From: Mycobacterium basiliense
GTDB lineage: Bacteria; Actinomycetota; Actinomycetes; Mycobacteriales; Mycobacteriaceae
Direction of reading: 5' to 3'
Length of the DNA: 64,000 bases
NCBI RefSeq assembly: GCF_900292015.1
Contig: NZ_LR130759.1
Span: forward strand, 2,356,001-2,420,000
Positions 1 through 64,000 of this stretch are shown piece after piece. A program made the position numbers and the translations under genes. Below the pieces are notes generated by a model that had not been told where the DNA came from, searched no databases, and was given only the letters and a program-made list of their open reading frames with translations. Position 1 is the stretch's first letter. Every line of letters begins with the position of its first letter.

Positions 1-2
1 TC

Positions 3-527
3 CTGCCGGCCTACATTCCGCAAGACGTCGATATGACGGCAGTGAAAGCTGAGGTGGCCGCCATCGGGGTCAGCGCGCCGGAGCCAGCCCTGCCGGGACT
101 CGTCGAAGTGGTCAGTCACGCTCATCACGAGGGCATCAACCTCAAGATTGTGCTGCTCGACCACAATCCTCCCAACGACACTCCCTTGCGGGACATTGCG
201 ACCGTCGTCGGCGCCGACTACCCGGACGCAACGGTGTTGGCGCTCAGCCCGAACTTTGTCGGCAGCTACAGCGCACAGTTCCCGCGTGTCACGCTCGAGG
301 CGGGCGAAGATCATTCCAAGACCGGTAACCCGGTGCAGTCGGCGCAGAACTTTTTACACGAGCTCAATACCCCCGAGTTTCCCTGGACTGGGTTGACCAT
401 TTTCCTGCTGATTGGTGTGCTCGCCGCCGCCGTCGGCACCCGGTTCATGCAGCTCCGCGCCCGGCAATCAGCAACATCTGCCGGCGACGCCGAAGTGCCG
501 CCAGAACGGCCTGATCGGTCAGTCTGA
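3..527 (+). CDS. Rv1476-like membrane protein, 5' end cut by window edge
   Basis: The reading frame is open from base 3 into an in-frame ATG at 33, so the true start lies left of the window; about 175 residues are visible. A soluble region of about 115 residues is followed by one hydrophobic segment (around GLTIFLLIGVLAAAVG) and a short basic, Pro/Glu-rich tail. This suggests a single-pass membrane protein with its globular part N-terminal to the anchor. Position directly before ripA matches Rv1476 of M. tuberculosis (from memory 186 aa, which fits a start about 65 bases off the edge). No catalytic motif is visible and no function can be assigned; the link to cell-wall hydrolysis is positional only. 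Confidence 0.75.
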   Translation: MPAYIPQDVDMTAVKAEVAAIGVSAPEPALPGLVEVVSHAHHEGINLKIVLLDHNPPNDTPLRDIATVVGADYPDATVLALSPNFVGSYSAQFPRVTLEAGEDHSKTGNPVQSAQNFLHELNTPEFPWTGLTIFLLIGVLAAAVGTRFMQLRARQSATSAGDAEVPPERPDRSV

Positions 528-597
528 CCAGGTAGAGGCACCCGGACGGTGTTGGCGCACCGGCCGGGGTGTGCACGGTTGGCAAACGCGTCAGGTA

Positions 598-680
598 ACC
601 GTTCGGTCACATTCATTGCACGTACCGGGTGCACTTTGTGACATACGTTTCTTTAGCGTCGAGTGTGACGTACGGTGCAA
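598..680 (+). promoter_or_regulatory. Probable ripA regulatory region with repeated GTCACA/TGTGAC half-sites
   Basis: The 234 bases between the Rv1476-like gene and ripA carry no gene. Within them lie GTCACA at 606-611 and TGTGAC at 637-642 and 664-669, the last two 27 bases apart. A near-inverted pair, ATTGCACGTAC (614-624) and GTACGGTGCAAAT, flanks the middle site. GTCAC-type repeats are the known core of sites bound by the response regulator MtrA, which controls ripA in mycobacteria. Assigning these half-sites to MtrA is inference. Confidence 0.4.
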
Positions 681-761
681 ATGATGCTTCTGATGCCATT
701 GGCGCTTTCGGTAAAAACGGGCGCCGTCCGTCCGGTTTAAGCCCTAGGAGACCTGAGTCGA

Positions 762-2180
762 ATGAGACGGACCCGCCGTGGCTCTGCTTCACGATCGGCC
801 GCGAGGTTGGTGCGGCCGGCCATTCCGTCGGTCTTGAGTGTGGCGATGTTGGTTTCGACCCCCGGACTGGGCACCGCGGACCCGGGTACCGACACCATCG
901 CGTCCCTGATCGCGGAGGTCGCGAGGGCCAATCAACGGTTAGAGGATCTGAGCGCCACCGTCGAGATGGAGCAAGAGAGCGTCAACAAGGCGATGGTCGA
1001 AGTCGAGACCGCCCGGGAGCAGGCCGTTGCCGCCGGACACCAGCTAGAGGTCAGCGAGCAGGCGGTCCAGGATGCCAACGCTGCCATTGGCGCGGCGCAA
1101 CATCGGTTCGATACGTTCGCGGCGGCCACCTATATGAATGGCCCCTCCGACAGCTACCTGACCGCCACCAGCCCGGACGAGATCATCGCCGCGGCAACTG
1201 CCGCCAAGACTTTGGCCGCTAGCGCCCAGGCCGTGATGACCAACCTGGCGCGGGCCCGTACCGAACAAGTGAACAAGGAGTCGGCGGCGCGGCTAGCCAA
1301 GCAGAATGCCGACCGGGCCGCCGCCGACGCCCAGGCCAGCCAGGATGCGGCGGTGGCGGCGCTCACCGACACCCAACGGAAGTTCGACGAACAGCGTGAG
1401 GAGGTCAATCGCCTGGCCGCCGAGCGCGACGAGGCGCAAGCAAAGCTCCAGGCGGCCAGGCTGGTCGCCTGGACGTCGGCCGGTGGGCAAGGTGCGCCGC
1501 CATCGGACGGCATGTGGGACCCCGCATCGGGGCCGGGAGGCGGGCGCCGCTGGGATGGCTGGGACCCCACGCTGCCGATGATTCCCAGCGCCAACATCCC
1601 GGGCGACCCGATTGCGGTGGTGAACCAGGTGTTGGGGATCTCGGCTACTTCGGCGCAGGTCACCGCGAACATGGGGCGCAAGTTTCTGGAGCAGCTGGGC
1701 ATCCTGCAGCCCACCGACACCGGTATCACCAACGCTGCGGCAGGTTCGGCTTCGGGACGGATTCCCCGGGTCTATGGGCGGCAAGCCTCCGAATATGTGA
1801 TCCGTCGCGGCATGTCGCAGATCGGAGTGCCCTACTCGTGGGGTGGCGGCAACGCCGCCGGCCCCAGTAAAGGAATCGATTCCGGCGCCAGTATCACCGG
1901 CTTCGACTGTTCCGGGCTGGTTCTGTATTCGTTCGCCGGGGTAGGCATCAAGTTGCCGCACTACTCCGGCTCGCAATACAACCTGGGCCGCAAGATCCCG
2001 ACCGCACAGATGCGCCGCGGCGACGTCATCTTCTACGGCCCGGGCGGCAGCCAGCACGTGACCATCTACCTCGGCGACGGCCAGATGCTCGAGGCTCCCG
2101 ACATCGGTTTGAAGGTCCGCGTTGCGCCGGTGCGGACCAGCGGCATGACGCCCTTCGTGGTCCGTTACATCGAGTACTAA
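762..2180 (+). CDS. ripA: RipA, NlpC/P60 peptidoglycan endopeptidase
   Basis: 472 aa, the same length as M. tuberculosis RipA. An N-terminal basic stretch and hydrophobic segment (about residues 8-40) form a signal peptide. A long Ala/Gln/Glu-rich coiled coil (about 45-240) follows, then a Gly/Pro linker, then the NlpC/P60 domain (about 340-472). The catalytic triad is at the family positions: Cys383 in GFDCSGL, His432 in QHVTIY, Glu444 in MLEAP. The enzyme cleaves the D-Glu to meso-DAP bond of peptidoglycan stem peptides at the septum and is needed for daughter-cell separation. The coiled coil is the autoinhibitory segment in the family. The ATG follows a purine-rich stretch (CTAGGAGACC) about 10 bases upstream. 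ripB follows after a 25-base gap and probably shares its transcript. Confidence 0.97.
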   Translation: MRRTRRGSASRSAARLVRPAIPSVLSVAMLVSTPGLGTADPGTDTIASLIAEVARANQRLEDLSATVEMEQESVNKAMVEVETAREQAVAAGHQLEVSEQAVQDANAAIGAAQHRFDTFAAATYMNGPSDSYLTATSPDEIIAAATAAKTLAASAQAVMTNLARARTEQVNKESAARLAKQNADRAAADAQASQDAAVAALTDTQRKFDEQREEVNRLAAERDEAQAKLQAARLVAWTSAGGQGAPPSDGMWDPASGPGGGRRWDGWDPTLPMIPSANIPGDPIAVVNQVLGISATSAQVTANMGRKFLEQLGILQPTDTGITNAAAGSASGRIPRVYGRQASEYVIRRGMSQIGVPYSWGGGNAAGPSKGIDSGASITGFDCSGLVLYSFAGVGIKLPHYSGSQYNLGRKIPTAQMRRGDVIFYGPGGSQHVTIYLGDGQMLEAPDIGLKVRVAPVRTSGMTPFVVRYIEY

Positions 2181-2205
2181 GAAGATGAGTAGTTATCGAG
2201 GTACC

Positions 2206-2925
2206 ATGCGTCACAAACGATTTCGCCTGATCAACCTCGCCTGGATCATCGCGATCGCCACCGGGCTGCTGTTGGCGGTAGCGGCGCCGGCCGATGCCGA
2301 CCCCGGACCGTGGGATCCGACCTTGCCGGCAACCGCCAGTGCGGGTGCCCCTGGCGATGCGCTGGCCATGGCCAACGCGTCGTTACAGGCCACCGCCCAG
2401 GCCACCCAGACCACGCTGGACCTGGGCCGGCAATTTCTGGGCGGGCTAGGGATCAACCTGGGGGGCAACCCCGCCCCCAGCGCCGCCAACACCGGCGCAA
2501 GCCGGATCCCGCGGGTCTACGGCCGCCAGGCGATCGAGTATGTAATCCGCCGGGGTGGTTCGCAGATGGGGGTTCCGTACTCCTGGGGTGGCGGCAGCCT
2601 GCAGGGTCCCAGCAAGGGCGTCGACTCCGGGGCCAATACCGTCGGCTTCGACTGCTCGGGTCTGATGCGATACGCCTTTGCCGGGGTGGGAGTGCTGATC
2701 CCGCGCTACTCCGGTGACCAGTACAACGCGGGCCAGCATATTCCACCCGACCAGGCCAAGCGTGGCGACCTGATCTTCTACGGGCCGAACGGCAGTCAAC
2801 ACGTCACCATGTACCTGGGCAATGGGCAGATGCTCGAGGCAAGCAGCCTCGCCGGCAAAGTCACGGTCAGTCCGGTGCGCAAGGCGGGAATGACGCCGTT
2901 CGTGACTAGGATCATCGAGTACTAA
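2206..2925 (+). CDS. ripB: RipB, short NlpC/P60 peptidoglycan endopeptidase
   Basis: 239 aa from the ATG at 2206, preceded by CGAGG at good spacing; an in-frame ATG at 2185 would add seven residues. A clear signal peptide (hydrophobic about 10-27, AAPADA cleavage region) leads to a linker and a C-terminal NlpC/P60 domain. The triad is Cys150 (GFDCSG), His199 (QHVTMY) and Glu211 (MLEAS), with the same spacing as RipA. The C-terminal domain is strongly similar to that of RipA next door, so the two are tandem paralogs. RipB lacks the N-terminal coiled coil and so is not autoinhibited in that way. Its expected role is hydrolysis of the same D-Glu/DAP bond outside the membrane, partly redundant with RipA. 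Confidence 0.96.
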   Translation: MRHKRFRLINLAWIIAIATGLLLAVAAPADADPGPWDPTLPATASAGAPGDALAMANASLQATAQATQTTLDLGRQFLGGLGINLGGNPAPSAANTGASRIPRVYGRQAIEYVIRRGGSQMGVPYSWGGGSLQGPSKGVDSGANTVGFDCSGLMRYAFAGVGVLIPRYSGDQYNAGQHIPPDQAKRGDLIFYGPNGSQHVTMYLGNGQMLEASSLAGKVTVSPVRKAGMTPFVTRIIEY

Positions 2926-3124
2926 AGCCAGGTGTGTCGGCTCGGGCAACGGGCCGGACGCTTGGGACGTAGCGAGGTGTGGTCGTCCGGCCAGGTGAGC
3001 CGGGCGGGAACCGCGGCGTCGACGGAATCCAGGACGCCTGGAATAGTTGAACGCGGGCACGTCGTCGCTACCGCGATTTTGTCGTGTCAGCAGTCGTGTC
3101 TGATCGAGCGGTGGAGGGTTGTTG

Positions 3125-4240
3125 ATGACATCAGCAGGTGGCGGTTACTCGGGTCCGGGTGGGCAGTCAAGTCCCCCGGCCCATGAGGCGCCTTCAGGTG
3201 GCCCGGACGGGCTGGCTGCCGAGGTACACACCCTCGAGCGGGCGATCTTCGAGGTCAAGCGCATCATCGTCGGCCAGGACCAGCTGGTGGAGCGGATGCT
3301 GGTGGGCCTGCTGGCCAAAGGGCATGTGCTGCTCGAGGGTGTTCCCGGGGTCGCCAAAACGTTGGCGGTGGAAACCTTCGCCCGGGTGGTCGGCGGGTCA
3401 TTCGCACGCATTCAGTTCACGCCCGACCTGGTACCCACCGATATCGTCGGTACCCGCATTTACCGGCAGGGCAAAGAGGAATTCGACACCGAGCTCGGCC
3501 CGGTGGTGGTCAACTTCCTGCTCGCAGACGAGATCAACCGTGCGCCGGCAAAGGTGCAGTCGGCGCTGCTCGAGGTGATGGCCGAACGCCACGTGTCCAT
3601 CGGCGGCAAGACCTTCCCGATGCCCAACCCGTTCCTGGTGATGGCGACCCAGAACCCGATCGAACAGGAAGGCGTGTACCCACTGCCCGAGGCGCAGCGA
3701 GACCGCTTCCTGTTCAAGATCAACGTCGGCTATCCGTCACCCGAAGAGGAGCGGGAGATCATCTACCGGATGGGGGTCACCCCACCTCAGCCCAAACAGA
3801 TCCTGAACCCGGGTGACCTACTGCGGCTGCAGGGCATCGCGGCCAACAACTTCGTGCACCATGCGCTGGTCGACTACGTGGTTCGGGTGGTGATGGCGAC
3901 CCGCCAGCCCGAGCAACTCGGCATGAACGACGTCAAGACCTGGATCGCGTTCGGCGCTTCCCCGCGCGCGTCGCTGGGCATCATCGCCGCCTCCCGGGCA
4001 TTGGCCCTGGTCCGCGGTCGCGACTATGTAATCCCACAGGACATCATCGAGGTGGTGCCGGACGTGCTGCGGCATCGCCTGGTACTCACCTACGACGCGT
4101 TGGCCGACGAGATCTCACCGGAGATTGTCATCAACCGGGTCCTGCAGACGGTTGCCCTGCCGCAGGTGAATGCCGTACCCCAGCAAGGTCATTCGGTGCC
4201 CCCGGTGATGCAGGCCGCCGCCGCGGCTGGCGGTCGGTGA
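3125..4240 (+). CDS. moxR1: MoxR1, MoxR-family AAA+ ATPase
   Basis: 371 aa from the ATG at 3125, which sits six bases after GGAGGG; a TTG two codons upstream is a worse start. Walker A is GVPGVAKT (72-79), Walker B LLADEINR (132-139) and sensor 1 MATQNP (about 173-178), all typical of MoxR ATPases. The N-terminal 25 residues are Gly/Pro/Ser-rich and probably disordered. MoxR proteins act as chaperones for VWA-domain partners, and the next two genes encode exactly such partners (DUF58 and VWA), with stop/start overlap to the first. A 200-base gap separates it from ripB, and I see nothing convincing in that gap beyond the ribosome-binding site. Confidence 0.95.
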   Translation: MTSAGGGYSGPGGQSSPPAHEAPSGGPDGLAAEVHTLERAIFEVKRIIVGQDQLVERMLVGLLAKGHVLLEGVPGVAKTLAVETFARVVGGSFARIQFTPDLVPTDIVGTRIYRQGKEEFDTELGPVVVNFLLADEINRAPAKVQSALLEVMAERHVSIGGKTFPMPNPFLVMATQNPIEQEGVYPLPEAQRDRFLFKINVGYPSPEEEREIIYRMGVTPPQPKQILNPGDLLRLQGIAANNFVHHALVDYVVRVVMATRQPEQLGMNDVKTWIAFGASPRASLGIIAASRALALVRGRDYVIPQDIIEVVPDVLRHRLVLTYDALADEISPEIVINRVLQTVALPQVNAVPQQGHSVPPVMQAAAAAGGR

Positions 4241-5211
4241 GCGATTCGGGCCCGGTGGCCCAGGAGGCGGTGGGGCCAGCTGCCGTTCATCCGCCGTCGA
4301 TGCAGCGCGGAGACATCAACGATCCCAAGCTGGCGGCGGCGCTGAAGACGCTTGAGCTAACTGTGCGTCACAAGCTGGACGGTGTGCTACACGGCGACCA
4401 TTTGGGCCTGCTGCCAGGTCCGGGCACCGAGCCCGGGGAGTCCCGCATTTACCAGCCCGGCGATGACGTGCGCCGGATGGACTGGTCGGTCACCGCTCGC
4501 ACCACCACGCCGCACGTCCGCCAGATGATCGCGGACCGGGAACTGGAAACCTGGCTGGTGGTCGACATGTCGGCCAGCCTGGACTTCGGCACCGCGGTGT
4601 GCGAGAAGCGGGACCTCGCGGTGGCGGCGGCCGCGGCAATTTCCTATCTCAACAGCGGTGGTGGCAACCGCCTTGGGGCGTTGGTCTCCAACGGCGCAAA
4701 TCTGACCCGGGTGCCGGCGCGGTCCGGTCGCCAGCATCTGCACACGATGCTGCGCACCATCGCGACCACACCCAAGGCGCCGGTCGGGGTGCGGGGTGAC
4801 CTGGCGGTTGCCATCGATGCACTGCGCCGGCCGGAGCGCCGTCGCGGAATGGCCGTGATCATCAGCGACTTTCTGGGACCGATCAATTGGATGCGTCCAC
4901 TGCGGGCAATCTCGGCCCGCCACGAAGTGCTGGCCATTGAGGTGCTCGATCCCCGCGATGTCGAACTGCCCGATATCGGCGACGTGATCCTGCAGGATGC
5001 CGAATCCGGCGTGACCCGCGAGTTCACCATCGATGCGCAGCTGCAGAGCGACTTTGCTCGGGCCGCCGCGGTCCACCGCGCCGAGGTTGCCCGCACGATC
5101 CGCGGTTGCGGGGCACCGGTGATGTCGCTTCGCACCGACCGGGATTGGATCGCCGACATCGTGCGTTTCGTCGCCTCCCGTCGGCGTGGGGCAATGGCGG
5201 GTCGCCGGTGA
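4237..5211 (+). CDS. DUF58 protein, MoxR partner (Rv1480-like)
   Basis: 324 aa from a GTG that overlaps the moxR1 stop (GTGA), indicating translational coupling. It carries the DUF58 signature GDDVRRMDWSVTARTTTPHV near residues 72-91. A VWA-like fold with a degenerate metal site follows (VVDMSASLDFG, Asp-x-Ser-x-Ser present). No signal peptide or transmembrane segment is visible, so it should be cytoplasmic. In MoxR-DUF58-VWA operons the ATPase is thought to assemble or activate a metal-dependent complex at the membrane. The exact substrate in mycobacteria is not known, and the sequence does not reveal it. Confidence 0.9.
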   Translation: MSDSGPVAQEAVGPAAVHPPSMQRGDINDPKLAAALKTLELTVRHKLDGVLHGDHLGLLPGPGTEPGESRIYQPGDDVRRMDWSVTARTTTPHVRQMIADRELETWLVVDMSASLDFGTAVCEKRDLAVAAAAAISYLNSGGGNRLGALVSNGANLTRVPARSGRQHLHTMLRTIATTPKAPVGVRGDLAVAIDALRRPERRRGMAVIISDFLGPINWMRPLRAISARHEVLAIEVLDPRDVELPDIGDVILQDAESGVTREFTIDAQLQSDFARAAAVHRAEVARTIRGCGAPVMSLRTDRDWIADIVRFVASRRRGAMAGRR

Positions 5212-5245
5212 CACAAACGCTCATACACATTGAGACGGGTTTGTT

Positions 5246-6253
5246 ATGACTTTGCCGCTGCTTGGACCGATGACGCTGTCCGGCTTCGCCCATTCCTGGT
5301 TCTTTCTGTTCCTCCTTATCGTTGTCGGGTTGGTCGCGCTCTACGTGGTGCTCCAGCTGGCTCGCCAGAAGCGAATGCTGCGGTTCGCCAACATGGAATT
5401 GCTGGAGAGCGTGGCCCCGCTGCGGCCATCGCGCTTTCGGCATATTCCGGCCATCCTGCTGGCGTTGTCGCTGGTGCTGTTCACCGTCGCGATGGCCGGG
5501 CCGACGCACGACGTCCGGATTCCACGCAACCGCGCCGTGGTCATGTTGGTGATCGACGTGTCGCAATCGATGCGCGCCACCGACGTCGAACCCAACCGGA
5601 TGGTCGCCGCGCAGGAGGCTGCCAAGCAGTTCGCCGACGAATTGACCCCCGGAATCAACCTTGGACTGATCGCCTATGCGGGCACGGCGACGGTCCTGGT
5701 CTCGCCGACGACAAACCGGGAGGCGACCAAGGCGGCGCTGGACAAGCTACAGTTCGCCGACCGCACGGCCACCGGGGAGGCCATCTTCACCGCCTTGCAG
5801 GCCATCGCCACCGTGGGCGCGGTGATCGGTGGCGGCGATACGCCGCCGCCGGCGCGCATCGTGTTGTTCTCCGACGGCAAGGAGACGATGCCCACCAACC
5901 CGGACAACCCCAAGGGAGCCTTTACCGCCGCCCGTACCGCCAAGGACCAAGGCGTGCCGATCTCGACGATCTCGTTCGGCACCCCCTATGGCTTCGTCGA
6001 GATCAACGACCAGCGCCAGCCCGTCCCCGTCGACGACGAGACGCTCAAGAAGGTCGCCCAACTCTCCGGTGGAAATGCTTATAACGCGGCGACGCTGGCG
6101 GAGCTGAAGGCCGTGTACGCATCGCTGCAGCAGCAGATCGGCTACGAGACCATCAGGGGCGACGCCAGCATGGGTTGGTTGCGGCTCGGTGCGCTGGTCC
6201 TGGTGCTGGCTGCGTTGGCCGCGCTGTTGATCAACCGGCGGCTGCCCACCTGA
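5246..6253 (+). CDS. VWA-domain membrane protein (Rv1481-like)
   Basis: 335 aa. Two transmembrane segments lie near residues 17-37 and 67-84, followed by a von Willebrand factor A domain with a complete MIDAS motif DVSQS (104-108) and later Thr/Asp residues ([10 protein letters not shown]). A C-terminal transmembrane segment (about 311-330) ends in a short RR tail. This TM-TM-VWA-TM layout is the usual one for MoxR-linked BatA-type proteins. It is the third gene of the moxR1 unit, 34 bases after the DUF58 gene, and probably forms the membrane part of the MoxR1 complex. Confidence 0.9.
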
Positions 6254-6313
6254 CTTTGCGGGAGCGTGACGACATGGCGAAACCCGGCTCTTGAAGTCCA
6301 GATGTTGCAACGA

Positions 6314-6357
6314 CAACGTGACTTCACGGGGCACAAGATTGTCGTGGTGTCACGTTG
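6314..6357. promoter_or_regulatory. Inverted repeat upstream of fabG1-inhA, possible operator
   Basis: A perfect 9-base inverted repeat, CAACGTGAC at 6314-6322 and GTCACGTTG at 6349-6357, separated by 26 bases. It lies about 50-90 bases before the fabG1 GTG, where a repressor or activator would act. The intervening sequence also has ACGACA and TTGTCGT as partial complements. Regulatory function is inferred from symmetry and position only. Confidence 0.35.
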
Positions 6358-6394
6358 GCGACGAGCCGGTTACAGTCCTGCTCACATGAGGCGC

Positions 6395-8008
<1,614 letters not shown>

Positions 8009-8024
8009 TAGGCAACAGAATACC

Positions 8025-9035
8025 GTGGAATTTGATGCCGTCCTACTGCTGTCCTTCGGCGGGCCGGAGGGGCCTGAACAGGTGCGGCCCTTCCTGGAGA
8101 ACGTCACCAGGGGTCGCGGTGTGCCGGCCGAACGGCTCGATGCGGTGGCCGAGCACTATTATCATTTCGGGGGCGTATCGCCGATCAACGGCATCAACCG
8201 TGCGTTAATCGCAGAGCTGCAAGCCGAACAGGATCTGCCGGTGTACTTCGGCAACCGAAATTGGGAACCCTATGTCGAAGACGCGGTTACGGCGATGCGG
8301 GCCAAGGGTATTCGTCGTGCAGCGGTATTCACCACCTCGGCATGGAGTGGATACTCCGGCTGCACACAGTACGTCGAGGACATAGCCAGGGCACGGCTGG
8401 CGGCCGGACCAGATGCACCCGAATTGGTGAAGCTAAGGCCCTATTTCGACCATCCGATGTTCGTCGAGATGTTCGTGGACGCGATCGCCGCGGCGGCCGA
8501 AGGCATGCCCGATGACGCGCGCCTGGTATTCACCGCTCATTCGATTCCGGTGGCTGCGGATCGGCGCTGCGGTCCGCAGCTCTACAGCCGCCAAGTCATT
8601 TATGCCGCAAAGCTGGTCGCGGCTGCTGCCGGATACGCCGACTATGACGTGGCCTGGCAGTCCCGGTCGGGCCCGCCCCGGGTTCCCTGGCTAGAGCCCG
8701 ATATTGCCGACCACCTCGAAACATTGGCTGCCGCCGGCACCAACGCCGTGATCGTTTGTCCCGTCGGATTTGTCGCCGATCACATCGAGGTGGTGTGGGA
8801 TCTTGATCATGAGTTGCGATCCCAGGCCGAGGCGGCGGGCATGGCATTTTCCCGTGTCCGCACGCCCAACGCCGATCGGCGATTCGCACGTCTGGCCGCG
8901 GGTTTGATCGACGAAGTCCGCCATGGCCGGGCGCCCGTCCGGGTCGGCGGCACCGATCCGGTGCCCGGCTGTCTGGCCAGTGTCGATGGGGAGCCCTGCC
9001 GTCCACCGCACTGCGTAGCACAGGCAAGCGACTAG
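8025..9035 (+). CDS. hemH: Ferrochelatase (coproporphyrin-type in actinobacteria)
   Basis: 336 aa from a GTG at 8025 (reads [17 protein letters not shown]), which matches the known start context of M. tuberculosis HemZ/HemH; a longer in-frame reading overlaps inhA and is unlikely. Family motifs are present: LSFGGPEG at the N-terminus, FTAHSIP around 169-175, and QSRSGPP later. Cysteines suited to the [2Fe-2S] cluster of actinobacterial enzymes are seen at Cys182 (RRCGP) and in the C-terminal GCLAS..PCRPPHC. It inserts iron into coproporphyrin III in the actinobacterial heme pathway. Its placement behind fabG1-inhA suggests read-through from that promoter. Confidence 0.96.
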
Positions 9036-9047
9036 GCGGCCACGTGG

Positions 9048-9977
9048 TCAGTCCGACCAGGCGGAGTGCAGGATCGCGCTAACCGCGGCCATCCGAGCCG
9101 AACGCACCACGGCGGTCAGCGGCCGCAGCGCCGCGGTGGCGACCTGGGCGTCCGATGACGATTGGGTGCCGATCCTGGCGACGATGCGGTCGGTGGTGGC
9201 GTCGGGTAGCCGGCTGAGCCCCACGCCCACCGCGATGATCGCGTCGACGTGCGCGGCGTTCTCCAATACCCGCAGGGCGCGGGTCGGCGCGTGGTCGGGA
9301 ATCCGGTGTTGACGCGCGGATTCCAGCAACTGCTCGACCAGGCCGCGCGGATTGGCGACGTCGCTAGCACCCAGTCCCAGGCCCATGGTGCTTAGTGCGT
9401 CGGCGGCCGAGCGCACCGCAGAGCGCAGTGCGTATTCGGCATCACCCAGCTCGTGGTGCTCGAATACCGGCGTACCGGGCAAGGAGTACACCGTCCAGGC
9501 CAGGGCGCACAATTCGGGTGTGGCCGCGTCGTCATCGAGTGTCTCTTCGATTTCGCCGTAGGAGAATTCCGGTACCAACCCGATCGAGGTGCCGGGATCG
9601 TTCGGGTTGGTGACGATCACCGCCTCACCCGCGGCCAACGCATCGCGCTCGAACTGTGTTCCGGCCGCCAATCCACGCACATCGCCTGGCACCGGCAATA
9701 CCACATTGATCGTTCCGCGCAATCGATCCGCGCTACCGGGCTCGGCGATGGTCGACCGGCCCACTGCGGCTCGCAGCGTCTGCAGCAGTGACACCGTACC
9801 CGCATTGTGCACATCGGGCCATGGCAGACCCGTGTGGCCAGCCGCCACGGCATCATAGGCGGTGACCGATTGCGTTGGCGCCCATAGTGATAATGCGTCC
9901 AAGAAGTCGTCGGGCGCTGCCTTACCCGCGAGCCAGGCATTGGCCCACATGGACAGCGAAACACTGGGACACCACAT
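9048..9977 (-). CDS. Conserved hypothetical protein (Rv1486c-like)
   Basis: 309 aa from the ATG at 9977 ([18 protein letters not shown]). Open reading frame continues upstream, but that part is low-complexity Gln/Arg/His antisense to the nfeD gene and is not credible. The protein is Ala/Asp-rich and cytoplasmic-looking, with no signal peptide, transmembrane segment or recognised catalytic motif. Its position between hemH (convergent, 12 bases apart) and the divergent nfeD-like gene matches Rv1486c, which from memory is also of unknown function. No function is assigned. Confidence 0.8.
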
Positions 9978-10034
9978 GGTCTCGCAGTGTAGTTGCTCGC
10001 CGCGGTTGAGGCGGATCACGCGTATCCTGTGGCC

Positions 10035-10469
10035 ATGCCCGTCGCGCTGATCTGGCTGATCGCAGCGTTGGTACTCGCCGGCGCGGAGGCATTGACCGGC
10101 GACATGTTCTTGCTGATGCTCGGTGGCGGCGCGCTTGCGGCCGCGGCGAGCAGCTGGCTTGCGGACTGGCCGGTATGGGCGGACGGAATCGTGTTTCTGA
10201 TCGTCTCGGTGCTGCTGCTGTCGCTGGTTCGACCCACGTTGCGCCGGCGGCTGGCACCGGGCAAAGGCCTGCGGATGGGCATCAAGGCGCTGGAGGGCAA
10301 GAATGCGCTGGTGCTCGATCGGGTCGCTCATGATGCGGGCCAGGTGAAAATTGACGGCGAAGTGTGGACGGCACGCCCGCTAAACGAGGGGGACGTGTTC
10401 GAACCGGGTGATTCGGTGACGGTGGTGCACATCGAAGGCGCCACCGCGGTGGTGTTCAGGGACGTATAG
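10035..10469 (+). CDS. NfeD-family membrane protein (Rv1487-like)
   Basis: 144 aa. Three hydrophobic segments occupy residues 1-75 ([45 protein letters not shown]). A small C-terminal beta-barrel (about 85-144) with the OB-like NfeD pattern Gxx[21 protein letters not shown] follows. NfeD proteins pair with SPFH/stomatin proteins, and such a gene follows 15 bases later. The expected role is organisation of membrane microdomains or quality control; no direct activity is visible. It diverges from the Rv1486c-like gene, with only 57 bases between the starts. Confidence 0.9.
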
Positions 10470-10484
10470 CAACTCGAGAGAGGT

Positions 10485-11645
10485 ATGCCGGTGGAAGATG
10501 CGGTGGTTGGTCTGGTGTTTCTGGCTGTCCTGGTGATATTTGCCATCATCGTGGTTGCCAAATCAATCGCGCTGATACCGCAGGCGGAGGCCGCGGTGAT
10601 CGAACGGTTGGGTCGGTACAGCCGCACGGTCAGCGGGCAACTGACGCTGCTGGTGCCGTTTATCGACCGCGTGCGCGCCCGCGTCGATCTGCGCGAGCGA
10701 GTGGTGTCCTTCCCGCCGCAGCCCGTCATTACCGAGGACAATCTGACCCTCAACATCGACACTGTGGTGTACTTCCAGGTCACGGTCCCGCAGGCGGCGG
10801 TATACGAAATCAGCAATTACATCGTCGGCGTCGAGCAGCTGGCCACGACCACGCTGCGCAACGTCGTCGGTGGGATGACGTTGGAGCAGACGCTGACTTC
10901 CCGAGACCAGATCAACGCCCAGCTGCGCGGCGTGCTCGACGAAGCGACGGGCCGCTGGGGCCTGCGAGTAGCGCGGGTGGAGCTGCGCAGCATCGACCCA
11001 CCGCCGTCGATTCAGGCGTCGATGGAAAAGCAGATGAAGGCCGACCGGGAGAAGCGGGCGATGATCCTGACCGCCGAAGGCACACGAGAGGCGGCGATCA
11101 AACAAGCAGAGGGCCAGAAGCAGTCGCAGATCTTGGCCGCCGAGGGCGCCAAGCAAGCCGCCATCCTGGCCGCCGAGGCTGACCGGCAGTCCCGGATGTT
11201 GCGCGCCCAAGGTGAACGTGCCGCTGCCTACCTACGGGCGCAGGGTGAGGCCAAAGCGATCGAGAAGACGTTCGCCGCGATCAAGGCCGGCCGACCGACT
11301 CCGGAGATGCTGGCCTATCAGTACCTGCAGACCCTGCCGGAGATGGCGCGCGGTGATGCCAACAAAGTATGGGTCGTGCCGAGCGACTTCAATGCCGCGT
11401 TGCAAGGCTTTACCCGGATGTTGGGCAAGCCCGGGGAGGATGGCGTGTTCCGGTTCGAGCCTTCGCCAGCCGACGACGCGCCCAAGCACGTTGCCCAAGG
11501 TGAAGACGACGAGGTCGCCGATTGGTTTTCCACCGAGACCGACCCGACGATCGCCCAGGCGGTTGCCAAGGCCGAGGCGATAGCCCGTAAGCCGGTCGAG
11601 GGCCCGCTGGGCCAGCCACCACAACTCGGGCAGTACAACCGGTGA
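10485..11645 (+). CDS. SPFH/band 7 (stomatin-like) protein (Rv1488-like)
   Basis: 386 aa. An N-terminal transmembrane segment (about 5-27, LVFLAVLVIFAIIVVAKSI) anchors the protein. The SPFH domain (about 30-190) includes ERLGRYSRTV, NLTLNIDTVVYFQV and the RVELRSIDPPPSIQ segment. A long Ala/Glu/Lys coiled coil (about 190-270) rich in AEG/EAD repeats and an acidic tail follow. The family forms large membrane-associated oligomers. It lies between its NfeD partner and a small membrane protein that overlaps its stop, so this is a three-gene unit. The ATG follows GAGAGG. Confidence 0.94.
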   Translation: MPVEDAVVGLVFLAVLVIFAIIVVAKSIALIPQAEAAVIERLGRYSRTVSGQLTLLVPFIDRVRARVDLRERVVSFPPQPVITEDNLTLNIDTVVYFQVTVPQAAVYEISNYIVGVEQLATTTLRNVVGGMTLEQTLTSRDQINAQLRGVLDEATGRWGLRVARVELRSIDPPPSIQASMEKQMKADREKRAMILTAEGTREAAIKQAEGQKQSQILAAEGAKQAAILAAEADRQSRMLRAQGERAAAYLRAQGEAKAIEKTFAAIKAGRPTPEMLAYQYLQTLPEMARGDANKVWVVPSDFNAALQGFTRMLGKPGEDGVFRFEPSPADDAPKHVAQGEDDEVADWFSTETDPTIAQAVAKAEAIARKPVEGPLGQPPQLGQYNR

Positions 11646-11998
11646 CCGCCCTGACGTCACCGAAAACCTATGTGGCGCTGGGCGCGTTTCAGGCCGGCGA
11701 TGCGGTGGCTTGCGCGATTCCGTTGCCTGCGATTGCCAAGATCCTGGACGATTTGGGTGTCCCGGACACCGTTCGCCCGGTTTTTCCGGTGGTCAAGGCC
11801 GCCGCTGCGGTCGGTTTGCTGTCGGTGACCCGATTCCCCGCCCTGGCAAGGCTGACGACGGCCATGCTGACGTTCTATTTCGTGCTGGCGGTGGGTGCGC
11901 ATGTCCGTGCGCGGGATCGGCTGGTCAACATGATTCCGGCGGCGTCATTTCTGACGCTATACGCGCTGATGACGGTGAAAGGGCCGGAGCGCAGCTAG
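11642..11998 (+). CDS. Small DoxX-like membrane protein (Rv1489-like)
   Basis: 118 aa from a GTG overlapping the previous stop (GTGA). It has four hydrophobic segments (AFQAGDAVACAIPL.., VVKAAAAVGLLSV.., LTTAMLTFYFVLAVGAHV.., AASFLTLYALM), a pattern typical of small DoxX-like integral membrane proteins. No catalytic residue can be named. It is the last gene of the nfeD-SPFH unit. Its TAG stop shares a CTAG tetranucleotide with the stop of the convergent gene. Confidence 0.8.
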   Translation: MTALTSPKTYVALGAFQAGDAVACAIPLPAIAKILDDLGVPDTVRPVFPVVKAAAAVGLLSVTRFPALARLTTAMLTFYFVLAVGAHVRARDRLVNMIPAASFLTLYALMTVKGPERS

Positions 11999-12462
11999 GC
12001 GAGTTGTAGCTCGACCATCGATAGCGCCGTATTGGCTTCGGTGATTTCGGTGCCGAGGGTTTCCTCGAGTATTGGTTTGAACTGCTCCCAGGCGCGGGTG
12101 TGCCGGCTGCGGTAGACGCCCAGTGTGCGGTCGGCTTCGTCCTGGTCGAGGATGCGTGCCATGGCCGGGGCGGGCGCGCGGCTGCCGGCGTAGACGCGTA
12201 CCCGCGGGTTGGCCTCGATGTTGCGGAACCATTGGGCCTTGCGGCCGAAGCCGGAGGCGATGACGTAGCTGTCGGGGGTGGGGTGATCGATGACTTCCAA
12301 CACCGCGTATCGGCGCGCGCCGGATTTGCGGCCGACGTGTTCGAGCATCAGGATCCGCGACCCGAACACCGCGCCGGCCCTGGCCTTGTAGATCCAGATT
12401 GGCGCGCGCATGAGAAAGCGCGAGCGCAGTATCCGGGCGCCGGTCTTGGCGAAGAGTGACAT
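11995..12462 (-). CDS. Deazaflavin (F420)-type nitroreductase family protein
   Basis: 155 aa from the ATG at 12462, preceded by GGAGGTAGCC; an ATG four codons upstream lacks such a site. It shows the split-barrel pattern of the Ddn/Rv3547-like family: LMLEHVGRKSGARRYAVLEV near the N-terminus, SYVIASGFGRKAQWFRNIEANPRV in the middle, and the EADRTLGVYR..W..F segment near the C-terminus. Members bind F420 and reduce quinones or nitro compounds, often at the membrane. The TetR gene just upstream on the same strand (29 bases) probably controls it. The substrate is unknown. Confidence 0.88.
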   Translation of the reverse strand: MSLFAKTGARILRSRFLMRAPIWIYKARAGAVFGSRILMLEHVGRKSGARRYAVLEVIDHPTPDSYVIASGFGRKAQWFRNIEANPRVRVYAGSRAPAPAMARILDQDEADRTLGVYRSRHTRAWEQFKPILEETLGTEITEANTALSMVELQLA

Positions 12463-12491
12463 GGCTACCTCCATTTCTGTTTTCTGCTGGG

Positions 12492-13109
12492 TCAGGTGCC
12501 GATAAGACCGTCGCGATAGATCGTGAACACTTCGCCCGCCCAGCGGCGCATGCCCGCGCCCGATAGGGGGTCGACGCCGAGCACTTCGGTCAGCCGGGGC
12601 CGCAGGGTCAGCACGGCCAGATCGTTGACGAGCAGGAAGGCCGCTCGCACCGCTGAATCCTCGCCGGGACTGGCGATTCCGGCCGACACCATCTGGTCCA
12701 AAGCGTTTTGGCTGAGTCGGAACAGGCGCTCGAACAAATCCGCCCCGGCGCGACCGCCGGTGATCAGCAGCCGGCCCAGGTACGCGGGGATAGCCGATGC
12801 TGGCGGCAGGTGGGTTGCCAGGCCATCGAGCAGGCTAGGTACGGCTGCCACATCGAGTCCGCCCGTCCCGGTCTGCTGGGTCATCTGGACCAGAAGTAGC
12901 TCGAAGGTCGTGACCACGTGCTGGTCGACGGCCTCGATCAGCCCGTCCTTGGAGCCGTAGTGCCGAATGAGCAGGGCTGGGGAGACTCCGGCTGCGGTTG
13001 CGATGTCGCGCATGGTGACCGCGTCGGGACCGCGGCGGGCGAACAGTTGCAGCGCTTCGTCACGGATCCGTGCCCGCGCTGTGCGATCGTCCGGCTGGGG
13101 TGAATACAT
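12492..13109 (-). CDS. TetR-family transcriptional regulator
   Basis: 205 aa from the ATG at 13109 (MYSPQPDD); a TTG at 13127 would extend it through the operator and is less likely. The N-terminal helix-turn-helix is clear: ARIRDEALQLFARRGPDAVT followed by MRDIATAAGVSPALLIRHYG and SKDGLIEAV. The C-terminal ligand domain is helical and not assignable to a ligand. It sits directly upstream of the nitroreductase gene with a palindromic site at its own promoter, so it probably represses itself and that gene and responds to a small, possibly redox-active or xenobiotic molecule. Confidence 0.93.
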   Translation of the reverse strand: MYSPQPDDRTARARIRDEALQLFARRGPDAVTMRDIATAAGVSPALLIRHYGSKDGLIEAVDQHVVTTFELLLVQMTQQTGTGGLDVAAVPSLLDGLATHLPPASAIPAYLGRLLITGGRAGADLFERLFRLSQNALDQMVSAGIASPGEDSAVRAAFLLVNDLAVLTLRPRLTEVLGVDPLSGAGMRRWAGEVFTIYRDGLIGT

Positions 13110-13118
13110 GTTTACAAT

Positions 13119-13136
13119 ACTAAACAACCGTTTAGT
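13119..13136. promoter_or_regulatory. Palindromic TetR operator ACTAAAC-N4-GTTTAGT
   Basis: An 18-base perfect inverted repeat with 7-base arms, ACTAAAC and GTTTAGT, around AACC. It is centred about 18 bases upstream of the TetR ATG, where it would cover the promoter. Symmetric AT-rich sites of this size and position are typical self-operators of TetR regulators. The site is seen directly; binding is inferred. Confidence 0.7.
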
Positions 13137-13367
13137 TCAATGCCATTTGGAATCCGTGGTAGCCCGCCTGGATGCGGGTCGTTGGGGTTGCCGAGTGGTT
13201 GGTGTTCGGGACCGGAAACGCGATGACGACGGCGTCCCGGGGGCGGCCGTCGGGCCGAGGACCGGGACCCGGTAGCGACCGACCGCGCGGGGCGGCTCCG
13301 GCGCCCACCCGCGCGGTCGGTTCGCCCAACCGAGGTTTTCTGCCTCACCTCAGCGTCCCTGCGGGCC

Positions 13368-13856
13368 TCAGGTGTGCGGCCCCGGGGTGCTGGGTGCAGG
13401 CGATGCCGGGCCCCCGGGCGCGGGTGCCGGTGCTTGCACTCCCGGTATTTGGCCAGGCGCAGGGGCACCGGGCGGAGGGCCGGAGCGGAATCCGGGTCCA
13501 CCTGGCGGTGGCGGCAGCATGGGTGGTCCACCTGGCATCGGTCCCCGCTGCAATCCCGCACCAGGATGGGGCGCCGGTGGCAAGCCCATGGGCGCCATTT
13601 GCGATGCGATTGGACCTCGCGGCATGGGCGGCGGCGGGGGAGACCCGAAAGCGAAGGCCCAGAGGAAGAGCGATGCACCGGCGCTGGCCACCGCACCGGT
13701 GACCAAGCCGATCAACCCGGCGCCGACCACCACCCCGGTGGAGTAGCGACGACGCGGCCGATCTGGCTGGGCGGTGGGTGCGGGCGGGGGGACGGCGCCC
13801 GGGTGCCCGGTATGGGCGCCGATATTCGGATTTGTGTCACCGTCTTCGGTAGTCAT
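13368..13856 (-). CDS. Proline-rich single-pass membrane protein, paralog A
   Basis: 162 aa from the ATG at 13856, which follows GTGGAGGT. The N-terminus is hydrophilic (TTEDGDTNPNIGAH), followed by an RRRYST motif and one transmembrane segment (about 44-72, GVVVGAGLIGLVTGAV..). The C-terminal half, about 85 residues, is Pro/Gly/Met/Ala-rich with runs such as PPPPPMP and PPPGGPGF. Topology is probably cytoplasmic N-terminus with the proline-rich tail outside. No enzyme domain is present. The next gene upstream on the same strand encodes a paralog. The 231 bases between its stop and the TetR operator hold nothing I recognise. Confidence 0.75.
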   Translation of the reverse strand: MTTEDGDTNPNIGAHTGHPGAVPPPAPTAQPDRPRRRYSTGVVVGAGLIGLVTGAVASAGASLFLWAFAFGSPPPPPMPRGPIASQMAPMGLPPAPHPGAGLQRGPMPGGPPMLPPPPGGPGFRSGPPPGAPAPGQIPGVQAPAPAPGGPASPAPSTPGPHT

Positions 13857-13953
13857 GCTGACCTCCACTTCATGGGTTGTTGGCGATCTCGTTGGTTGGC
13901 AATCGAGACCGTAATGACCGAACTTGAAGTGGATCTGAAGAATTTCGACGCGT

Positions 13954-14268
13954 TTAGGGGCCCGGGGGCGGGGGCGGCGCGGGTAAGCCGCTGGGCGTCG
14001 ATTGCGGCGGCGGCGTCGAGGTCGCCGTTCCTGGAGGCAGCGGCGGGTAGCTTACCGTCGGTGTCGACGACGGATACAGCGGCGGGGGTAGCTCGACTCG
14101 TACGGTCCAGACCAGGCCGGTTATCGCGAAAGCTGCCATTGCGCCGAGCACCATGCCCGCCATTGTGGCGCCGATCACCACGGCCGTGGAATGGCGCCGG
14201 GTGCGGCTGTCGATCGCGGTTGCACGGGTGCCCGATTTGATGTCTGGGTTGGCGTCGCCAGCGTTCAT
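13954..14268 (-). CDS. Proline-rich single-pass membrane protein, paralog B
   Basis: 104 aa from the ATG at 14268; an ATG at 14280 (MGSDMNAG) is possible. It aligns with paralog A over the N-terminus and membrane segment: AGDANPDI versus DGDTNPNI, and TRRHSTAVVIGATMAGMV versus RRRYSTGVVVGAGLIGLV. A short extracellular-type tail rich in Pro, Ser and Thr follows, ending LPAPPPPPGP. Function is unknown. The start faces the two-component regulator gene, so both units share a 124-base divergent promoter region; the sensor kinase of that system also has a polyproline external loop. Confidence 0.72.
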   Translation of the reverse strand: MNAGDANPDIKSGTRATAIDSRTRRHSTAVVIGATMAGMVLGAMAAFAITGLVWTVRVELPPPLYPSSTPTVSYPPLPPGTATSTPPPQSTPSGLPAPPPPPGP

Positions 14269-14392
14269 GTCGCTTCCCATCTCGTTGTGGTGGGCTGAGC
14301 GAGATCGATGAGACCGAAAGCAACTCGCAAACGACTCTAGAAACATGGCGTGCTTCAGGCTGATCTCAGGACAGCGAGCTAACAATAGGGCC

Positions 14393-15145
14393 ATGACCGA
14401 ATGTTCGCGTCCGGACCGGACCAGCATCCGTTCGGCGGGTCCGGCTGGAGGCCGGACCGATCAATTCAGTGTCGGCACGCCGCGGGTGCTGGTGGTCGAG
14501 GATTCCGAGACCATCCGCGAAATGGTCAGCGAGGCCCTGACCGACGTCGGTTACCACACCGACGCTCGTTGCGACGGAGATGGACTGGAAGATCTGCTGG
14601 ACGGCCTGCGGCCGGATCTGGTGGTCCTGGACGTGATGCTGCCTGGCCGTGACGGGTTCGCGCTGATCGACGTTATCCGCGAATGGGGCGACATCGGCAT
14701 CGTGTTGATCACCGCGCGCGATGGTCTACCGGACAGGTTGCGCGGCCTGGACGGCGGCGCCGACGACTACGTGATCAAACCTTTCGAGCTCGCCGAACTC
14801 GTGTCGCGGGTTGGAGCTGTGTTGCGGCGGCGCGGGCGCCTGCCTCGGGTGGTTCAGTTGGGCGAGCTGATGCTCGACGTGGATGCCGGGGCGGCCGCGC
14901 GAGATGGACACCGACTGGATCTGACGGCCACCGAGCTGCGGCTGCTGGCTTTCCTCGTGGAGCAGCGTGGCCGGATAGTCAGCGCCGGACAGATCCTCAA
15001 CGCGGTCTGGGGCTACGACGCCTATGACCCCAACCTGGTGCAGGTGCACGTCAGCGGACTGCGCCGCAAACTCGAGGCGCACGGACCGCGGATTTTGCAC
15101 ACCGTCCGAGGGATCGGCTACCGACTGCAGCCGCAGCGGCCATGA
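14393..15145 (+). CDS. OmpR-family response regulator
   Basis: 250 aa from the ATG at 14393. A 28-residue Ser/Thr/Gly-rich N-terminus precedes the receiver domain, with acidic VVEDSE (35-39), phospho-acceptor Asp80 (LVVLDVMLPGRDG), Thr (LITARDG) and Lys (YVIKPFE). The winged-helix domain shows LTATELRLLAFLVEQRGRIV and the HVSGLRRKL..ILHTVRGIGYRL signature. It overlaps the kinase gene by four bases (ATGA). The upstream TAACAATAG close to the ATG could be a -10 element, and the message may be short-leadered. I cannot match it to a named mycobacterial system. Confidence 0.95.
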   Translation: MTECSRPDRTSIRSAGPAGGRTDQFSVGTPRVLVVEDSETIREMVSEALTDVGYHTDARCDGDGLEDLLDGLRPDLVVLDVMLPGRDGFALIDVIREWGDIGIVLITARDGLPDRLRGLDGGADDYVIKPFELAELVSRVGAVLRRRGRLPRVVQLGELMLDVDAGAAARDGHRLDLTATELRLLAFLVEQRGRIVSAGQILNAVWGYDAYDPNLVQVHVSGLRRKLEAHGPRILHTVRGIGYRLQPQRP

Positions 15146-16650
15146 GCCCCTCCGCAGCGAGCCCGTCGAATGTCGCCGAACCGGCGACACCGACGCCGTC
15201 GCTGCAGCGGCGAGTCACGGTTCTGGTAGTGATGCTGCTCGCGGTGCTGTTGCTGGTGCTGGGCACCATCATCGACGTCAGCCTCGGTATTCAGGCTCGT
15301 CGGAACCTGCACGACCGGTTGGTTGCCGCTACCTCACGTGCCGATGCGCTGGTGGCCGCGCAGACTTCGCCAGAGCTGATCGCCGCCGAGCTCAACGGCG
15401 GCGGTGTGCGGGCGCTGCTGGTCACCGACGACGGCACCACTTACGGTGACCCCGGTATCAGTGCGGACACCACTGCGGGACCCACCATCCCACCGCCCCC
15501 GGGGCCGCCGCCTCCGGCTCCGCCCGGTCCGCATCCAGGACCTCCGCCCGCTCTGCCGCCGCCTCCGCCGCCACCGCCGGGGGGGCCGCCGGATGCCACC
15601 GCGACCGTGGTGGTGCACCCACTGCCCGAGGGTGGACGAGTGATCTTGGTTGCCGACACCACCCAGACCACGCAGGTGACCCGCCAGCTACGCCAACTCA
15701 TGGTCGGTGCCGGTCTGGCGACCCTGGTGGTGGCGGCCCTGCTGTTGGTGGTCGTCAGCCGCGCGGCGCTGCGGCCGTTGGATCGGCTTACCGCGCTGGC
15801 CAAAGACATCACGATCGGTGATCGCGGCCGGCGGCTGCGCCCCGATCGCATCGATACCGAACTCGGGCGTGCGGCCAGTGCATTCGACGGGATGCTCGAT
15901 GCATTGGAAGCCTCTGAGCTGCGGGCCCAGCAATCGGCGGATGCCGCGCAACGTGCCGAGAGCGCCACCCGGCAATTCCTCGTCGACGCCGCGCACGAAT
16001 TGCGCACCCCGATCGCCGGTATCCAGGTTGCCGCCGAACAACTTGCCACCACTGCCAGACAACAGGAATCCGATCCTGCGGCGCGTGGTCAGTACCGTCG
16101 GGCGAGCCTGTTGCAGTCCGATGCGCGCCGCGCCGGACGCCTCGTGGCCGACATGCTGGATCTGAGTCGAATCGACGCTGGCCTTCCCCTGGATGTCCAA
16201 GACTCCGATCTGGCCGCGATCGTCGACGCCGAAGTCCAACGGACGGCAATGATGGCGCCGCAGATCGAGGTCGTCCGGACCGGCCGCACCGGACTGCACG
16301 TGCGAGCAGATCCGACTCGGGTGGCCCAGATCCTGTCCAACCTGCTCGACAACGCGCGCAGGTACACCCCGGCTGGCGGATCGATCACCGTCGATTTGCG
16401 CACCGTTCGCGGGGTCACCGAGGTGACCGTCACTGACAGCGGCCCTGGCGTGCCCGAGGACGAGCGATACCGGATCTTCGAGCGGCTGGTGCGTTTGGAT
16501 GCCGGGCGCACCCGCGACCATGGCGGCGCCGGCTTGGGTTTGCCGATTGCCAGGGCGCTGGCCCGCGCTCATGGCGGTGAACTGGCGTGTCTGCCGCATG
16601 ACGGCGGCGCCAGGTTCCGGCTCAGCCTGCCTGCTGCCGGCCGCCCATGA
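15142..16650 (+). CDS. Sensor histidine kinase with polyproline external loop
   Basis: 502 aa. Transmembrane segments lie near 25-47 and 186-207, bounding an extracytoplasmic loop of about 140 residues. Within that loop, positions about 113-150 are nearly pure Pro/Gly/Ala (for example PPPPPPPPGGPP). HAMP (about 208-260) is followed by the H-box with His285 (DAAHELRTPIAG), N-box NLLDNARRY, G1 DSGPGVPEDE and G2 GGAGLGLPIARAL. It is therefore an intact HisKA/HATPase_c kinase partnered with the preceding regulator. The proline-rich insertion in a sensor domain is unusual and resembles the tails of the two adjacent small membrane proteins. The signal is unknown. Confidence 0.95.
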   Translation: MSPSAASPSNVAEPATPTPSLQRRVTVLVVMLLAVLLLVLGTIIDVSLGIQARRNLHDRLVAATSRADALVAAQTSPELIAAELNGGGVRALLVTDDGTTYGDPGISADTTAGPTIPPPPGPPPPAPPGPHPGPPPALPPPPPPPPGGPPDATATVVVHPLPEGGRVILVADTTQTTQVTRQLRQLMVGAGLATLVVAALLLVVVSRAALRPLDRLTALAKDITIGDRGRRLRPDRIDTELGRAASAFDGMLDALEASELRAQQSADAAQRAESATRQFLVDAAHELRTPIAGIQVAAEQLATTARQQESDPAARGQYRRASLLQSDARRAGRLVADMLDLSRIDAGLPLDVQDSDLAAIVDAEVQRTAMMAPQIEVVRTGRTGLHVRADPTRVAQILSNLLDNARRYTPAGGSITVDLRTVRGVTEVTVTDSGPGVPEDERYRIFERLVRLDAGRTRDHGGAGLGLPIARALARAHGGELACLPHDGGARFRLSLPAAGRP

Positions 16651-16723
16651 CATGAGACCGGCGCGTCTCACCGATCGTTACCACGTGGTGGTGCCAACCA
16701 TCAGTCGTTAGTAAGGTGTGGCC

Positions 16724-17158
16724 ATGCAGGCCACGGGGCCGATCCGCACGTTCTCTACCAACAGGTGGCTGCGAGCCCAAGCTCGGCCGGTGTCGGTGGC
16801 GGCGGCAGCGGGCGTGGGATACGGAAGTTGGGCCACGTTGACCCACTACCACCTCGGCATGGCCGTTGCCTTGAAGGCCGGTTCGGCACAATTCGCGCTG
16901 AGCTTGACGGCGACTCTGGTGCTGGTCATGGTTCTCGAGCAACTTTTTCGGTGGCCGTCAAACTCCACTCGTGGGTTCTGGCTCGCCGCTGTTGGGACGT
17001 CGGTCCTTGCGGCCATGTGGCTCATCGGCGGGCACGTGGTGGCGGGCACATCGAACATTGCGTTGACTATCGCGCCCAATCTAATCATTGGCACCACAGT
17101 AAATTTCGCTTACAGCAGCGCGTTGCTCGCGCACGCCAGACGCAATGCGGACAAGTAG
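16724..17158 (+). CDS. Small hypothetical integral membrane protein
   Basis: 144 aa from the ATG at 16724, preceded by AAGG seven bases upstream; a GTG two codons earlier is possible. Four hydrophobic segments are visible: VSVAAAAGVGYGSWATL, QFALSLTATLVLVMVL, FWLAAVGTSVLAAMWLIG, and NIALTIAPNLIIGTTVNF. The C-terminus is short and basic (HARRNADK). I do not recognise the family and see no catalytic motif. It stands alone between the kinase gene and the convergent mmpL gene. The 74 bases after it show no clear terminator. Confidence 0.7.
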   Translation: MQATGPIRTFSTNRWLRAQARPVSVAAAAGVGYGSWATLTHYHLGMAVALKAGSAQFALSLTATLVLVMVLEQLFRWPSNSTRGFWLAAVGTSVLAAMWLIGGHVVAGTSNIALTIAPNLIIGTTVNFAYSSALLAHARRNADK

Positions 17159-17232
17159 GTCTGCTGGGCGAAAAGGACCGCGGTGGCTGGCGGGCCCGAC
17201 CGGTCGCAGCACACCACGGCCACCCGCATCGG

Positions 17233-20172
17233 CTAACTCGACATCACCCGTGGAGTGCGGGGGTTCTGCGATTCGGCGCTGTCGGCCTGCGCGTCGGGTC
17301 GGGGCAGGAGCAGGGCACGAGCCACCGGACGCGGCCCAAGCGGCCGCAGTAGCTGACTGGCGGGGCGGGTGCGCACTTGCTGCGGCCACCAGAACCAGCG
17401 TCCCAACAGCGCGGCAATGGACGGCATCATGAATGAGCGAACGATCAGGGTGTCGAACAATAGACCCAGGCCGATGGTGGTCCCCACCTGACCGATGACT
17501 TTCAAATCGCCAATGATGAAGGACGACATCGTAGCGGCGAATACGAGGCCCGCAGATGTTACTACCGCGCCGGTGCCGGCCATGGAGCGGATAATGCCAG
17601 TATTCAGTCCGGCGTGAATTTCCTCTTTGAAGCGGGAAACCAACAACAGGTTGTAGTCAGAACCCACCGCCAAAAGCAGGATGACCGACATTGCAAGCAC
17701 CATCCAGTGCAATCCGACGCCCATGATGTACTGCCAGACGAGTACGGAAAGCCCGAAGGAGGCGCCCAACGAGAGCACCACGGTGCCCACAATGGTGATT
17801 GCGGCGACCAAACTCCGGGTAATGATCAGCATGATGATCAAGATAAGAGTGGCCGCGGCGACTCCGGCGATCATCAGGTCGTACTGGGATCCGTCGCGCA
17901 TGTCCTTATAGAAAGAGGCCGTTCCGCCCAGATAGATCCTGGCGCCCTCGAGTGGGGTTCCCTTTATCGCCTCCTTCGCCGCGCTCATGATCGGATCGAC
18001 GTGCGAGATGCCTTCAGCGGATGCGGGATCACCTTCATGGGAGATGATGAACCGTGCCGCGTGCCCGTCGGGCGACACGAATATTGCCAGGCCTCGTTGG
18101 AAGTCCGGATTGTCGAAGACTTCTGGCGGCAAATAGAACGAGTCGTCATTCTTGGCAGTGTCGAATGCCTTGCCCATCGCCGTCGCGTTCTGGGTCAGCT
18201 CATCCAGCTGGGCGTAGAACGACGCCTGGGAGGTGCGCATGGACAGGATCATTCGCTTCATGGTGGTCAACGAGGCAATCTGCGGCGGGATCTGAGCGCG
18301 CATCTGCGGCAGCAGTATGTCGAGGTTGTCCAGTTCTCCGGACAGGGCGGTGAGCTTTTCGGTGAGCTTGTCCACGCCGTCCATCGCGTCGAAGATCGAC
18401 CTCAACGCCCAGCAGATCGGGACATCGAAGCAGTGCTTTTCCCAATAGAAGTAAGACCGGATTGGCCGCCAGAAATCGCCGAAATCGGAGACGTGATCGC
18501 GAAGTTCATCGGTAATTTCCACCATGTCATGCGTTAGCAAGTCCATGTTGTGGGTTGTCGTGACGATGTTCCCCATGATGTCGTACATGCGATGCAGCGT
18601 GTCGATCGAATCCTGTATGGCGTCGGCTTGCGTCAGCATGTCGCCCATGCGTTGGTGTAGGTACTGAAGGTTTTCGATTTGCGTCGTGTTTCGCATGCTG
18701 AGGTGGAAGGGTATTGACGTGTGCTTGATCGGTGTTCCCAAAGGTCTGGTGATCGCCTGGACGCGCGCGACGCCAGGGGTGTGAAAGACGGTCCTGGCAA
18801 TCCGATCCAAGATCAGCATGCCCTCCGGATTGCGCATATCATGATCGGTTTCGACTAGCAGTATTTCCGGATTCATCCGACCGTTGGAAAAATGCCGGTC
18901 CGCCGCCTCATATCCGATGTTCGAGTTGGCGCTCGGCGGCAGATAATCGCGCATACCGTAACTCGTTTTGTACCCGGTTAAGGCGAGCAGACCGATGAGA
19001 GCGATCGCGATCGACGCGACCAGAATCGGCCCGGGCCACCGCACGATCGCCGTGCCGACCCGCCGCCATCCCCGGGTTCGCATTTTTCGTTTCGGGTCGA
19101 ACAGGTGAAAGAAACTACCGACGGTTAAGACCGCCGGACCCAGGGTGATCGCGGCAAAGACAGTGACGAGCATTGCTACGGCGCACGGCACGCCGATCGA
19201 TTGAAAATAAGGCATGCGGGTGAAGCTGAGGCAATACGTGGCACCGGCAATGGTCAATCCGGAGCCAATAACAACGTGCGCGGTTCCGCGGAACATGGTG
19301 TAGAAGGCCGTTTCCCGGTCCTCGCCACGGCCGCGAGACTCTTGGTATCGGCCCAAAATAAATATCGAATAGTCCGTCCCGGCCGCGATCACCATCAGCA
19401 CCAGCAGATTAACCGCAAAGGTCGAAAGCCCAATGATGTTGTTGTGAGCCAGCAACGAGACAACCTGTCGGGCGGCCATTAGCTCAACGACGACCATCAG
19501 CAAGGTGACAAGCGCGGTGGCAATCGACCTGTAGACGAAAACCAACATCACAAAAATCACCAGTATGGTCGTGGCGGTGACTTTCTTAATGCCTCTCTCC
19601 CCGGCCACGGACTGATCGGCGAAAACTGCGGCGGGGCCGGTGACGTAGGCCTTGACGCCCGGCGGCGGGGTTACGCCTTCCACGATCTTGCGCACCGCTG
19701 CGACGGACTCGTTGGCCAGGCTCTCGCCCTGACTGCCGGCGAGGTAGACCTGCGCGTAGGCCGCCTTGCCGTCCGGGCTTTGCGAACCGGCCGCCGTTAG
19801 TCTGTCGCCCCAGAAGTCCTGGACGTACTGGACGTGCTTCGTGTCCGCCGATACCCGATCCATCAGCTGCTCGTAGAAATGGTGGGCATCGTCGGCGAGG
19901 GGCTGGTCGCCTTCCAGGAGGAGCATGATCACGCTGTCGGTATGGAATTCATTGAACACCTCACCGACACGGTTCATCGCCTGCATGGACGGCGCGTTCT
20001 TCGGGCTCATCGACACCGTGTGTTCTTTGCCGACTTTATCCAATGAGGGGGCAAAAACGATAAGAATGGCGACGAGCCCGATCCATGCCAAGACAATGGG
20101 CAACGCCAACTTATGGATTATCCGGGCAAGGGCCAGCATGCGCGGGTGCTGCGCGGTTCTGTTATCGCTCAC
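17233..20172 (-). CDS. MmpL-family RND lipid transporter
   Basis: 979 aa, a typical MmpL length. After one N-terminal transmembrane helix (about 25-45) comes a large periplasmic loop containing the porter subdomain. A helix bundle with [19 protein letters not shown] (the MmpL Gly-x-x-x-Asp-Tyr proton-relay element) follows. A second loop of about 300 residues is followed by a second bundle with [16 protein letters not shown]. Both Asp-Tyr pairs are intact, so it should be a proton-driven exporter. The C-terminus is a short basic tail. It overlaps the Lgt-like gene by four bases and lies opposite the FAAL-PKS genes, making it the likely exporter of their product. MmpL proteins usually pair with MmpS; no mmpS gene is seen here. 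Confidence 0.95.
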
Positions 20173-21293
20173 GATGAACCGGCAGGCATGTGGTCGCTGC
20201 CGTTCTGGGCTCCGATTTCCCCCGATGGTCTATGCCCTTTCACGCGGTCCTGGTGGACGTAGAAATAGAGCTTGGAGCCCGTCACGCTGCTACGGCCGGT
20301 AATCAGAAATACAACAACCCAGATCAGCTGACAGAAGAGCAATACTAACGGATTCCAAAATGTCGCTAGACCCGCTGAGATTTCGGTGCTTTCCGTTTGT
20401 TCTACGGAAAACATGACCGCAATTATCGTGATGTAGGCAACGGTGATAATCGCCATCATCTGATAGGGGGAAAACCTGCGCAAGGTACGGTTCGATCGGG
20501 TGCGCAAGGTTTCCGAGAATATCCGCCAGAGTTGTGTCATTATCATTGTTGTCAACAATGCTCCAATGAACCAAGATTGCAGAAACAGATACGTGCCTAC
20601 GAGCGCGATTGAAATAAAGACCACAGAGGTCATCGCCTGCACCGGTGCGATGCGTATCCCCTCCAAGCGCCCTTCATACGCGGCCTTTTTCATCGCTCCC
20701 GTAAAGGTGAAGCTGAATGATGAAAGCAGCCTACGTAAGCGAGGGGAAAGCTCCTGCAGGCTTTTGCCGTAACAACACCCAAAGCTGATGCAAGCCAGCC
20801 GGCCCAATCCTTCGCCATATGCATACGCAACCGATACGACCGCGAGCGCCGGGATTACCGGGATCGTGCCACCGAGTGCATCGCCCGATGAATGATTTAG
20901 CAGGCCGATTAGCCACGGCAGCGCAAGCGTACCAGCGAATACCGCCCCACCGACTGTGAAGAGATGTTGCCTCCGCTCGATCAACCACACGATCAGCTTC
21001 GACGCCGTCCAGCACACTGCGAAAAGGAGTACGGTCAGGGCGAAGATGGCGTTTGTGGTAACGCCGATGGCGCCAAACAGTATGAATGCCATCGCCACCG
21101 CCAGCGAGTTCGAGGTGGCCTGGAAGAAGCCGTAATAAGTGAGATTTAGTCCATGCCATTCACCATTACCGCCTTTTGTCAAGGGCACGGCAGCGAGGAT
21201 CTGCCACTGCTCTTTCGGTAATGCGCGGAAGGCCCAGGTGAAGAGCGCGGCAAAGAGCGATGCCAATACAAGAAGGAAGAGTTCGTTACTCAT
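20169..21293 (-). CDS. Lgt-like (prolipoprotein diacylglyceryl transferase family) membrane protein
   Basis: 374 aa with about nine hydrophobic segments. In the middle it carries [18 protein letters not shown], which resembles the GR..C...GCCYG form of the Lgt signature in divergent Lgt-like proteins. True Lgt moves diacylglyceryl from phosphatidylglycerol to lipobox cysteines. This relative lies outside the usual lgt context, is fused by overlap to mmpL, and may act on another lipid or protein substrate. The ATG follows AGAGGG. Base composition is strikingly low: two sampled 60-base lines (20341 and 20401) are each 27/60 GC, about 45%, which suggests transfer from elsewhere. Confidence 0.72.
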
Positions 21294-22098
21294 TTATCCC
21301 TCTACTCTGGTTTCCATCAGATGACCACCACATGACCGCAATTTTGCGGACGTGTAGCACGTCGGTTTCGGCCCACGGATGGCCTCGCCCCGTGCAGACC
21401 AGCTCCGCACGCCCGCCCGCTGCATGTTATCGCAAGTCGCGATTAAAGAGGCCACATACGAAATGTTCAAAACCGGCCAACTGACATAAGCTACGCGCTA
21501 GGCTGCCAAGGCTGAAGGCGGTGCGGTGGCGAGGAGGCGAATCTTGCAAGCAGGCGTCAGTTCTCGGGCGGAACACGAGGGCCGCGGTGTCAACTTTTTC
21601 GCGAATCAAGGCAAGCTGCGTTACCCGGTGTTGGAAACCACGAAGATTACGGCCGGCACGCCTCATCTCGGCACCACGGCCCCCGCTCTTTAATGGCGGC
21701 GCGCGACGCGGCACCTGTACGGGTGCATTCCCGGTATTCACCGCCAGGCGAATTTCGAATCGTCCGTGAGACGGTGAACCCGGCCGCCCGACGCCGTCCT
21801 GCGGCGGCAGTGGTACCGACAAATCGGAAGACCATTCTGGTAAGGAGCCTTAACCAACTGGCGTCGTTGACCGGCGGCAAATGCGGACCCAAACATATGC
21901 GCGAATCACACATGTCGGGGACTCGCGAAGTAATACCGGCCTGCGTTGTGCGATCCACCCGTCGTACACCGCAAAGAGCAGCGGAATCAGGGCGGTGTCA
22001 GCGGGTGCTGGCTCAATTGCAATTGTTCGACCGCACCGAACGGGTGGCCGCGGTCGCGCCCGGCGGGGGGCGCCGGCGCATCGGCGGAGGAAACCACG
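21294..22098. other. Divergent intergenic region between Lgt-like/mmpL and FAAL/PKS units
   Basis: This 805-base stretch has no reading frame that looks like a protein on either strand; the open frames are Arg/Cys/Pro-rich and lack motifs. It must hold the divergent promoters for the Lgt-like/mmpL and FAAL-PKS-condensation units. I see no strong inverted repeat. Composition shifts from AT-richer at the left to GC-rich at the right, consistent with a junction between two blocks of different origin. Confidence 0.5.
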
Positions 22099-23841
22099 AT
22101 GGGTAGATCTCCCCAAAATCTGGCACGGATGCTGTCGGACCAGGTGGACAGCCAGAGCGATCAGGTCGCGTTCGGGTATTTGGCGGACGGCGAGGATGAC
22201 CTGATCACGCTTAGCTACGGCGAACTTGACAGCCGGGCGCGTCAAATTGCCGTTGTGCTGTCCGACCGGATCGCTCCCGGTGGTCGGGTGGTGTTGATGT
22301 GCCCACCGGATCTCAATTTCGTTGCAGGCCTTTTCGGCACCCTGTATGCCGGTCTCATCCCGGTGCCGATCTACCCACCCAATCCCGCTGCACCAGAGGC
22401 ATATGGGGCACGGCTGGCGGACGTGGTGCAGGACTGTTCGGCCGAGGCGGTGTTGACCACCGCGCTGCTCAAATCGATGCAGACAATGGTGCTGGATCCA
22501 GCGGTCAGTAGGCGAGCGGTGCCCTGGTTGGCCACCGACGACGAGGATTGCCTCGATGCCGACCCCGCCGACTGGACGGATCCGCAGATTCCCAGCAACG
22601 CCGCGGCATTGATCCAGTACACCTCGGGTTCGACCGCGGCGCCCAAGGGCGTGGTGCTGACACACGCGAACTTCTTGGCCAACCAGGTTGCGATCAGACA
22701 AACGTTTGGCATCCCAGAAGGCCCGGTAGCCATGAATTGGCTGCCGCCGTATCACGACATGGGCCTGAGCGGGAGCCTGTTCGCGCCCATCTACCGCGGC
22801 GGGTGCGGATACCTCATGTCGCCGATGCACTTCTTGCAAAAGCCGGTGCGCTGGCTGCGAGCCATTGACCGGGTTTCCGCAACCCACTCGTCCAGCCCGA
22901 ACTTTGGCTTCGAGCTGTGCCTGCGCAGGGTCAGTGATGAGCAAAAAGTGGGACTCGACTTGTCGTCCTGGCAGGTGGCGTTCTGCGGGGCAGAGCCGGT
23001 CATGGCGGATACCGCACGACGGTTCACGCAACGCTTTGCCGAGCATGGATTTCGTCGTGGGACATTCTCACCCTGCTACGGCCTGGCCGAGGCCTCGTTG
23101 CTGGTCACCGGGGCGGTGCGCGAGCTCGGTCCGCGCACCACCTGGATCGACAGGGAGAAGCTGGCGCACGGCATCGCCGTCGTGGTCGACGAGGGACAAC
23201 CCCAGGCGGTTCAAGTGGTGTCGTCCGGGCGCGCACCGACCGACAGCACGGTAGCGGTGGTTGACCAAGCGTCCGGGCAGGAGCTTCCCTCCGGGCAGGT
23301 GGGCGAAATCTGGGTCAGCGGACCAAGCGTCGCGCACGGTTACTGGCGTCGGCCCGAGCTGACCGAGACGACCTTCGGTGCACGGTTGCCCGCTCGAGAC
23401 GATGGCTTTCTGCGCACCGGCGACCTCGGCTTCAAACTTGGCGACGAGCTGTACGTGACGGGCCGGATCAAAGACATCATCATCATCGCCGGACGCAACA
23501 TCTATCCGCAGGATATCGAGCTCGCTGTGCAACGCGCCGACACCCGACTGCGCCCTGGTTGCGGAGCCGCGTTCGGAATCGTGGTGGACGAGGCCGAAAG
23601 CATTGCGATTGTGCAGGAAACCGCCGAGGAGGATCGCAGCGAGCTGGACCTGCTTGTCAAGGCGGCACGTAAGGCGGTGCTGGAAGCACACCAGATCGAC
23701 CCCGCTGCCGTCGTGTTGACCCCGGCTCGGAGCCTGCCCAAGACCACTAGCGGCAAGCTTCGCCGGGCAGCGATTCGCACTGCCTTCCTGGACGGGTCGC
23801 TACCGGTGGTGGCTCAGCTGGCAACAAGAACCTACGAGTGA
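22099..23841 (+). CDS. Fatty acyl-AMP ligase (FadD/FAAL family)
   Basis: 580 aa from the ATG at 22099, preceded by GGCGGAGG; the longer upstream frame is not needed. Adenylation motifs are in order: YTSGSTAAPKGVVLTH (P-loop), NWLPPYHDMGL, CYGLAEASLLVTG, RTGDLGF, GRIKDIIIIAGRNIYPQDIE, and a C-terminal LPKTTSGKLRR with the catalytic Lys. Length and the NWLPPYHDMGL motif fit the fatty acyl-AMP ligases that activate fatty acids and hand them to PKS carrier domains rather than to CoA. The stop overlaps the PKS start, so the natural acceptor is the N-terminal ACP of that protein. Confidence 0.93.
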   Translation: MGRSPQNLARMLSDQVDSQSDQVAFGYLADGEDDLITLSYGELDSRARQIAVVLSDRIAPGGRVVLMCPPDLNFVAGLFGTLYAGLIPVPIYPPNPAAPEAYGARLADVVQDCSAEAVLTTALLKSMQTMVLDPAVSRRAVPWLATDDEDCLDADPADWTDPQIPSNAAALIQYTSGSTAAPKGVVLTHANFLANQVAIRQTFGIPEGPVAMNWLPPYHDMGLSGSLFAPIYRGGCGYLMSPMHFLQKPVRWLRAIDRVSATHSSSPNFGFELCLRRVSDEQKVGLDLSSWQVAFCGAEPVMADTARRFTQRFAEHGFRRGTFSPCYGLAEASLLVTGAVRELGPRTTWIDREKLAHGIAVVVDEGQPQAVQVVSSGRAPTDSTVAVVDQASGQELPSGQVGEIWVSGPSVAHGYWRRPELTETTFGARLPARDDGFLRTGDLGFKLGDELYVTGRIKDIIIIAGRNIYPQDIELAVQRADTRLRPGCGAAFGIVVDEAESIAIVQETAEEDRSELDLLVKAARKAVLEAHQIDPAAVVLTPARSLPKTTSGKLRRAAIRTAFLDGSLPVVAQLATRTYE

Positions 23842-26800
23842 TGTCCGACAAGGCGGCAATCCGTTCGCTCGTGCTCGAAGTGCTCGCCGAGCACACGAAC
23901 ATGATGCCAACGGATATCGATGAGTTCGAGCCGTTCAGTTCCTATGGGCTGGGCTCGGTCGCTGCCGCTGCCGTGGCCGGTGAGTTGGCGAACCGGCTCG
24001 GGATGAAGATCGATCCACTTGCGTTGTTCGAATACCCCTGTGTGGCAACGTTGGTCGACGGTCTGACCGCCTCATCTTCCGGTCCCGGTAGGCGCAAGAC
24101 GACGGCGGTCTCGTCCAGGTCAACACACGAAGCAATAGCCATCACCGGGATGGCGTGTCGGATGCCCGGCGCGCCGAGTACCGACATGTTTTGGCAACGC
24201 CTCCTAGACGGTGCCGACGCGATTTCCGCTGTGCCGCAAGATCGCTGGCCTGCCGACGAGTCAACTGGGCTGTCCGGCGGCTTCGTCGACGGCGTCGACC
24301 TGTTCGATAACCACTTCTTCCGGGTCTCGGCGGCCGAAGCCGCCCGCATGGACCCGCAGCAGCGGTTGCTGCTCGAGGTCAGCTGGCACGCGCTGGAGGA
24401 TGCCGGAGTAGTCCCGGACAGGCTGAAGGCCAATCCGGTCGGGGTATTCGTGGGCGCGTCGTTCAGTGACTACGGAATGACTCAGCTGGCCGCCAGCGTC
24501 AATGGGCACGCGTTGACCAACACCGGCTGTGCGTTGGCACTACTTGCCAACCGGTTGTCCTACTTCTACGACCTGCGCGGGCCGAGCATGACGGTGGACA
24601 CCGCGTGCTCGTCGGCCCTGGTCGCCACGCACCTGGCGGCCCGCGCGATCCGCGCGGGTGACTGCGAGCAGGCATTGGTCGGTGCGGTCAATCTGCTGTT
24701 GACACCCCAGATTTCGCGGGGGCTGGTTGCGGCTGGAATGTTGGCTCCGGACGGCCGGTGCAAGCCATTCGACGCCCGTGCCAATGGATACGTGCGGGCT
24801 GAGGGCTGCGGCGTGCTGGTGCTCAAACCGCTCGACAAGGCTCGGCGGGACAAGGACCGGATCTATGCGGTCATCCGCGGCAGCGCAGTGGGTCAGGATG
24901 GCCTTACCAACGGTCTCACCGCGCCGAACCCACTTGCGCAACGTGCCGTGTTGTCGGCCGCGTACGCCGACGCAGGCGTTTCACCCAAAGATGTCGGTTA
25001 CATCGAGTGCCACGGCATCGGCACTCCGCTCGGAGATCGAATCGAGGCCACCGCGCTTGGCTCGGTGATCGGGACCGGTAGCGGGCGCGATGCTGAGCAG
25101 CCTTGCCTGATCGGATCGGTGAAGAGCAACATCGGGCATCTCGAATCGGCTGCCGGCATCGCGGGTCTGATCAAGGCCGCGTTGGTGCTACATACCGGCG
25201 TCGTGCCGTCCAACATCAACTACACCGAGCCCAATCCGACAATTCCGTTCGAGAAACTCGGCTTGCGGGTGGCCGCCGAAAACGTTCAACTTCCGAGCGA
25301 TGGGGTAGCACTGGCGGGCGTGAGTGCCTTCGGATTCGGCGGAACCGACGCGCACGTGGTGCTCGAATCCGTCAAAGCCATAACCGGCCAAGAGCCTACG
25401 ACCGCGACCGCGCCGACACGTTATGCAGTGTTACCGGTCTCGGCCTGCACCCAGGCCGCGCTCGCCGCGACACGAGCGGAATGGGCAGACGCCCTGGACG
25501 GCGCCGGCGAAGGCGGCATGGTTGAGCTGGTCCGCGTTGCGGCATTGCGGCGCACCCACCACCCCCTGCGGCTGGCCGTCGCGGGGTCCAGCTCTCAGGA
25601 ATTGGCCACCGCATTGCGCAACGGCGGCGCCCGAATCCAAACCCTGAACGGCGCACCGAAACCCTTGTTCGTATTCGCCGGACACGAAGCCCAGTCGGTT
25701 GACCTGCTGCGAGGTCTCGCCGCTGAGGAGTCGCTGGTCGCATCGGTGCTGGCGCGCTGCGACGAGGCGCTGGCCGAATGCGCTGACTGGTCGCTACGGG
25801 AACTCGCCGCCACCACCGATCCTCGATTGTTTGCCGACACCGCGTTTGTCCAGCCCGCGCTGTGTGCGACCCAAATCGCACTCAATGCGCTGTGGCGGTC
25901 GATGGGAGTGCAACCTGGCGCGGTCCTAGGCCACGGTGTCGGCGAGATCGCCGCGGCCGAGGCAGCCGGCATACTCGACATTCCGACCGCCATGCGCCTG
26001 TCCTACGAGCGCGGTCGGCTGACGGCGCCATTGCATGGTCATGGACGTATGCTCGCCATCGGCTTACCCGAGGCCGACACGGCCGCTTTGGCGGAGCGCC
26101 ACGGCGTGGATGTGGCTGCGATAAACAGCCCCGATACAACTGTGCTCTCCGGCGCGGCTGATCGGCTAGAAGAGATCGCCAAGACGGTGAGCACGCGGGG
26201 CACGTTCGTCCGCTGGCTGAATGGCCACTACCCCTTCCATAGCTCGCTGGTCCAACCCGCAGCCGAGCAACTCGTGGCGGTGCTGAGCGGACTCGAGTCG
26301 CGCGAAGGTGCGGTGCCATTCGTCTCCGGCACCGGGGGAGCGGTACAGGACGGTCGATCGCTAGATGCGACCTATTGGGGCCACAACCTCCGGCATACCG
26401 TGCGGTTCGCCGCGGCCCTGCACATCGCAGTCGAGCTGGGCGCGGACACGGTGCTCGAGGTTGGCGCGCGCCCCGTGCTGCATGCCGCGATTCGCCGTAC
26501 CGTCCAGTCGCTCGACCATCAGGGCCCGGTGGTGTTGCCGGCCAAGCGGGTTCGCCACGATGATGAGTTGAGGTCGACGTATGAGACGGTCGCGGATCTG
26601 TACTCGCGAGGCTGCAATATCCGCTGGCGGCACAAGTCGACACCCGTCGTCGAGCCCGGGAGATTTCGGGTCAGTCCACCCCGGGCCCGGGTGGTCCAGG
26701 CCCCGCGGTACCCGTTCGATCCGGCGCGGCACTGGTTGCGTCCTCCCCCCGTCACTGTTGGGACCGGTCGGTCGGCGGGTCCGTTGGTCGGCGCCGAAAT

Positions 26801-27977
26801 TGATTTGTCCAACAGCGACGGTCGGCGCGTTTGGGAGGTTTGGCTGAGCCTGGATTCATTGCCCCACCTCGGCGGCTACCGTGTCGCCGGCGCGGCGGTG
26901 TTGCCGGCCAGCGCGGTGATCGAAGGTGTGGTCGTGCTCGCCACGGTCATTGGCATACCCGACGCCGACGTCGTCGATGTCGTCATCTATGAACCGCTGC
27001 TGCTCGGTGTGGAGCCGATTGCTGTGCAGTGGACCGTGGTTCCCGGTGATCTGGGTGAGTTCGCAGTCACCATGCACGCCCGCCGTGACTGCAGCTGGCG
27101 GCTGCAGGCCAGCGCGTCGCTTCGGCCACCGGTGGATGCCGCCCTGGCTCCGGTCTCCGATCGTGCGGCCGGGGCAAGAAGCCGGTGCGACGAGCAATTG
27201 TCGCCGCGGCAGGTGTACCAGATGCTCGCCCGGCACGGCTCCGACTATGCACCCGAGCTGCGCGGCGTGCGCCAGGTCTGGCGGCGCGCGGACGAGGCCG
27301 TAGCGCGCATCAGCGTGGACAACGGCGATTTCACCCGACTGCTGGACTCCGCCTTCCACGTGGTCGCTGCCGCGGCGGGGATGCCGCCTACCAACCATGG
27401 ACCGCGCCCGTTCCTCCCGGTGAGCGCCGAGTTCGTCCGCCATGCACCCAGCGCGCGGTTGCTGGGTGAGGTCGACGTCACCGTTGCGCTGCGGAACGGT
27501 GACGCTGACGAAATTGTATGTGACTTAACACTTTTCGATACCAACGGCGTGCCGATTCTGCTCGTCGGTGGGCTGAGCCTGCAGGCGCACGGTGCGCAGC
27601 CGAGCTTGCCGCAGTGCGACGCCACCACGGCCGTAACGGCTGTGGGTGCCGGTCTGAGGTCGCGGCCCGATATCGGGGAGTATGTGGCTCCGCGCAATGA
27701 ACTCGAGCAGCGGATCGCCACGATTTGGGCGACCGCGCTGGGCGTCGACAGGCTGAGCGTGTTCGACGGATTCTTCGAACTCGGTGGCGACTCGGTGTTT
27801 GCCAACCAAATCCTGATCGAGATCAACCGCATGCTCGGCGTCCGGATCGAGCCGGAGCGGGCGTTTCGAGCGCTGACCGTCGCAGGTCTTGCCGAGCTCG
27901 CCGAACAGGAGATGCTCAGCCTGCTGGCGAACATGACCGACGATGAGGCGGCGGCCCTTGCCGGCTGGGAGGAATAG
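23841..27977 (+). CDS. Type I PKS, ACP-KS-AT*-DH*-ACP, with degenerate AT and DH
   Basis: 1378 aa from the ATG at 23841, overlapping the FAAL stop; a GTG one codon earlier is possible. Domains: N-terminal ACP with phosphopantetheine Ser39 (YGLGSVAA); KS (about 95-510) with Cys256 (DTACSSA) and both His residues (ECHGIGTP, SNIGHLES) intact; AT (about 600-900); a double-hotdog DH-like region (about 930-1220); C-terminal ACP with Ser1318 (GGDSVFA). In the AT, the nucleophile motif GHSxGE reads GHGVGE (Gly699, codon GGT at 25935) and the oxyanion motif GQGxQ reads GHEAQ. In the DH, the catalytic Asp-His of the LxDHxVxG motif is Gly-Tyr (Tyr1013, codon TAC at 26877), while the later Asp motif (LLDSAFH) is kept. 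No KR, ER or thioesterase is present. The protein probably accepts a fatty acyl chain from the FAAL and passes it, extended or not, to the C-terminal ACP. Confidence 0.93.
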   Translation: MSDKAAIRSLVLEVLAEHTNMMPTDIDEFEPFSSYGLGSVAAAAVAGELANRLGMKIDPLALFEYPCVATLVDGLTASSSGPGRRKTTAVSSRSTHEAIAITGMACRMPGAPSTDMFWQRLLDGADAISAVPQDRWPADESTGLSGGFVDGVDLFDNHFFRVSAAEAARMDPQQRLLLEVSWHALEDAGVVPDRLKANPVGVFVGASFSDYGMTQLAASVNGHALTNTGCALALLANRLSYFYDLRGPSMTVDTACSSALVATHLAARAIRAGDCEQALVGAVNLLLTPQISRGLVAAGMLAPDGRCKPFDARANGYVRAEGCGVLVLKPLDKARRDKDRIYAVIRGSAVGQDGLTNGLTAPNPLAQRAVLSAAYADAGVSPKDVGYIECHGIGTPLGDRIEATALGSVIGTGSGRDAEQPCLIGSVKSNIGHLESAAGIAGLIKAALVLHTGVVPSNINYTEPNPTIPFEKLGLRVAAENVQLPSDGVALAGVSAFGFGGTDAHVVLESVKAITGQEPTTATAPTRYAVLPVSACTQAALAATRAEWADALDGAGEGGMVELVRVAALRRTHHPLRLAVAGSSSQELATALRNGGARIQTLNGAPKPLFVFAGHEAQSVDLLRGLAAEESLVASVLARCDEALAECADWSLRELAATTDPRLFADTAFVQPALCATQIALNALWRSMGVQPGAVLGHGVGEIAAAEAAGILDIPTAMRLSYERGRLTAPLHGHGRMLAIGLPEADTAALAERHGVDVAAINSPDTTVLSGAADRLEEIAKTVSTRGTFVRWLNGHYPFHSSLVQPAAEQLVAVLSGLESREGAVPFVSGTGGAVQDGRSLDATYWGHNLRHTVRFAAALHIAVELGADTVLEVGARPVLHAAIRRTVQSLDHQGPVVLPAKRVRHDDELRSTYETVADLYSRGCNIRWRHKSTPVVEPGRFRVSPPRARVVQAPRYPFDPARHWLRPPPVTVGTGRSAGPLVGAEIDLSNSDGRRVWEVWLSLDSLPHLGGYRVAGAAVLPASAVIEGVVVLATVIGIPDADVVDVVIYEPLLLGVEPIAVQWTVVPGDLGEFAVTMHARRDCSWRLQASASLRPPVDAALAPVSDRAAGARSRCDEQLSPRQVYQMLARHGSDYAPELRGVRQVWRRADEAVARISVDNGDFTRLLDSAFHVVAAAAGMPPTNHGPRPFLPVSAEFVRHAPSARLLGEVDVTVALRNGDADEIVCDLTLFDTNGVPILLVGGLSLQAHGAQPSLPQCDATTAVTAVGAGLRSRPDIGEYVAPRNELEQRIATIWATALGVDRLSVFDGFFELGGDSVFANQILIEINRMLGVRIEPERAFRALTVAGLAELAEQEMLSLLANMTDDEAAALAGWEE

Positions 27978-28130
27978 CGGCGGTCGGGAGCGATACCATA
28001 GACCGAATTATGAGCTTGCCGTGGGAGTTTCGAAAGCCGCACCGGCCCGTGCTCGGGCTGCGGAGTGCACACCAAGCCCGCCGTGTTTGCATTGTCAGGC
28101 ACGTTGGCTTCCGGCTGGCGTGGAGGGCGG

Positions 28131-29576
28131 ATGGCAGCTGAGGAGCCGACCCTGTCCCCGGCCAAAGCGGCGTTGCTTGCCCGCTGGCGCAATGGCAGCC
28201 TCCGGCCGACCGGTCCAGCTCAACTGATTGCGGGGGCACCGTCCGCGCTGGCCGAGTGTTCTTACGAACAACAATTCTTGTTCGACAGGCAGCGTGAGAC
28301 ACCGGACTTGCAGCTATACAACATCGGTTTCTGCGCGCGCCTGGATGCGCCGGTTGACGTCGAGGTGTTCCGGCTCTGCGCCCAGGAGATGTCCATGCGG
28401 CACGAGACGCTGCGAACCAGGATCGATCCGACGCCGCAGAATCCGATGCAGCGAATCGGTCCGGCGCCGCATTTTGATCTGGTGATCATTGACCTGCGCG
28501 ACCGGGGGGCCGGCACTGCGGAGCGAGCCGCCTTAGATCATGCGCAGGGGTTGCTGCGCAACCCGTTCGATCTCACCAGCGGGCCGCTGGTGCGGTTGGG
28601 CTTGTACCGGATTGCAGACAATGCCACTGTGCTGGCGATCGTGGCCCATCACCTGATCGCCGATGGCTGGTCACTGGATATCGTGCTGTCCGAGCTGGCC
28701 GCGTTGTATGGGGCCACGATCGCGGGCCGCAGAGCCCAGTTGCCGTCGTTGCCGGTGCAATACCGAGACTTCGCGCGGTGGCAAGCGGGTTGGCTGAAAC
28801 GGGGTGAGTGGCGCAGCGACGCCGAGTTCTGCCGGAATCTGCTCGCCGATCTGCCGCCCGCCAATCTTCCTTGGGACCGTGAGCCACCCGCCGAGCGCGA
28901 CTTCCGCTGTGCCCACACGCACTTCGCGTTCACGCCGGCGCAGTCCACCGGGCTACGCGATTTCTCGCGGCGCGAAGGTGCGTCGTTGTTCATGACGATG
29001 CTTGCTTGCTTACAGGTGCTGCTGGCGCGTACCGCGGGCATTGACGACGTCGCGGTTGGTGTCCCTATGGTGAACCGTCAGCACCAGCAAACCCAGCAAC
29101 TGATCGGCTACTTCTCGAACTACACGGTGGTGCGCACCAACATGGCCGATTCTCCGGCGTTCCGTGACGTCCTGACCAGGGTCCGCGAAGGCGTGCTGCA
29201 GGCGTTGGCTCGTCAGTCATTGCCGTTGCCGCTATATCTCGAACAAGAGAATCGGCATCTGGATCAGCACGGAAAGCCGAACTGGCCGAACCTGGTCAGG
29301 GAGCCGCTTTACCGGGCACAATACAATTTCAGACCGCCGGTGAAGTCGACCGAGTTCGCCGGGGCAACTTTGCAGCCTCGCCCGCTCAACCGAGCCGTCA
29401 GTACGTATGACTTCACGTTGTTGATGGAGGACGCCGATCCGTTGTACGGAAAGATCGAGTACGCCGTCGACATATTCGACGCGGCGACGGTGGACACACT
29501 GGTGACCGCGTTCTTCGCCATCATTGATCAGGTGGTGGCTAACCCCGACCTGCGGATCGCCGACGTGGCGATCTGA
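28131..29576 (+). CDS. Condensation-domain acyltransferase (NRPS C / Pap-like)
   Basis: 481 aa from the ATG at 28131, with GGAGGG just upstream; a longer frame from 28065 is possible. It is a stand-alone condensation domain: SYEQQFLFDRQRE near residue 44, catalytic HHLIADG at 173-179, and the later NRQHQQTQQLIGYFSN segment typical of condensation enzymes. Such proteins transfer an ACP-bound acyl chain onto an amine or alcohol. In mycobacteria the related Pap proteins esterify sugars or diols. Placed 153 bases after the PKS with the same polarity, it is the likely chain-release and transfer enzyme. The acceptor cannot be read from sequence. Confidence 0.88.
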   Translation: MAAEEPTLSPAKAALLARWRNGSLRPTGPAQLIAGAPSALAECSYEQQFLFDRQRETPDLQLYNIGFCARLDAPVDVEVFRLCAQEMSMRHETLRTRIDPTPQNPMQRIGPAPHFDLVIIDLRDRGAGTAERAALDHAQGLLRNPFDLTSGPLVRLGLYRIADNATVLAIVAHHLIADGWSLDIVLSELAALYGATIAGRRAQLPSLPVQYRDFARWQAGWLKRGEWRSDAEFCRNLLADLPPANLPWDREPPAERDFRCAHTHFAFTPAQSTGLRDFSRREGASLFMTMLACLQVLLARTAGIDDVAVGVPMVNRQHQQTQQLIGYFSNYTVVRTNMADSPAFRDVLTRVREGVLQALARQSLPLPLYLEQENRHLDQHGKPNWPNLVREPLYRAQYNFRPPVKSTEFAGATLQPRPLNRAVSTYDFTLLMEDADPLYGKIEYAVDIFDAATVDTLVTAFFAIIDQVVANPDLRIADVAI

Positions 29577-29578
29577 CC

Positions 29579-29618
29579 AGGCACCTGAGTGCGCCGGGCT
29601 CACCGTCGGCGGGTGCCT
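29579..29618. terminator. Candidate bidirectional stem-loop between convergent genes
   Basis: AGGCACC at 29579-29585 and GGTGCCT at 29612-29618 form a perfect 7-base inverted repeat with further GC-rich partial pairing inside. It fills the 41-base gap between the condensation gene and the convergent protease gene. No U-tract follows, as is common in mycobacteria. Terminator function is inferred. Confidence 0.35.
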
Positions 29619-30583
29619 CAGTTCGGCCCGGTAAGCGGGGTCAGATTCCATTTGTCCAGCCATGGCCGTACCAGCTCGGCGATGGAAAAGGTTGCCGGGA
29701 TCGAGCACCCGGGGTTGGGGTCGTTGGGCCGCCCGGCGCGGATGTGGATACCCACTGCGATTGCGCTGCCATCGTTTTGGATGGCGTATACCGGACCTCC
29801 GGAATCGCCGCACTGACTGGCCGCTAGGAACTCGACCTTGCTGTCGGTGACGTCGGTGATCTGCCCGCATTCGGCCCTGCCGGTACGCATGCCGAACTTG
29901 CAGAGCTGCTGGCCTATCCGCAGGTTATCTGCCACCCCGGTGACCGGTAGCGACGCGGCAATGGCCGAGGTTCGTGGAACGTTGCCGGAATCGAGCACGA
30001 TCAGGCCGATGTCGTGAGCTTCGCCGCGAAGTCCCTCGCTGATGGTCTGGTTGAACGTGCCCACTATCACGTACGGGCTGGTTCCGGTGTAGTTGATGCT
30101 TACCTTGCTCGCTTCCCCCGGCTTGTTGCAGTGACCGGCGGTGAGCACACCGGTCTTGCCGGTGCTGGTGCGCACCAAAAACCCGGCTGTACAGCCCATT
30201 CCCCCGGAACCGTCGGCATAGCTGACCGCGATCCCGGCGCCGGGACCGATGGCATCGGTACTCGGCAACGGGATCGGGGGCCGCAGCGTGGTCGCGGTCC
30301 GACCCGGCGTCCAGATGAAAGCCACGAATGCGACGGCGCAGACCAGCGCCACGATCGAAAGTCTCACGCCGTCGGTTCGTCGACGTTCCGGCGCCGAGTA
30401 GGGCACATCGGTGCCAGGGAAGACCTGTGCACGCCGGTCACGATTCCGTTGGATGCGATTGGCCAAGAATGGGCCGGCCGCCACGGCCAGACACAGCAGC
30501 GCCCCGACCACCAGTAGTGCGGTGCGAGCCGGGGACTGCTGCAGCGCCACATTCGAAAGTTCGCGGGCGCTAACCCTCACCAT
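29618..30583 (-). CDS. Membrane-anchored trypsin-like (S1) serine protease
   Basis: 321 aa from the ATG at 30583 (MVRVSARELSN); a TTG at 30604 would add seven residues. Two hydrophobic segments (about 20-40, ALLVVGALLCLAVAAG; and about 74-92, LSIVALVCAVAFVAFI) precede the protease domain, probably placed outside the membrane. The triad is clear: His in LTAGHCN, Asp in EAHDIGLIVLD and Ser in CGDSGGP. Cysteine pairs (CTAGF/GHC, CKFG/ECG) suit extracytoplasmic disulfides. No PDZ domain or lipobox is visible. Its substrate is unknown. It lies at the right end of the accessory block, convergent with the condensation gene. Confidence 0.88.
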   Translation of the reverse strand: MVRVSARELSNVALQQSPARTALLVVGALLCLAVAAGPFLANRIQRNRDRRAQVFPGTDVPYSAPERRRTDGVRLSIVALVCAVAFVAFIWTPGRTATTLRPPIPLPSTDAIGPGAGIAVSYADGSGGMGCTAGFLVRTSTGKTGVLTAGHCNKPGEASKVSINYTGTSPYVIVGTFNQTISEGLRGEAHDIGLIVLDSGNVPRTSAIAASLPVTGVADNLRIGQQLCKFGMRTGRAECGQITDVTDSKVEFLAASQCGDSGGPVYAIQNDGSAIAVGIHIRAGRPNDPNPGCSIPATFSIAELVRPWLDKWNLTPLTGPN

Positions 30584-30645
30584 TTGAGAGATCTTTTCAG
30601 CCAACCGGGAGCGCGCTCAACCGTTGCTCCGGGCGGCAACCCCGG

Positions 30646-31413
30646 TCAGCAGGTAATCGCCGGCTCACGCACCGGCGGGTCGTCGAGCTGCGGCGCATCC
30701 CGGTGATGTTGCCGTCGGTAGTGGCGGACTTCGAAGATCAGGCCCGTCATCCCCAGCGCGGCGGTGCACACCGATATCAGGACCAGCAGCGGATCGCCGT
30801 TAGTGGCGAGCGCATCGCCCAGGATCACCACCGCGGCGGTACCCGGCAGCAGACCCGCCAGCGTGGACAGCGCGTAGGGAGTCACCCGCACCGTTGAAGC
30901 GCCAGCGCCATAGTTGAGTGCGGCGAACGGTACGGCGGGAATCAGGCGCAACGACAAGATGGTGGGCCAGCAGCGATCACGCAAGCGCTCGTCCAGCCGA
31001 TCGACTGCGCGATGATGCACCAGGCGGTTGAGCCGCCACCCGGTTGCGCGGACCAGCAGCAGCGCCAACACCGCGCTCGCGGTGCTGGCGGTCACCGCTA
31101 GCACTATGCCGAGTACCGGCCCGAATAGCATCCCGGCAGCCACGGTGAACGCAGTGCGGGGGAACGGCGGCACCGTGATGGCGACGTGCACCAACAGGAA
31201 TACCAAGGGAAACCACGGGCCGACCGACGACGCCCATTCCCGCATCTGCACCGCGGTGGGCAGTTGCACCAGCAGGGCGACCACGACCAATACTGTGATT
31301 CCCGCCACGGTGAGCACCATCCGCTGCAGCGATATCTGACGCGCAGCCGCCACCAGCGCGGTCGCGATACCGCGCACCGTATCGCTGGTTTTGCAGGTGG
31401 CCTGGGCCGTCAC
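30646..31413 (-). CDS. VTT/TVP38-TMEM64 (DedA-like) membrane protein, Rv1491c-like
   Basis: 255 aa from a GTG at 31413 (MTAQATCKTSD..), chosen because it matches the M. tuberculosis Rv1491c N-terminus; the frame stays open to 31476. There are about six hydrophobic segments. Family features include PPFPRTAFTVAAGMLFG in the first half and ILSLRLIPAVPFAALNYGAGAS in the second, the reentrant-loop motifs of VTT proteins. These proteins are implicated in lipid scrambling or undecaprenyl-phosphate recycling. It is divergent from mutA. Its presence marks the return to conserved gene order after the accessory block. Confidence 0.9.
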   Translation of the reverse strand: MTAQATCKTSDTVRGIATALVAAARQISLQRMVLTVAGITVLVVVALLVQLPTAVQMREWASSVGPWFPLVFLLVHVAITVPPFPRTAFTVAAGMLFGPVLGIVLAVTASTASAVLALLLVRATGWRLNRLVHHRAVDRLDERLRDRCWPTILSLRLIPAVPFAALNYGAGASTVRVTPYALSTLAGLLPGTAAVVILGDALATNGDPLLVLISVCTAALGMTGLIFEVRHYRRQHHRDAPQLDDPPVREPAITC

Positions 31414-31605
31414 GCCTTCCAAGGGTACGGGTCGAAGGTGAATATCTCGTTTCCCTCCGCTGGCGTTTCTTATCACACTCAGGGATCTATTGGGGCACCT
31501 GGAGGCCTATGCGCCCACCCTGATCAATTAGCCTGATTAGTTAAGTAGCAGTCCCCAAGCAACTGGAAACAATGTTGGCAATTGCTGCGTAAATAGGAGC
31601 AGTCG

Positions 31606-33483
31606 GTGTCCATTGATGTACCCGGGCTCGCCGACCTAGAACAGGTTCGCGAGCGTTGGCGCAGCGCGGTGGCCGGTGTGCTTTCCAAGACCACCCGCGG
31701 TGACCCGGCCGAGCTCGGCGATCATCCCGAGCAGGCGTTGGACGCCGCAACCTACGACGGATTTGCCATCCGGGCGCTCTACAGCGTGTTCGACGAGCTG
31801 CCGGAGCCGCCGCTGCCGGGCCACTGGCCCTACGTACGCGGTGGCGATGCGGCCCGCGACGTCAAGTCGGGCTGGAAGGTTGTCGAGGCGTTTCCGGCCC
31901 AGGGCACGTCCGTCCGTGACGCCAACGATGCGTTGCTGGCCGCGCTCGGCGACGGTGTCAGCGCGCTGCTGGTCAGGGTGGGGGATGCCGGCGTGGCGCC
32001 CGACCAGCTCAAAGCGTTGCTCGCGGGTGTGTACCTGAACCTGGCGCCGGTAATCCTCGACGCGGGCGCGGACTACTCGGCGGCCTGCGAGGTGATGCTG
32101 GAGCTGCTGGCCCGGCTGGATACCGCCCAGCGCGGCACCGTGTCGATCGATCTGGGCGCCGACCCCTTAACCGCGACGCTCAGCGAACGTCCCGCCCCGG
32201 CGATCAAAGAGGTCGTCGCGGTTGCGGGACGGGTGGCCAGCTATCGACGCGTGCGAGCGATTACCGTCGACGGACCCGCGTTTCACAATCTCGGGGCCAC
32301 CGCGGCCTGGGAGCTGGCCGGAACCATCGCCGCCGCGGTCGCCTATCTTCGTTTGCTCACCAAATCCGGGCTCCCGGTCGGCGATGCATTGCGCCAGATC
32401 AGCCTTCGCTTGGCCGCGGACGACGACCAGTTCATGACGCTGTCCAAGATGCGGGCCGCCCGTCTGCTGTGGGCCCGAGTCGCCGAGGTGGCCGGGGATC
32501 CGGATGGCGGCGCAGCCATGTTGCACGCCGAGACGTCGCTGCCGATGATGACCCAGCGCGACCCCTGGGTGAATATGTTGCGGTGCACGCTGGCCGGCTT
32601 CGGCGCCGGGGTGGGCGGCGCGGACACCGTCTTGGTGTACCCCTTCGACGTGGCGATCCCAGGCGGCTTTCCCAACTCGCCGACCGGTTTCGCTCGCCGG
32701 ATCGCCCGCAACACCCAACTGCTCCTGTTGGAAGAGTCCCATGTCGGCCGGGTCCTGGACCCGGGCGGCGGGGCGTGGTTTGTCGAACACCTCACCGAAC
32801 AGCTGGCCCAGCAGGCCTGGCAGCATTTCCAGTCGATCGAGGCGCACGGCGGGTTCGTCGACGCCCATGACTATCTGGCCGGCCGCATCGCCGATCTTGC
32901 GGCGCGCCGCACCGACGACATTGCGCATCGGCGCATCGCGATCACAGGCGTCAACGAATTTCCCGACCTCAGCGAACCTGTTCTGCCCTGCAGTGATACG
33001 TCTTTTTCGCCCGTTGGAGCGGGAAAGTTGCTGCGCTATGCGGCTGAATTCGAAGCTCTGCGCGACCGGTCGGATGACTACCTGGGCCGCAAGGGGACAA
33101 GGCCGCAGGCGCTGCTGCTGCCGCTGGGCCCGCTGGCCGAGCACAATATCCGGGCGACGTTCGCGACCAACTTATTAGCATCGGGCGGCATCGAGGCCCT
33201 CAACCCGGGAACGGTCGACGCCGCCGGTATCAGGAAGGTGGTCTGTGGGGCGGGATCGCCGACGGTTGCGGTTATCTGCGGTACCGACAAGCGATACCAG
33301 GACGAGGCCGCCGACGTGATACGGGCGGCGAGAGACGCCGGCATTGACCGGGTCTACCTGGCCGGACCGGAAACGGCTTTGGCGGACGTGGCCGATGACG
33401 CGCAGCGGCCCGACGAGTTCCTGACCGCCAAAATTAATGCAGTCCAAGCCCTTTCGAATCTGCTTACCCGGTTGGGAGCGTAG
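31606..33483 (+). CDS. mutA: Methylmalonyl-CoA mutase small subunit
   Basis: 625 aa from a GTG at 31606, preceded by TAGGAGC. It is the non-catalytic partner of the B12-dependent mutase. It has the TIM-barrel of the large subunit ([39 protein letters not shown]) and a C-terminal cobalamin-like domain. The B12-binding Asp-x-His-x-x-Gly motif is absent there, as usual for MutA. The heterodimer interconverts methylmalonyl-CoA and succinyl-CoA. This links propionate, cholesterol and odd-chain degradation to the methylmalonyl-CoA used for methyl-branched lipids. mutB starts at its stop codon. The 129 bases to the divergent Rv1491c-like gene hold the promoter and an imperfect direct repeat CCTGATCAATTAG/CCTGATTAGTTAA. 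Confidence 0.96.
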
Positions 33484-33488
33484 TGACG

Positions 33489-35750
<2,262 letters not shown>

Positions 35751-35784
35751 TGGCCGGCAATAGGTTTTCCACGGGCGTGACGCA

Positions 35785-36825
35785 ATGGCCAAATTCGCCC
35801 GCGACTTTTCTCGCCCTAACGTTACGCTCGGCGCCCCGAATGAGGCTGGCAACGTGAGCACGGAGCAGCTGGCGGCGGCCGTGCGCAAGTGTGATCGCGC
35901 CGCGCTGCCACGGGCAATTACCCTGCTGGAGTCGACCCGCGCAGACCATCGTGAGCAGGCGCAACAGCTGCTGCTGGCCCTGCTGCCCGATTCCGGGAAC
36001 GCTCACCGGGTGGGCATCACAGGGGTGCCAGGGGTGGGGAAGTCAACCACCATTGAGGCCCTCGGTATGCACCTGATCGGGCAGGGGCACAAGGTTGCGG
36101 TCTTGGCCGTCGACCCCTCCTCAACGCGAACCGGCGGATCGATTCTTGGAGACAAGACGCGGATGGCGCGGTTGGCGATGCACCCCGACGCCTACATCCG
36201 GCCGTCGCCGACCTCGGGCACGTTGGGCGGGGTGGCCAAGGCCACCCGAGAAACGGTGGTCCTAATGGAAGCCGCAGGTTTCGATGTGATCTTGATCGAG
36301 ACCGTCGGCGTCGGCCAGTCCGAAGTCGCGGTGGCCAACATGGTGGACACCTTCGTTCTGCTGACCTTGGCGCGCAGCGGTGACCAGTTGCAGGGCATCA
36401 AAAAGGGTGTGCTGGAGCTGGCCGATATTGTGGTGGTGAACAAGGCCGACGGAGACCATCTGCGTGATGCCCGCTTGGCTGCACGGGAGCTGTCCGCGGC
36501 GATCAGATTGATCTACCCGCGCGAAACACTGTGGCGACCACCGGTTCTCACCATGAGTGCGTTGGAAGGCGAAGGCTTGACGCAGCTGTGGGACACCGTT
36601 GAGCGGCACTGCCAGGTGCTCACCGAGGCGGGCGAATTCGAAGCTCGTCGCCGCGACCAGCAAGTCGACTGGACGTGGCAACTGGTCCGCGACACGGTGC
36701 TGGACCGCGTGCTGTCCAATCCGGAGGTGCGTAAGGTCCGATCCGAGGTGGAACGTCGGGTCCGCGACGGCAAATTGACCCCCGCTCTGGCCGCCCAGGA
36801 AATACTGAATATCGCATCGTCCTAA
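35785..36825 (+). CDS. meaB: MeaB-family GTPase, methylmalonyl-CoA mutase chaperone
   Basis: 346 aa from the ATG at 35785; a GTG at 35854 (VSTEQLAAAVRKCDRAALPRA) has a better ribosome-binding site (GAGG, 8 bases) and gives 323 aa, so the true start is uncertain. The P-loop is GVPGVGKST, switch/base motifs include VDPSSTRTGGSILGDKTRM and ETVGVGQSE, and NKAD is the guanine-specificity motif. MeaB proteins gate B12 delivery to the mutase and protect it from inactivation. Gene order mutA-mutB-meaB supports this directly (Rv1496 in M. tuberculosis). Confidence 0.94.
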   Translation: MAKFARDFSRPNVTLGAPNEAGNVSTEQLAAAVRKCDRAALPRAITLLESTRADHREQAQQLLLALLPDSGNAHRVGITGVPGVGKSTTIEALGMHLIGQGHKVAVLAVDPSSTRTGGSILGDKTRMARLAMHPDAYIRPSPTSGTLGGVAKATRETVVLMEAAGFDVILIETVGVGQSEVAVANMVDTFVLLTLARSGDQLQGIKKGVLELADIVVVNKADGDHLRDARLAARELSAAIRLIYPRETLWRPPVLTMSALEGEGLTQLWDTVERHCQVLTEAGEFEARRRDQQVDWTWQLVRDTVLDRVLSNPEVRKVRSEVERRVRDGKLTPALAAQEILNIASS

Positions 36826-36888
36826 CGGAACGGTAAATTACTTCCGGTTTGACACTGGGCTCTATGAAAGCCAAGTAAATTCGAAGAT

Positions 36889-38178
36889 GTGACGGTAGAC
36901 ATTGGAGTCAATCGCCGCGTCGTTCGTTCTCACGATGACCGTGACGCAGGTCATCGTGTGTCCGGGGCTGCGGACTCCCACTTTGGATGCGTCGTTCGGA
37001 TGTTTTCCAGCATGTTTCCCGGCCGCCGGTTCGGCGGAGGAGCGCTGGCGGTGTATCTCGACGGCGAACCGGTCGTCGACGTGTGGAAAGGGTGGTCAGA
37101 CCGCGAGGGCCACGAGCCGTGGTCAGCGGACACCGCTCCGATGGTGTTCTCGGCGACCAAGGGCATGGCGGCCACGGTGATCCACCGGCTGGCTGACCGC
37201 GGGCTGATCGACTATGAGGCGCCGGTTGCCGAATATTGGCCGGAGTTCGCTGCCAACGGGAAGCAAGACCTGACGGTCCGTGCAGTGATGCGCCACACGG
37301 CCGGCCTGTCGGGTCTGCGCGGCGCCACTCAGGCGGACTTGTTGGACCACGTCGTGATGGAAGAGCGGCTGGCGGCGGCGGCTCCCGGGCGTTTGCTGGG
37401 CAAGTCGGCATATCACGCGCTGACCTTCGGCTGGCTGATGTCGGGGCTGGCCCGGGCGGTGACCGGCAAAGACATGCGGGTCCTGTTTCGTGAGGAGCTT
37501 GCCGAGCCGCTGGACACCGATGGCGTTCATCTGGGCCGGCCCCCGGCCGGCTCGTCCACCCGGGTTGCGCACATCATCATGCCGCAGGACATCGCGGCCA
37601 ATCCGGTTCTGACCTGTGCCGTGCACAAGATTGCCAGCCAGCTCTCCGGCGGATTCCGCTCGATGTACTTTCCGGGCATGCTGGCCGCGGTGCAGGGCGA
37701 GACTCCGTTACTCGATGCTGAGATTCCGGCGGCCAACGGAGTGGTGACGGCCCGCGCGCTGGCGCGGATGTATGGCGCGATCGCCAACGGCGGCGAGATC
37801 GAGGGCACCCAATTCCTGTCCAGAGAGCTGGTGGCCGGCCTCACCGGCGAGCGACAACGGTTGCGGCCTGATCGCAATCTCTTTGTGCCGCTGGCTTTCC
37901 ACCTGGGCTATCACAGTCTGCCCATCGGCAACATCATGCCCGGATTTGGCCATGTCGGAATGGGTGGTTCCGTCGGATGGAATGATCCGTCGACCGGGGT
38001 GGCGTTTGCGTTGGTGCACAACCGGCTGCTGACCCCTTTGGTGGCCACCGACCATGCCGGTTTTGTCGCCCTCTACGCCTTAATCCGGCAGGCCGCCGCC
38101 AAAGCGCGCAAACGCGGTTACCAGCCAGTCACCGGGATCGGGGCGCCGTACTCGGAGCCGGGAGCCGTTGCCGGCTGA
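36889..38178 (+). CDS. lipL: LipL, beta-lactamase-fold esterase/lipase
   Basis: 429 aa from a GTG at 36889, the same length as M. tuberculosis LipL (Rv1497). The nucleophile motif of family VIII esterases, Ser-x-x-Lys, is at 88-91 (FSATKGMA), and the catalytic-type Tyr motif is in KSAYHALTFGWL. A GFGHVGMGGSVGW segment near the C-terminus forms the third active-site edge. There is no strong signal peptide. It should hydrolyse short- to medium-chain esters and possibly beta-lactam analogues. It follows meaB after 63 bases and may share its transcript, though no metabolic link is proven. Confidence 0.95.
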   Translation: MTVDIGVNRRVVRSHDDRDAGHRVSGAADSHFGCVVRMFSSMFPGRRFGGGALAVYLDGEPVVDVWKGWSDREGHEPWSADTAPMVFSATKGMAATVIHRLADRGLIDYEAPVAEYWPEFAANGKQDLTVRAVMRHTAGLSGLRGATQADLLDHVVMEERLAAAAPGRLLGKSAYHALTFGWLMSGLARAVTGKDMRVLFREELAEPLDTDGVHLGRPPAGSSTRVAHIIMPQDIAANPVLTCAVHKIASQLSGGFRSMYFPGMLAAVQGETPLLDAEIPAANGVVTARALARMYGAIANGGEIEGTQFLSRELVAGLTGERQRLRPDRNLFVPLAFHLGYHSLPIGNIMPGFGHVGMGGSVGWNDPSTGVAFALVHNRLLTPLVATDHAGFVALYALIRQAAAKARKRGYQPVTGIGAPYSEPGAVAG

Positions 38179-38191
38179 GCAAGCGAAACGC

Positions 38192-38404
38192 CTACGAATC
38201 CTCGAGGCGGAAACCCACCTTCATGGTCACCTGGAAGTGGCCGACGGCGCCGTCAACCAGGTGGCCGCGCACGGACTCGACCTCGAACCAGTCCAGGGCG
38301 CGCATGGTCTGGGCCGCGCGAGCCAGGCCGCTGCGGATCGCCGCGTCGATTCCGTCGGGTGATGATCCGACAACTTCGATCACGCGGTAGGTGTGATTGC
38401 TCAT
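38192..38404 (-). CDS. Dodecin, small flavin-binding protein (Rv1498A-like)
   Basis: 70 aa from the ATG at 38404 (MSNHTYRVIEVVGSS). The length and the pattern YRVIEVVGSSPDGIDAAIR..RALDWFEVES fit dodecins, which assemble as dodecamers and store flavin; the Trp in LDWFEV stacks on the isoalloxazine ring. Its stop is convergent with lipL, 13 bases apart. From memory, M. tuberculosis has a methyltransferase gene (Rv1498c) between these two; it is absent here. The 194 bases upstream of it contain no gene. Confidence 0.92.
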   Translation of the reverse strand: MSNHTYRVIEVVGSSPDGIDAAIRSGLARAAQTMRALDWFEVESVRGHLVDGAVGHFQVTMKVGFRLEDS

Positions 38405-38598
38405 CGCGTCCCCTTGCGTTCGGTGGTGGCAACCCGGGTGAGGGTGTGCAGCACAATCCTGCGCCAGCGAACCCCGCGGGACAGCGCCCGACACGCGTCT
38501 CACGGCAGGCGATCGCGGGGACAGCCGACCGTGGCCCGCGAAGGGGGTGGGGCGCCCACCGCGTTGCGCTACTTCCCGCCGATCGAACGGAGCGCGTG

Positions 38599-40503
38599 TT
38601 AGGGGCTGACGCGCATCTCATAGAAGCGCAGTCGCGCAGTCGGCTTGGACTGACCCAGGGACCGGCTGCGGTCGATACCGATTGTGCGGGAGGCAATCTC
38701 GAGGTTGGTGCTGTGGACCGAACTGGGTGTCCTGACCAGAAACGGCTCGGCGGCGTTGGCGGCGATGAGGCGGTAGCTGACCCCGTCCAGGATCACCGTG
38801 AAGGAAGTGAGCGGAACGAGAGATCCCATGAATAGCCGGTCGACGATGGTTGGTTCCAAATCAATACCCACCAGCACGGCGTTGTCGGGTCCACTCGGTG
38901 CGGGCACCGCGACAGCGTCGCCATCGCGGACGACGACCTGCGAGATCGGGTCAAGCGGTCCGCAGCGGGGTCGGGTGTGGGTGAACAGCGCCCAGTCGTC
39001 CTGCACTGCGCTGCGCAGGAAGTTGCACAGCAGCGCGCGCGAATATAGCGGGTTCTCCTGCACGCCCAGTCGTTGATTGATGCCGGTGGCGGGAGAGGTG
39101 GGGGAGCGCCGTGACAGGACGAATCGCGGACCGGCCGAGAGCGTGTCGCTGTTCAGTTTGTCAAGCGCCGGTGTGTACACCGAGTACGTCTGGAAGATCG
39201 GCGCAGGGCGCCAGGCCAGGTCGTAGGCCCACACCGCGGAGGTTTCGTCCGGGTCAATGTGGACCGGATCGGGCCCGATGGTCTTGATAAAGCGGCTCGG
39301 GACGTCGTAAAGCCGGCGTTGACGCGCCTTGGCCGTCTCGATATGGCTGCGCGCCAGACCCGGCACAGCGACGGTGGCTAAACGATCAAGCGCGCGTGCC
39401 GGCGCCTGTATCACTCCTAGCGGGCGGATCTCGATCGCAACAACGCCGGCGACAAAGATGACAACAACCGCGACCACAACGAACTTGCCTGCCCGAGGCA
39501 GTATTTCGAACACACCGCCAATCGTCATCGCAACGACCATCAATCCGAGCAGCGCGGCGAAGTGAATCGTGTCGTAGCGTCCGAACGCGCTCTTCGCCAC
39601 CAGCACAGTCACCAGGCCGACAAGCACTACGTACTTGCGTGGGATGTGCCGGCCGCCGCGAAGGAACATGACGCAAATCGCGACGATCCAGACAAGGGTC
39701 AAAGCAACCGCACCGGCGGCATCCAACGGGATGGGTACGGATTGCGCATCGATATAGCCGGACACAATCTCCGAGCTGAGTTTGAGCCACGTTGGCAGGT
39801 TCTGCAGTGGTTGACCGGCGAGCAGCCAGCCGATGGGAACAGCGCCGGCGAACGCGGCGACGGTGGCGCAGTGACGCCAGATAGCTTTCCAATCCAGCAA
39901 CATCGACATGCCCAGGGCGATCGCCAGGACGACGGGGCCGGTGTTGAACTTGACCAGCAGTTCAAGTCCCGCGACCGCACCGAGCACAGTAGAGGTGACA
40001 AACACGGTCGAGGGTCGACTCGTGGCGCCCAACAGGGGAACGCTGGCCCAGGCAAAGGCCGCAAGTACGACCATTTCGGGATACATGGAACCGAGCGCGA
40101 TGGCGGTGATACCGGTGGTCACGAAGGCGAACGCGAGCGACGTCAGCGGTGGATAGCGTTGGCGCAACACGGCCGCAATACCGAGGAACAGGGCGGCGAC
40201 GACGATTACCTGGTAGAGGGTGGACAGCACCGCCTGAGTGGTCGAGTAGTAGGAGCTGTCCTGCAGAAATGCCAGCGGTCCATAGGTGAAGACGATCTGC
40301 GGCCCCCAGGCGAGATGGCGGGTTTGGCCCAACGCCACGGCGGCCTGCCAGGACGGGTCGACCCCGGTTGGGGCTTCGACGGGCACCTGCGGCCAGAAGA
40401 AGACCACGGCAACAAGGGCGGCCAGGCAACGTTGCCAGCGTGCGGAGCCCCATGTCGTCTCGGGACACCAGGACCTGACGCGTTCCGACCGCGTTGAAAC
40501 CAT
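38599..40503 (-). CDS. Large polytopic membrane protein, possible GT-C-like
   Basis: 634 aa from the ATG at 40503. About ten transmembrane segments occupy residues 25-380, with a first loop GVDPSWQAAVALGQTRHLAWGP that contains the acidic residue expected in lipid-linked sugar transferases (GT-C fold). It continues FTYGPLAFL, a motif shared by uncharacterised actinobacterial membrane proteins. The C-terminal 230 residues are soluble and probably extracytoplasmic. No activity can be assigned with certainty. It is 19 bases behind a GtrA-family gene on the same strand at the entry of the glycan locus, which favours a role in sugar transfer or flipping. Confidence 0.75.
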   Translation of the reverse strand: MVSTRSERVRSWCPETTWGSARWQRCLAALVAVVFFWPQVPVEAPTGVDPSWQAAVALGQTRHLAWGPQIVFTYGPLAFLQDSSYYSTTQAVLSTLYQVIVVAALFLGIAAVLRQRYPPLTSLAFAFVTTGITAIALGSMYPEMVVLAAFAWASVPLLGATSRPSTVFVTSTVLGAVAGLELLVKFNTGPVVLAIALGMSMLLDWKAIWRHCATVAAFAGAVPIGWLLAGQPLQNLPTWLKLSSEIVSGYIDAQSVPIPLDAAGAVALTLVWIVAICVMFLRGGRHIPRKYVVLVGLVTVLVAKSAFGRYDTIHFAALLGLMVVAMTIGGVFEILPRAGKFVVVAVVVIFVAGVVAIEIRPLGVIQAPARALDRLATVAVPGLARSHIETAKARQRRLYDVPSRFIKTIGPDPVHIDPDETSAVWAYDLAWRPAPIFQTYSVYTPALDKLNSDTLSAGPRFVLSRRSPTSPATGINQRLGVQENPLYSRALLCNFLRSAVQDDWALFTHTRPRCGPLDPISQVVVRDGDAVAVPAPSGPDNAVLVGIDLEPTIVDRLFMGSLVPLTSFTVILDGVSYRLIAANAAEPFLVRTPSSVHSTNLEIASRTIGIDRSRSLGQSKPTARLRFYEMRVSP

Positions 40504-40522
40504 GCGTGCAAGCTATCCCGGA

Positions 40523-41014
40523 TCAGGCCCGAATCTCGCCGAAGGCCATGAAGGCGTGTTCGGCGGGGCGTTCATCGAACTTGAAGAGCCATCGGTCCAG
40601 GATGAGGAACCGGCCAACCCATACGACACCGAAGCCGAGCAGCTGGGCGAAGAATACGGCCAGGCCGTGCGCTGGCGCCGGCCGAGCCGCCATGGCGCCC
40701 TCGACGAGGTAGGTGAAGCCGGTGGCTAGCAAAACGGCGAGCATCACCATCGTCCAGAACAGCAACACCTGCCTGCGGAGATCGCCATCCGAGGTTGCCC
40801 GCCAGACGAAGTGCCTATTGGCGAAAAAGTTGGGAATCGTGGCCAAACCCGCGGCCAGCAGCGAGGCGAGGGTGTAGTTGTTCAGCCATGGGCCGAGCAC
40901 CTGGATGAGGCCCTGGCCGATGGGCAGAAAGACCAGCGCCACCGCACCATAACGCAGCTTCCTGCGCGTGGTCTCACTGCTGGTGTGCACGCTCAAGCCC
41001 CCCGCCAGCCCCAT
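40523..41014 (-). CDS. GtrA-family membrane protein
   Basis: 163 aa with four transmembrane segments. It has the GtrA pattern: KLRYGAVALV at the N-terminus, IPNFFANRHFVWRA after the second helix, and a C-terminal WVGRFLILDRWLFKF. GtrA-like proteins are thought to flip or present polyprenyl-phosphate sugars for wall or glycolipid decoration. It is paired with the downstream large membrane protein. The start is uncertain: a GTG seven codons in is possible, and no strong ribosome-binding site is visible for either. Confidence 0.88.
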   Translation of the reverse strand: MGLAGGLSVHTSSETTRRKLRYGAVALVFLPIGQGLIQVLGPWLNNYTLASLLAAGLATIPNFFANRHFVWRATSDGDLRRQVLLFWTMVMLAVLLATGFTYLVEGAMAARPAPAHGLAVFFAQLLGFGVVWVGRFLILDRWLFKFDERPAEHAFMAFGEIRA

Positions 41015-41325
41015 GGGCAGCCAAGTTACCCGCTACCAAGACGCTGCGGGCCAGAACTCAGCAATCAAACGTGGTCCGCGCCGTGGCGATTCTGATCTTC
41101 ACCAATCAAAAGACAAGTTCCCGGCACGCGTGGAATGCTGTAGCGAAAGGCAACCGCAGTCAACGGAGCCGCGGGGAGGACCGGCCTTGTTGGTTCGCTA
41201 GAAATGCCGCACGCTCTGGCGGTGATCTCGTAGGCTCCAACACCATCTATATGGACAACGACCGGCCTTGTTATGGTCAAATCCCTTAACGAGGCCGAGA
41301 GCAGGAAGGGGAGGCGGCGGTTCGC
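41015..41325. promoter_or_regulatory. Divergent promoter region, GtrA unit versus nucleotide-sugar operon
   Basis: 311 bases with no credible gene. It must contain promoters for the leftward GtrA unit and the rightward dehydrogenase-epimerase-transferase operon. A GGGGAGG stretch about ten bases before the GTG at 41326 is the ribosome-binding site. I see no strong operator-like symmetry. Confidence 0.45.
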
Positions 41326-42585
41326 GTGACAACTCAAGCGTCTGAGCGAATCTGTATCGTCGGGGGCGCCGGCCACGTCGGGCTACCGCTGGCGTTGGTG
41401 CTGGCCGACGAGGGATACAACGTCGACATCCTCGACACCAATGCCGAGGCCTTGGAGACCATCATGGCCGGTCGAATGCCATTCATCGAAACCGGAGCCG
41501 AGGACCTTCTCAAGCGGCTGTTGCCAACCGGGCGTATCGGCGCAAGCACCGATGCGCAGGTGGTCAGCAACTCCGACATCGTGATCTGTGTGGTTGGCAC
41601 GCCGGTTGACGAATACCTAACGCCCCAGGCGCACACGTTCTTTCGTGTGATCGATGAAATCAGCCCGTTCTTCCATGATGGGCAAACACTCATTCTGCGA
41701 AGCACCGTTTACCCGGGACTGAGTCAGCGGGTTCACGACATGTTCTCCGAGCGTGGCATTGGCGTGCACGTCACGTTCTGCCCTGAGCGCATCGCCCAGG
41801 GCCACTCGATCCGCGAGTTGCGGATTATTCCTCAGATAATCAGCGGTTTCGACGCCGAGGGGCTTCGCGTAGTTCGCGAACTGTTCGCGCACATTGCCAG
41901 CGAGATCATCGAGGTCGAGCCGCAAGAAGCGGAACTGGCCAAACTCTTCTGTAATAGCTACCGCTACATTCAGTTCGCGGTGGCCAACCAGTTTTATCTG
42001 CTCAGCCGCGAGGCTGGGCTCGATTTCGATCGAGTCCACCATGCGGCGACCTACAAGAACGGTCGTGTCGACAGCCTTCCGAAAGCCGGACTTGCCGCCG
42101 GCCCATGCCTGCTCAAGGACACGATGCAGCTCGCGGCGTTCAGCAATAACAACTTTATGCTCGGGCATTCGGCCATGCTGATCAACGAAGGCCAGCCGCA
42201 GTTCATCGTCAATATGCTCAAGCGCCGGGTTAATCTGCGCGACAGGACCGTTGGCATACTCGGCATGACCTTCAAGGCTGACTGCGACGACACCCGCGAC
42301 TCACTCAGCTTTAAACTCAGGCACCTGCTGATGCTGGAAGCAAAGGAAGTGATGTTGCACGACCCGTTCCTCGAGGGTAAGGATTATTACCCCTTAGAGA
42401 CCGTGCTGGACCGGTCCGATGTCATCGTTGTAGGTGTGCCTCACTCCGCCTACCGAGGTCTTCGCGTGCCGCGGGGCAAGGTGGTGGAGGACGTCTGGGG
42501 ATGTCTGGACATCAGCGAGCTTGACGATGACCCATGCAACGGAGTGAATTTCGCGACGCTGGGCACGGCGGCGGTGGCCCGGTGA
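41326..42585 (+). CDS. UDP-glucose/UDP-ManNAc-type nucleotide-sugar dehydrogenase
   Basis: 419 aa from a GTG. The NAD-binding motif is GGAGHVGLPLALVLA (about 13-27), followed by VVGTPVDEY and a STVYPGLS segment. The catalytic Cys is in GPCLLKDTMQL and the C-terminal domain has GMTFKADCDDTRDSLS, all typical of four-electron oxidising dehydrogenases. The substrate could be UDP-glucose (giving UDP-glucuronate) or an amino-sugar nucleotide. Next comes an epimerase/decarboxylase-like gene (stop/start overlap), so a route to UDP-xylose or UDP-galacturonate is plausible. From memory it resembles the UDP-glucose dehydrogenase gene of the M. marinum LOS locus. Confidence 0.9.
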   Translation: MTTQASERICIVGGAGHVGLPLALVLADEGYNVDILDTNAEALETIMAGRMPFIETGAEDLLKRLLPTGRIGASTDAQVVSNSDIVICVVGTPVDEYLTPQAHTFFRVIDEISPFFHDGQTLILRSTVYPGLSQRVHDMFSERGIGVHVTFCPERIAQGHSIRELRIIPQIISGFDAEGLRVVRELFAHIASEIIEVEPQEAELAKLFCNSYRYIQFAVANQFYLLSREAGLDFDRVHHAATYKNGRVDSLPKAGLAAGPCLLKDTMQLAAFSNNNFMLGHSAMLINEGQPQFIVNMLKRRVNLRDRTVGILGMTFKADCDDTRDSLSFKLRHLLMLEAKEVMLHDPFLEGKDYYPLETVLDRSDVIVVGVPHSAYRGLRVPRGKVVEDVWGCLDISELDDDPCNGVNFATLGTAAVAR

Positions 42586-43601
42586 AGGTACTAGTAACGG
42601 GCAGCGCAGGATTCATCAACGGGTACGTCGTCGAAGAGTTGTTGGGTGCCGGGCACGAAGTGGTTGGGATCGACAACTACTCCAAATACGGCAAGGTGGC
42701 CAAGAGCTACGACGACCACCCCAACTACCACTTCGTCGAGGGCGACGTCAAAGACGTTGACCTGATGTTCGAACTGGTCGAGGGTTGCGAGCAGATGGTG
42801 GCCAGCGCGGCTCGCATCGGTGGCATCACCTATTTCCACGAGTACGCCTACGATTTGCTGGCCGAGAACGAGCGAATCGCGGCGGCCCACTTTGATACGG
42901 CCATCCACGCCTACCGCAAGGGATGGCTGAAGAAGATCAACGTGATCAGTTCGTCCATGGTGTTCGAGAATGCGAGCATCTTCCCGACGCCGGAAAAACA
43001 CATCACCGAATGCCCGCCCCCGACCAGCACTTACGGCTTTCAGAAGCTGGCCTGTGAGTACTTCGCGCACGGAGCATACGAGCAGTACGGACTCCCGTAC
43101 ACCATCATTCGTCCCTTCAACTGTGTCGGAACCGGTGAGCAACGGGCGCTGGGCGGCCATGAAATCCCAAGCGGCAATGTCAAACTCGCGATGAGCCACG
43201 TCGTTCCGGACCTGATTCAGAAGGTGGTCAAAGGCCAAGACCCGCTGCACATCCTCGGGGACGGTACCCAAGTTCGGCACTACACCTACGGTGGTGACCT
43301 GGCGCGGGGCATCCGCATATGTATGGAGCACCCGGCCGCGCTCAACGGCGACTTCAATCTCTCGACGCCCGAAGCCACCACGGTGCTGGAGCTGGCCGAA
43401 GTGATCTGGCGCAAGATGCGGCCAGATACGCCGTTCCGCTATGAAAGCGATCCGCCGTTCGAGCATGACGTCCAGCTCCGCTCTCCCGACGTTCACAAAG
43501 CATCGGAGGTACTCGGTTTCGAGGCCACGACTACGCTTGACGCCATGCTCGACGAAGTCATCCCGTGGATCGTGAACGCAGTTGAGGCCGGGACGATCTG
43601 A
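42582..43601 (+). CDS. NAD-dependent nucleotide-sugar epimerase/decarboxylase (extended SDR)
   Basis: 339 aa from a GTG overlapping the previous stop (GTGA). It is an extended SDR. The dinucleotide motif reads TGSAGFINGY, so the usual last Gly of GxxGxxG is Asn with a Gly one position on. ASAARIGGI follows, then STYGFQKLACEYF with the catalytic Tyr and Lys. The C-terminal part binds the nucleotide sugar (PFNCVGTGEQRALGG, DGTQVRHYTYGGDLARGI). Likely activities are epimerisation or decarboxylation of the product of the preceding dehydrogenase. The exact reaction is uncertain. Confidence 0.85.
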   Translation: MKVLVTGSAGFINGYVVEELLGAGHEVVGIDNYSKYGKVAKSYDDHPNYHFVEGDVKDVDLMFELVEGCEQMVASAARIGGITYFHEYAYDLLAENERIAAAHFDTAIHAYRKGWLKKINVISSSMVFENASIFPTPEKHITECPPPTSTYGFQKLACEYFAHGAYEQYGLPYTIIRPFNCVGTGEQRALGGHEIPSGNVKLAMSHVVPDLIQKVVKGQDPLHILGDGTQVRHYTYGGDLARGIRICMEHPAALNGDFNLSTPEATTVLELAEVIWRKMRPDTPFRYESDPPFEHDVQLRSPDVHKASEVLGFEATTTLDAMLDEVIPWIVNAVEAGTI

Positions 43602-43630
43602 CGTGTGTTGGTGCAACCCACGAGGATGCC

Positions 43631-45124
43631 ATGCGCATCGCGGGTGAACCCGACCTGCAGCAGATCTACCGCAATCGCTTTGGCCATGCCCGCGAATCGC
43701 GTTCTGCCATTTGGGGCGTACTAGTCGGGGACTTTTTTCAGGCCTGGGTGAGACGCAGTGACACGGTCGTAGACCTCGGCTGTGGTTACGGCGAGTTCCT
43801 CAATCATGTGAGCGCGGCCCGCAGGATCGGTGTTGACCTGAACCCCGACAGCGCCAGCATGCTCGAGCCAGGCGTCGAGTTTTATGGTGGCCGAGCCGAC
43901 GATCTCAGTTTCTTGGTCGACGACTCGGTGGACGTGGTCTTCACCAGCAACCTGCTCGAGCACTTGCAGAGCAAAGCCGAGGTGGAGCGCACGATCGCTG
44001 AAGCACGCCGTGTGCTCAAACCGGGTGGCCACTTGATCGCTATGGGTCCCAATATTCGTTTTCTCGGCGGCGACTACTGGGATTTCTGGGACCACACGGT
44101 GCCGATCAGCGATCGTTCGCTCATCGAGGTGCTGGAATCGCAGCATCTGAAGATCATCGACCACCACGACCGGTTTTTGCCCTACACGACGAGGTCGCCC
44201 TGGCCGCAGGCGCCGGTCCTGGTGCGGCGGTATCTGCGCTCCCCAATGATGTGGCCGTTCTTCGGCAAGCAGTTCGTGATCCGCGCCCGCAAAGCTCGCT
44301 CCGAAGTCGCCCTCGATCGTTTGGTCAGCGTGGTAATCCCGGTGTACAACGAGGGCGAGAACATTCAAGTCTGCGTCCGCCGATTGACCGAGGCGCTCTC
44401 GGAACTGCCCCACGAACTGCTCATTTGCTACGACTTCGACGAGGACACCACGTTGCCGGCGCTTGCGGCGATGCCAGACAAGCCGGCGACCGTCCGGCTG
44501 ATCCGCAACTCCATCGGCAAGGGCGTGGCGAATGCGCTGATCGCGGGCTTCGCGGCCGCCCGTGGGGATGTCGTCGTGACGAGCATGGCCGACCTGTCCG
44601 ATCCACCGTCGGTCATTCCGCTGATGGCGGCCAAGATCCGCGACGAGGGTGCGGACATCGTTAGCGGATCGCGATACATGCCCGGTGGCTCGCAGACCGG
44701 CGGGCCCCGGTTGAAGACGTTGATGTCGAGGACGGCGGGGCTGAGCCTGCATTACGTGGGCAGGATGCCCACCCATGACGCGACCACGAATTTTCGAGGT
44801 TATAGCCGACGCTTCCTCGACGACGTTGCGGTGGAGAGCGTCAAGGGGTTCGAAGTGGGATTGGAACTCACGACGAAGGCGCATTTGACGGGTTTTCGAG
44901 TCGATGAGGTGCCCAGCAGCTGGGAAGACCGGACCGCCGGCACCAGCAAGTTTGACTTGGTCGGCTGGTTGCCGTCGTATCTGCATTGGTACGGCGTGGC
45001 GATGCGACGCCCCGTGCTGCGGTGGGCGGGCAGTGGGGCGGGCACGTTCGGGGCAGTGTGGTTCCTGCGTCGACTCCGACGCGGTGAGGGGAACGCACGT
45101 CGCGGTTTCCGTTCCCGGCAATGA
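43631..45124 (+). CDS. Fusion of SAM methyltransferase and GT2 glycosyltransferase
   Basis: 497 aa. Residues about 1-220 form a class I methyltransferase: VVDLGCGYGEFLNHV (motif I), RIGVDLNP, VVFTSNLLEHL and VLKPGGHLIAMGPN. Residues about 225-460 are a GT2 domain of the dolichol-phosphate-mannose-synthase type: VSVVIPVYNEGENI, ICYDFDEDTTL, and VVVTSMADLSDPPSVI, where ADLSD replaces a canonical DxD. A QTGGPRLKTLMSRTAGLSLH segment follows. Both halves are complete, so one protein could methylate and transfer the same sugar. The C-terminus overlaps the next gene. Confidence 0.88.
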   Translation: MRIAGEPDLQQIYRNRFGHARESRSAIWGVLVGDFFQAWVRRSDTVVDLGCGYGEFLNHVSAARRIGVDLNPDSASMLEPGVEFYGGRADDLSFLVDDSVDVVFTSNLLEHLQSKAEVERTIAEARRVLKPGGHLIAMGPNIRFLGGDYWDFWDHTVPISDRSLIEVLESQHLKIIDHHDRFLPYTTRSPWPQAPVLVRRYLRSPMMWPFFGKQFVIRARKARSEVALDRLVSVVIPVYNEGENIQVCVRRLTEALSELPHELLICYDFDEDTTLPALAAMPDKPATVRLIRNSIGKGVANALIAGFAAARGDVVVTSMADLSDPPSVIPLMAAKIRDEGADIVSGSRYMPGGSQTGGPRLKTLMSRTAGLSLHYVGRMPTHDATTNFRGYSRRFLDDVAVESVKGFEVGLELTTKAHLTGFRVDEVPSSWEDRTAGTSKFDLVGWLPSYLHWYGVAMRRPVLRWAGSGAGTFGAVWFLRRLRRGEGNARRGFRSRQ

Positions 45125-46073
45125 ATTCCTGGCCCGTGGCGTGAGTGGACTGGTGGATGGAGGCGCCCGCGCCCTGGCGGCGCGGGCGCTGGGCAGGGAT
45201 CGGATACTGGTCACCGGTGCGACGGGCTGGTTCGGGCGCACTGCGCTGGACCTGTTGGCCCCGCTTGGGCTGCCCACGCTGGCCCTGGCCAGCCGCGCCC
45301 GGATGATCCGGGTGGGGGATTGCGCCATCGAGTGCCGGGTGTGGGACGACCGGGAAGTGGCTGCCTTCGCGCCGACTGTCGTGCTGGACTGCGCGTTTCT
45401 CACCCGGGACCGAGTCGCGGGCATGCCCTTGGGAGACTACGTTGCTGCCAACCGCGCCCTGACCGAGCGCCTGGTCCACGCGACACGGCTGGCAGACGTA
45501 CGCCTTGCGGTCACGATTTCTAGCGGAGCGGCGGTTTACCCGCACGACGCGCTCCGCGGCCCGATCCGTGACAACCCGTACGGCTACCTCAAGCACGAGG
45601 CCGAGGGTCGCCTGGTACGGGCCGCCACCGAGAGCGGGGCGGTGCCCGTGGTCGCGCGTGCCTGGAGCATCTCGGGAGCCCATGTGCAGAGGCCGGAGGC
45701 TTATGCGTTGGGTTCGATGATCCGGGCCGCAGCGGCCGGGGCCATCAGGATCACCGCGCGCCGTCCGGTATTTCGCCGCTATACCCTGGCTGAGGAGCTG
45801 CTGGCGGTGGCGATCGCGGAGGGCGGTGTCGGCCCGGCCACCATTGATAGCGGTGGTGAGCTGGTGGAGATGGCCGAGCTTGCCGCGCACATCGCCTCGG
45901 TGGTGCGTCCCGATGCGCTGATCAGCCGTGATGAGGTCGACCCCCGCGATCCGGATCGATACCACTCCGACGGTCGCGACTGGCAGCTTCGGTGCCAGCG
46001 GTGGGAATTGGCCAGCGCGCCCCTCGACCGTCAGATCGAGATCACCGCGCGTGGAGTGCTCGGCAGTAACTGA
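45084..46073 (+). CDS. NAD(P)-dependent sugar epimerase/reductase (extended SDR)
   Basis: 329 aa from a GTG at 45084 that overlaps the preceding gene by 41 bases; later GTG codons near 45144 are alternatives. The dinucleotide motif is TGATGWFGR; a typical Tyr-x-x-x-Lys is in NPYGYLKHEAEG, with SSGAAVYP before it carrying the catalytic Ser. The C-terminal part is shorter than in classical epimerases. It is expected to act on a nucleotide sugar for the glycan built by the neighbouring transferases. The exact substrate is unknown. Confidence 0.8.
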   Translation: MRGTHVAVSVPGNEFLARGVSGLVDGGARALAARALGRDRILVTGATGWFGRTALDLLAPLGLPTLALASRARMIRVGDCAIECRVWDDREVAAFAPTVVLDCAFLTRDRVAGMPLGDYVAANRALTERLVHATRLADVRLAVTISSGAAVYPHDALRGPIRDNPYGYLKHEAEGRLVRAATESGAVPVVARAWSISGAHVQRPEAYALGSMIRAAAAGAIRITARRPVFRRYTLAEELLAVAIAEGGVGPATIDSGGELVEMAELAAHIASVVRPDALISRDEVDPRDPDRYHSDGRDWQLRCQRWELASAPLDRQIEITARGVLGSN

Positions 46074-46369
46074 CCGGTCGCTGCAGCGAATTGGCGAAAT
46101 CGCCCGGTTCAGTTGTCTTATCGAGCAGGCAAGCCGGTGGCACGCCCACAGCGCCGAAACCGCGGGCGATCAACGAATCATTATGGGTCACAACAAAAGT
46201 CGAGTATTTCGGCACAGACGACAAAGGCGGCAAAGAAATCTTGCCGGGGAGCTGGCCAGGTGGCTCGCCATTTGCGATTTGGGTCGAACGCGGCCAAAAG
46301 CCAGTCCAGGCTGGTCAGCCCTCGGTATGATCCCGGAAGAATGCTTAGCGGTGGTGGATTGGATTGCGG

Positions 46370-47365
46370 ATGCGTCTGTCGATCGTAACGACTCTGTACA
46401 TGTCCGAGCCCTACGTGCTGGAGTTCTATCGGCGCGCCCGCGCGGCGGCGGACAAGGTCACCAGCGATGTCGAGATGATCTTCGTCGATGACGGCTCTCC
46501 GGACGGATCGCTCGATCGGGCGATCTCGTTGCTCGGCAGCGACCCCTGTGTGCGGGTTATTCAGCTTTCACGAAATTTCGGTCATTACAAGGCGATGATG
46601 ACCGGACTGGCGCACGCGACGGGGGATCTCGTCTTTCTGATCGACTCGGACCTGGAGGAGGATCCGGGACTCCTGGAGCGGTTCTACGAGAAATTGGTGT
46701 CGACCGACGCCGACGTGGTATTTGGCTGCCAGGCTCAGCGGCCCGGCGGGTGGTGGAAGAATCTTGGCCCGAAAGTCGCCTATCGTGCCTCTGCCATGTT
46801 GTGCGACCCCCCGCTGCACGAAAACGTCCTCACGGTCCGGTTGATGAGAGCCGATTATGTGCGCAGTCTGGTCCAGCACCAGGAGCGGGAGCTGTCCATC
46901 GCCGGTCTGTGGCAGATCACGGGGTATGACCAGGTCCCCATGTCCGTGGACAAGGCGTCGAAGGGAACGTCGACATATACCTTCGCGCACCGGGTAAAGG
47001 CGCTCGTCGACAACGTCACGTCGTTTAGCAACAAGCCTTTGGTCTTCATTTTCTATCTTGGTGCCGCCATTTTCATCATTTCGAGCTTGGCGGCGGGATA
47101 CCTCATCATCGACCGTCTTTTCTTTAGGACTCTGCTAGGCGGCTGGCCATCCTTGATTGTTTCCATTTGGATGTTGGGTGGCTTGACGATATTCTGCCTG
47201 GGGCTGATCGGGATTTACATTTCAAAAATATTCGCCGAAACCAAGCAGCGGCCCTACACGATTATCCGAAGAATCTATGGCCCGGACTTCGCGCAGGCGT
47301 CGCCGCCCCTCGAGGCTGCTCTTCATGTTGCTCCGCAGGCGAGTTGGGAACGTTTCGGTAAATAA
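46370..47365 (+). CDS. losA: LosA/Rv1500-like GT2 glycosyltransferase with membrane anchor
   Basis: 331 aa from the ATG at 46370 ([21 protein letters not shown]); an ATG two codons upstream is possible. It has the GT2 fold with [40 protein letters not shown] (DxD) and [13 protein letters not shown] (catalytic base region). Two C-terminal transmembrane helices (about 230-255 and 265-290) follow, as in polyprenyl-phosphate sugar transferases. It closely resembles M. tuberculosis Rv1500 and, from memory, LosA of M. marinum, which adds a sugar in lipooligosaccharide assembly. The gene symbol rests on that recollection. The 296 bases before it contain no gene. GC falls to 29/60 in the line at 47041. 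Confidence 0.85.
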
Positions 47366-47412
47366 CTACTCGGGTGGTACAGTCGCGCAATGACCGGCCT
47401 TAACAAGTATTG

Positions 47413-48321
47413 ATGGCTTGGCGGAAACTCGGCAGAATATATGTGCCATCAGGCACACTCGATTGGGCGCGCACGCACGCAGCGCAACCCGTTCCTGAGT
47501 GGATTGATGGCGATATTTTCCGAATCTACTTCAGCACTCGCGACGACCAGAATCGGTCCAGCATCGGTTGCGTGGTCGTTGACTTGTCGGTGGGCGGCAA
47601 GGTTCTGGATATTTCGGCAGAGCCGGTTTTGCGCCCGGGCGCTCTCGGGATGTTCGATGACTGCGGTGTTTCGATAGGATCGATTGTGCGCGTGGGCGAT
47701 ACGCGCTTCCTTTATTACATGGGCTGGAATCTCGCCGTGACCGTGCCATGGAAAAACGCCATCGGCCTGGCGATTAGCGAGGCGGGTGCGCAGTTCGAGC
47801 GATGGTCCACATTCCCGGTGGTTACGCTCGACGAGCGCGATCCATATTCGATTTCCTATCCGTGGGTAATTCTGGATGAAGGCAGATACCGAATGTGGTA
47901 TGGCTCGAATGTGTGCTGGGAGCAGAATACAAAGAACATGGACGGACTCCCGCATGTCATCAAGAGCGCGGAATCCAGTGACGGCATTCACTGGAACAAG
48001 CACGACTTCGTCGCCGTGGATACAACCGGCTGTGACGACATCGCCGCAGCCAGACCCTGCGTGGTACGCGATCCTGAGCTGTACCGAATGTGGTACTGCG
48101 CCCGCGGCGCACGCTATCGCATTTACAGTGCCATCTCGCAGGACGGTTTGACCTGGCAGCAACTCGGTAAAGATGGCGGCATCAACGTATCGCCCGGTAG
48201 TTGGGACTCCGATATGGTTGGGTACCCGTGCGTATTCGACCATGCCGGACAGCGCTTCCTGTTGTATTCGGGAGACGGCTACGGGCGCACGGGGTTTGGT
48301 TTAGCGGTTTGGGAAGACTGA
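47413..48321 (+). CDS. Beta-propeller glycosidase-like protein (Rv1502-like)
   Basis: 302 aa from the ATG at 47413. Repeated Trp/Tyr-rich blades with a motif of the type RYRMWYGSN, LYRMWYCARG and RFLLYSGDGYG are spaced about 60-70 residues apart, which fits a five-bladed propeller of the GH43/GH32/GH130-like superfamily. Acidic residues at blade starts (DECxxS-type) are present but a catalytic pair cannot be fixed. There is no signal peptide, so it is probably cytoplasmic. It lies 47 bases after the glycosyltransferase and may trim or rearrange a sugar. The M. tuberculosis counterpart is uncharacterised as far as I recall. Confidence 0.7.
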   Translation: MAWRKLGRIYVPSGTLDWARTHAAQPVPEWIDGDIFRIYFSTRDDQNRSSIGCVVVDLSVGGKVLDISAEPVLRPGALGMFDDCGVSIGSIVRVGDTRFLYYMGWNLAVTVPWKNAIGLAISEAGAQFERWSTFPVVTLDERDPYSISYPWVILDEGRYRMWYGSNVCWEQNTKNMDGLPHVIKSAESSDGIHWNKHDFVAVDTTGCDDIAAARPCVVRDPELYRMWYCARGARYRIYSAISQDGLTWQQLGKDGGINVSPGSWDSDMVGYPCVFDHAGQRFLLYSGDGYGRTGFGLAVWED

Positions 48322-48327
48322 TCAAGG

Positions 48328-48341
48328 CGTGGCGCGCCACG
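48328..48341. terminator. 14-base palindrome between convergent genes, possible terminator
   Basis: CGTGGCGCGCCACG is a perfect palindrome starting seven bases after the stop of the propeller-like gene, in the 83-base gap before the convergent membrane protein gene. As RNA it could form a short GC hairpin with a minimal loop. It may equally be chance in GC-rich DNA. Confidence 0.3.
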
Positions 48342-48404
48342 ACCGAGTGCTCGCGCGGGTGCGTGCAGCGGGTATTGCCCGGGTCTGGGTCTTGGCTGAT
48401 AGGT

Positions 48405-50054
48405 CTAGCCGAACGTATAGCAGCAGACTTCACCGATCCTGGCTTGTGGCCGAATGTCCAGGACGTCAAAGTAGGGACAATGAAGGATCGCATAGTTCGC
48501 CTTGACGCTGATCGCTGCGTCGTGGGTGCTCATGCCAATGAGGTTTGCCTGGAGATGCAAATACGTTATCGGAATCGTCATCTTCCTGGAGTAAACACCG
48601 GCCTGTGTGAAATCATCGACAATAATACGGCCCCGCCGTAGGTCCATCTTGCACAGCCGAGCCAGTTTTTCAGTGTCGTGCGACGCCTGAGACCACCTGC
48701 GCAGAACGGACAAGGATGGGCCTTCGTACCCGTTCGCGAGCCGCGGAACAAATAACACTGCGTTGAAAACAAGCGATGCCCCGACGACGATTCCTATGAT
48801 CGCAGATGCGCCTTTAGTAAAGCGAAGTGCGACGGGGCCGGAAAACGATGCCAGTATCAAGCAGGCGGCCACGGATATCAAGTGATTCAAGTAGGAATTT
48901 CTGTAGAAAGCGTTTTGTGCGTCGTAAGCAAAAAGGATTAGCACGGGGAGTGCAATCAGTGCAGCGATGACGAACGGCTGATTCTCCTCGAATAGCTTGG
49001 TTGGCGCGATGTTTCTCAGGGGGAGTCGGAAGGATTTGCACCAGCGAAACAGCGACACCGCAAGGATGCACAGGACAAGCCCGGCCATAAAGATGATGAC
49101 CAGTGAAATCAGCATGTTCATCGCCGTGATGGGGGCATTCGATGCGACGCCCGGGAGAAACCGGATCGGGAAAAGAGGCGCATAGACAAAGCTGCCGACA
49201 TAGGAGCGCGCGCTGTGGAACAGCAGCAGAGCTAGCTGCCGCGCCCCAAAGTTGGAGTCGTCAAAGGCCAGGCTTTGCCAGAACGCCTCGATCTCCGGGT
49301 GCTCGGTGCAGACCGGATGATGCAGGGTCAGAGCCGGGGGGACGAAAAGCGCTAATGGGACGATTCCTGCAAGCAATCCGATCGACCCAAATCGGCGAAC
49401 GGCGAGCCGCGCCAACAGGTAGGACGTGAGAGGCAAGAAAAGCAAACCCTGAATGTGCGACCACACAGACAGCGCGGCGGCCAGGATCAATCCGAGGGCG
49501 ACGCCGAGGTCTCCTGGGATGCCGGTTCGTCGCCTCGTCAGCCGTCCGGCGGCCACCAGGCAGGAGAGTAGTTGGAGTTCGAGCGCAAATTCATATCGGA
49601 CGAAGATCAGGCTGGCCCCGGCGACGCCGACAAACGAAGCCAGGACCAAATAGCCGGCGCCCGGATTCCGATTGCCTGCGGTCTGACGGACCACCGTGAA
49701 CACCACGGCCAGCACGGCCGCGAAAGACAGAATCCGCATCTCCAGCGGCGATAACATGCGCATGGTCTGCGATAGCAGCCATGCGACGGGTTCGAGGACG
49801 ACCGGCACCGCCTTGACGTTGGACGGGCACATCTCGTAGAGGCCATAAACGACGCCGTGGTCAGGGACGACGCGTCCAGACTGTTGTCGATAGGCGATCT
49901 CGTCGGGGTAGATCGGCGATAACGCCCAGACGCCCAGACAGGCGAAGGCGACGCCGGTGGCACCGAGAGCGCGGTAAAGGGGCGCCGACGACTTGGTTTC
50001 GTCGGCTTGCCCCGAGGTGGCAGCGGCGGGATCTGTCACGTCACGCTCATTCAT
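48405..50054 (-). CDS. Polytopic membrane protein of glycan locus (GT-C-like)
   Basis: 549 aa from the ATG at 50054, which overlaps the stop of the aminotransferase gene (ATGA); an upstream in-frame ATG at 50126 lies inside that gene. After a hydrophilic N-terminus (MNERDVTDPAAATSG) there are about eleven transmembrane segments. The first loop carries SPIYPDEIAYRQQSGRVVPDHG, with acidic residues close to helix 1 as in GT-C glycosyltransferases that use polyprenyl-phosphate sugars. The C-terminal about 100 residues are soluble. The family is not recognised beyond this. It is the last gene of the leftward methyltransferase-acyltransferase-aminotransferase unit. Confidence 0.75.
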   Translation of the reverse strand: MNERDVTDPAAATSGQADETKSSAPLYRALGATGVAFACLGVWALSPIYPDEIAYRQQSGRVVPDHGVVYGLYEMCPSNVKAVPVVLEPVAWLLSQTMRMLSPLEMRILSFAAVLAVVFTVVRQTAGNRNPGAGYLVLASFVGVAGASLIFVRYEFALELQLLSCLVAAGRLTRRRTGIPGDLGVALGLILAAALSVWSHIQGLLFLPLTSYLLARLAVRRFGSIGLLAGIVPLALFVPPALTLHHPVCTEHPEIEAFWQSLAFDDSNFGARQLALLLFHSARSYVGSFVYAPLFPIRFLPGVASNAPITAMNMLISLVIIFMAGLVLCILAVSLFRWCKSFRLPLRNIAPTKLFEENQPFVIAALIALPVLILFAYDAQNAFYRNSYLNHLISVAACLILASFSGPVALRFTKGASAIIGIVVGASLVFNAVLFVPRLANGYEGPSLSVLRRWSQASHDTEKLARLCKMDLRRGRIIVDDFTQAGVYSRKMTIPITYLHLQANLIGMSTHDAAISVKANYAILHCPYFDVLDIRPQARIGEVCCYTFG

Positions 50055-51199
50055 GCGCGGAACGTCAGGATGCGCGTTAGCGCGTCGACGACGCGGTTCT
50101 GGTCCGTCTCCTGAAGTCCCACCCACATCGGCAGGCGAATGAGCCGAGAAGACAGCTCCGTAGTGACGCGCAGGTCGCCGTTGGTGCGGCCGTAGCGCCG
50201 GCCGGCCGGCGAATCATGAAGGGGCACATAATGAAAGACGGCGTTTATGCCTTCGTCAGCCAGAGCTGCCAGTACCTCCGCGCGATCAGCGCCGGGCGGC
50301 AGCAAAACGTAGTACATATGGGCGTTGTGCGAGCATCCGTCGGGGATGATTGGGCGACGTAGTAGGCCGCGCCGTTCCAGCGGTTCGAAGCTTTCGTGGT
50401 AGTGGTTCCACAAGTCCAATCTGCAGCGGGTAATCCGCTCGGCTTCCTCGAACTGAGCCCAAAGAAAGGCGGCGATCAGTTCGCTTGACAGGTAAGAGGA
50501 CCCCTTGTCCTGCCAGGTGTATTTGTCAACCTCCTTGCGCAGAAAGCGGCTGCGATTGGTCCCTTTGTCCCTGAGGATCTCGGCGCGGGACATGAACTCT
50601 TCGGTGTTTACCAGTAGGGCGCCTCCCTCTCCCGAAATCACGTTCTTGGTTTCGTGAAATGAGAGGGCGCCGAGGTCACCGATGCTGCCGAGTGCCCGGC
50701 CGCGGTAGTAAGCCATTGCGCCTTGGGCGGCGTCCTCGACCACGGCGAGGTTGTGTCGCCTGGCGATCGACATGATCGCGTCCATCTCGCAGGCCACGCC
50801 AGCGTAGTGAACAGGGACGATTGCTTTGGTCCGCCGCGTGATGACATCTTCGATCTGGGTTTCGTCGATGTTGAGTGTGTCGGATCTAATGTCAACGAAG
50901 ACGGGCACGCCGCCGCGCAATACGAACGCGTTCGCCGTGGAGACAAAGGTGAATGACGGCACAATGACTTCGTCCCCCTCGGCTATGTCCAGCAGCAAAG
51001 CCATCATCTCCAGCGCGGCGGTGCACGAAGGAGTGAGCAGCGCCTTGCGACAGCCGGTCTGCTCTTCGAGCCAGGCGTGACAGCGACGGGTGAAGGGGCC
51101 GTCGCCGGCGAGGTGGCCGCCGGAGTGGGCTTCGGCGATGTAGTCGAGCTCCTGACCGGTCATATACGGCCGGTTGAATGGAATTTTGTGATCCCCCAT
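50051..51199 (-). CDS. wecE: DegT/DnrJ/EryC1 (WecE-type) sugar aminotransferase
   Basis: 382 aa from the ATG at 51199 (MGDHKIPFNRPYMTGQEL). It is a PLP enzyme with TPSCTAALEMMALLL, VIVPSFTFVSTANAF, VHYAGVACEMD, VVEDAAQGAMAYYRG and the PLP lysine in SFHETKNVISGEGG. Its length and start resemble WecE/RffA, which makes dTDP-4-amino-4,6-dideoxygalactose from the 4-keto sugar. From memory the M. tuberculosis H37Rv counterpart is broken into Rv1503c and Rv1504c; here it is one intact frame. With the N-acyltransferase gene upstream it should give an N-acylated amino-deoxyhexose for the surface glycan. Confidence 0.92.
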   Translation of the reverse strand: MGDHKIPFNRPYMTGQELDYIAEAHSGGHLAGDGPFTRRCHAWLEEQTGCRKALLTPSCTAALEMMALLLDIAEGDEVIVPSFTFVSTANAFVLRGGVPVFVDIRSDTLNIDETQIEDVITRRTKAIVPVHYAGVACEMDAIMSIARRHNLAVVEDAAQGAMAYYRGRALGSIGDLGALSFHETKNVISGEGGALLVNTEEFMSRAEILRDKGTNRSRFLRKEVDKYTWQDKGSSYLSSELIAAFLWAQFEEAERITRCRLDLWNHYHESFEPLERRGLLRRPIIPDGCSHNAHMYYVLLPPGADRAEVLAALADEGINAVFHYVPLHDSPAGRRYGRTNGDLRVTTELSSRLIRLPMWVGLQETDQNRVVDALTRILTFRA

Positions 51200-51333
51200 A
51201 TGCGCCAACTCTCAAGCACCAGAGCGATGTTCGGCGCTCGGCACGATTGTGTGCCCGACTAGGAGAGGAAATTCCCTCGGTGGTCTGAAGATCCGGAGTG
51301 TTTTCCAGGATCGATGCATACCCTCAGTATTCT

Positions 51334-51999
51334 TCATATCTTCCGCAACCCCGTGCTTGGCACGGGGCGGCGCTCTGTCGCGGGGCCTATGTAGAGCCCA
51401 TCGGGGGCGGCATCGCCGAGCAGCAGGACGCCCGCGCCGATCACGCACTTCGAACCGACGGTGATATGGTCACGCAGCGTCGCATTGACGCCGATAAAAC
51501 ATTGCTCCTCAATCATCACACCGCCGGAGACGACGATATGAGAAGCCAGGAAACTGTGGTCGCGAATCGTCGAGTGGTGTCCGATGTGGTTTCCACTCCA
51601 TAACGTGACATTGTTTCCGATGCTGACGAATGGTTGAATCGTGTTGTCTTCGAGCAAGAAGACGTTGTCTCCGATCCGCCCGTCGTTCAAGATGGTAGCG
51701 TGCGAGCTGACATAGCTGGCGAGCTCATAGCCGAGGGCCTTGGCGGCTAGATACTTTTCTCTTCGCACCCCGTTCAGTTTGGCGTACGCCAGCGCCACGA
51801 ACATGGCGTGCGATTCGGGCGAGAAGTGTTGTGTGACCTCGTCAAAGGCGACCAGTGGCACCCCGCAGAACTCAGCTTCGCTGGCATACTCGCGATCGAC
51901 GGTGAATGCCACGACTTCATATTCCGAATCTCTCGTGAAATAGTAGTGGGCGAGTTGCGCAATGTCGCCGCCCCCGAAAATCACCAATGGTTTTTTCAT
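51334..51999 (-). CDS. PglD-like sugar N-acyltransferase (left-handed beta-helix)
   Basis: 221 aa from the ATG at 51999, preceded by GGGAGG. Residues 1-75 form a small Rossmann-like UDP/dTDP-sugar binding domain (KKPLVIFGGGDIAQLAHYYF). Residues about 90-205 are hexapeptide repeats (GRIGDNVFLLEDNTIQ.., GNHIGHHSTIRDHSFLAS.., GVMIEEQCFIGVNATL..) forming a left-handed beta-helix; His in GNHIGHH is the likely general base. The nearest partner is the 4-aminotransferase encoded next, so N-acetylation or N-acylation of the 4-amino sugar is expected, using acetyl-CoA or another acyl-CoA. It corresponds to Rv1505c. Confidence 0.88.
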   Translation of the reverse strand: MKKPLVIFGGGDIAQLAHYYFTRDSEYEVVAFTVDREYASEAEFCGVPLVAFDEVTQHFSPESHAMFVALAYAKLNGVRREKYLAAKALGYELASYVSSHATILNDGRIGDNVFLLEDNTIQPFVSIGNNVTLWSGNHIGHHSTIRDHSFLASHIVVSGGVMIEEQCFIGVNATLRDHITVGSKCVIGAGVLLLGDAAPDGLYIGPATERRPVPSTGLRKI

Positions 52000-52631
52000 G
52001 GCGCCTCCCTAACCAGAATTGTGAATTCGTAGAGTCCGTAGTCGTGCAGGAGTGCAACGCTCTTGGAGTAGCGGCGCTTGCAGAGATCGAAAAGGTCACA
52101 GGGGTCGGCATAGTAAAGGTCGTCTCGCATCTTCGAGGCGTCAGAATAGGACGTCAAGCAGTTGAAGGAGAAGCCGCGGCGACTCGCGGCATGTAGCATA
52201 TCTAGGGTCGCCTCAATATAATTTCGCCACTCCGCGTCCGACCGTTCGAGACGAACGTTGAATATCCCACTGGCAACACTGTAGTCGGCTTCCCGATCCA
52301 AGTGGGATCCACAGACGAAGTCGGCATCCGTCCGGCCTTCGAAGCGTCGCGCGCCGGCACGAGCCATTTCGGCGGAGACGTCGACCCCGGTGTAGTCCAC
52401 TTCGAAACCACGCCCATCGAGGTAGTCCAGCAGCGCTCCATACCCGCACCCCAGATCGTTTATCGAGAAACGATCTGCAACATCGACAATGCGCAGCAGT
52501 TGTTCGAAGCGCAGCGTCTGGCTGACTTCGCCGTTCCAATCGACGCCACGTGCCGTGGTGCCATGCTCGACAAGTTTCGATGCGTAGTAGCGGGCCACCT
52601 CGCCGAGCACGGTCGTTGCGTCGTCCGCCAT
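51996..52631 (-). CDS. Class I SAM-dependent methyltransferase (Rv1506c-like)
   Basis: 211 aa from the ATG at 52631 (MADDATTVLGEVARYYASK); an ATG upstream lies in poorly conserved sequence. The SAM motif I is INDLGCGYGALLDYL, followed by YTGVDVSAEMA. Later segments (FVCGSHL, CDLFDLCKRRYSKSVALLHDYGLYEFTILVR) suit a small-molecule methyltransferase. It overlaps the acyltransferase start by four bases, so it is the first gene of the amino-sugar unit and may O-methylate the sugar or its acyl group. The 237 bases upstream contain no gene. Confidence 0.85.
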   Translation of the reverse strand: MADDATTVLGEVARYYASKLVEHGTTARGVDWNGEVSQTLRFEQLLRIVDVADRFSINDLGCGYGALLDYLDGRGFEVDYTGVDVSAEMARAGARRFEGRTDADFVCGSHLDREADYSVASGIFNVRLERSDAEWRNYIEATLDMLHAASRRGFSFNCLTSYSDASKMRDDLYYADPCDLFDLCKRRYSKSVALLHDYGLYEFTILVREAP

Positions 52632-52868
52632 GAACCTGCCTAACGATCGTGTAGGGTTCGCTGCCTGGTTTCGGAATATACCTTCGACAGATACCCGCCG
52701 ATGATGACTCCAACGAAGACGACCATCCCGCATAGCGGCTAGATGGCGGCCGGCGGTGCGATTCCAGGCGTTTCGTGGGTGCCAGCGGGACCCGGATATC
52801 TTGTTCGGGCTGAGTTGTCGCGGTCCGTATTGAGCGGCACCTTGTCGGGGGTCTCGGATGTAGGACGG

Positions 52869-54755
52869 CTAAGGCCATGTCACCGAAAAGTCGTCTGTAC
52901 AGCGCAATTGGCGGGGCTGGCGCTGGTATCGGTTGTGGGTAATCAGCCCAGACGTTGGCAAGGGCTCGAAGTACTGCCGGTAGCGCACGCGATAGCTGCC
53001 CGGCGGGAGGTCCTGTTTGCGCAAGTAAATGCTTGTCAGATAGCGCATCTCGTTTTCGTCTTGCGGAAAGAAGCACCCCGACTGACCGATATGGCGTCGC
53101 CGCCATTGCAAGGTTTTGCCAAAGTAGACCCGGTCCGAGGCGTGGTAGCCCAGCCGTGATCCATCTTCGGCCAAGATCGGGAGTAGCGTCTCGTGAGCGT
53201 CCGACAGCAGAGACAAGGTAAACCAGTTTTCGGCCATCCGCAGATCGGTTTCGTTGAAGACGTTGATCGGTGCCATGCCGTAGATATGCGCGCCCTCGGC
53301 GAGCGGATTGGGCCGGCCCTGGTGCCCGAGAAAGGGCGCGGGAATGGCCACCAGAAAGAACACGCCGAGAAGTGTGGCGTGCAGCAGTACGGCCCGCGCG
53401 ACGGTCAGCTGTGCAGGGTCATCGCGGGCAACACCCGATGAAAGCGTGGGCCGTTTGCGAGACGACGCAGGGGAGACACCCGACAATGTGTGTCGGCGCT
53501 TCGCGATCCAGTCGTAGGCCACGATTCCGAAGCGCAACCATCTGCCCATCAGCAGAATGGGGTACATCGGCCAAAGCAGAACCACATTGCGCGCCACCCT
53601 GGTGCAGCAGTCGTACCCCGAGAGCACGTCGCCGGTAGCCTCATCGACACCCTGCGGATGGTCCATCGTCTGCTGTTCACTGATCCCAAACGACTGCAGC
53701 CAATCCAGATCTTTGCCAGCGGGTACCAGCTTAATGCGATCGAAGATGTCGACCATGCGTACAAACTGGCCACTTCGGTTGCACAGCTTGTTCTTATCGT
53801 CGAACACCACGGAGAATTCCCTTGGGGTGGTGATCCCCGTCCTTGACCAAAAGATCGCCGCCCAAAGGAGGAGCTCAATTTCCGCGAGCCACCCGAGCTT
53901 CAACAAGACCAGACTGAAAACGAAAAACGATAAGCCCCAGACGATTGCATACGCGCGCGTGATGGACCCGATCAATACGCACGGTACCAGCAACGCATAC
54001 CAAGGCATCATTGACCACAGCGCCAAACGGGCCGCAAAGACGGCCCACTGGTTATCCGTTAAGAGCTGCCCCAGAGCCTCGTGAGGGCCGGTCATGAAGT
54101 TATTGGTAAATAGCAGCGGTCCGGCGGTACCGGTTTTCCAAGCAGGTTCGTTGAGGTGCATCGAAAGCGAATACAGGCAGATAAGCCAGAAGGAGAAGAG
54201 CGCCAGCCATTTAGCCGTCGTTATGCTTGCCGGACTTGGTGGGCCAGCATAATAAAGTAGTGGTCGGCGTAGTCGGGGGAAGTGCTTCAGCCCCCACCCG
54301 TCCAACGCGAAGTTCCGTCCGCTGTTCACCAACAGCAAGAGCACGGCAAGAACCGCGGCGACGTCGTTTCCCAGTGTGCTTGTGCCGAGTACAAGCTCAC
54401 CAAGGTGCCATTGGATGACCACGAGAAAGATCAGCGCGTATTGACACAAGAAGCCGAGGAGGACGGCGACGCCGGCGACGAGATTCAGGATGGCAAACAA
54501 CAGGATGTGTGAATCGTGGTAGTCCGCCGGGGCCAGATACCAGAACACTTCGGCCGCACGCCAGGATAGGACTACCCCGAAACCTACCCGGATCAGCGCG
54601 AACTTTGGTCCCTCAACAGCGGTCGAGGGAAGAGCCTTGCGTCCAACCTTCGCCACCCAGGCGTCGATCGGCGCTGCCACCGGTCGGCAAAACCGCACCA
54701 CCAGGAAAGCGGTGGCGAGGGTGAGAAAGAAGACGAAGTAGACGTAGGGACTCAT
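52869..54755 (-). CDS. HTTM-domain membrane protein with DUF393-like C-terminal domain
   Basis: 628 aa from the ATG at 54755 (MSPYVYFVFFLTLATAF). The first about 330 residues form an HTTM (vitamin K-dependent carboxylase-like) bundle: FALIRVGFGVVLSWRAAEVFWYL, YHDSHILLFAILNLVAG, LALFSFWLICLYSLSMHLNEPAW. A DUF393-like segment follows, beginning SVVFDDKNKLCNRSGQFVRM. The usual Cys-x-x-Cys of that redox family is reduced to one Cys, so disulfide chemistry is doubtful. The last about 150 residues after one more helix are soluble and probably outside. HTTM-DUF393 fusions occur in other actinobacteria, but no activity is established. Position in the glycan locus suggests a role in surface modification. 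Confidence 0.75.
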   Translation of the reverse strand: MSPYVYFVFFLTLATAFLVVRFCRPVAAPIDAWVAKVGRKALPSTAVEGPKFALIRVGFGVVLSWRAAEVFWYLAPADYHDSHILLFAILNLVAGVAVLLGFLCQYALIFLVVIQWHLGELVLGTSTLGNDVAAVLAVLLLLVNSGRNFALDGWGLKHFPRLRRPLLYYAGPPSPASITTAKWLALFSFWLICLYSLSMHLNEPAWKTGTAGPLLFTNNFMTGPHEALGQLLTDNQWAVFAARLALWSMMPWYALLVPCVLIGSITRAYAIVWGLSFFVFSLVLLKLGWLAEIELLLWAAIFWSRTGITTPREFSVVFDDKNKLCNRSGQFVRMVDIFDRIKLVPAGKDLDWLQSFGISEQQTMDHPQGVDEATGDVLSGYDCCTRVARNVVLLWPMYPILLMGRWLRFGIVAYDWIAKRRHTLSGVSPASSRKRPTLSSGVARDDPAQLTVARAVLLHATLLGVFFLVAIPAPFLGHQGRPNPLAEGAHIYGMAPINVFNETDLRMAENWFTLSLLSDAHETLLPILAEDGSRLGYHASDRVYFGKTLQWRRRHIGQSGCFFPQDENEMRYLTSIYLRKQDLPPGSYRVRYRQYFEPLPTSGLITHNRYQRQPRQLRCTDDFSVTWP

Positions 54756-55417
54756 GCCTAAGAGTTCTACTCGATTCCGATGAAAGGTTCTTCGGTACTG
54801 CTGGATCCCGCTGGCGCGCCGACTCGATGTCGAGCCGGGTGGTTGTCCGGATTCGATCGATCGCGCAGGCCAACGGGTTACCGGCGCGGGGTGCTGGGGG
54901 TTGCGGTGGTGGTCCGGCGCCGAGATGACGACGGCGGGGTCTTGCTCGAAGCCGCCGACAGTCAACCGGCCGACTGGGTGGCCAAGTGTTGCGCGGTTGA
55001 GAAATCGCGTGCCCGGGTCTCGCTGAACGATTCAATGTGGCTGCGTGCCATGGGCGCGGCCGAATGCGGCCCGGGCGAGCCCTGCGCCGGCAGAATCTTT
55101 GCGGCACTACGGAAACCACTTTAGTTGTGTCCATCCGCGGCGGCCTGGGCGCACGCCGCGCTCGGCGGCGAAGCAACCTCCGGATCCGGGACCGCCGCCG
55201 AGTGATGGTGGTGCCCAACGGGCCACGAATCCGATTACCCGGCAAGCGAACCAGCCGAAATCCTGGCCGACTAGACCCGTCGGTTGTCGAAAACCATTTG
55301 CCGCGCGGTACGGTTCGACGATTGTCATGTTGGATCGTGTTGCATCAGCGCAACTTTAGGGGTGCGGTCCGCTGGCGCGCGTGCTCGGCAACCAAGCGGT
55401 CTAGACGATGGAGGCTT
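54756..55417. other. 662-base region without a credible gene
   Basis: Open frames on both strands here are Arg/Pro/Gly/Ala-rich and show no domain, hydrophobic or codon-position pattern of a real protein. M. tuberculosis has from memory a small gene (Rv1507A) near this place, so a decayed remnant is possible. The sequence also must contain the promoter of the HTTM gene. A GTG-rich plus-strand frame near 54780-55124 is the least unlikely coding candidate, but I do not call it. Confidence 0.4.
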
Positions 55418-56119
55418 TCACCCGCGGCAGTGCCTCAAATAGTCCGGCGCCTCGGCGCCCACGTTGAAGAGCAGATCCAGAATTGACACGGCCGGCTCGA
55501 ACGCTCCCCACAATTGCGCATACTCACGATAGCCGTCGTAGTCGTACCAGGTGAGCCGGATCCCAAGGTCGTGGAAAACGCGCTCATCGACATAAGAGCG
55601 GGCCGACGGGCCCGAGACATATTCTGTCGCTTCGGCTTGCCGGCAGAGGTCGGCCAACCTTTCGGTCTTGCCGTCGGCTAATTCATAGTCCCATGAATTC
55701 GTTAGACGGGTTTCGATGCCCAGATATCCACAAATGGCCTCTAGCAGTCGCCGGTTGAGTAGAGAGAGATTAGCGAACCGCTCTTCGAGATAAATTGGCG
55801 CGAGCCACTCGGCGATCTCCCCGAAATGAGCCGCCGCGCTGTAGTTGAATTCAAGGGCTCGCCAGTGCGACCTTGCCCAGTCAGTGCCGTCGATGAGGGT
55901 TTCCCTGATCTTCTGGTGGTAGCGCCCTTTGACCTGCACGGGAACGGTCATCCACTGCAGTCCCTGACTGGTTTTGATCCGGTTCCGGTTCCGCCAGTCA
56001 CGCTTTGTGTATTGCATGTCATCGTAGATGATGAACTCATCGACAAATGCGATCATGTCAAAATACCCCCGCCAGGGAATATAATTCGATTGAACAATCG
56101 CAACTCTCTTCAACGGCAA
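55418..56119 (-). CDS. WbqC-family protein (Rv1507c-like)
   Basis: 233 aa. It carries the WbqC signature: [18 protein letters not shown] at the N-terminus, then [52 protein letters not shown] and a C-terminal [13 protein letters not shown]. The family occurs in O-antigen and other surface-polysaccharide clusters and is thought to act on carbohydrate biosynthesis, possibly as a formyl- or acyl-type transferase; the reaction is unproven. No membrane segment is visible. The ATG is at 56119 and transcription is leftward, towards the HTTM gene. Confidence 0.88.
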
Positions 56120-56627
56120 ATCTCCAAATTGGATAGAGAAATTATCGGGCCCCTAAAATCGAAAAAATTGTATCATAGACCGCACCTATTGCGATTAAAG
56201 GGAGAGGGTAAGTGTGAGCGCAGCGCCCGGTTGGGTTCTCGTCTGCGGCTCGTCCGATTGTGCGCTTCAAACCATCCGTGGGGGGAGTTCCCCCGGGTGT
56301 GGAATATTGCGTTGTGCGTTCCGGCTCAATTTCCACGCCCTCATCCGGGATCTGGACGCGTCGCGGTCAAACCCGTCGCGTCCCCGTGCAGCTCACGGCC
56401 GGAACCGCGATGATGTGTTGATCGAGCATTAACATTTGGTCGCGGTAGGTAACGTCCACGGAAGCGGTGAGCCGAAGGCCCTGTTCGTCACAACAAGAGC
56501 CCTGTTCGTCACAACAAGATTTGTCGAATTCTCCCCGACAGAACGACATGCGCACTAGATTTACCCCCTGGGGGGGTGCGCTGGGCGCCCGCTCTTGCGG
56601 AGTTTCGGATCCGAATGGAGAGCACAC
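56120..56627. other. Divergent intergenic region, WbqC gene versus GT87 gene
   Basis: 508 bases without a credible gene. AT-rich sequence near 56140-56180 probably holds the promoter of the WbqC-like gene. A tandem 21-base repeat lies at 56478-56519 and a C5-T-G7 run at about 56565-56577. The ribosome-binding site GGAG for the GTG at 56628 is seven bases upstream of that codon. Confidence 0.5.
56478..56519. repeat. Perfect 21-base tandem repeat, two copies
   Basis: The unit GCCCTGTTCGTCACAACAAGA occurs twice without a gap, at 56478-56498 and 56499-56519 (split here as GCCCTGTTCGTC + ACAACAAGA). It sits about 110-150 bases before the GT87-like gene. It could be a regulatory element or a variable-number tandem repeat. 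Confidence 0.8.
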
Positions 56628-58223
56628 GTGAGTCGACCTGGGGAGGTGCCGGGGGTCACGGCGGTCCGGCAGCAGGCCGTGGGACTAGCTCGGCAATCCC
56701 CACGCACGCTGCTACTCGGTACCGTGCTGCTGACGTCGGCGGTGTCGATGGTGACGGGCATTATTTACGTCCAGTACTTCTCCATCGACGTGTTCAGCTC
56801 GCTGCTCTACGTCCCACAGGACTGCTGGCTTGACTGGGACATCAGTTTCGGTCGGCACTGCTTCAGCGACTACGCATGGCAAGCGACCGCCGCGCTTCGG
56901 CCAGATCCTTGGGAACATCTGGGTCCAGCGAACTGGCCGGGCAATCCCTACCCGCCAGCGGCGATGGTCCCGTTTCTGCTGTTCGGGCTTATCGGCAAAT
57001 GGCTGCACACGCCGCAGGTGGGGTTGTTCTGCTACCTGCTGACGTTGGTGATCGCGGTCCTTACCCCCGCCGTATGGGCCAGCCGGGGTGCGCGGGGTCT
57101 TGAGCGCCTGGTGATCTTTTTGGCGTTGGGCGTGGCGGCTATCCCGGCCTGGGTCGCTGTGGATCGTGGTAATTCGACGGGTTTTCTGGCGCCGATCGCG
57201 CTGTTTTTCTTGGTGGCGTTGTGCCGACGGCGGTGGGGGCTCGTCACCATCATGGTGATTTTGGCCGCGCTGTTAAAACCCCAGCTTGTTGTGCTAGCAG
57301 TCGCCTTGTTCGCGGCACGGCAATGGCGGATGGGTGGGATCGCGGTTGTCGGAGCGGTGATCTCCAACCTGGCCGCGTATCTGTTGTGGCCGAGCAATCT
57401 ACCGGAGACGATCTCGCAGTCGATTCACAATGCTCTGGGCTATGGCGCCTTCAGCGACGAGATCAGCGTCGGCAACGTGTCCTTCGGCAAGGCCCTGATG
57501 TGGATCCCGGACGGGTTGAAGCTCCTGCAGACCGGCGGCACGCTACCGGACGGTTACTTTGCCGCTCCCAGAGCCCTGATCGGGTACGCCGTCTTGCTGC
57601 TGGTCGTCGTGGCCGTTTTGGTTCTCGGGCGGCGCATCCCGCCGGTCACCGCGGGAATCGTGCTGTTAGCCGCTGCCTCACTCTTCCCGGCTGTCACCTA
57701 CCGCTATTACCTGGTGTTCGTCTTGGCGGTGGCGGCGTTGGTGGTCCGCGACCCCGAGGGGCCGCCTGGAGCCGGCATATTCGACCGCCTCGGCGGCGGC
57801 CGTCGCGCCGTCGGAATCAGCGTCAGCGTCGCTGCGGCGTTAAGCCTTGCCCACGTCGCCGTACCCGGCCCGTCGTTTCCGGTGCCGGTGGCGGGTGAGC
57901 CGGGGGTTCTGACGGCATTCGGCACAAGTCCGGTCATCACTACCACGGCGGTCCTTTCGCCGGCGTTGTGGTTGGTCGCGTGCATGGTGATCATCGTGTC
58001 GTATGCACGCAAACCGGCTCGGGTAGCCTCCGCGGACGCGTCCGTCGCATTGGCGACGGTCGCAAGGTCGGTCGAAAGGTCGCTTGAAAGATCGGATGAA
58101 CCGGCAACACCGGCGGTCGCCACGGCAGCGGTCAATCCGAACGACACTGTGGCCGACGTCCAAACGGTCTCCGCCAGCGGTCGGAAGCTTCCCTCGGTTT
58201 CGGATGCCAGACGGCCCGGGTAG
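56628..58223 (+). CDS. GT87/DUF2029-type polyprenyl-sugar glycosyltransferase
   Basis: 531 aa from a GTG at 56628. About eleven transmembrane segments are visible. The first external loop after helix 1 holds DCWLDWDISFGRHCFSDYAW with acidic residues near the membrane. Later AIPAWVAVDRGNSTGFLAPI matches the conserved GN-containing helix boundary of GT87 (DUF2029) mannosyl- and arabinosyl-transferases such as PimE. The C-terminal about 60 residues are hydrophilic and Ala/Ser/Thr-rich. It should transfer a sugar from polyprenyl-phosphate to a glycolipid outside the membrane. The identity of that sugar is unknown. Confidence 0.8.
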   Translation: MSRPGEVPGVTAVRQQAVGLARQSPRTLLLGTVLLTSAVSMVTGIIYVQYFSIDVFSSLLYVPQDCWLDWDISFGRHCFSDYAWQATAALRPDPWEHLGPANWPGNPYPPAAMVPFLLFGLIGKWLHTPQVGLFCYLLTLVIAVLTPAVWASRGARGLERLVIFLALGVAAIPAWVAVDRGNSTGFLAPIALFFLVALCRRRWGLVTIMVILAALLKPQLVVLAVALFAARQWRMGGIAVVGAVISNLAAYLLWPSNLPETISQSIHNALGYGAFSDEISVGNVSFGKALMWIPDGLKLLQTGGTLPDGYFAAPRALIGYAVLLLVVVAVLVLGRRIPPVTAGIVLLAAASLFPAVTYRYYLVFVLAVAALVVRDPEGPPGAGIFDRLGGGRRAVGISVSVAAALSLAHVAVPGPSFPVPVAGEPGVLTAFGTSPVITTTAVLSPALWLVACMVIIVSYARKPARVASADASVALATVARSVERSLERSDEPATPAVATAAVNPNDTVADVQTVSASGRKLPSVSDARRPG

Positions 58224-58387
58224 CGCTGCGGTCGGACCCGCCATCCGGATGGTTACCGGCAGGCCGCCCGGATTGGCGATGATGGTGGCGGAGTTGCGAT
58301 GTGGCGATCACACCGCCCGATCTTCGGAGCGGTGACCATCAACCGGGGAATGTCCGGCGCCCGAACAGCTCGGCTCGTTTCGCATCT

Positions 58388-59665
58388 CTACAGCTGACCG
58401 GCCAGCAGTGCCAGTCCTCGCAGGGCCATGTCACCCTTGGGTGCGACCTTTGCCGGCCGATTTAGGCCCGCCTGGATTGCGGCGCGCAGCGGCGCGAAAC
58501 GTTGGGCCACCCCGCCGCAGAACAGGAGCTCGTCCAGCGGTCGGAACCCGACGTCCGCTGCACCCTCGATGTACGGCGCCGCGACGGCAGCGACCAGTGC
58601 CCGGACCAGGTCTTCGGCGCTGTGTGCCGCTGTGATGCCCGACCAACCACCCCCGTCAACGGTATGGAAGAGCGGGTGCGCGCGGGGAAGACCGGTCTGT
58701 GCGGGCATGGCGGCGGCGTTGGCGGCCCATCGCCACGCCGCGTCGTCTGCGCGACCGCGGGACAACAGCGCAACACCCTGCGTTAACGCTCGCCCGGCTG
58801 GCAAATGGGTCCGGGTGTGGAGCAACCTCCCGCCGAAGTAGGGCCTGATCTGGCAGCGGACGCCGGCGGGTTCGAGGGCGAGCCGGGCCACCTGGCCGCC
58901 GGTCGCGATATTGCAGGCGGTGATACCCGCGCCGAGTCCTGCGCCGAGGAGCGCCGCCTGCTGATCTCCGACCGGGGTGTAAACGGCCGCGCCCGAACCT
59001 TTGTGGACGCCGATCCTCTCCGCCACCCACGACACTCGAGGCAAGATCAGTCGCGAGCCGCCGACGAATGCCGTGATCTGCTCGGACCACGATCCGATCC
59101 CGAGGTCGTACATTCCGGAGGCCGCTGCGTCGGTGACGTGTTGTACGAACTCCGATTTCGTGGTCAGCGCCGCGGCCACCCAAGACAGCAGACTGTGCGC
59201 GCGTAACGGGCCGCCGATCGCCGAAAGATCGGTTGCGAAAATACCCGCTACGGGCAACCCCGAGCGCAGCTCGTTGCCCACGGCATGCCAGATTTCCGGT
59301 GCGAAGTTGCGGCGCAATCGATCCAGATGAGCGGTTCCGTCGCGAGTGAGCAGCGCTCGGTTGTCCTGCCACGTGACCAGCGGCAGATGCGGGACATTGT
59401 GCTCGTCGGTCAATGTCCAACCGTGCATTTGGCCGCTGAGCAGGATTCGCTCTGGACGCTCGGCCGGGGGCAACGCGGATGCGATGGCCGCTTCGACCGC
59501 GGCCAGGACTACGCCGGGGTCCAGCGTGCGGTACGGCCCATCGAGTGAGGTGAATGGGGGGAAAGGGGAGCTGCTCTCCGCGACTATGCCGGCATCGGGG
59601 CGCAGCACTGCGACCTTGACATAGGTCGCGCCGAGGTCAACGAGCAGCGAAAAGGGGGTTGCCAT
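58388..59665 (-). CDS. FGGY-family carbohydrate kinase
   Basis: 425 aa from the ATG at 59665, overlapping the end of the cyclase gene by 29 bases. It has the FGGY pattern: phosphate-1 motif LLVDLGATYVKVAVL (Asp10), sugar-binding SGQMHGW, VTWQDNRA, the catalytic Asp in PVGDQQAALLG, and a second phosphate loop NIATGGQVA. Such kinases phosphorylate open-chain sugars or polyols (xylulose, gluconate, sedoheptulose). The tight coupling to a dehydroquinate-synthase-like cyclase suggests that it makes, or recycles, the sugar phosphate used by that enzyme. The substrate is not assigned. Confidence 0.88.
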   Translation of the reverse strand: MATPFSLLVDLGATYVKVAVLRPDAGIVAESSSPFPPFTSLDGPYRTLDPGVVLAAVEAAIASALPPAERPERILLSGQMHGWTLTDEHNVPHLPLVTWQDNRALLTRDGTAHLDRLRRNFAPEIWHAVGNELRSGLPVAGIFATDLSAIGGPLRAHSLLSWVAAALTTKSEFVQHVTDAAASGMYDLGIGSWSEQITAFVGGSRLILPRVSWVAERIGVHKGSGAAVYTPVGDQQAALLGAGLGAGITACNIATGGQVARLALEPAGVRCQIRPYFGGRLLHTRTHLPAGRALTQGVALLSRGRADDAAWRWAANAAAMPAQTGLPRAHPLFHTVDGGGWSGITAAHSAEDLVRALVAAVAAPYIEGAADVGFRPLDELLFCGGVAQRFAPLRAAIQAGLNRPAKVAPKGDMALRGLALLAGQL

Positions 59666-60725
59666 CCAAGTATTCCGAGACCTCGCCAACAAGTGTCTCG
59701 TCGAGCGGTTTGGGCACGATCCTCAGATCGCCCTCGTCGTGCAACACAGCGAAGTACATGACACCCTTGCGCACCTTCTTGTCGCGTTTGAGCGTGTCGA
59801 CCAATTCTCGCGCTGACGGAATGGTGGGAATGGCGTAATCGGTGTTGGCGTCCAGGACGGTGCGCACCCTGGCTGCCGTTCCGGGGTTGGTCAGTCCCCA
59901 CTTCACCCCAAGGAAATTGATCAGATCCATGCCCCACATCACCGCGAGTCCGTGCGGAATCTCGTTGTGGGTGAGCGCTTCAAGAGCATGGCCGAAGCTG
60001 TGGCCGTAGTTGAGCACTCGTCGCAGATCGGACTCGTGCTCGTCCTTTTCGATGACCAGTCGCTTGCTCTCCAAGGCGTTGCGGATCATCTCCAGCACAC
60101 GCGGGTTGCGGTGTCCGCCAACGCTTAACGCTTCGGTGAGTTCGTCGAAAAAGGCACCCTCATTGGTGAGTGCAAGCTTGTAGATTTCGCCATAGCCCGA
60201 GTCGACCTCGATCTGCGGCAGGCTCGTCAAGAACTCCGAGCAGACGATTACGTGGCTGGGTGAGTGAAACACGCCGAGCTGGTTCTTCAGTGGTAGCACG
60301 TTGATGCTGGATTTCGCTCCGATACAACTGTCCGCCTGGCTAAGCAGCGTGGTCGGAACGAAGGTCCACCCCACTCCACGGTAGTAGATGTGACAGGCGA
60401 AAGTTGCGACATCCTGTATGACACCGCCGCCGATCGCCACAATGTGTGCTGACCGGGTTGCCTTGTTCTCCAGCAGCCAGTCAACGAAAAGGCTTACACC
60501 GGAAAGGGTTTTGCTCTCCTCGTCGGCACGTACCCGATAGGTCGGGTACGACGACAGTCCACTCAGAGCCTGGCCATAGAGGTCCACCAACGCCTCATCG
60601 ATGATCACGAAGGTCTCGGGGCCCCCATCAATGAGCTCGGGCACCTGCTTGACTTCCCCGACGAAGTCCACCGGGTAATCGCCCTGCTCGGACTTGATGA
60701 TCATCCGATCCTGGGTCACACGCAC
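59637..60725 (-). CDS. 3-dehydroquinate-synthase-like sugar-phosphate cyclase
   Basis: 362 aa from a GTG at 60725, six bases after GGAGG and overlapping the SDR gene by ten bases. It has the NAD-dependent cyclase fold: GGGVIQDVATFACHIYYRG, FVPTTLLSQADSCIGAKSSIN (canonical DSSVGGKTGVN), YGEIYKLAL (metal-ligand Glu) and RVLNYGHSFGHALEAL (metal-ligand His). The usual HGEAV motif reads HGLAV (59946-59954 region), so the conserved Glu is Leu. This and the GAKSSIN variant separate it from housekeeping AroB. Its substrate may be a heptulose or hexose phosphate giving a cyclitol (as in EEVS or DOI synthase), not DAHP. The chemistry is inferred. Confidence 0.85.
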   Translation of the reverse strand: MRVTQDRMIIKSEQGDYPVDFVGEVKQVPELIDGGPETFVIIDEALVDLYGQALSGLSSYPTYRVRADEESKTLSGVSLFVDWLLENKATRSAHIVAIGGGVIQDVATFACHIYYRGVGWTFVPTTLLSQADSCIGAKSSINVLPLKNQLGVFHSPSHVIVCSEFLTSLPQIEVDSGYGEIYKLALTNEGAFFDELTEALSVGGHRNPRVLEMIRNALESKRLVIEKDEHESDLRRVLNYGHSFGHALEALTHNEIPHGLAVMWGMDLINFLGVKWGLTNPGTAARVRTVLDANTDYAIPTIPSARELVDTLKRDKKVRKGVMYFAVLHDEGDLRIVPKPLDETLVGEVSEYLDGNPLFAAR

Positions 60726-61405
60726 AAAAAACCTCCGTCAATCGTGATGCACTGGCCGGTGATGTAGGAGTTCTCATCAGATGCCAGCCAACAAATGAAG
60801 GTAGCAATCTCCTCGGGTTCGGCCAGTCGGCCTACCGGAATGCGCTCGGCCAGAGCTTGCAGCTGTTTGGCGTCGTTGTTCTGGTACGTGAGATCAGTGA
60901 GCACGAAACCCGGGGCAACGCAGTTGGCCAGCACTCCGAAAGGCCCGTACTCGACCGCGACCGCGCGTACCACTTCCTCGATCGCAGCCTTGGAGGCACT
61001 GTAGGCTACCCGCCCCATGCGGGCTCGATGGGCGTAAACGCTGGACAGGGCGACCACTCTGCCGAACCCCTCGGCTGCCATCCCGGGCAGCACGCCCTGC
61101 AGCAGTAACAGATTGGCGTTGAGGTTGACCTGTTGTGTGGTTGACCAGTTATCCGCCGAAAGCGTCTCCATCGGTTCGGGATTGTTGATGCCGGCATTGA
61201 GCACCAAAATGTCGACCGTTTGGTCCAAATTCGTGAGATAGTCGGCGACGGATTCCGGCACTGCGAGATCGAGTTCCTGACGCCCAGGCCTGAGTACCTG
61301 GATTCCTTTGGACTCCAACGTGTCAGCAACGCTGCGGCCGATGCCCCGGGCGGCGCCGGTGACAAGAGCCCTGGCCGTAGCCCTGGAAGACGACTTGGAA
61401 GGCAC
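60716..61405 (-). CDS. Classical short-chain dehydrogenase/reductase
   Basis: 229 aa. The dinucleotide motif is TGAARGIGRS, then NAG in LVLNAGINNPEP, the catalytic Ser in ALSSVYAH and YSASK (Tyr-x-x-x-Lys). The C-terminal FICWLASDENSYITGQCITIDGG is typical of FabG-like SDRs. Context with a cyclase, aldolase and TPP enzyme suggests oxidation or reduction of a cyclitol or keto-sugar rather than fatty acid metabolism. The 187 bases between it and the aldolase gene hold nothing recognisable. Confidence 0.9.
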   Translation of the reverse strand: MPSKSSSRATARALVTGAARGIGRSVADTLESKGIQVLRPGRQELDLAVPESVADYLTNLDQTVDILVLNAGINNPEPMETLSADNWSTTQQVNLNANLLLLQGVLPGMAAEGFGRVVALSSVYAHRARMGRVAYSASKAAIEEVVRAVAVEYGPFGVLANCVAPGFVLTDLTYQNNDAKQLQALAERIPVGRLAEPEEIATFICWLASDENSYITGQCITIDGGFLCV

Positions 61406-61592
61406 GTGTTTTCAGAACCAGCGGTCGTTGAGGAGTGTGCGCGGCTGGCCGGAATTGGTCACGCTTGCCTTCCCTTCTTGCATTGCACGGCGGGCAAGTC
61501 GCGGGATAACCCGGCCGCGTGTGCAAGCAGCGGTTTGCACAACGCGGCGCTGCCCCGGCTGCCAGCCAGTTTGGATCGCTGCGGGCGGCTTC

Positions 61593-62396
61593 TCAGTGGT
61601 GGTTCAGGACTTTCCAACGTGCGTCGAGCATTTCGATCCGCTTCGCGTCCTCGTCGGTGATGTGGCCGTAGTAGTCGCGCTTGTTGAGCAACCAGAGCAA
61701 TTCGAAGTGCACCGCGTTGAGCAAGCCGTCGGCAATTGAGGCGAGGGTGCCGGCCGAGCCGTCGAACACGACCTTGCGGGTTTCGAAGCGAGTCAGGTGC
61801 ACGTTGGCGACCTCGCGGATGGTGTCGAGAGTATCGCTGGATATCGCGCCGCCGAGGACCAAGTCCAGGCCCGCCTGCTTGGCCTTTTCGGCGACGGTGG
61901 TCACATACTTGGTGATTTCCGGCGAGTTGATGGTCTCGCGGGTCTGGCCGAGCGATCCGGTGAAGTCCACCCGGCCGAAGACGATGCCATGCACGCCGCG
62001 GCCTTTGGTGGCCAGCTCAAGCATGTCGTCGAGGTTGTTGTAGCCGGTGATTGTCTCCAGGTTGAACAAGAAGTCGGTGTCGAGTTCCTCGTCCGCGTCG
62101 TAGACGGCGTTCTTGGCGGCGATGTATTTCGATAGCGCGTATGCGGATTCCACCATGGGCGCGACGATGTAGCGCACACCGATTTGCTTGGCCTCCAATA
62201 GGTCACGCATGGCCTCGCAGCCGCCAACCTTGACGGTCAGCGGCAGCCCCGCGGAACGGGCGATATCGACCAGACGCAGCAACTCGTCAATGCGGGTCCC
62301 CTCGGCCTCGAATTCCGCTTTGACGCTCACCACGCCGTGTTTTTCCTTACCTACGCGCAGAATTTCGGCCATCTGCCGTTCGGTCTTGTTCACCAT
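61593..62396 (-). CDS. HpcH/HpaI-type aldolase (citrate-lyase beta family)
   Basis: 267 aa from the ATG at 62396; GGGGAGG lies one base upstream, so an adjacent GTG at 62393 may be used. The barrel motifs of the pyruvate-dependent class II aldolase family are visible: [35 protein letters not shown] (acidic metal ligand) and [15 protein letters not shown]. Such enzymes cleave or form C-C bonds between pyruvate-like donors and aldehydes. In this operon it could build or cleave the carbon chain of the unusual sugar. Substrate identity is unknown. Confidence 0.85.
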
Positions 62397-62568
62397 GCCT
62401 CCCCTGGTAATGCCTCGCAACGAGTGTGCCGAGTATAACCGCCGGTCACGCGGCCCCGTGGCCAATTTGCGCAGGAAAACCCGCCTCCGAGCGCGCAATT
62501 GAGCGTGCGATTGAGCCTACTCGGTGCGGATACAAGTACTTTCCCGGTGATCGTGTCCAACGAGCGGT

Positions 62569-64000
62569 TCAGGCTTGTGGTAGTGCAGCGCAGAGGTACG
62601 CGGTCACCCGTTCCTCGACATCGGCAGGAAGGTCGGGGCTCATCCTGTGCAACGGGTTCGATTTCATCGAGCCGTCCGCCTGAACCGCAGAAGTGATCTT
62701 GGGATAGTACGTCTGGTCGGGGTCGATGGGCACCTCGATCAGCGCCGGGCCATCCCCATCCATCAGCGAGCGGATCACCGGGTCATCCAGTCCGACCGCG
62801 GCGTCGAGTCGCGCGAACGGAATTCGGAATGCCCGTGCCAAGTCCTCCCAGTTCGGCAGGCCGAGCCCGGTCTGGGCATCGCAGCCGATCCAGGCGCCGC
62901 CGAAGTAGTTCCGTTGTGTCATCCGGATCGACGCGTAGCCATTGTTGTTGAGTACAAAAACCTTGACGTTGGCTGCTGTCGCCGCCAGCGTGCCGAGCTC
63001 CTGGAGGTTTTGCGCAAACCCGCCATCTCCCTCGCTCAACAGCACTTGACGTCCGGGGTTGGCCAGGGCCGCCCCGATCGCTCCGGACAGCCCGTAGCCC
63101 ATGGCCGCGATCGACTTGTTCGAGATCAGCTGTTGCTCGGCCCGCTGCTGTAGAGCCTGCATGGAGACGGTGAACGAACCGCCGCTGCTGCAGGGCAGAA
63201 TGATGGCATCGGGCTCGGCAACTTCGGCCAATCGCATCGCGAACTCGTAAGGCTTGACGTACCCGGGGGCGGTGACGTTCTGTGGATCGTTCAGCGGCAG
63301 TTCGGCACGCACCGACGCAATGAACTCCCGCCACGCCTGCCAGCCGTCGGGGGCACCAAGGTCAGCGGCGTACAGGGCGGCCAAGAAGCGGTCCGCGTCT
63401 CCTCGCAGTGCGACGTCGACCCGTGGATGACCCTTGGTCAGTTCGGCGACGTCGATGTCGACCTGCACGACTCGCCCGATCGGCACGAACTCTTGCCACG
63501 CGAATCCCGTCTGTTGCAACCCCAGCCGGGTGCCGACTGCGACCACCAGGTCGGCCTGCTGAATGAGGATGTTGGCGGCTCGTTGCCCCCAGGTATTCGG
63601 ACGTCCGGCATACAGCGGGTGTTCGCTGGACAGCCGGTCCGCGCCGTGCCACGTGGTCATGAGCGGTACACCGGCGGCTGCCGCCCGCTCACCCAGAGCC
63701 CGTACTGCCCCGCGGCTAACGCCGCCGCCGATCAAGATGACCGGGCGCTCCGACTCGCGCACCAACGCGGCGATCTGCTCAACGTCGGCTCCGGATACCT
63801 CCGGTTGAGCGGCCTCCTCGGGGATGGCAACCGGATCCTGCCCGGGCAACGGAAGGGCCGCCTGCGCGTCCAGGCAGACTTCGAGGAATACCGGGCCCTG
63901 CCGCGGTGAACGTCCGTCGAGCACGGCGTCCAAGATCAGCTCGCGGCCCACCGGATGCTCGATTCTAAGTGCCCGCTTGGTCACGCTGCTGACCAGCTCT
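62569..64000 (-). CDS. TPP-dependent acetolactate-synthase-like enzyme, 5' end off the window
   Basis: About 476 residues are visible; the frame is open past the right edge (it reads ELVSSVTKRALRIEHPVG), so the first PYR domain is outside. The central domain (SERPVILIGGGVSRGAVRAL) and the C-terminal TPP-binding domain are complete; the TPP signature GDG to NN is GDGGFAQNLQELG..LNNNGY. Members condense a 2-keto acid or activated aldehyde with an acceptor, as in acetolactate synthase or the YerE-type enzyme that adds a two-carbon branch to a 4-keto sugar. With the aldolase, SDR and cyclase it suggests branched-sugar or cyclitol chemistry. It is the first visible gene of this leftward operon; 172 bases separate it from the aldolase start. 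Confidence 0.9.
   Translation of the reverse strand, partial: ELVSSVTKRALRIEHPVGRELILDAVLDGRSPRQGPVFLEVCLDAQAALPLPGQDPVAIPEEAAQPEVSGADVEQIAALVRESERPVILIGGGVSRGAVRALGERAAAAGVPLMTTWHGADRLSSEHPLYAGRPNTWGQRAANILIQQADLVVAVGTRLGLQQTGFAWQEFVPIGRVVQVDIDVAELTKGHPRVDVALRGDADRFLAALYAADLGAPDGWQAWREFIASVRAELPLNDPQNVTAPGYVKPYEFAMRLAEVAEPDAIILPCSSGGSFTVSMQALQQRAEQQLISNKSIAAMGYGLSGAIGAALANPGRQVLLSEGDGGFAQNLQELGTLAATAANVKVFVLNNNGYASIRMTQRNYFGGAWIGCDAQTGLGLPNWEDLARAFRIPFARLDAAVGLDDPVIRSLMDGDGPALIEVPIDPDQTYYPKITSAVQADGSMKSNPLHRMSPDLPADVEERVTAYLCAALPQA

What the first reader, a model, noticed from the sequence alone, without database searches (positions are those of the whole stretch)
23841..27977. PKS with intact ketosynthase but dead acyltransferase and dehydratase domains
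Read directly: the AT nucleophile motif is GHGVGE instead of GHSxGE (GGT codon at 25935), the AT oxyanion motif GQGxQ is GHEAQ, and the DH active-site Asp-His is Gly-Tyr (TAC at 26877). KS Cys and both His residues, and both ACP serines, are kept. A module that cannot select its own extender and cannot dehydrate, but has two ACPs flanking a KS, may act as an acyl shuttle from N-terminal to C-terminal ACP. It may otherwise use an AT in trans. The frame is intact over 4.1 kb, so this is not a decaying pseudogene.
Basis: partly seen in the sequence, partly recalled or inferred. Interest (0 to 1): 0.82.

Follow-up and report, generated by a model that had tools for sequence, protein, structure and literature searches.

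The report
Polyketide synthase turned fatty-acyl relay
A mycobacterial genome carries, as the only one of 396 genomes searched from its genus, a polyketide synthase gene whose unit-loading and dehydrating domains each lack a key catalytic residue and which ends in a peptide-synthetase-type carrier, so it would likely hand a fatty acid on to a neighbouring enzyme instead of lengthening it.

Summary
The 1,379-aa ORF at 23838-27977 has an intact ketosynthase triad, an acyltransferase with Gly for the nucleophile Ser (GHGVGE) and GHEAQ for GQGxQ, and a dehydratase with Tyr for its catalytic His. 183 of 185 other AT rows compared keep the Ser. Corrections: the catalytic Asp of the DH is kept; there is no KR or ER; and the last carrier is NRPS-like (FFELGGDS), unlike all 41 carriers found in 22 FAAL-fused PKS frames. 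A FAAL gene overlaps the PKS start and a stand-alone condensation-domain gene follows; with an MmpL gene they lie in a block of about 13 kb that three relatives lack at an otherwise continuous site. No ortholog turned up in 396 genomes of the genus. Best reading (0.45): a non-extending fatty-acyl relay, FAAL to ACP1 to KS to end carrier to condensation enzyme. Rivals: malonyl supplied in trans (0.27), decay (0.2), malonyl-free joining of two acyl chains (0.05). Sequence alone does not decide: the KS keeps the His needed for decarboxylative condensation but has two changes seen in none of 152 other KSs. New variant of a known kind.

The parts
22099..23841 (+). Stand-alone fatty acyl-AMP ligase (FAAL, 580 aa from the predicted start ATG 22099); its stop overlaps the PKS start
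   Evidence: AMP-binding above cut-off; FAAL subfamily models below theirs; 49% to FAAL part of P0001; GGAGG before ATG; SLPKTTSGK motif; TGA overlaps GTGATG
23838..27977 (+). PKS protein, ACP - KS - AT0 - DH0 - PCP-like carrier, 1,379 aa; no KR or ER
23838..24089 (+). N-terminal ACP (ACP1), serine 40 at 23955
   Evidence: 56.5 bits with the first-ACP model, 39.3 module ACP, 12.3 PCP
24129..25373 (+). Ketosynthase: Cys257 (24606), His392 (25011), Lys429 (25122), His434 (25137) kept; Thr394>Ile (25017) and Asn504>Asp (25347) in none of 152 others
25659..26540 (+). Acyltransferase fold lacking the nucleophile Ser (Gly700, GGT 25935) and GQG (His616-Glu617, 25683-25688); Arg725 and His801 kept
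   Evidence: (pLDDT mostly 75-95 over this domain)
26760..27620 (+). Dehydratase stretch lacking the catalytic His (Tyr1014, TAC 26877), YGPxF changed to YAPEL (27246); Asp1170 (27345) kept
27678..27974 (+). C-terminal carrier of NRPS (PCP) type, FFELGGDS, serine 1319 at 27792
28131..29576 (+). Stand-alone condensation-domain protein, 481 aa from the predicted start 28131 (153 bases after the PKS stop), HHLIADG at 28647
   Evidence: (GGAGGG before ATG)
17233..20172 (-). MMPL-family transporter, divergent from the FAAL-PKS-C genes, in the same accessory block
   Evidence: TIGR00833, 1058 bits, cut-off 875; no match in the six relative stretches
20169..21293 (-). 374-aa predicted membrane protein of no recognised family, in the same block
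   Evidence: 65
16651..29617 (.). Accessory block of about 13 kb between a histidine kinase gene (ends 16650) and a serine-protease-like gene (29618-30604, -)
   Evidence: kinase, protease and VTT genes next to each other in L132, L136, L137 without the block

Best explanation
The protein has a ketosynthase with its catalytic residues in place, an acyltransferase without its nucleophile serine, a dehydratase without its catalytic histidine and an NRPS-type carrier at its end, and it is predicted to act as a relay that would pass a fatty acid, likely loaded by the neighbouring ligase, to the stand-alone condensation enzyme without extending it. Steps: (1) FAAL makes fatty acyl-AMP and loads ACP1 (inferred from family and gene order). 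(2) The KS Cys takes the chain from ACP1 (inferred; Cys-His-His kept). (3) No extender is loaded by the module itself, because the AT has no nucleophile (shown at sequence level); the KS hands the chain to the end-carrier serine (inferred). (4) The condensation protein (HHxxxDG kept) joins it to an unknown amine or alcohol (inferred). (5) The divergent MmpL may export the product (guess from neighbourhood). AT and DH would stay as folded scaffold (inferred; the AT fold is modelled with fair to high confidence; the DH was not modelled).
For: AT and DH changes at near-invariant positions. No KR or ER, so no beta-keto processing in the module. End carrier: PCP model 72.5 bits versus 42.4 for PKS module ACPs; 0 of 41 carriers in 22 FAAL-fused frames lean to PCP, including those of five loci where a condensation-domain frame follows; FFxLGGxS in 19 of 19 PCPs, 3 of 142 module ACPs, 0 of 47 first ACPs. 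KS: Thr394>Ile (150 of 152 others Thr, 2 Ser) and Asn504>Asp (151 of 152 Asn, 1 Ile). FAAL - PKS - C order, FAAL and PKS overlapping. AT more diverged than KS or FAAL relative to the family: distance ratios 2.65, 1.67, 1.63. KS-AT modelled with mean pLDDT 79.
Against: The KS keeps the His of HGTGT, whose loss PMC4661987 takes as the mark of non-elongating KSs; [quoted passage not shown] A relay does not need a KS: a C domain could take the chain from ACP1. No ortholog shows that the arrangement is kept by selection. The AT divergence may partly reflect another AT subfamily of origin (nearest rows in the AT tree were outgroup ATs; against outgroups the ratios differ less, 1.19, 1.08, 1.07). The PCP set was gathered by similarity to the window carrier, and the window carrier's lead (+30 bits) is smaller than that of left-out PCPs (+68 to +87). 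The end carrier could instead hold an amino acid loaded in trans.
Confidence: 0.45

Rival explanations
1. Extension with malonyl supplied in trans: a separate malonyl transferase (for example the FabD-type enzyme) loads the end carrier, the KS performs one decarboxylative condensation, and a beta-ketoacyl chain goes to the condensation enzyme.
For: KS Cys, both His and Lys kept. The same genome has a separate 322-aa AT frame with intact GHSVGE in a stretch that also holds two KS matches (L050). AT-null modules are rescued by discrete ATs, including malonyl-CoA:ACP transacylase, in engineered systems (passages of PMC6164871).
Against: No AT gene identified beside the operon; end carrier is PCP-like rather than ACP-like; two unique KS changes.
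Confidence: 0.27
2. A degenerate gene set: a FAAL-PKS-NRPS fragment acquired and now decaying, with no current product.
For: Changes in AT and DH, two odd KS residues, no KR/ER, a condensation protein without a recognised amino-acid adenylation domain beside it, no ortholog in 396 genomes of the genus. KS breaks 10 of 106 and AT 5 of 34 near-invariant positions; only 7 and 5 of 152 others reach those shares.
Against: Three intact frames with plausible starts; codon-position GC pattern of AT and DH as strong as in KS (GC1/2/3 0.74/0.51/0.76 and 0.75/0.50/0.78 versus 0.68/0.50/0.77); neutral drift to a like share of AT changes gave a mean of 5.2 stops and a stop-free frame in 2.9% of 1,000 runs, indels not modelled.
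Confidence: 0.2
3. Malonyl-free joining: the KS condenses two FAAL-loaded acyl chains, one on each carrier, so that no AT is needed.
For: [quoted passage not shown] two carriers flank the KS here.
Against: No sequence link to NocG tested; the C-terminal carrier differs strongly from ACP1, so one FAAL loading both is less likely; by tree distance the KS is nearest to KSs of FAAL-fused PKSs that have their own ATs.
Confidence: 0.05

Closest known systems
FAAL-ACP-KS-AT-DH-ER-KR-ACP initiating PKSs of Actinomycetota (L051 and L085 checked for all domains; others incl. named mycobacteria L113, L117, L118, L129)
   Same: FAAL, ACP1 and KS-AT are homologous (KS-AT up to 51% identical); in five loci (L051, L113, L117, L118, L129) a condensation-domain frame follows
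   Different: FAAL is a separate gene here; ER, KR and PKS-type end ACP are absent; AT and DH each lack a catalytic residue; end carrier is PCP-like
Pks13 with FadD32 (mycolic acid condensation)
   Same: Separate FAAL, N-terminal ACP, KS, AT, second carrier (Pks13 plan partly recalled); Pks13 KS-AT among structural matches
   Different: Scores far below the Pks13 and FadD32 model cut-offs (727 of 2100; 385 of 975); no thioesterase found; AT without nucleophile
Non-elongating KS0 modules of trans-AT PKSs
   Same: KS between carriers with no extender loading in the module (recalled)
   Different: KS0s described in PMC4661987 (passages) lack the HGTGT His; kept here. An AT domain is physically present
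Other Gly-for-Ser ATs: Polyangium L112 (GHGVGE) and Streptomyces L073 (GHGCGE)
   Same: Same nucleophile replacement
   Different: L112 has a second AT after the first in the same frame and Gln for the AT His; L073's is in a second PKS frame. Probably independent (inferred from architecture, no tree)
PKS modules with inactive DH, such as DpnP2 of diperamycin
   Same: DH domain kept in the protein though judged inactive (passages of PMC10888640)
   Different: There the ATs all keep GHSxGE and a KR is present

Membership tests
cis-AT type I PKS module | KS with Cys-His-His | tested here: met
cis-AT type I PKS module | AT with nucleophile Ser in GHSxG | tested here: not met
   Gly700
cis-AT type I PKS module | PKS-type ACP after the processing domains | tested here: not met
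   PCP-like
trans-AT PKS | AT gene in the same cluster acting in trans | tested here: not met
   No AT among the block's genes examined; an AT-only frame exists elsewhere in the genome (L050)
trans-AT PKS | KS falling in the trans-AT KS clades | not tested
   Tree held KSs with ATs in cis only
Non-elongating KS0 | Loss of the HGTGT His | tested here: not met
   His392 kept; Thr394 is Ile
Non-elongating KS0 | No chain extension in vitro | not testable with these tools
   Needs protein
Pks13 | NCBIfam equivalog NF040607 at cut-off | tested here: not met
   727 bits, cut-off 2100
FAAL | FAAL-type adenylation domain with catalytic Lys motif | tested here: inconclusive
   Apart from a long NRPS/PKS model, the best models are FAAL subfamilies, all below cut-off; PKTTSGK present; FAAL insertion not examined
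NRPS condensation domain | HHxxxDG and Condensation model above cut-off | tested here: met
   (233 bits, cut-off 30.6)

The most novel reading that the evidence does not exclude
A polyketide synthase that makes no polyketide: a chimaera of a PKS front (ACP-KS-AT-DH, AT and DH disarmed) and an NRPS carrier, whose ketosynthase serves only to carry a fatty acid from a FAAL-loaded ACP to an NRPS-type carrier for a stand-alone condensation enzyme, making an acylated lipid in one mycobacterial lineage.
Probability: 0.4. Interest if true: 0.65.

Novelty: new variant of a known kind. Interest (0 to 1): 0.45.

Why it matters
If the relay reading holds, it shows a cis-AT module disarmed into a lipid-transfer device, and gives a compact natural case for asking whether a KS can pass an acyl chain from a PKS ACP to a peptidyl carrier without extension. 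It also marks a lineage-restricted lipid-type locus beside an MmpL. If the trans-loading reading holds, it is a natural example of what has been engineered with AT-null modules.

Tried and rejected
Sequencing or strain error as the cause of the AT change: not favoured, since several separate motifs are changed. Membership in Pks13/FadD32: cut-offs not met. Ordinary PKS ACP at the end: rejected. A looser test, the linker string APR before the carrier, did not separate the groups (1 of 19 NRPS carriers, 6 of 142 PKS ACPs) and is not used. In the carrier tree ACP1 is far from everything and PCPs are among its nearest rows, against the model scores; a tree of such short domains is not relied on. 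Mobile-element borders of the block: no tRNA in the window and no convincing repeats at its edges. Orthologs: none (43 pattern matches, none confirmed) nor beyond the window's own genome and distant homologs; in the genome searches only the best first-look candidates per genome were scored (15, 3, 4), so a miss is possible. Plasmid records: nothing at 60% or above. Papers: searches returned nothing; some searches returned listings in which I saw no report of this arrangement; only passages were read of PMC6164871, PMC11837247, PMC13324839, PMC4661987, PMC13324335, PMC10888640, and the abstract of PMC4186864.
Full report
Observation. The frame 23838-27977 (+) codes for 1,379 aa without a stop. 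Pfam finds KS (98-462 plus extension), AT (611-904), DH (982-1255) and two carrier stretches; there is no KR or ER. Two corrections: the DH Asp is Asp1170 and is kept, and YGPxF is changed to YAPEL. The roles of these motif residues are family knowledge.

Is it unusual? Of 34 other AT rows (33 from the same genome, 26 distinct sequences, and one from G516; four partial hits dropped) all keep the Ser. With the loci added, 183 of 185 other rows keep it; the two exceptions are a Polyangium AT that is followed by a second AT in its frame and an AT in a second PKS frame of a Streptomyces locus. Among 152 other KS-AT didomains, the position of Glu617 is Gly in 150. The DH His is H in 56 of 60 rows that include the window, Y in 3 and S in 1 (some rows may be overlapping frames).

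The ketosynthase. Cys257, His392, Lys429 and His434 are kept. Thr394>Ile in HGTGT and Asn504>Asp in GGTNAH are found in none of the 152 others. That these positions touch the pantetheine arm or the gating loop is recalled from FabB/FabF work, not tested. Near-invariant positions broken: KS 10 of 106 (7 of 152 others reach this share), AT 5 of 34 (5 of 152 others reach it). So both domains deviate, the KS outside its catalytic residues.

The last carrier. Models built from 19 NRPS carriers of this genome and 142 PKS module ACPs give 72.5 versus 42.4 bits; left-out PCPs scored +68 to +87 and left-out ACPs -44 to -88 on the difference (12 of each). The window carrier at +30 lies between, on the PCP side. 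A caveat: the 19 PCPs were chosen because the window carrier matched them; 18 of the 19 stretches show GKLD, which I recall as the end of an adenylation domain. Of 189 PKS-frame carriers two exceed zero, and of the 41 inside FAAL-fused frames none. FFxLGGxS occurs in 19 of 19 PCPs, 3 of 142 module ACPs and 0 of 47 first ACPs. NCBIfam NRPS models hit the same stretch. The N-terminal ACP scores best with the first-ACP model. I read the gene as a PKS front joined to an NRPS carrier; how it arose is inferred.

Neighbourhood. FAAL 22099-23841, whose TGA overlaps the PKS start; then the PKS; then, 153 bases after its stop, a condensation protein 28131-29576 with HHLIADG, each with a plausible start. 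That the three form one operon is presumed. Among the block's genes examined there is no adenylation domain other than the FAAL, no thioesterase and no AT gene. Divergent from them lie an MMPL transporter and a 374-aa membrane protein. The genome is mycobacterial by its RipA, InhA and LipL models above cut-off.

Distribution. In 396 genomes of the genus (own included), the C-terminal part of the PKS has at E 1e-25 only the window's own match and one distant one (36%; a FAAL-fused PKS with normal residues, L051), and of the condensation protein's matches at E 1e-50 none other than its own exceeds 33% identity. Beyond its own genome there is nothing in 394 genomes of the class at E 1e-70, 200 of the order at 1e-80, nor in genome contigs with the whole protein. 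These sets overlap, and few candidates per genome were scored, so misses are possible. In six relatives' stretches (one only 3 kb long) none of MMPL, 374-aa gene, FAAL, PKS or condensation gene was matched; in three of the six the kinase, protease-like and VTT genes that flank the block lie next to each other, and in the other three the kinase and protease were not matched either. The block is an accessory insertion by this comparison; its borders carry no clear mobile-element mark.

Descent. A same-order genome has FAAL-ACP-KS-AT-DH in one frame with normal residues, 49% (FAAL) and 43% (PKS) identical. 22 FAAL-fused frames were found; of three checked by Pfam, two carry ER and KR and one KR. 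In the FAAL tree the window joins the mycobacterial branch; in the KS tree it lies outside the FAAL-fused group, beside the branch to outgroup PKSs, though its nearest rows by distance are FAAL-fused ones (midpoint rooting, support values not printed). Distances to the family relative to distances within it: KS 1.67, FAAL 1.63, AT 2.65; against outgroups 1.08, 1.07, 1.19. This is consistent with relaxed constraint on the AT, though the AT may also come from another subfamily.

Decay or use? AT and DH keep the coding pattern of codon positions. Neutral drift simulated on this frame until a like share of the still intact AT positions had changed (4 of 29) gave a mean of 278 substitutions and 5.2 stops, with no stop in 2.9% of 1,000 runs (indels not modelled). 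This argues against long neutral decay but does not exclude recent decay.

Mechanism. The AT cannot use the ping-pong mechanism, which uses the GHSxG serine (abstract of PMC4186864). With no KR, the DH would have no substrate in its own module even if active. What remains is FAAL to ACP1, KS, end carrier, condensation enzyme. Relay without extension is my first choice; extension with malonyl from a separate transferase is the main rival because the HGTGT His is kept and AT-null modules can be rescued by discrete ATs (passages of PMC6164871). A malonyl-free joining of two acyl chains, as a review describes for nocuolin A (passage of PMC11837247), is possible but less likely. A model of the KS-AT part (28 sequences, mean pLDDT 79, pTM 0.60) shows the AT as a folded domain and aligns with KS-AT didomains over nearly the whole length, but with modest TM-scores (about 0.5) and large rmsd, so the placing of the two domains is not to be trusted.

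Verdict. Real, unusual, and not explained by one error; a disarmed PKS found in one genome of the genus, in a lipid-type gene group. Its function is inferred. New variant of a known kind.

Noticed in passing
window 20169-21293 (-): 374-aa predicted membrane protein with no Pfam, NCBIfam or PDB sequence match; it holds GRLACISFGCCYG, which recalls prolipoprotein diacylglyceryl transferase-like proteins (from memory, not tested).
   Followed up: partly
window 18000-22000: GC is 57-59% in the two 2-kb windows over the MMPL and 374-aa genes, against 63-68% in the other windows from 1 to 40 kb; values of 58-62% recur between 40 and 64 kb, so this is weak as a sign of foreign origin.
   Followed up: no
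L112:788-7585 (+), Polyangium sp. 15x6: PKS frame with two AT domains in a row, the first with GHGVGE and Gln for the AT His: a disarmed AT kept beside a second AT.
   Followed up: partly
L073, second PKS frame, Streptomyces sp. JJ36: An AT at a locus with a FAAL-fused PKS has GHGCGE and a broken GQGxQ motif: a further AT change of this kind.
   Followed up: partly
G000:C1:3097000-3103000: Several short KS and carrier pieces in short frames, one with an internal TGA: may be a broken PKS gene in the same genome.
   Followed up: no
window 29618-30604 (-): Serine-protease-like gene related to the Rv1815 family, below the model's cut-off; flanks the accessory block and is matched in three of six relatives.
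   Followed up: partly
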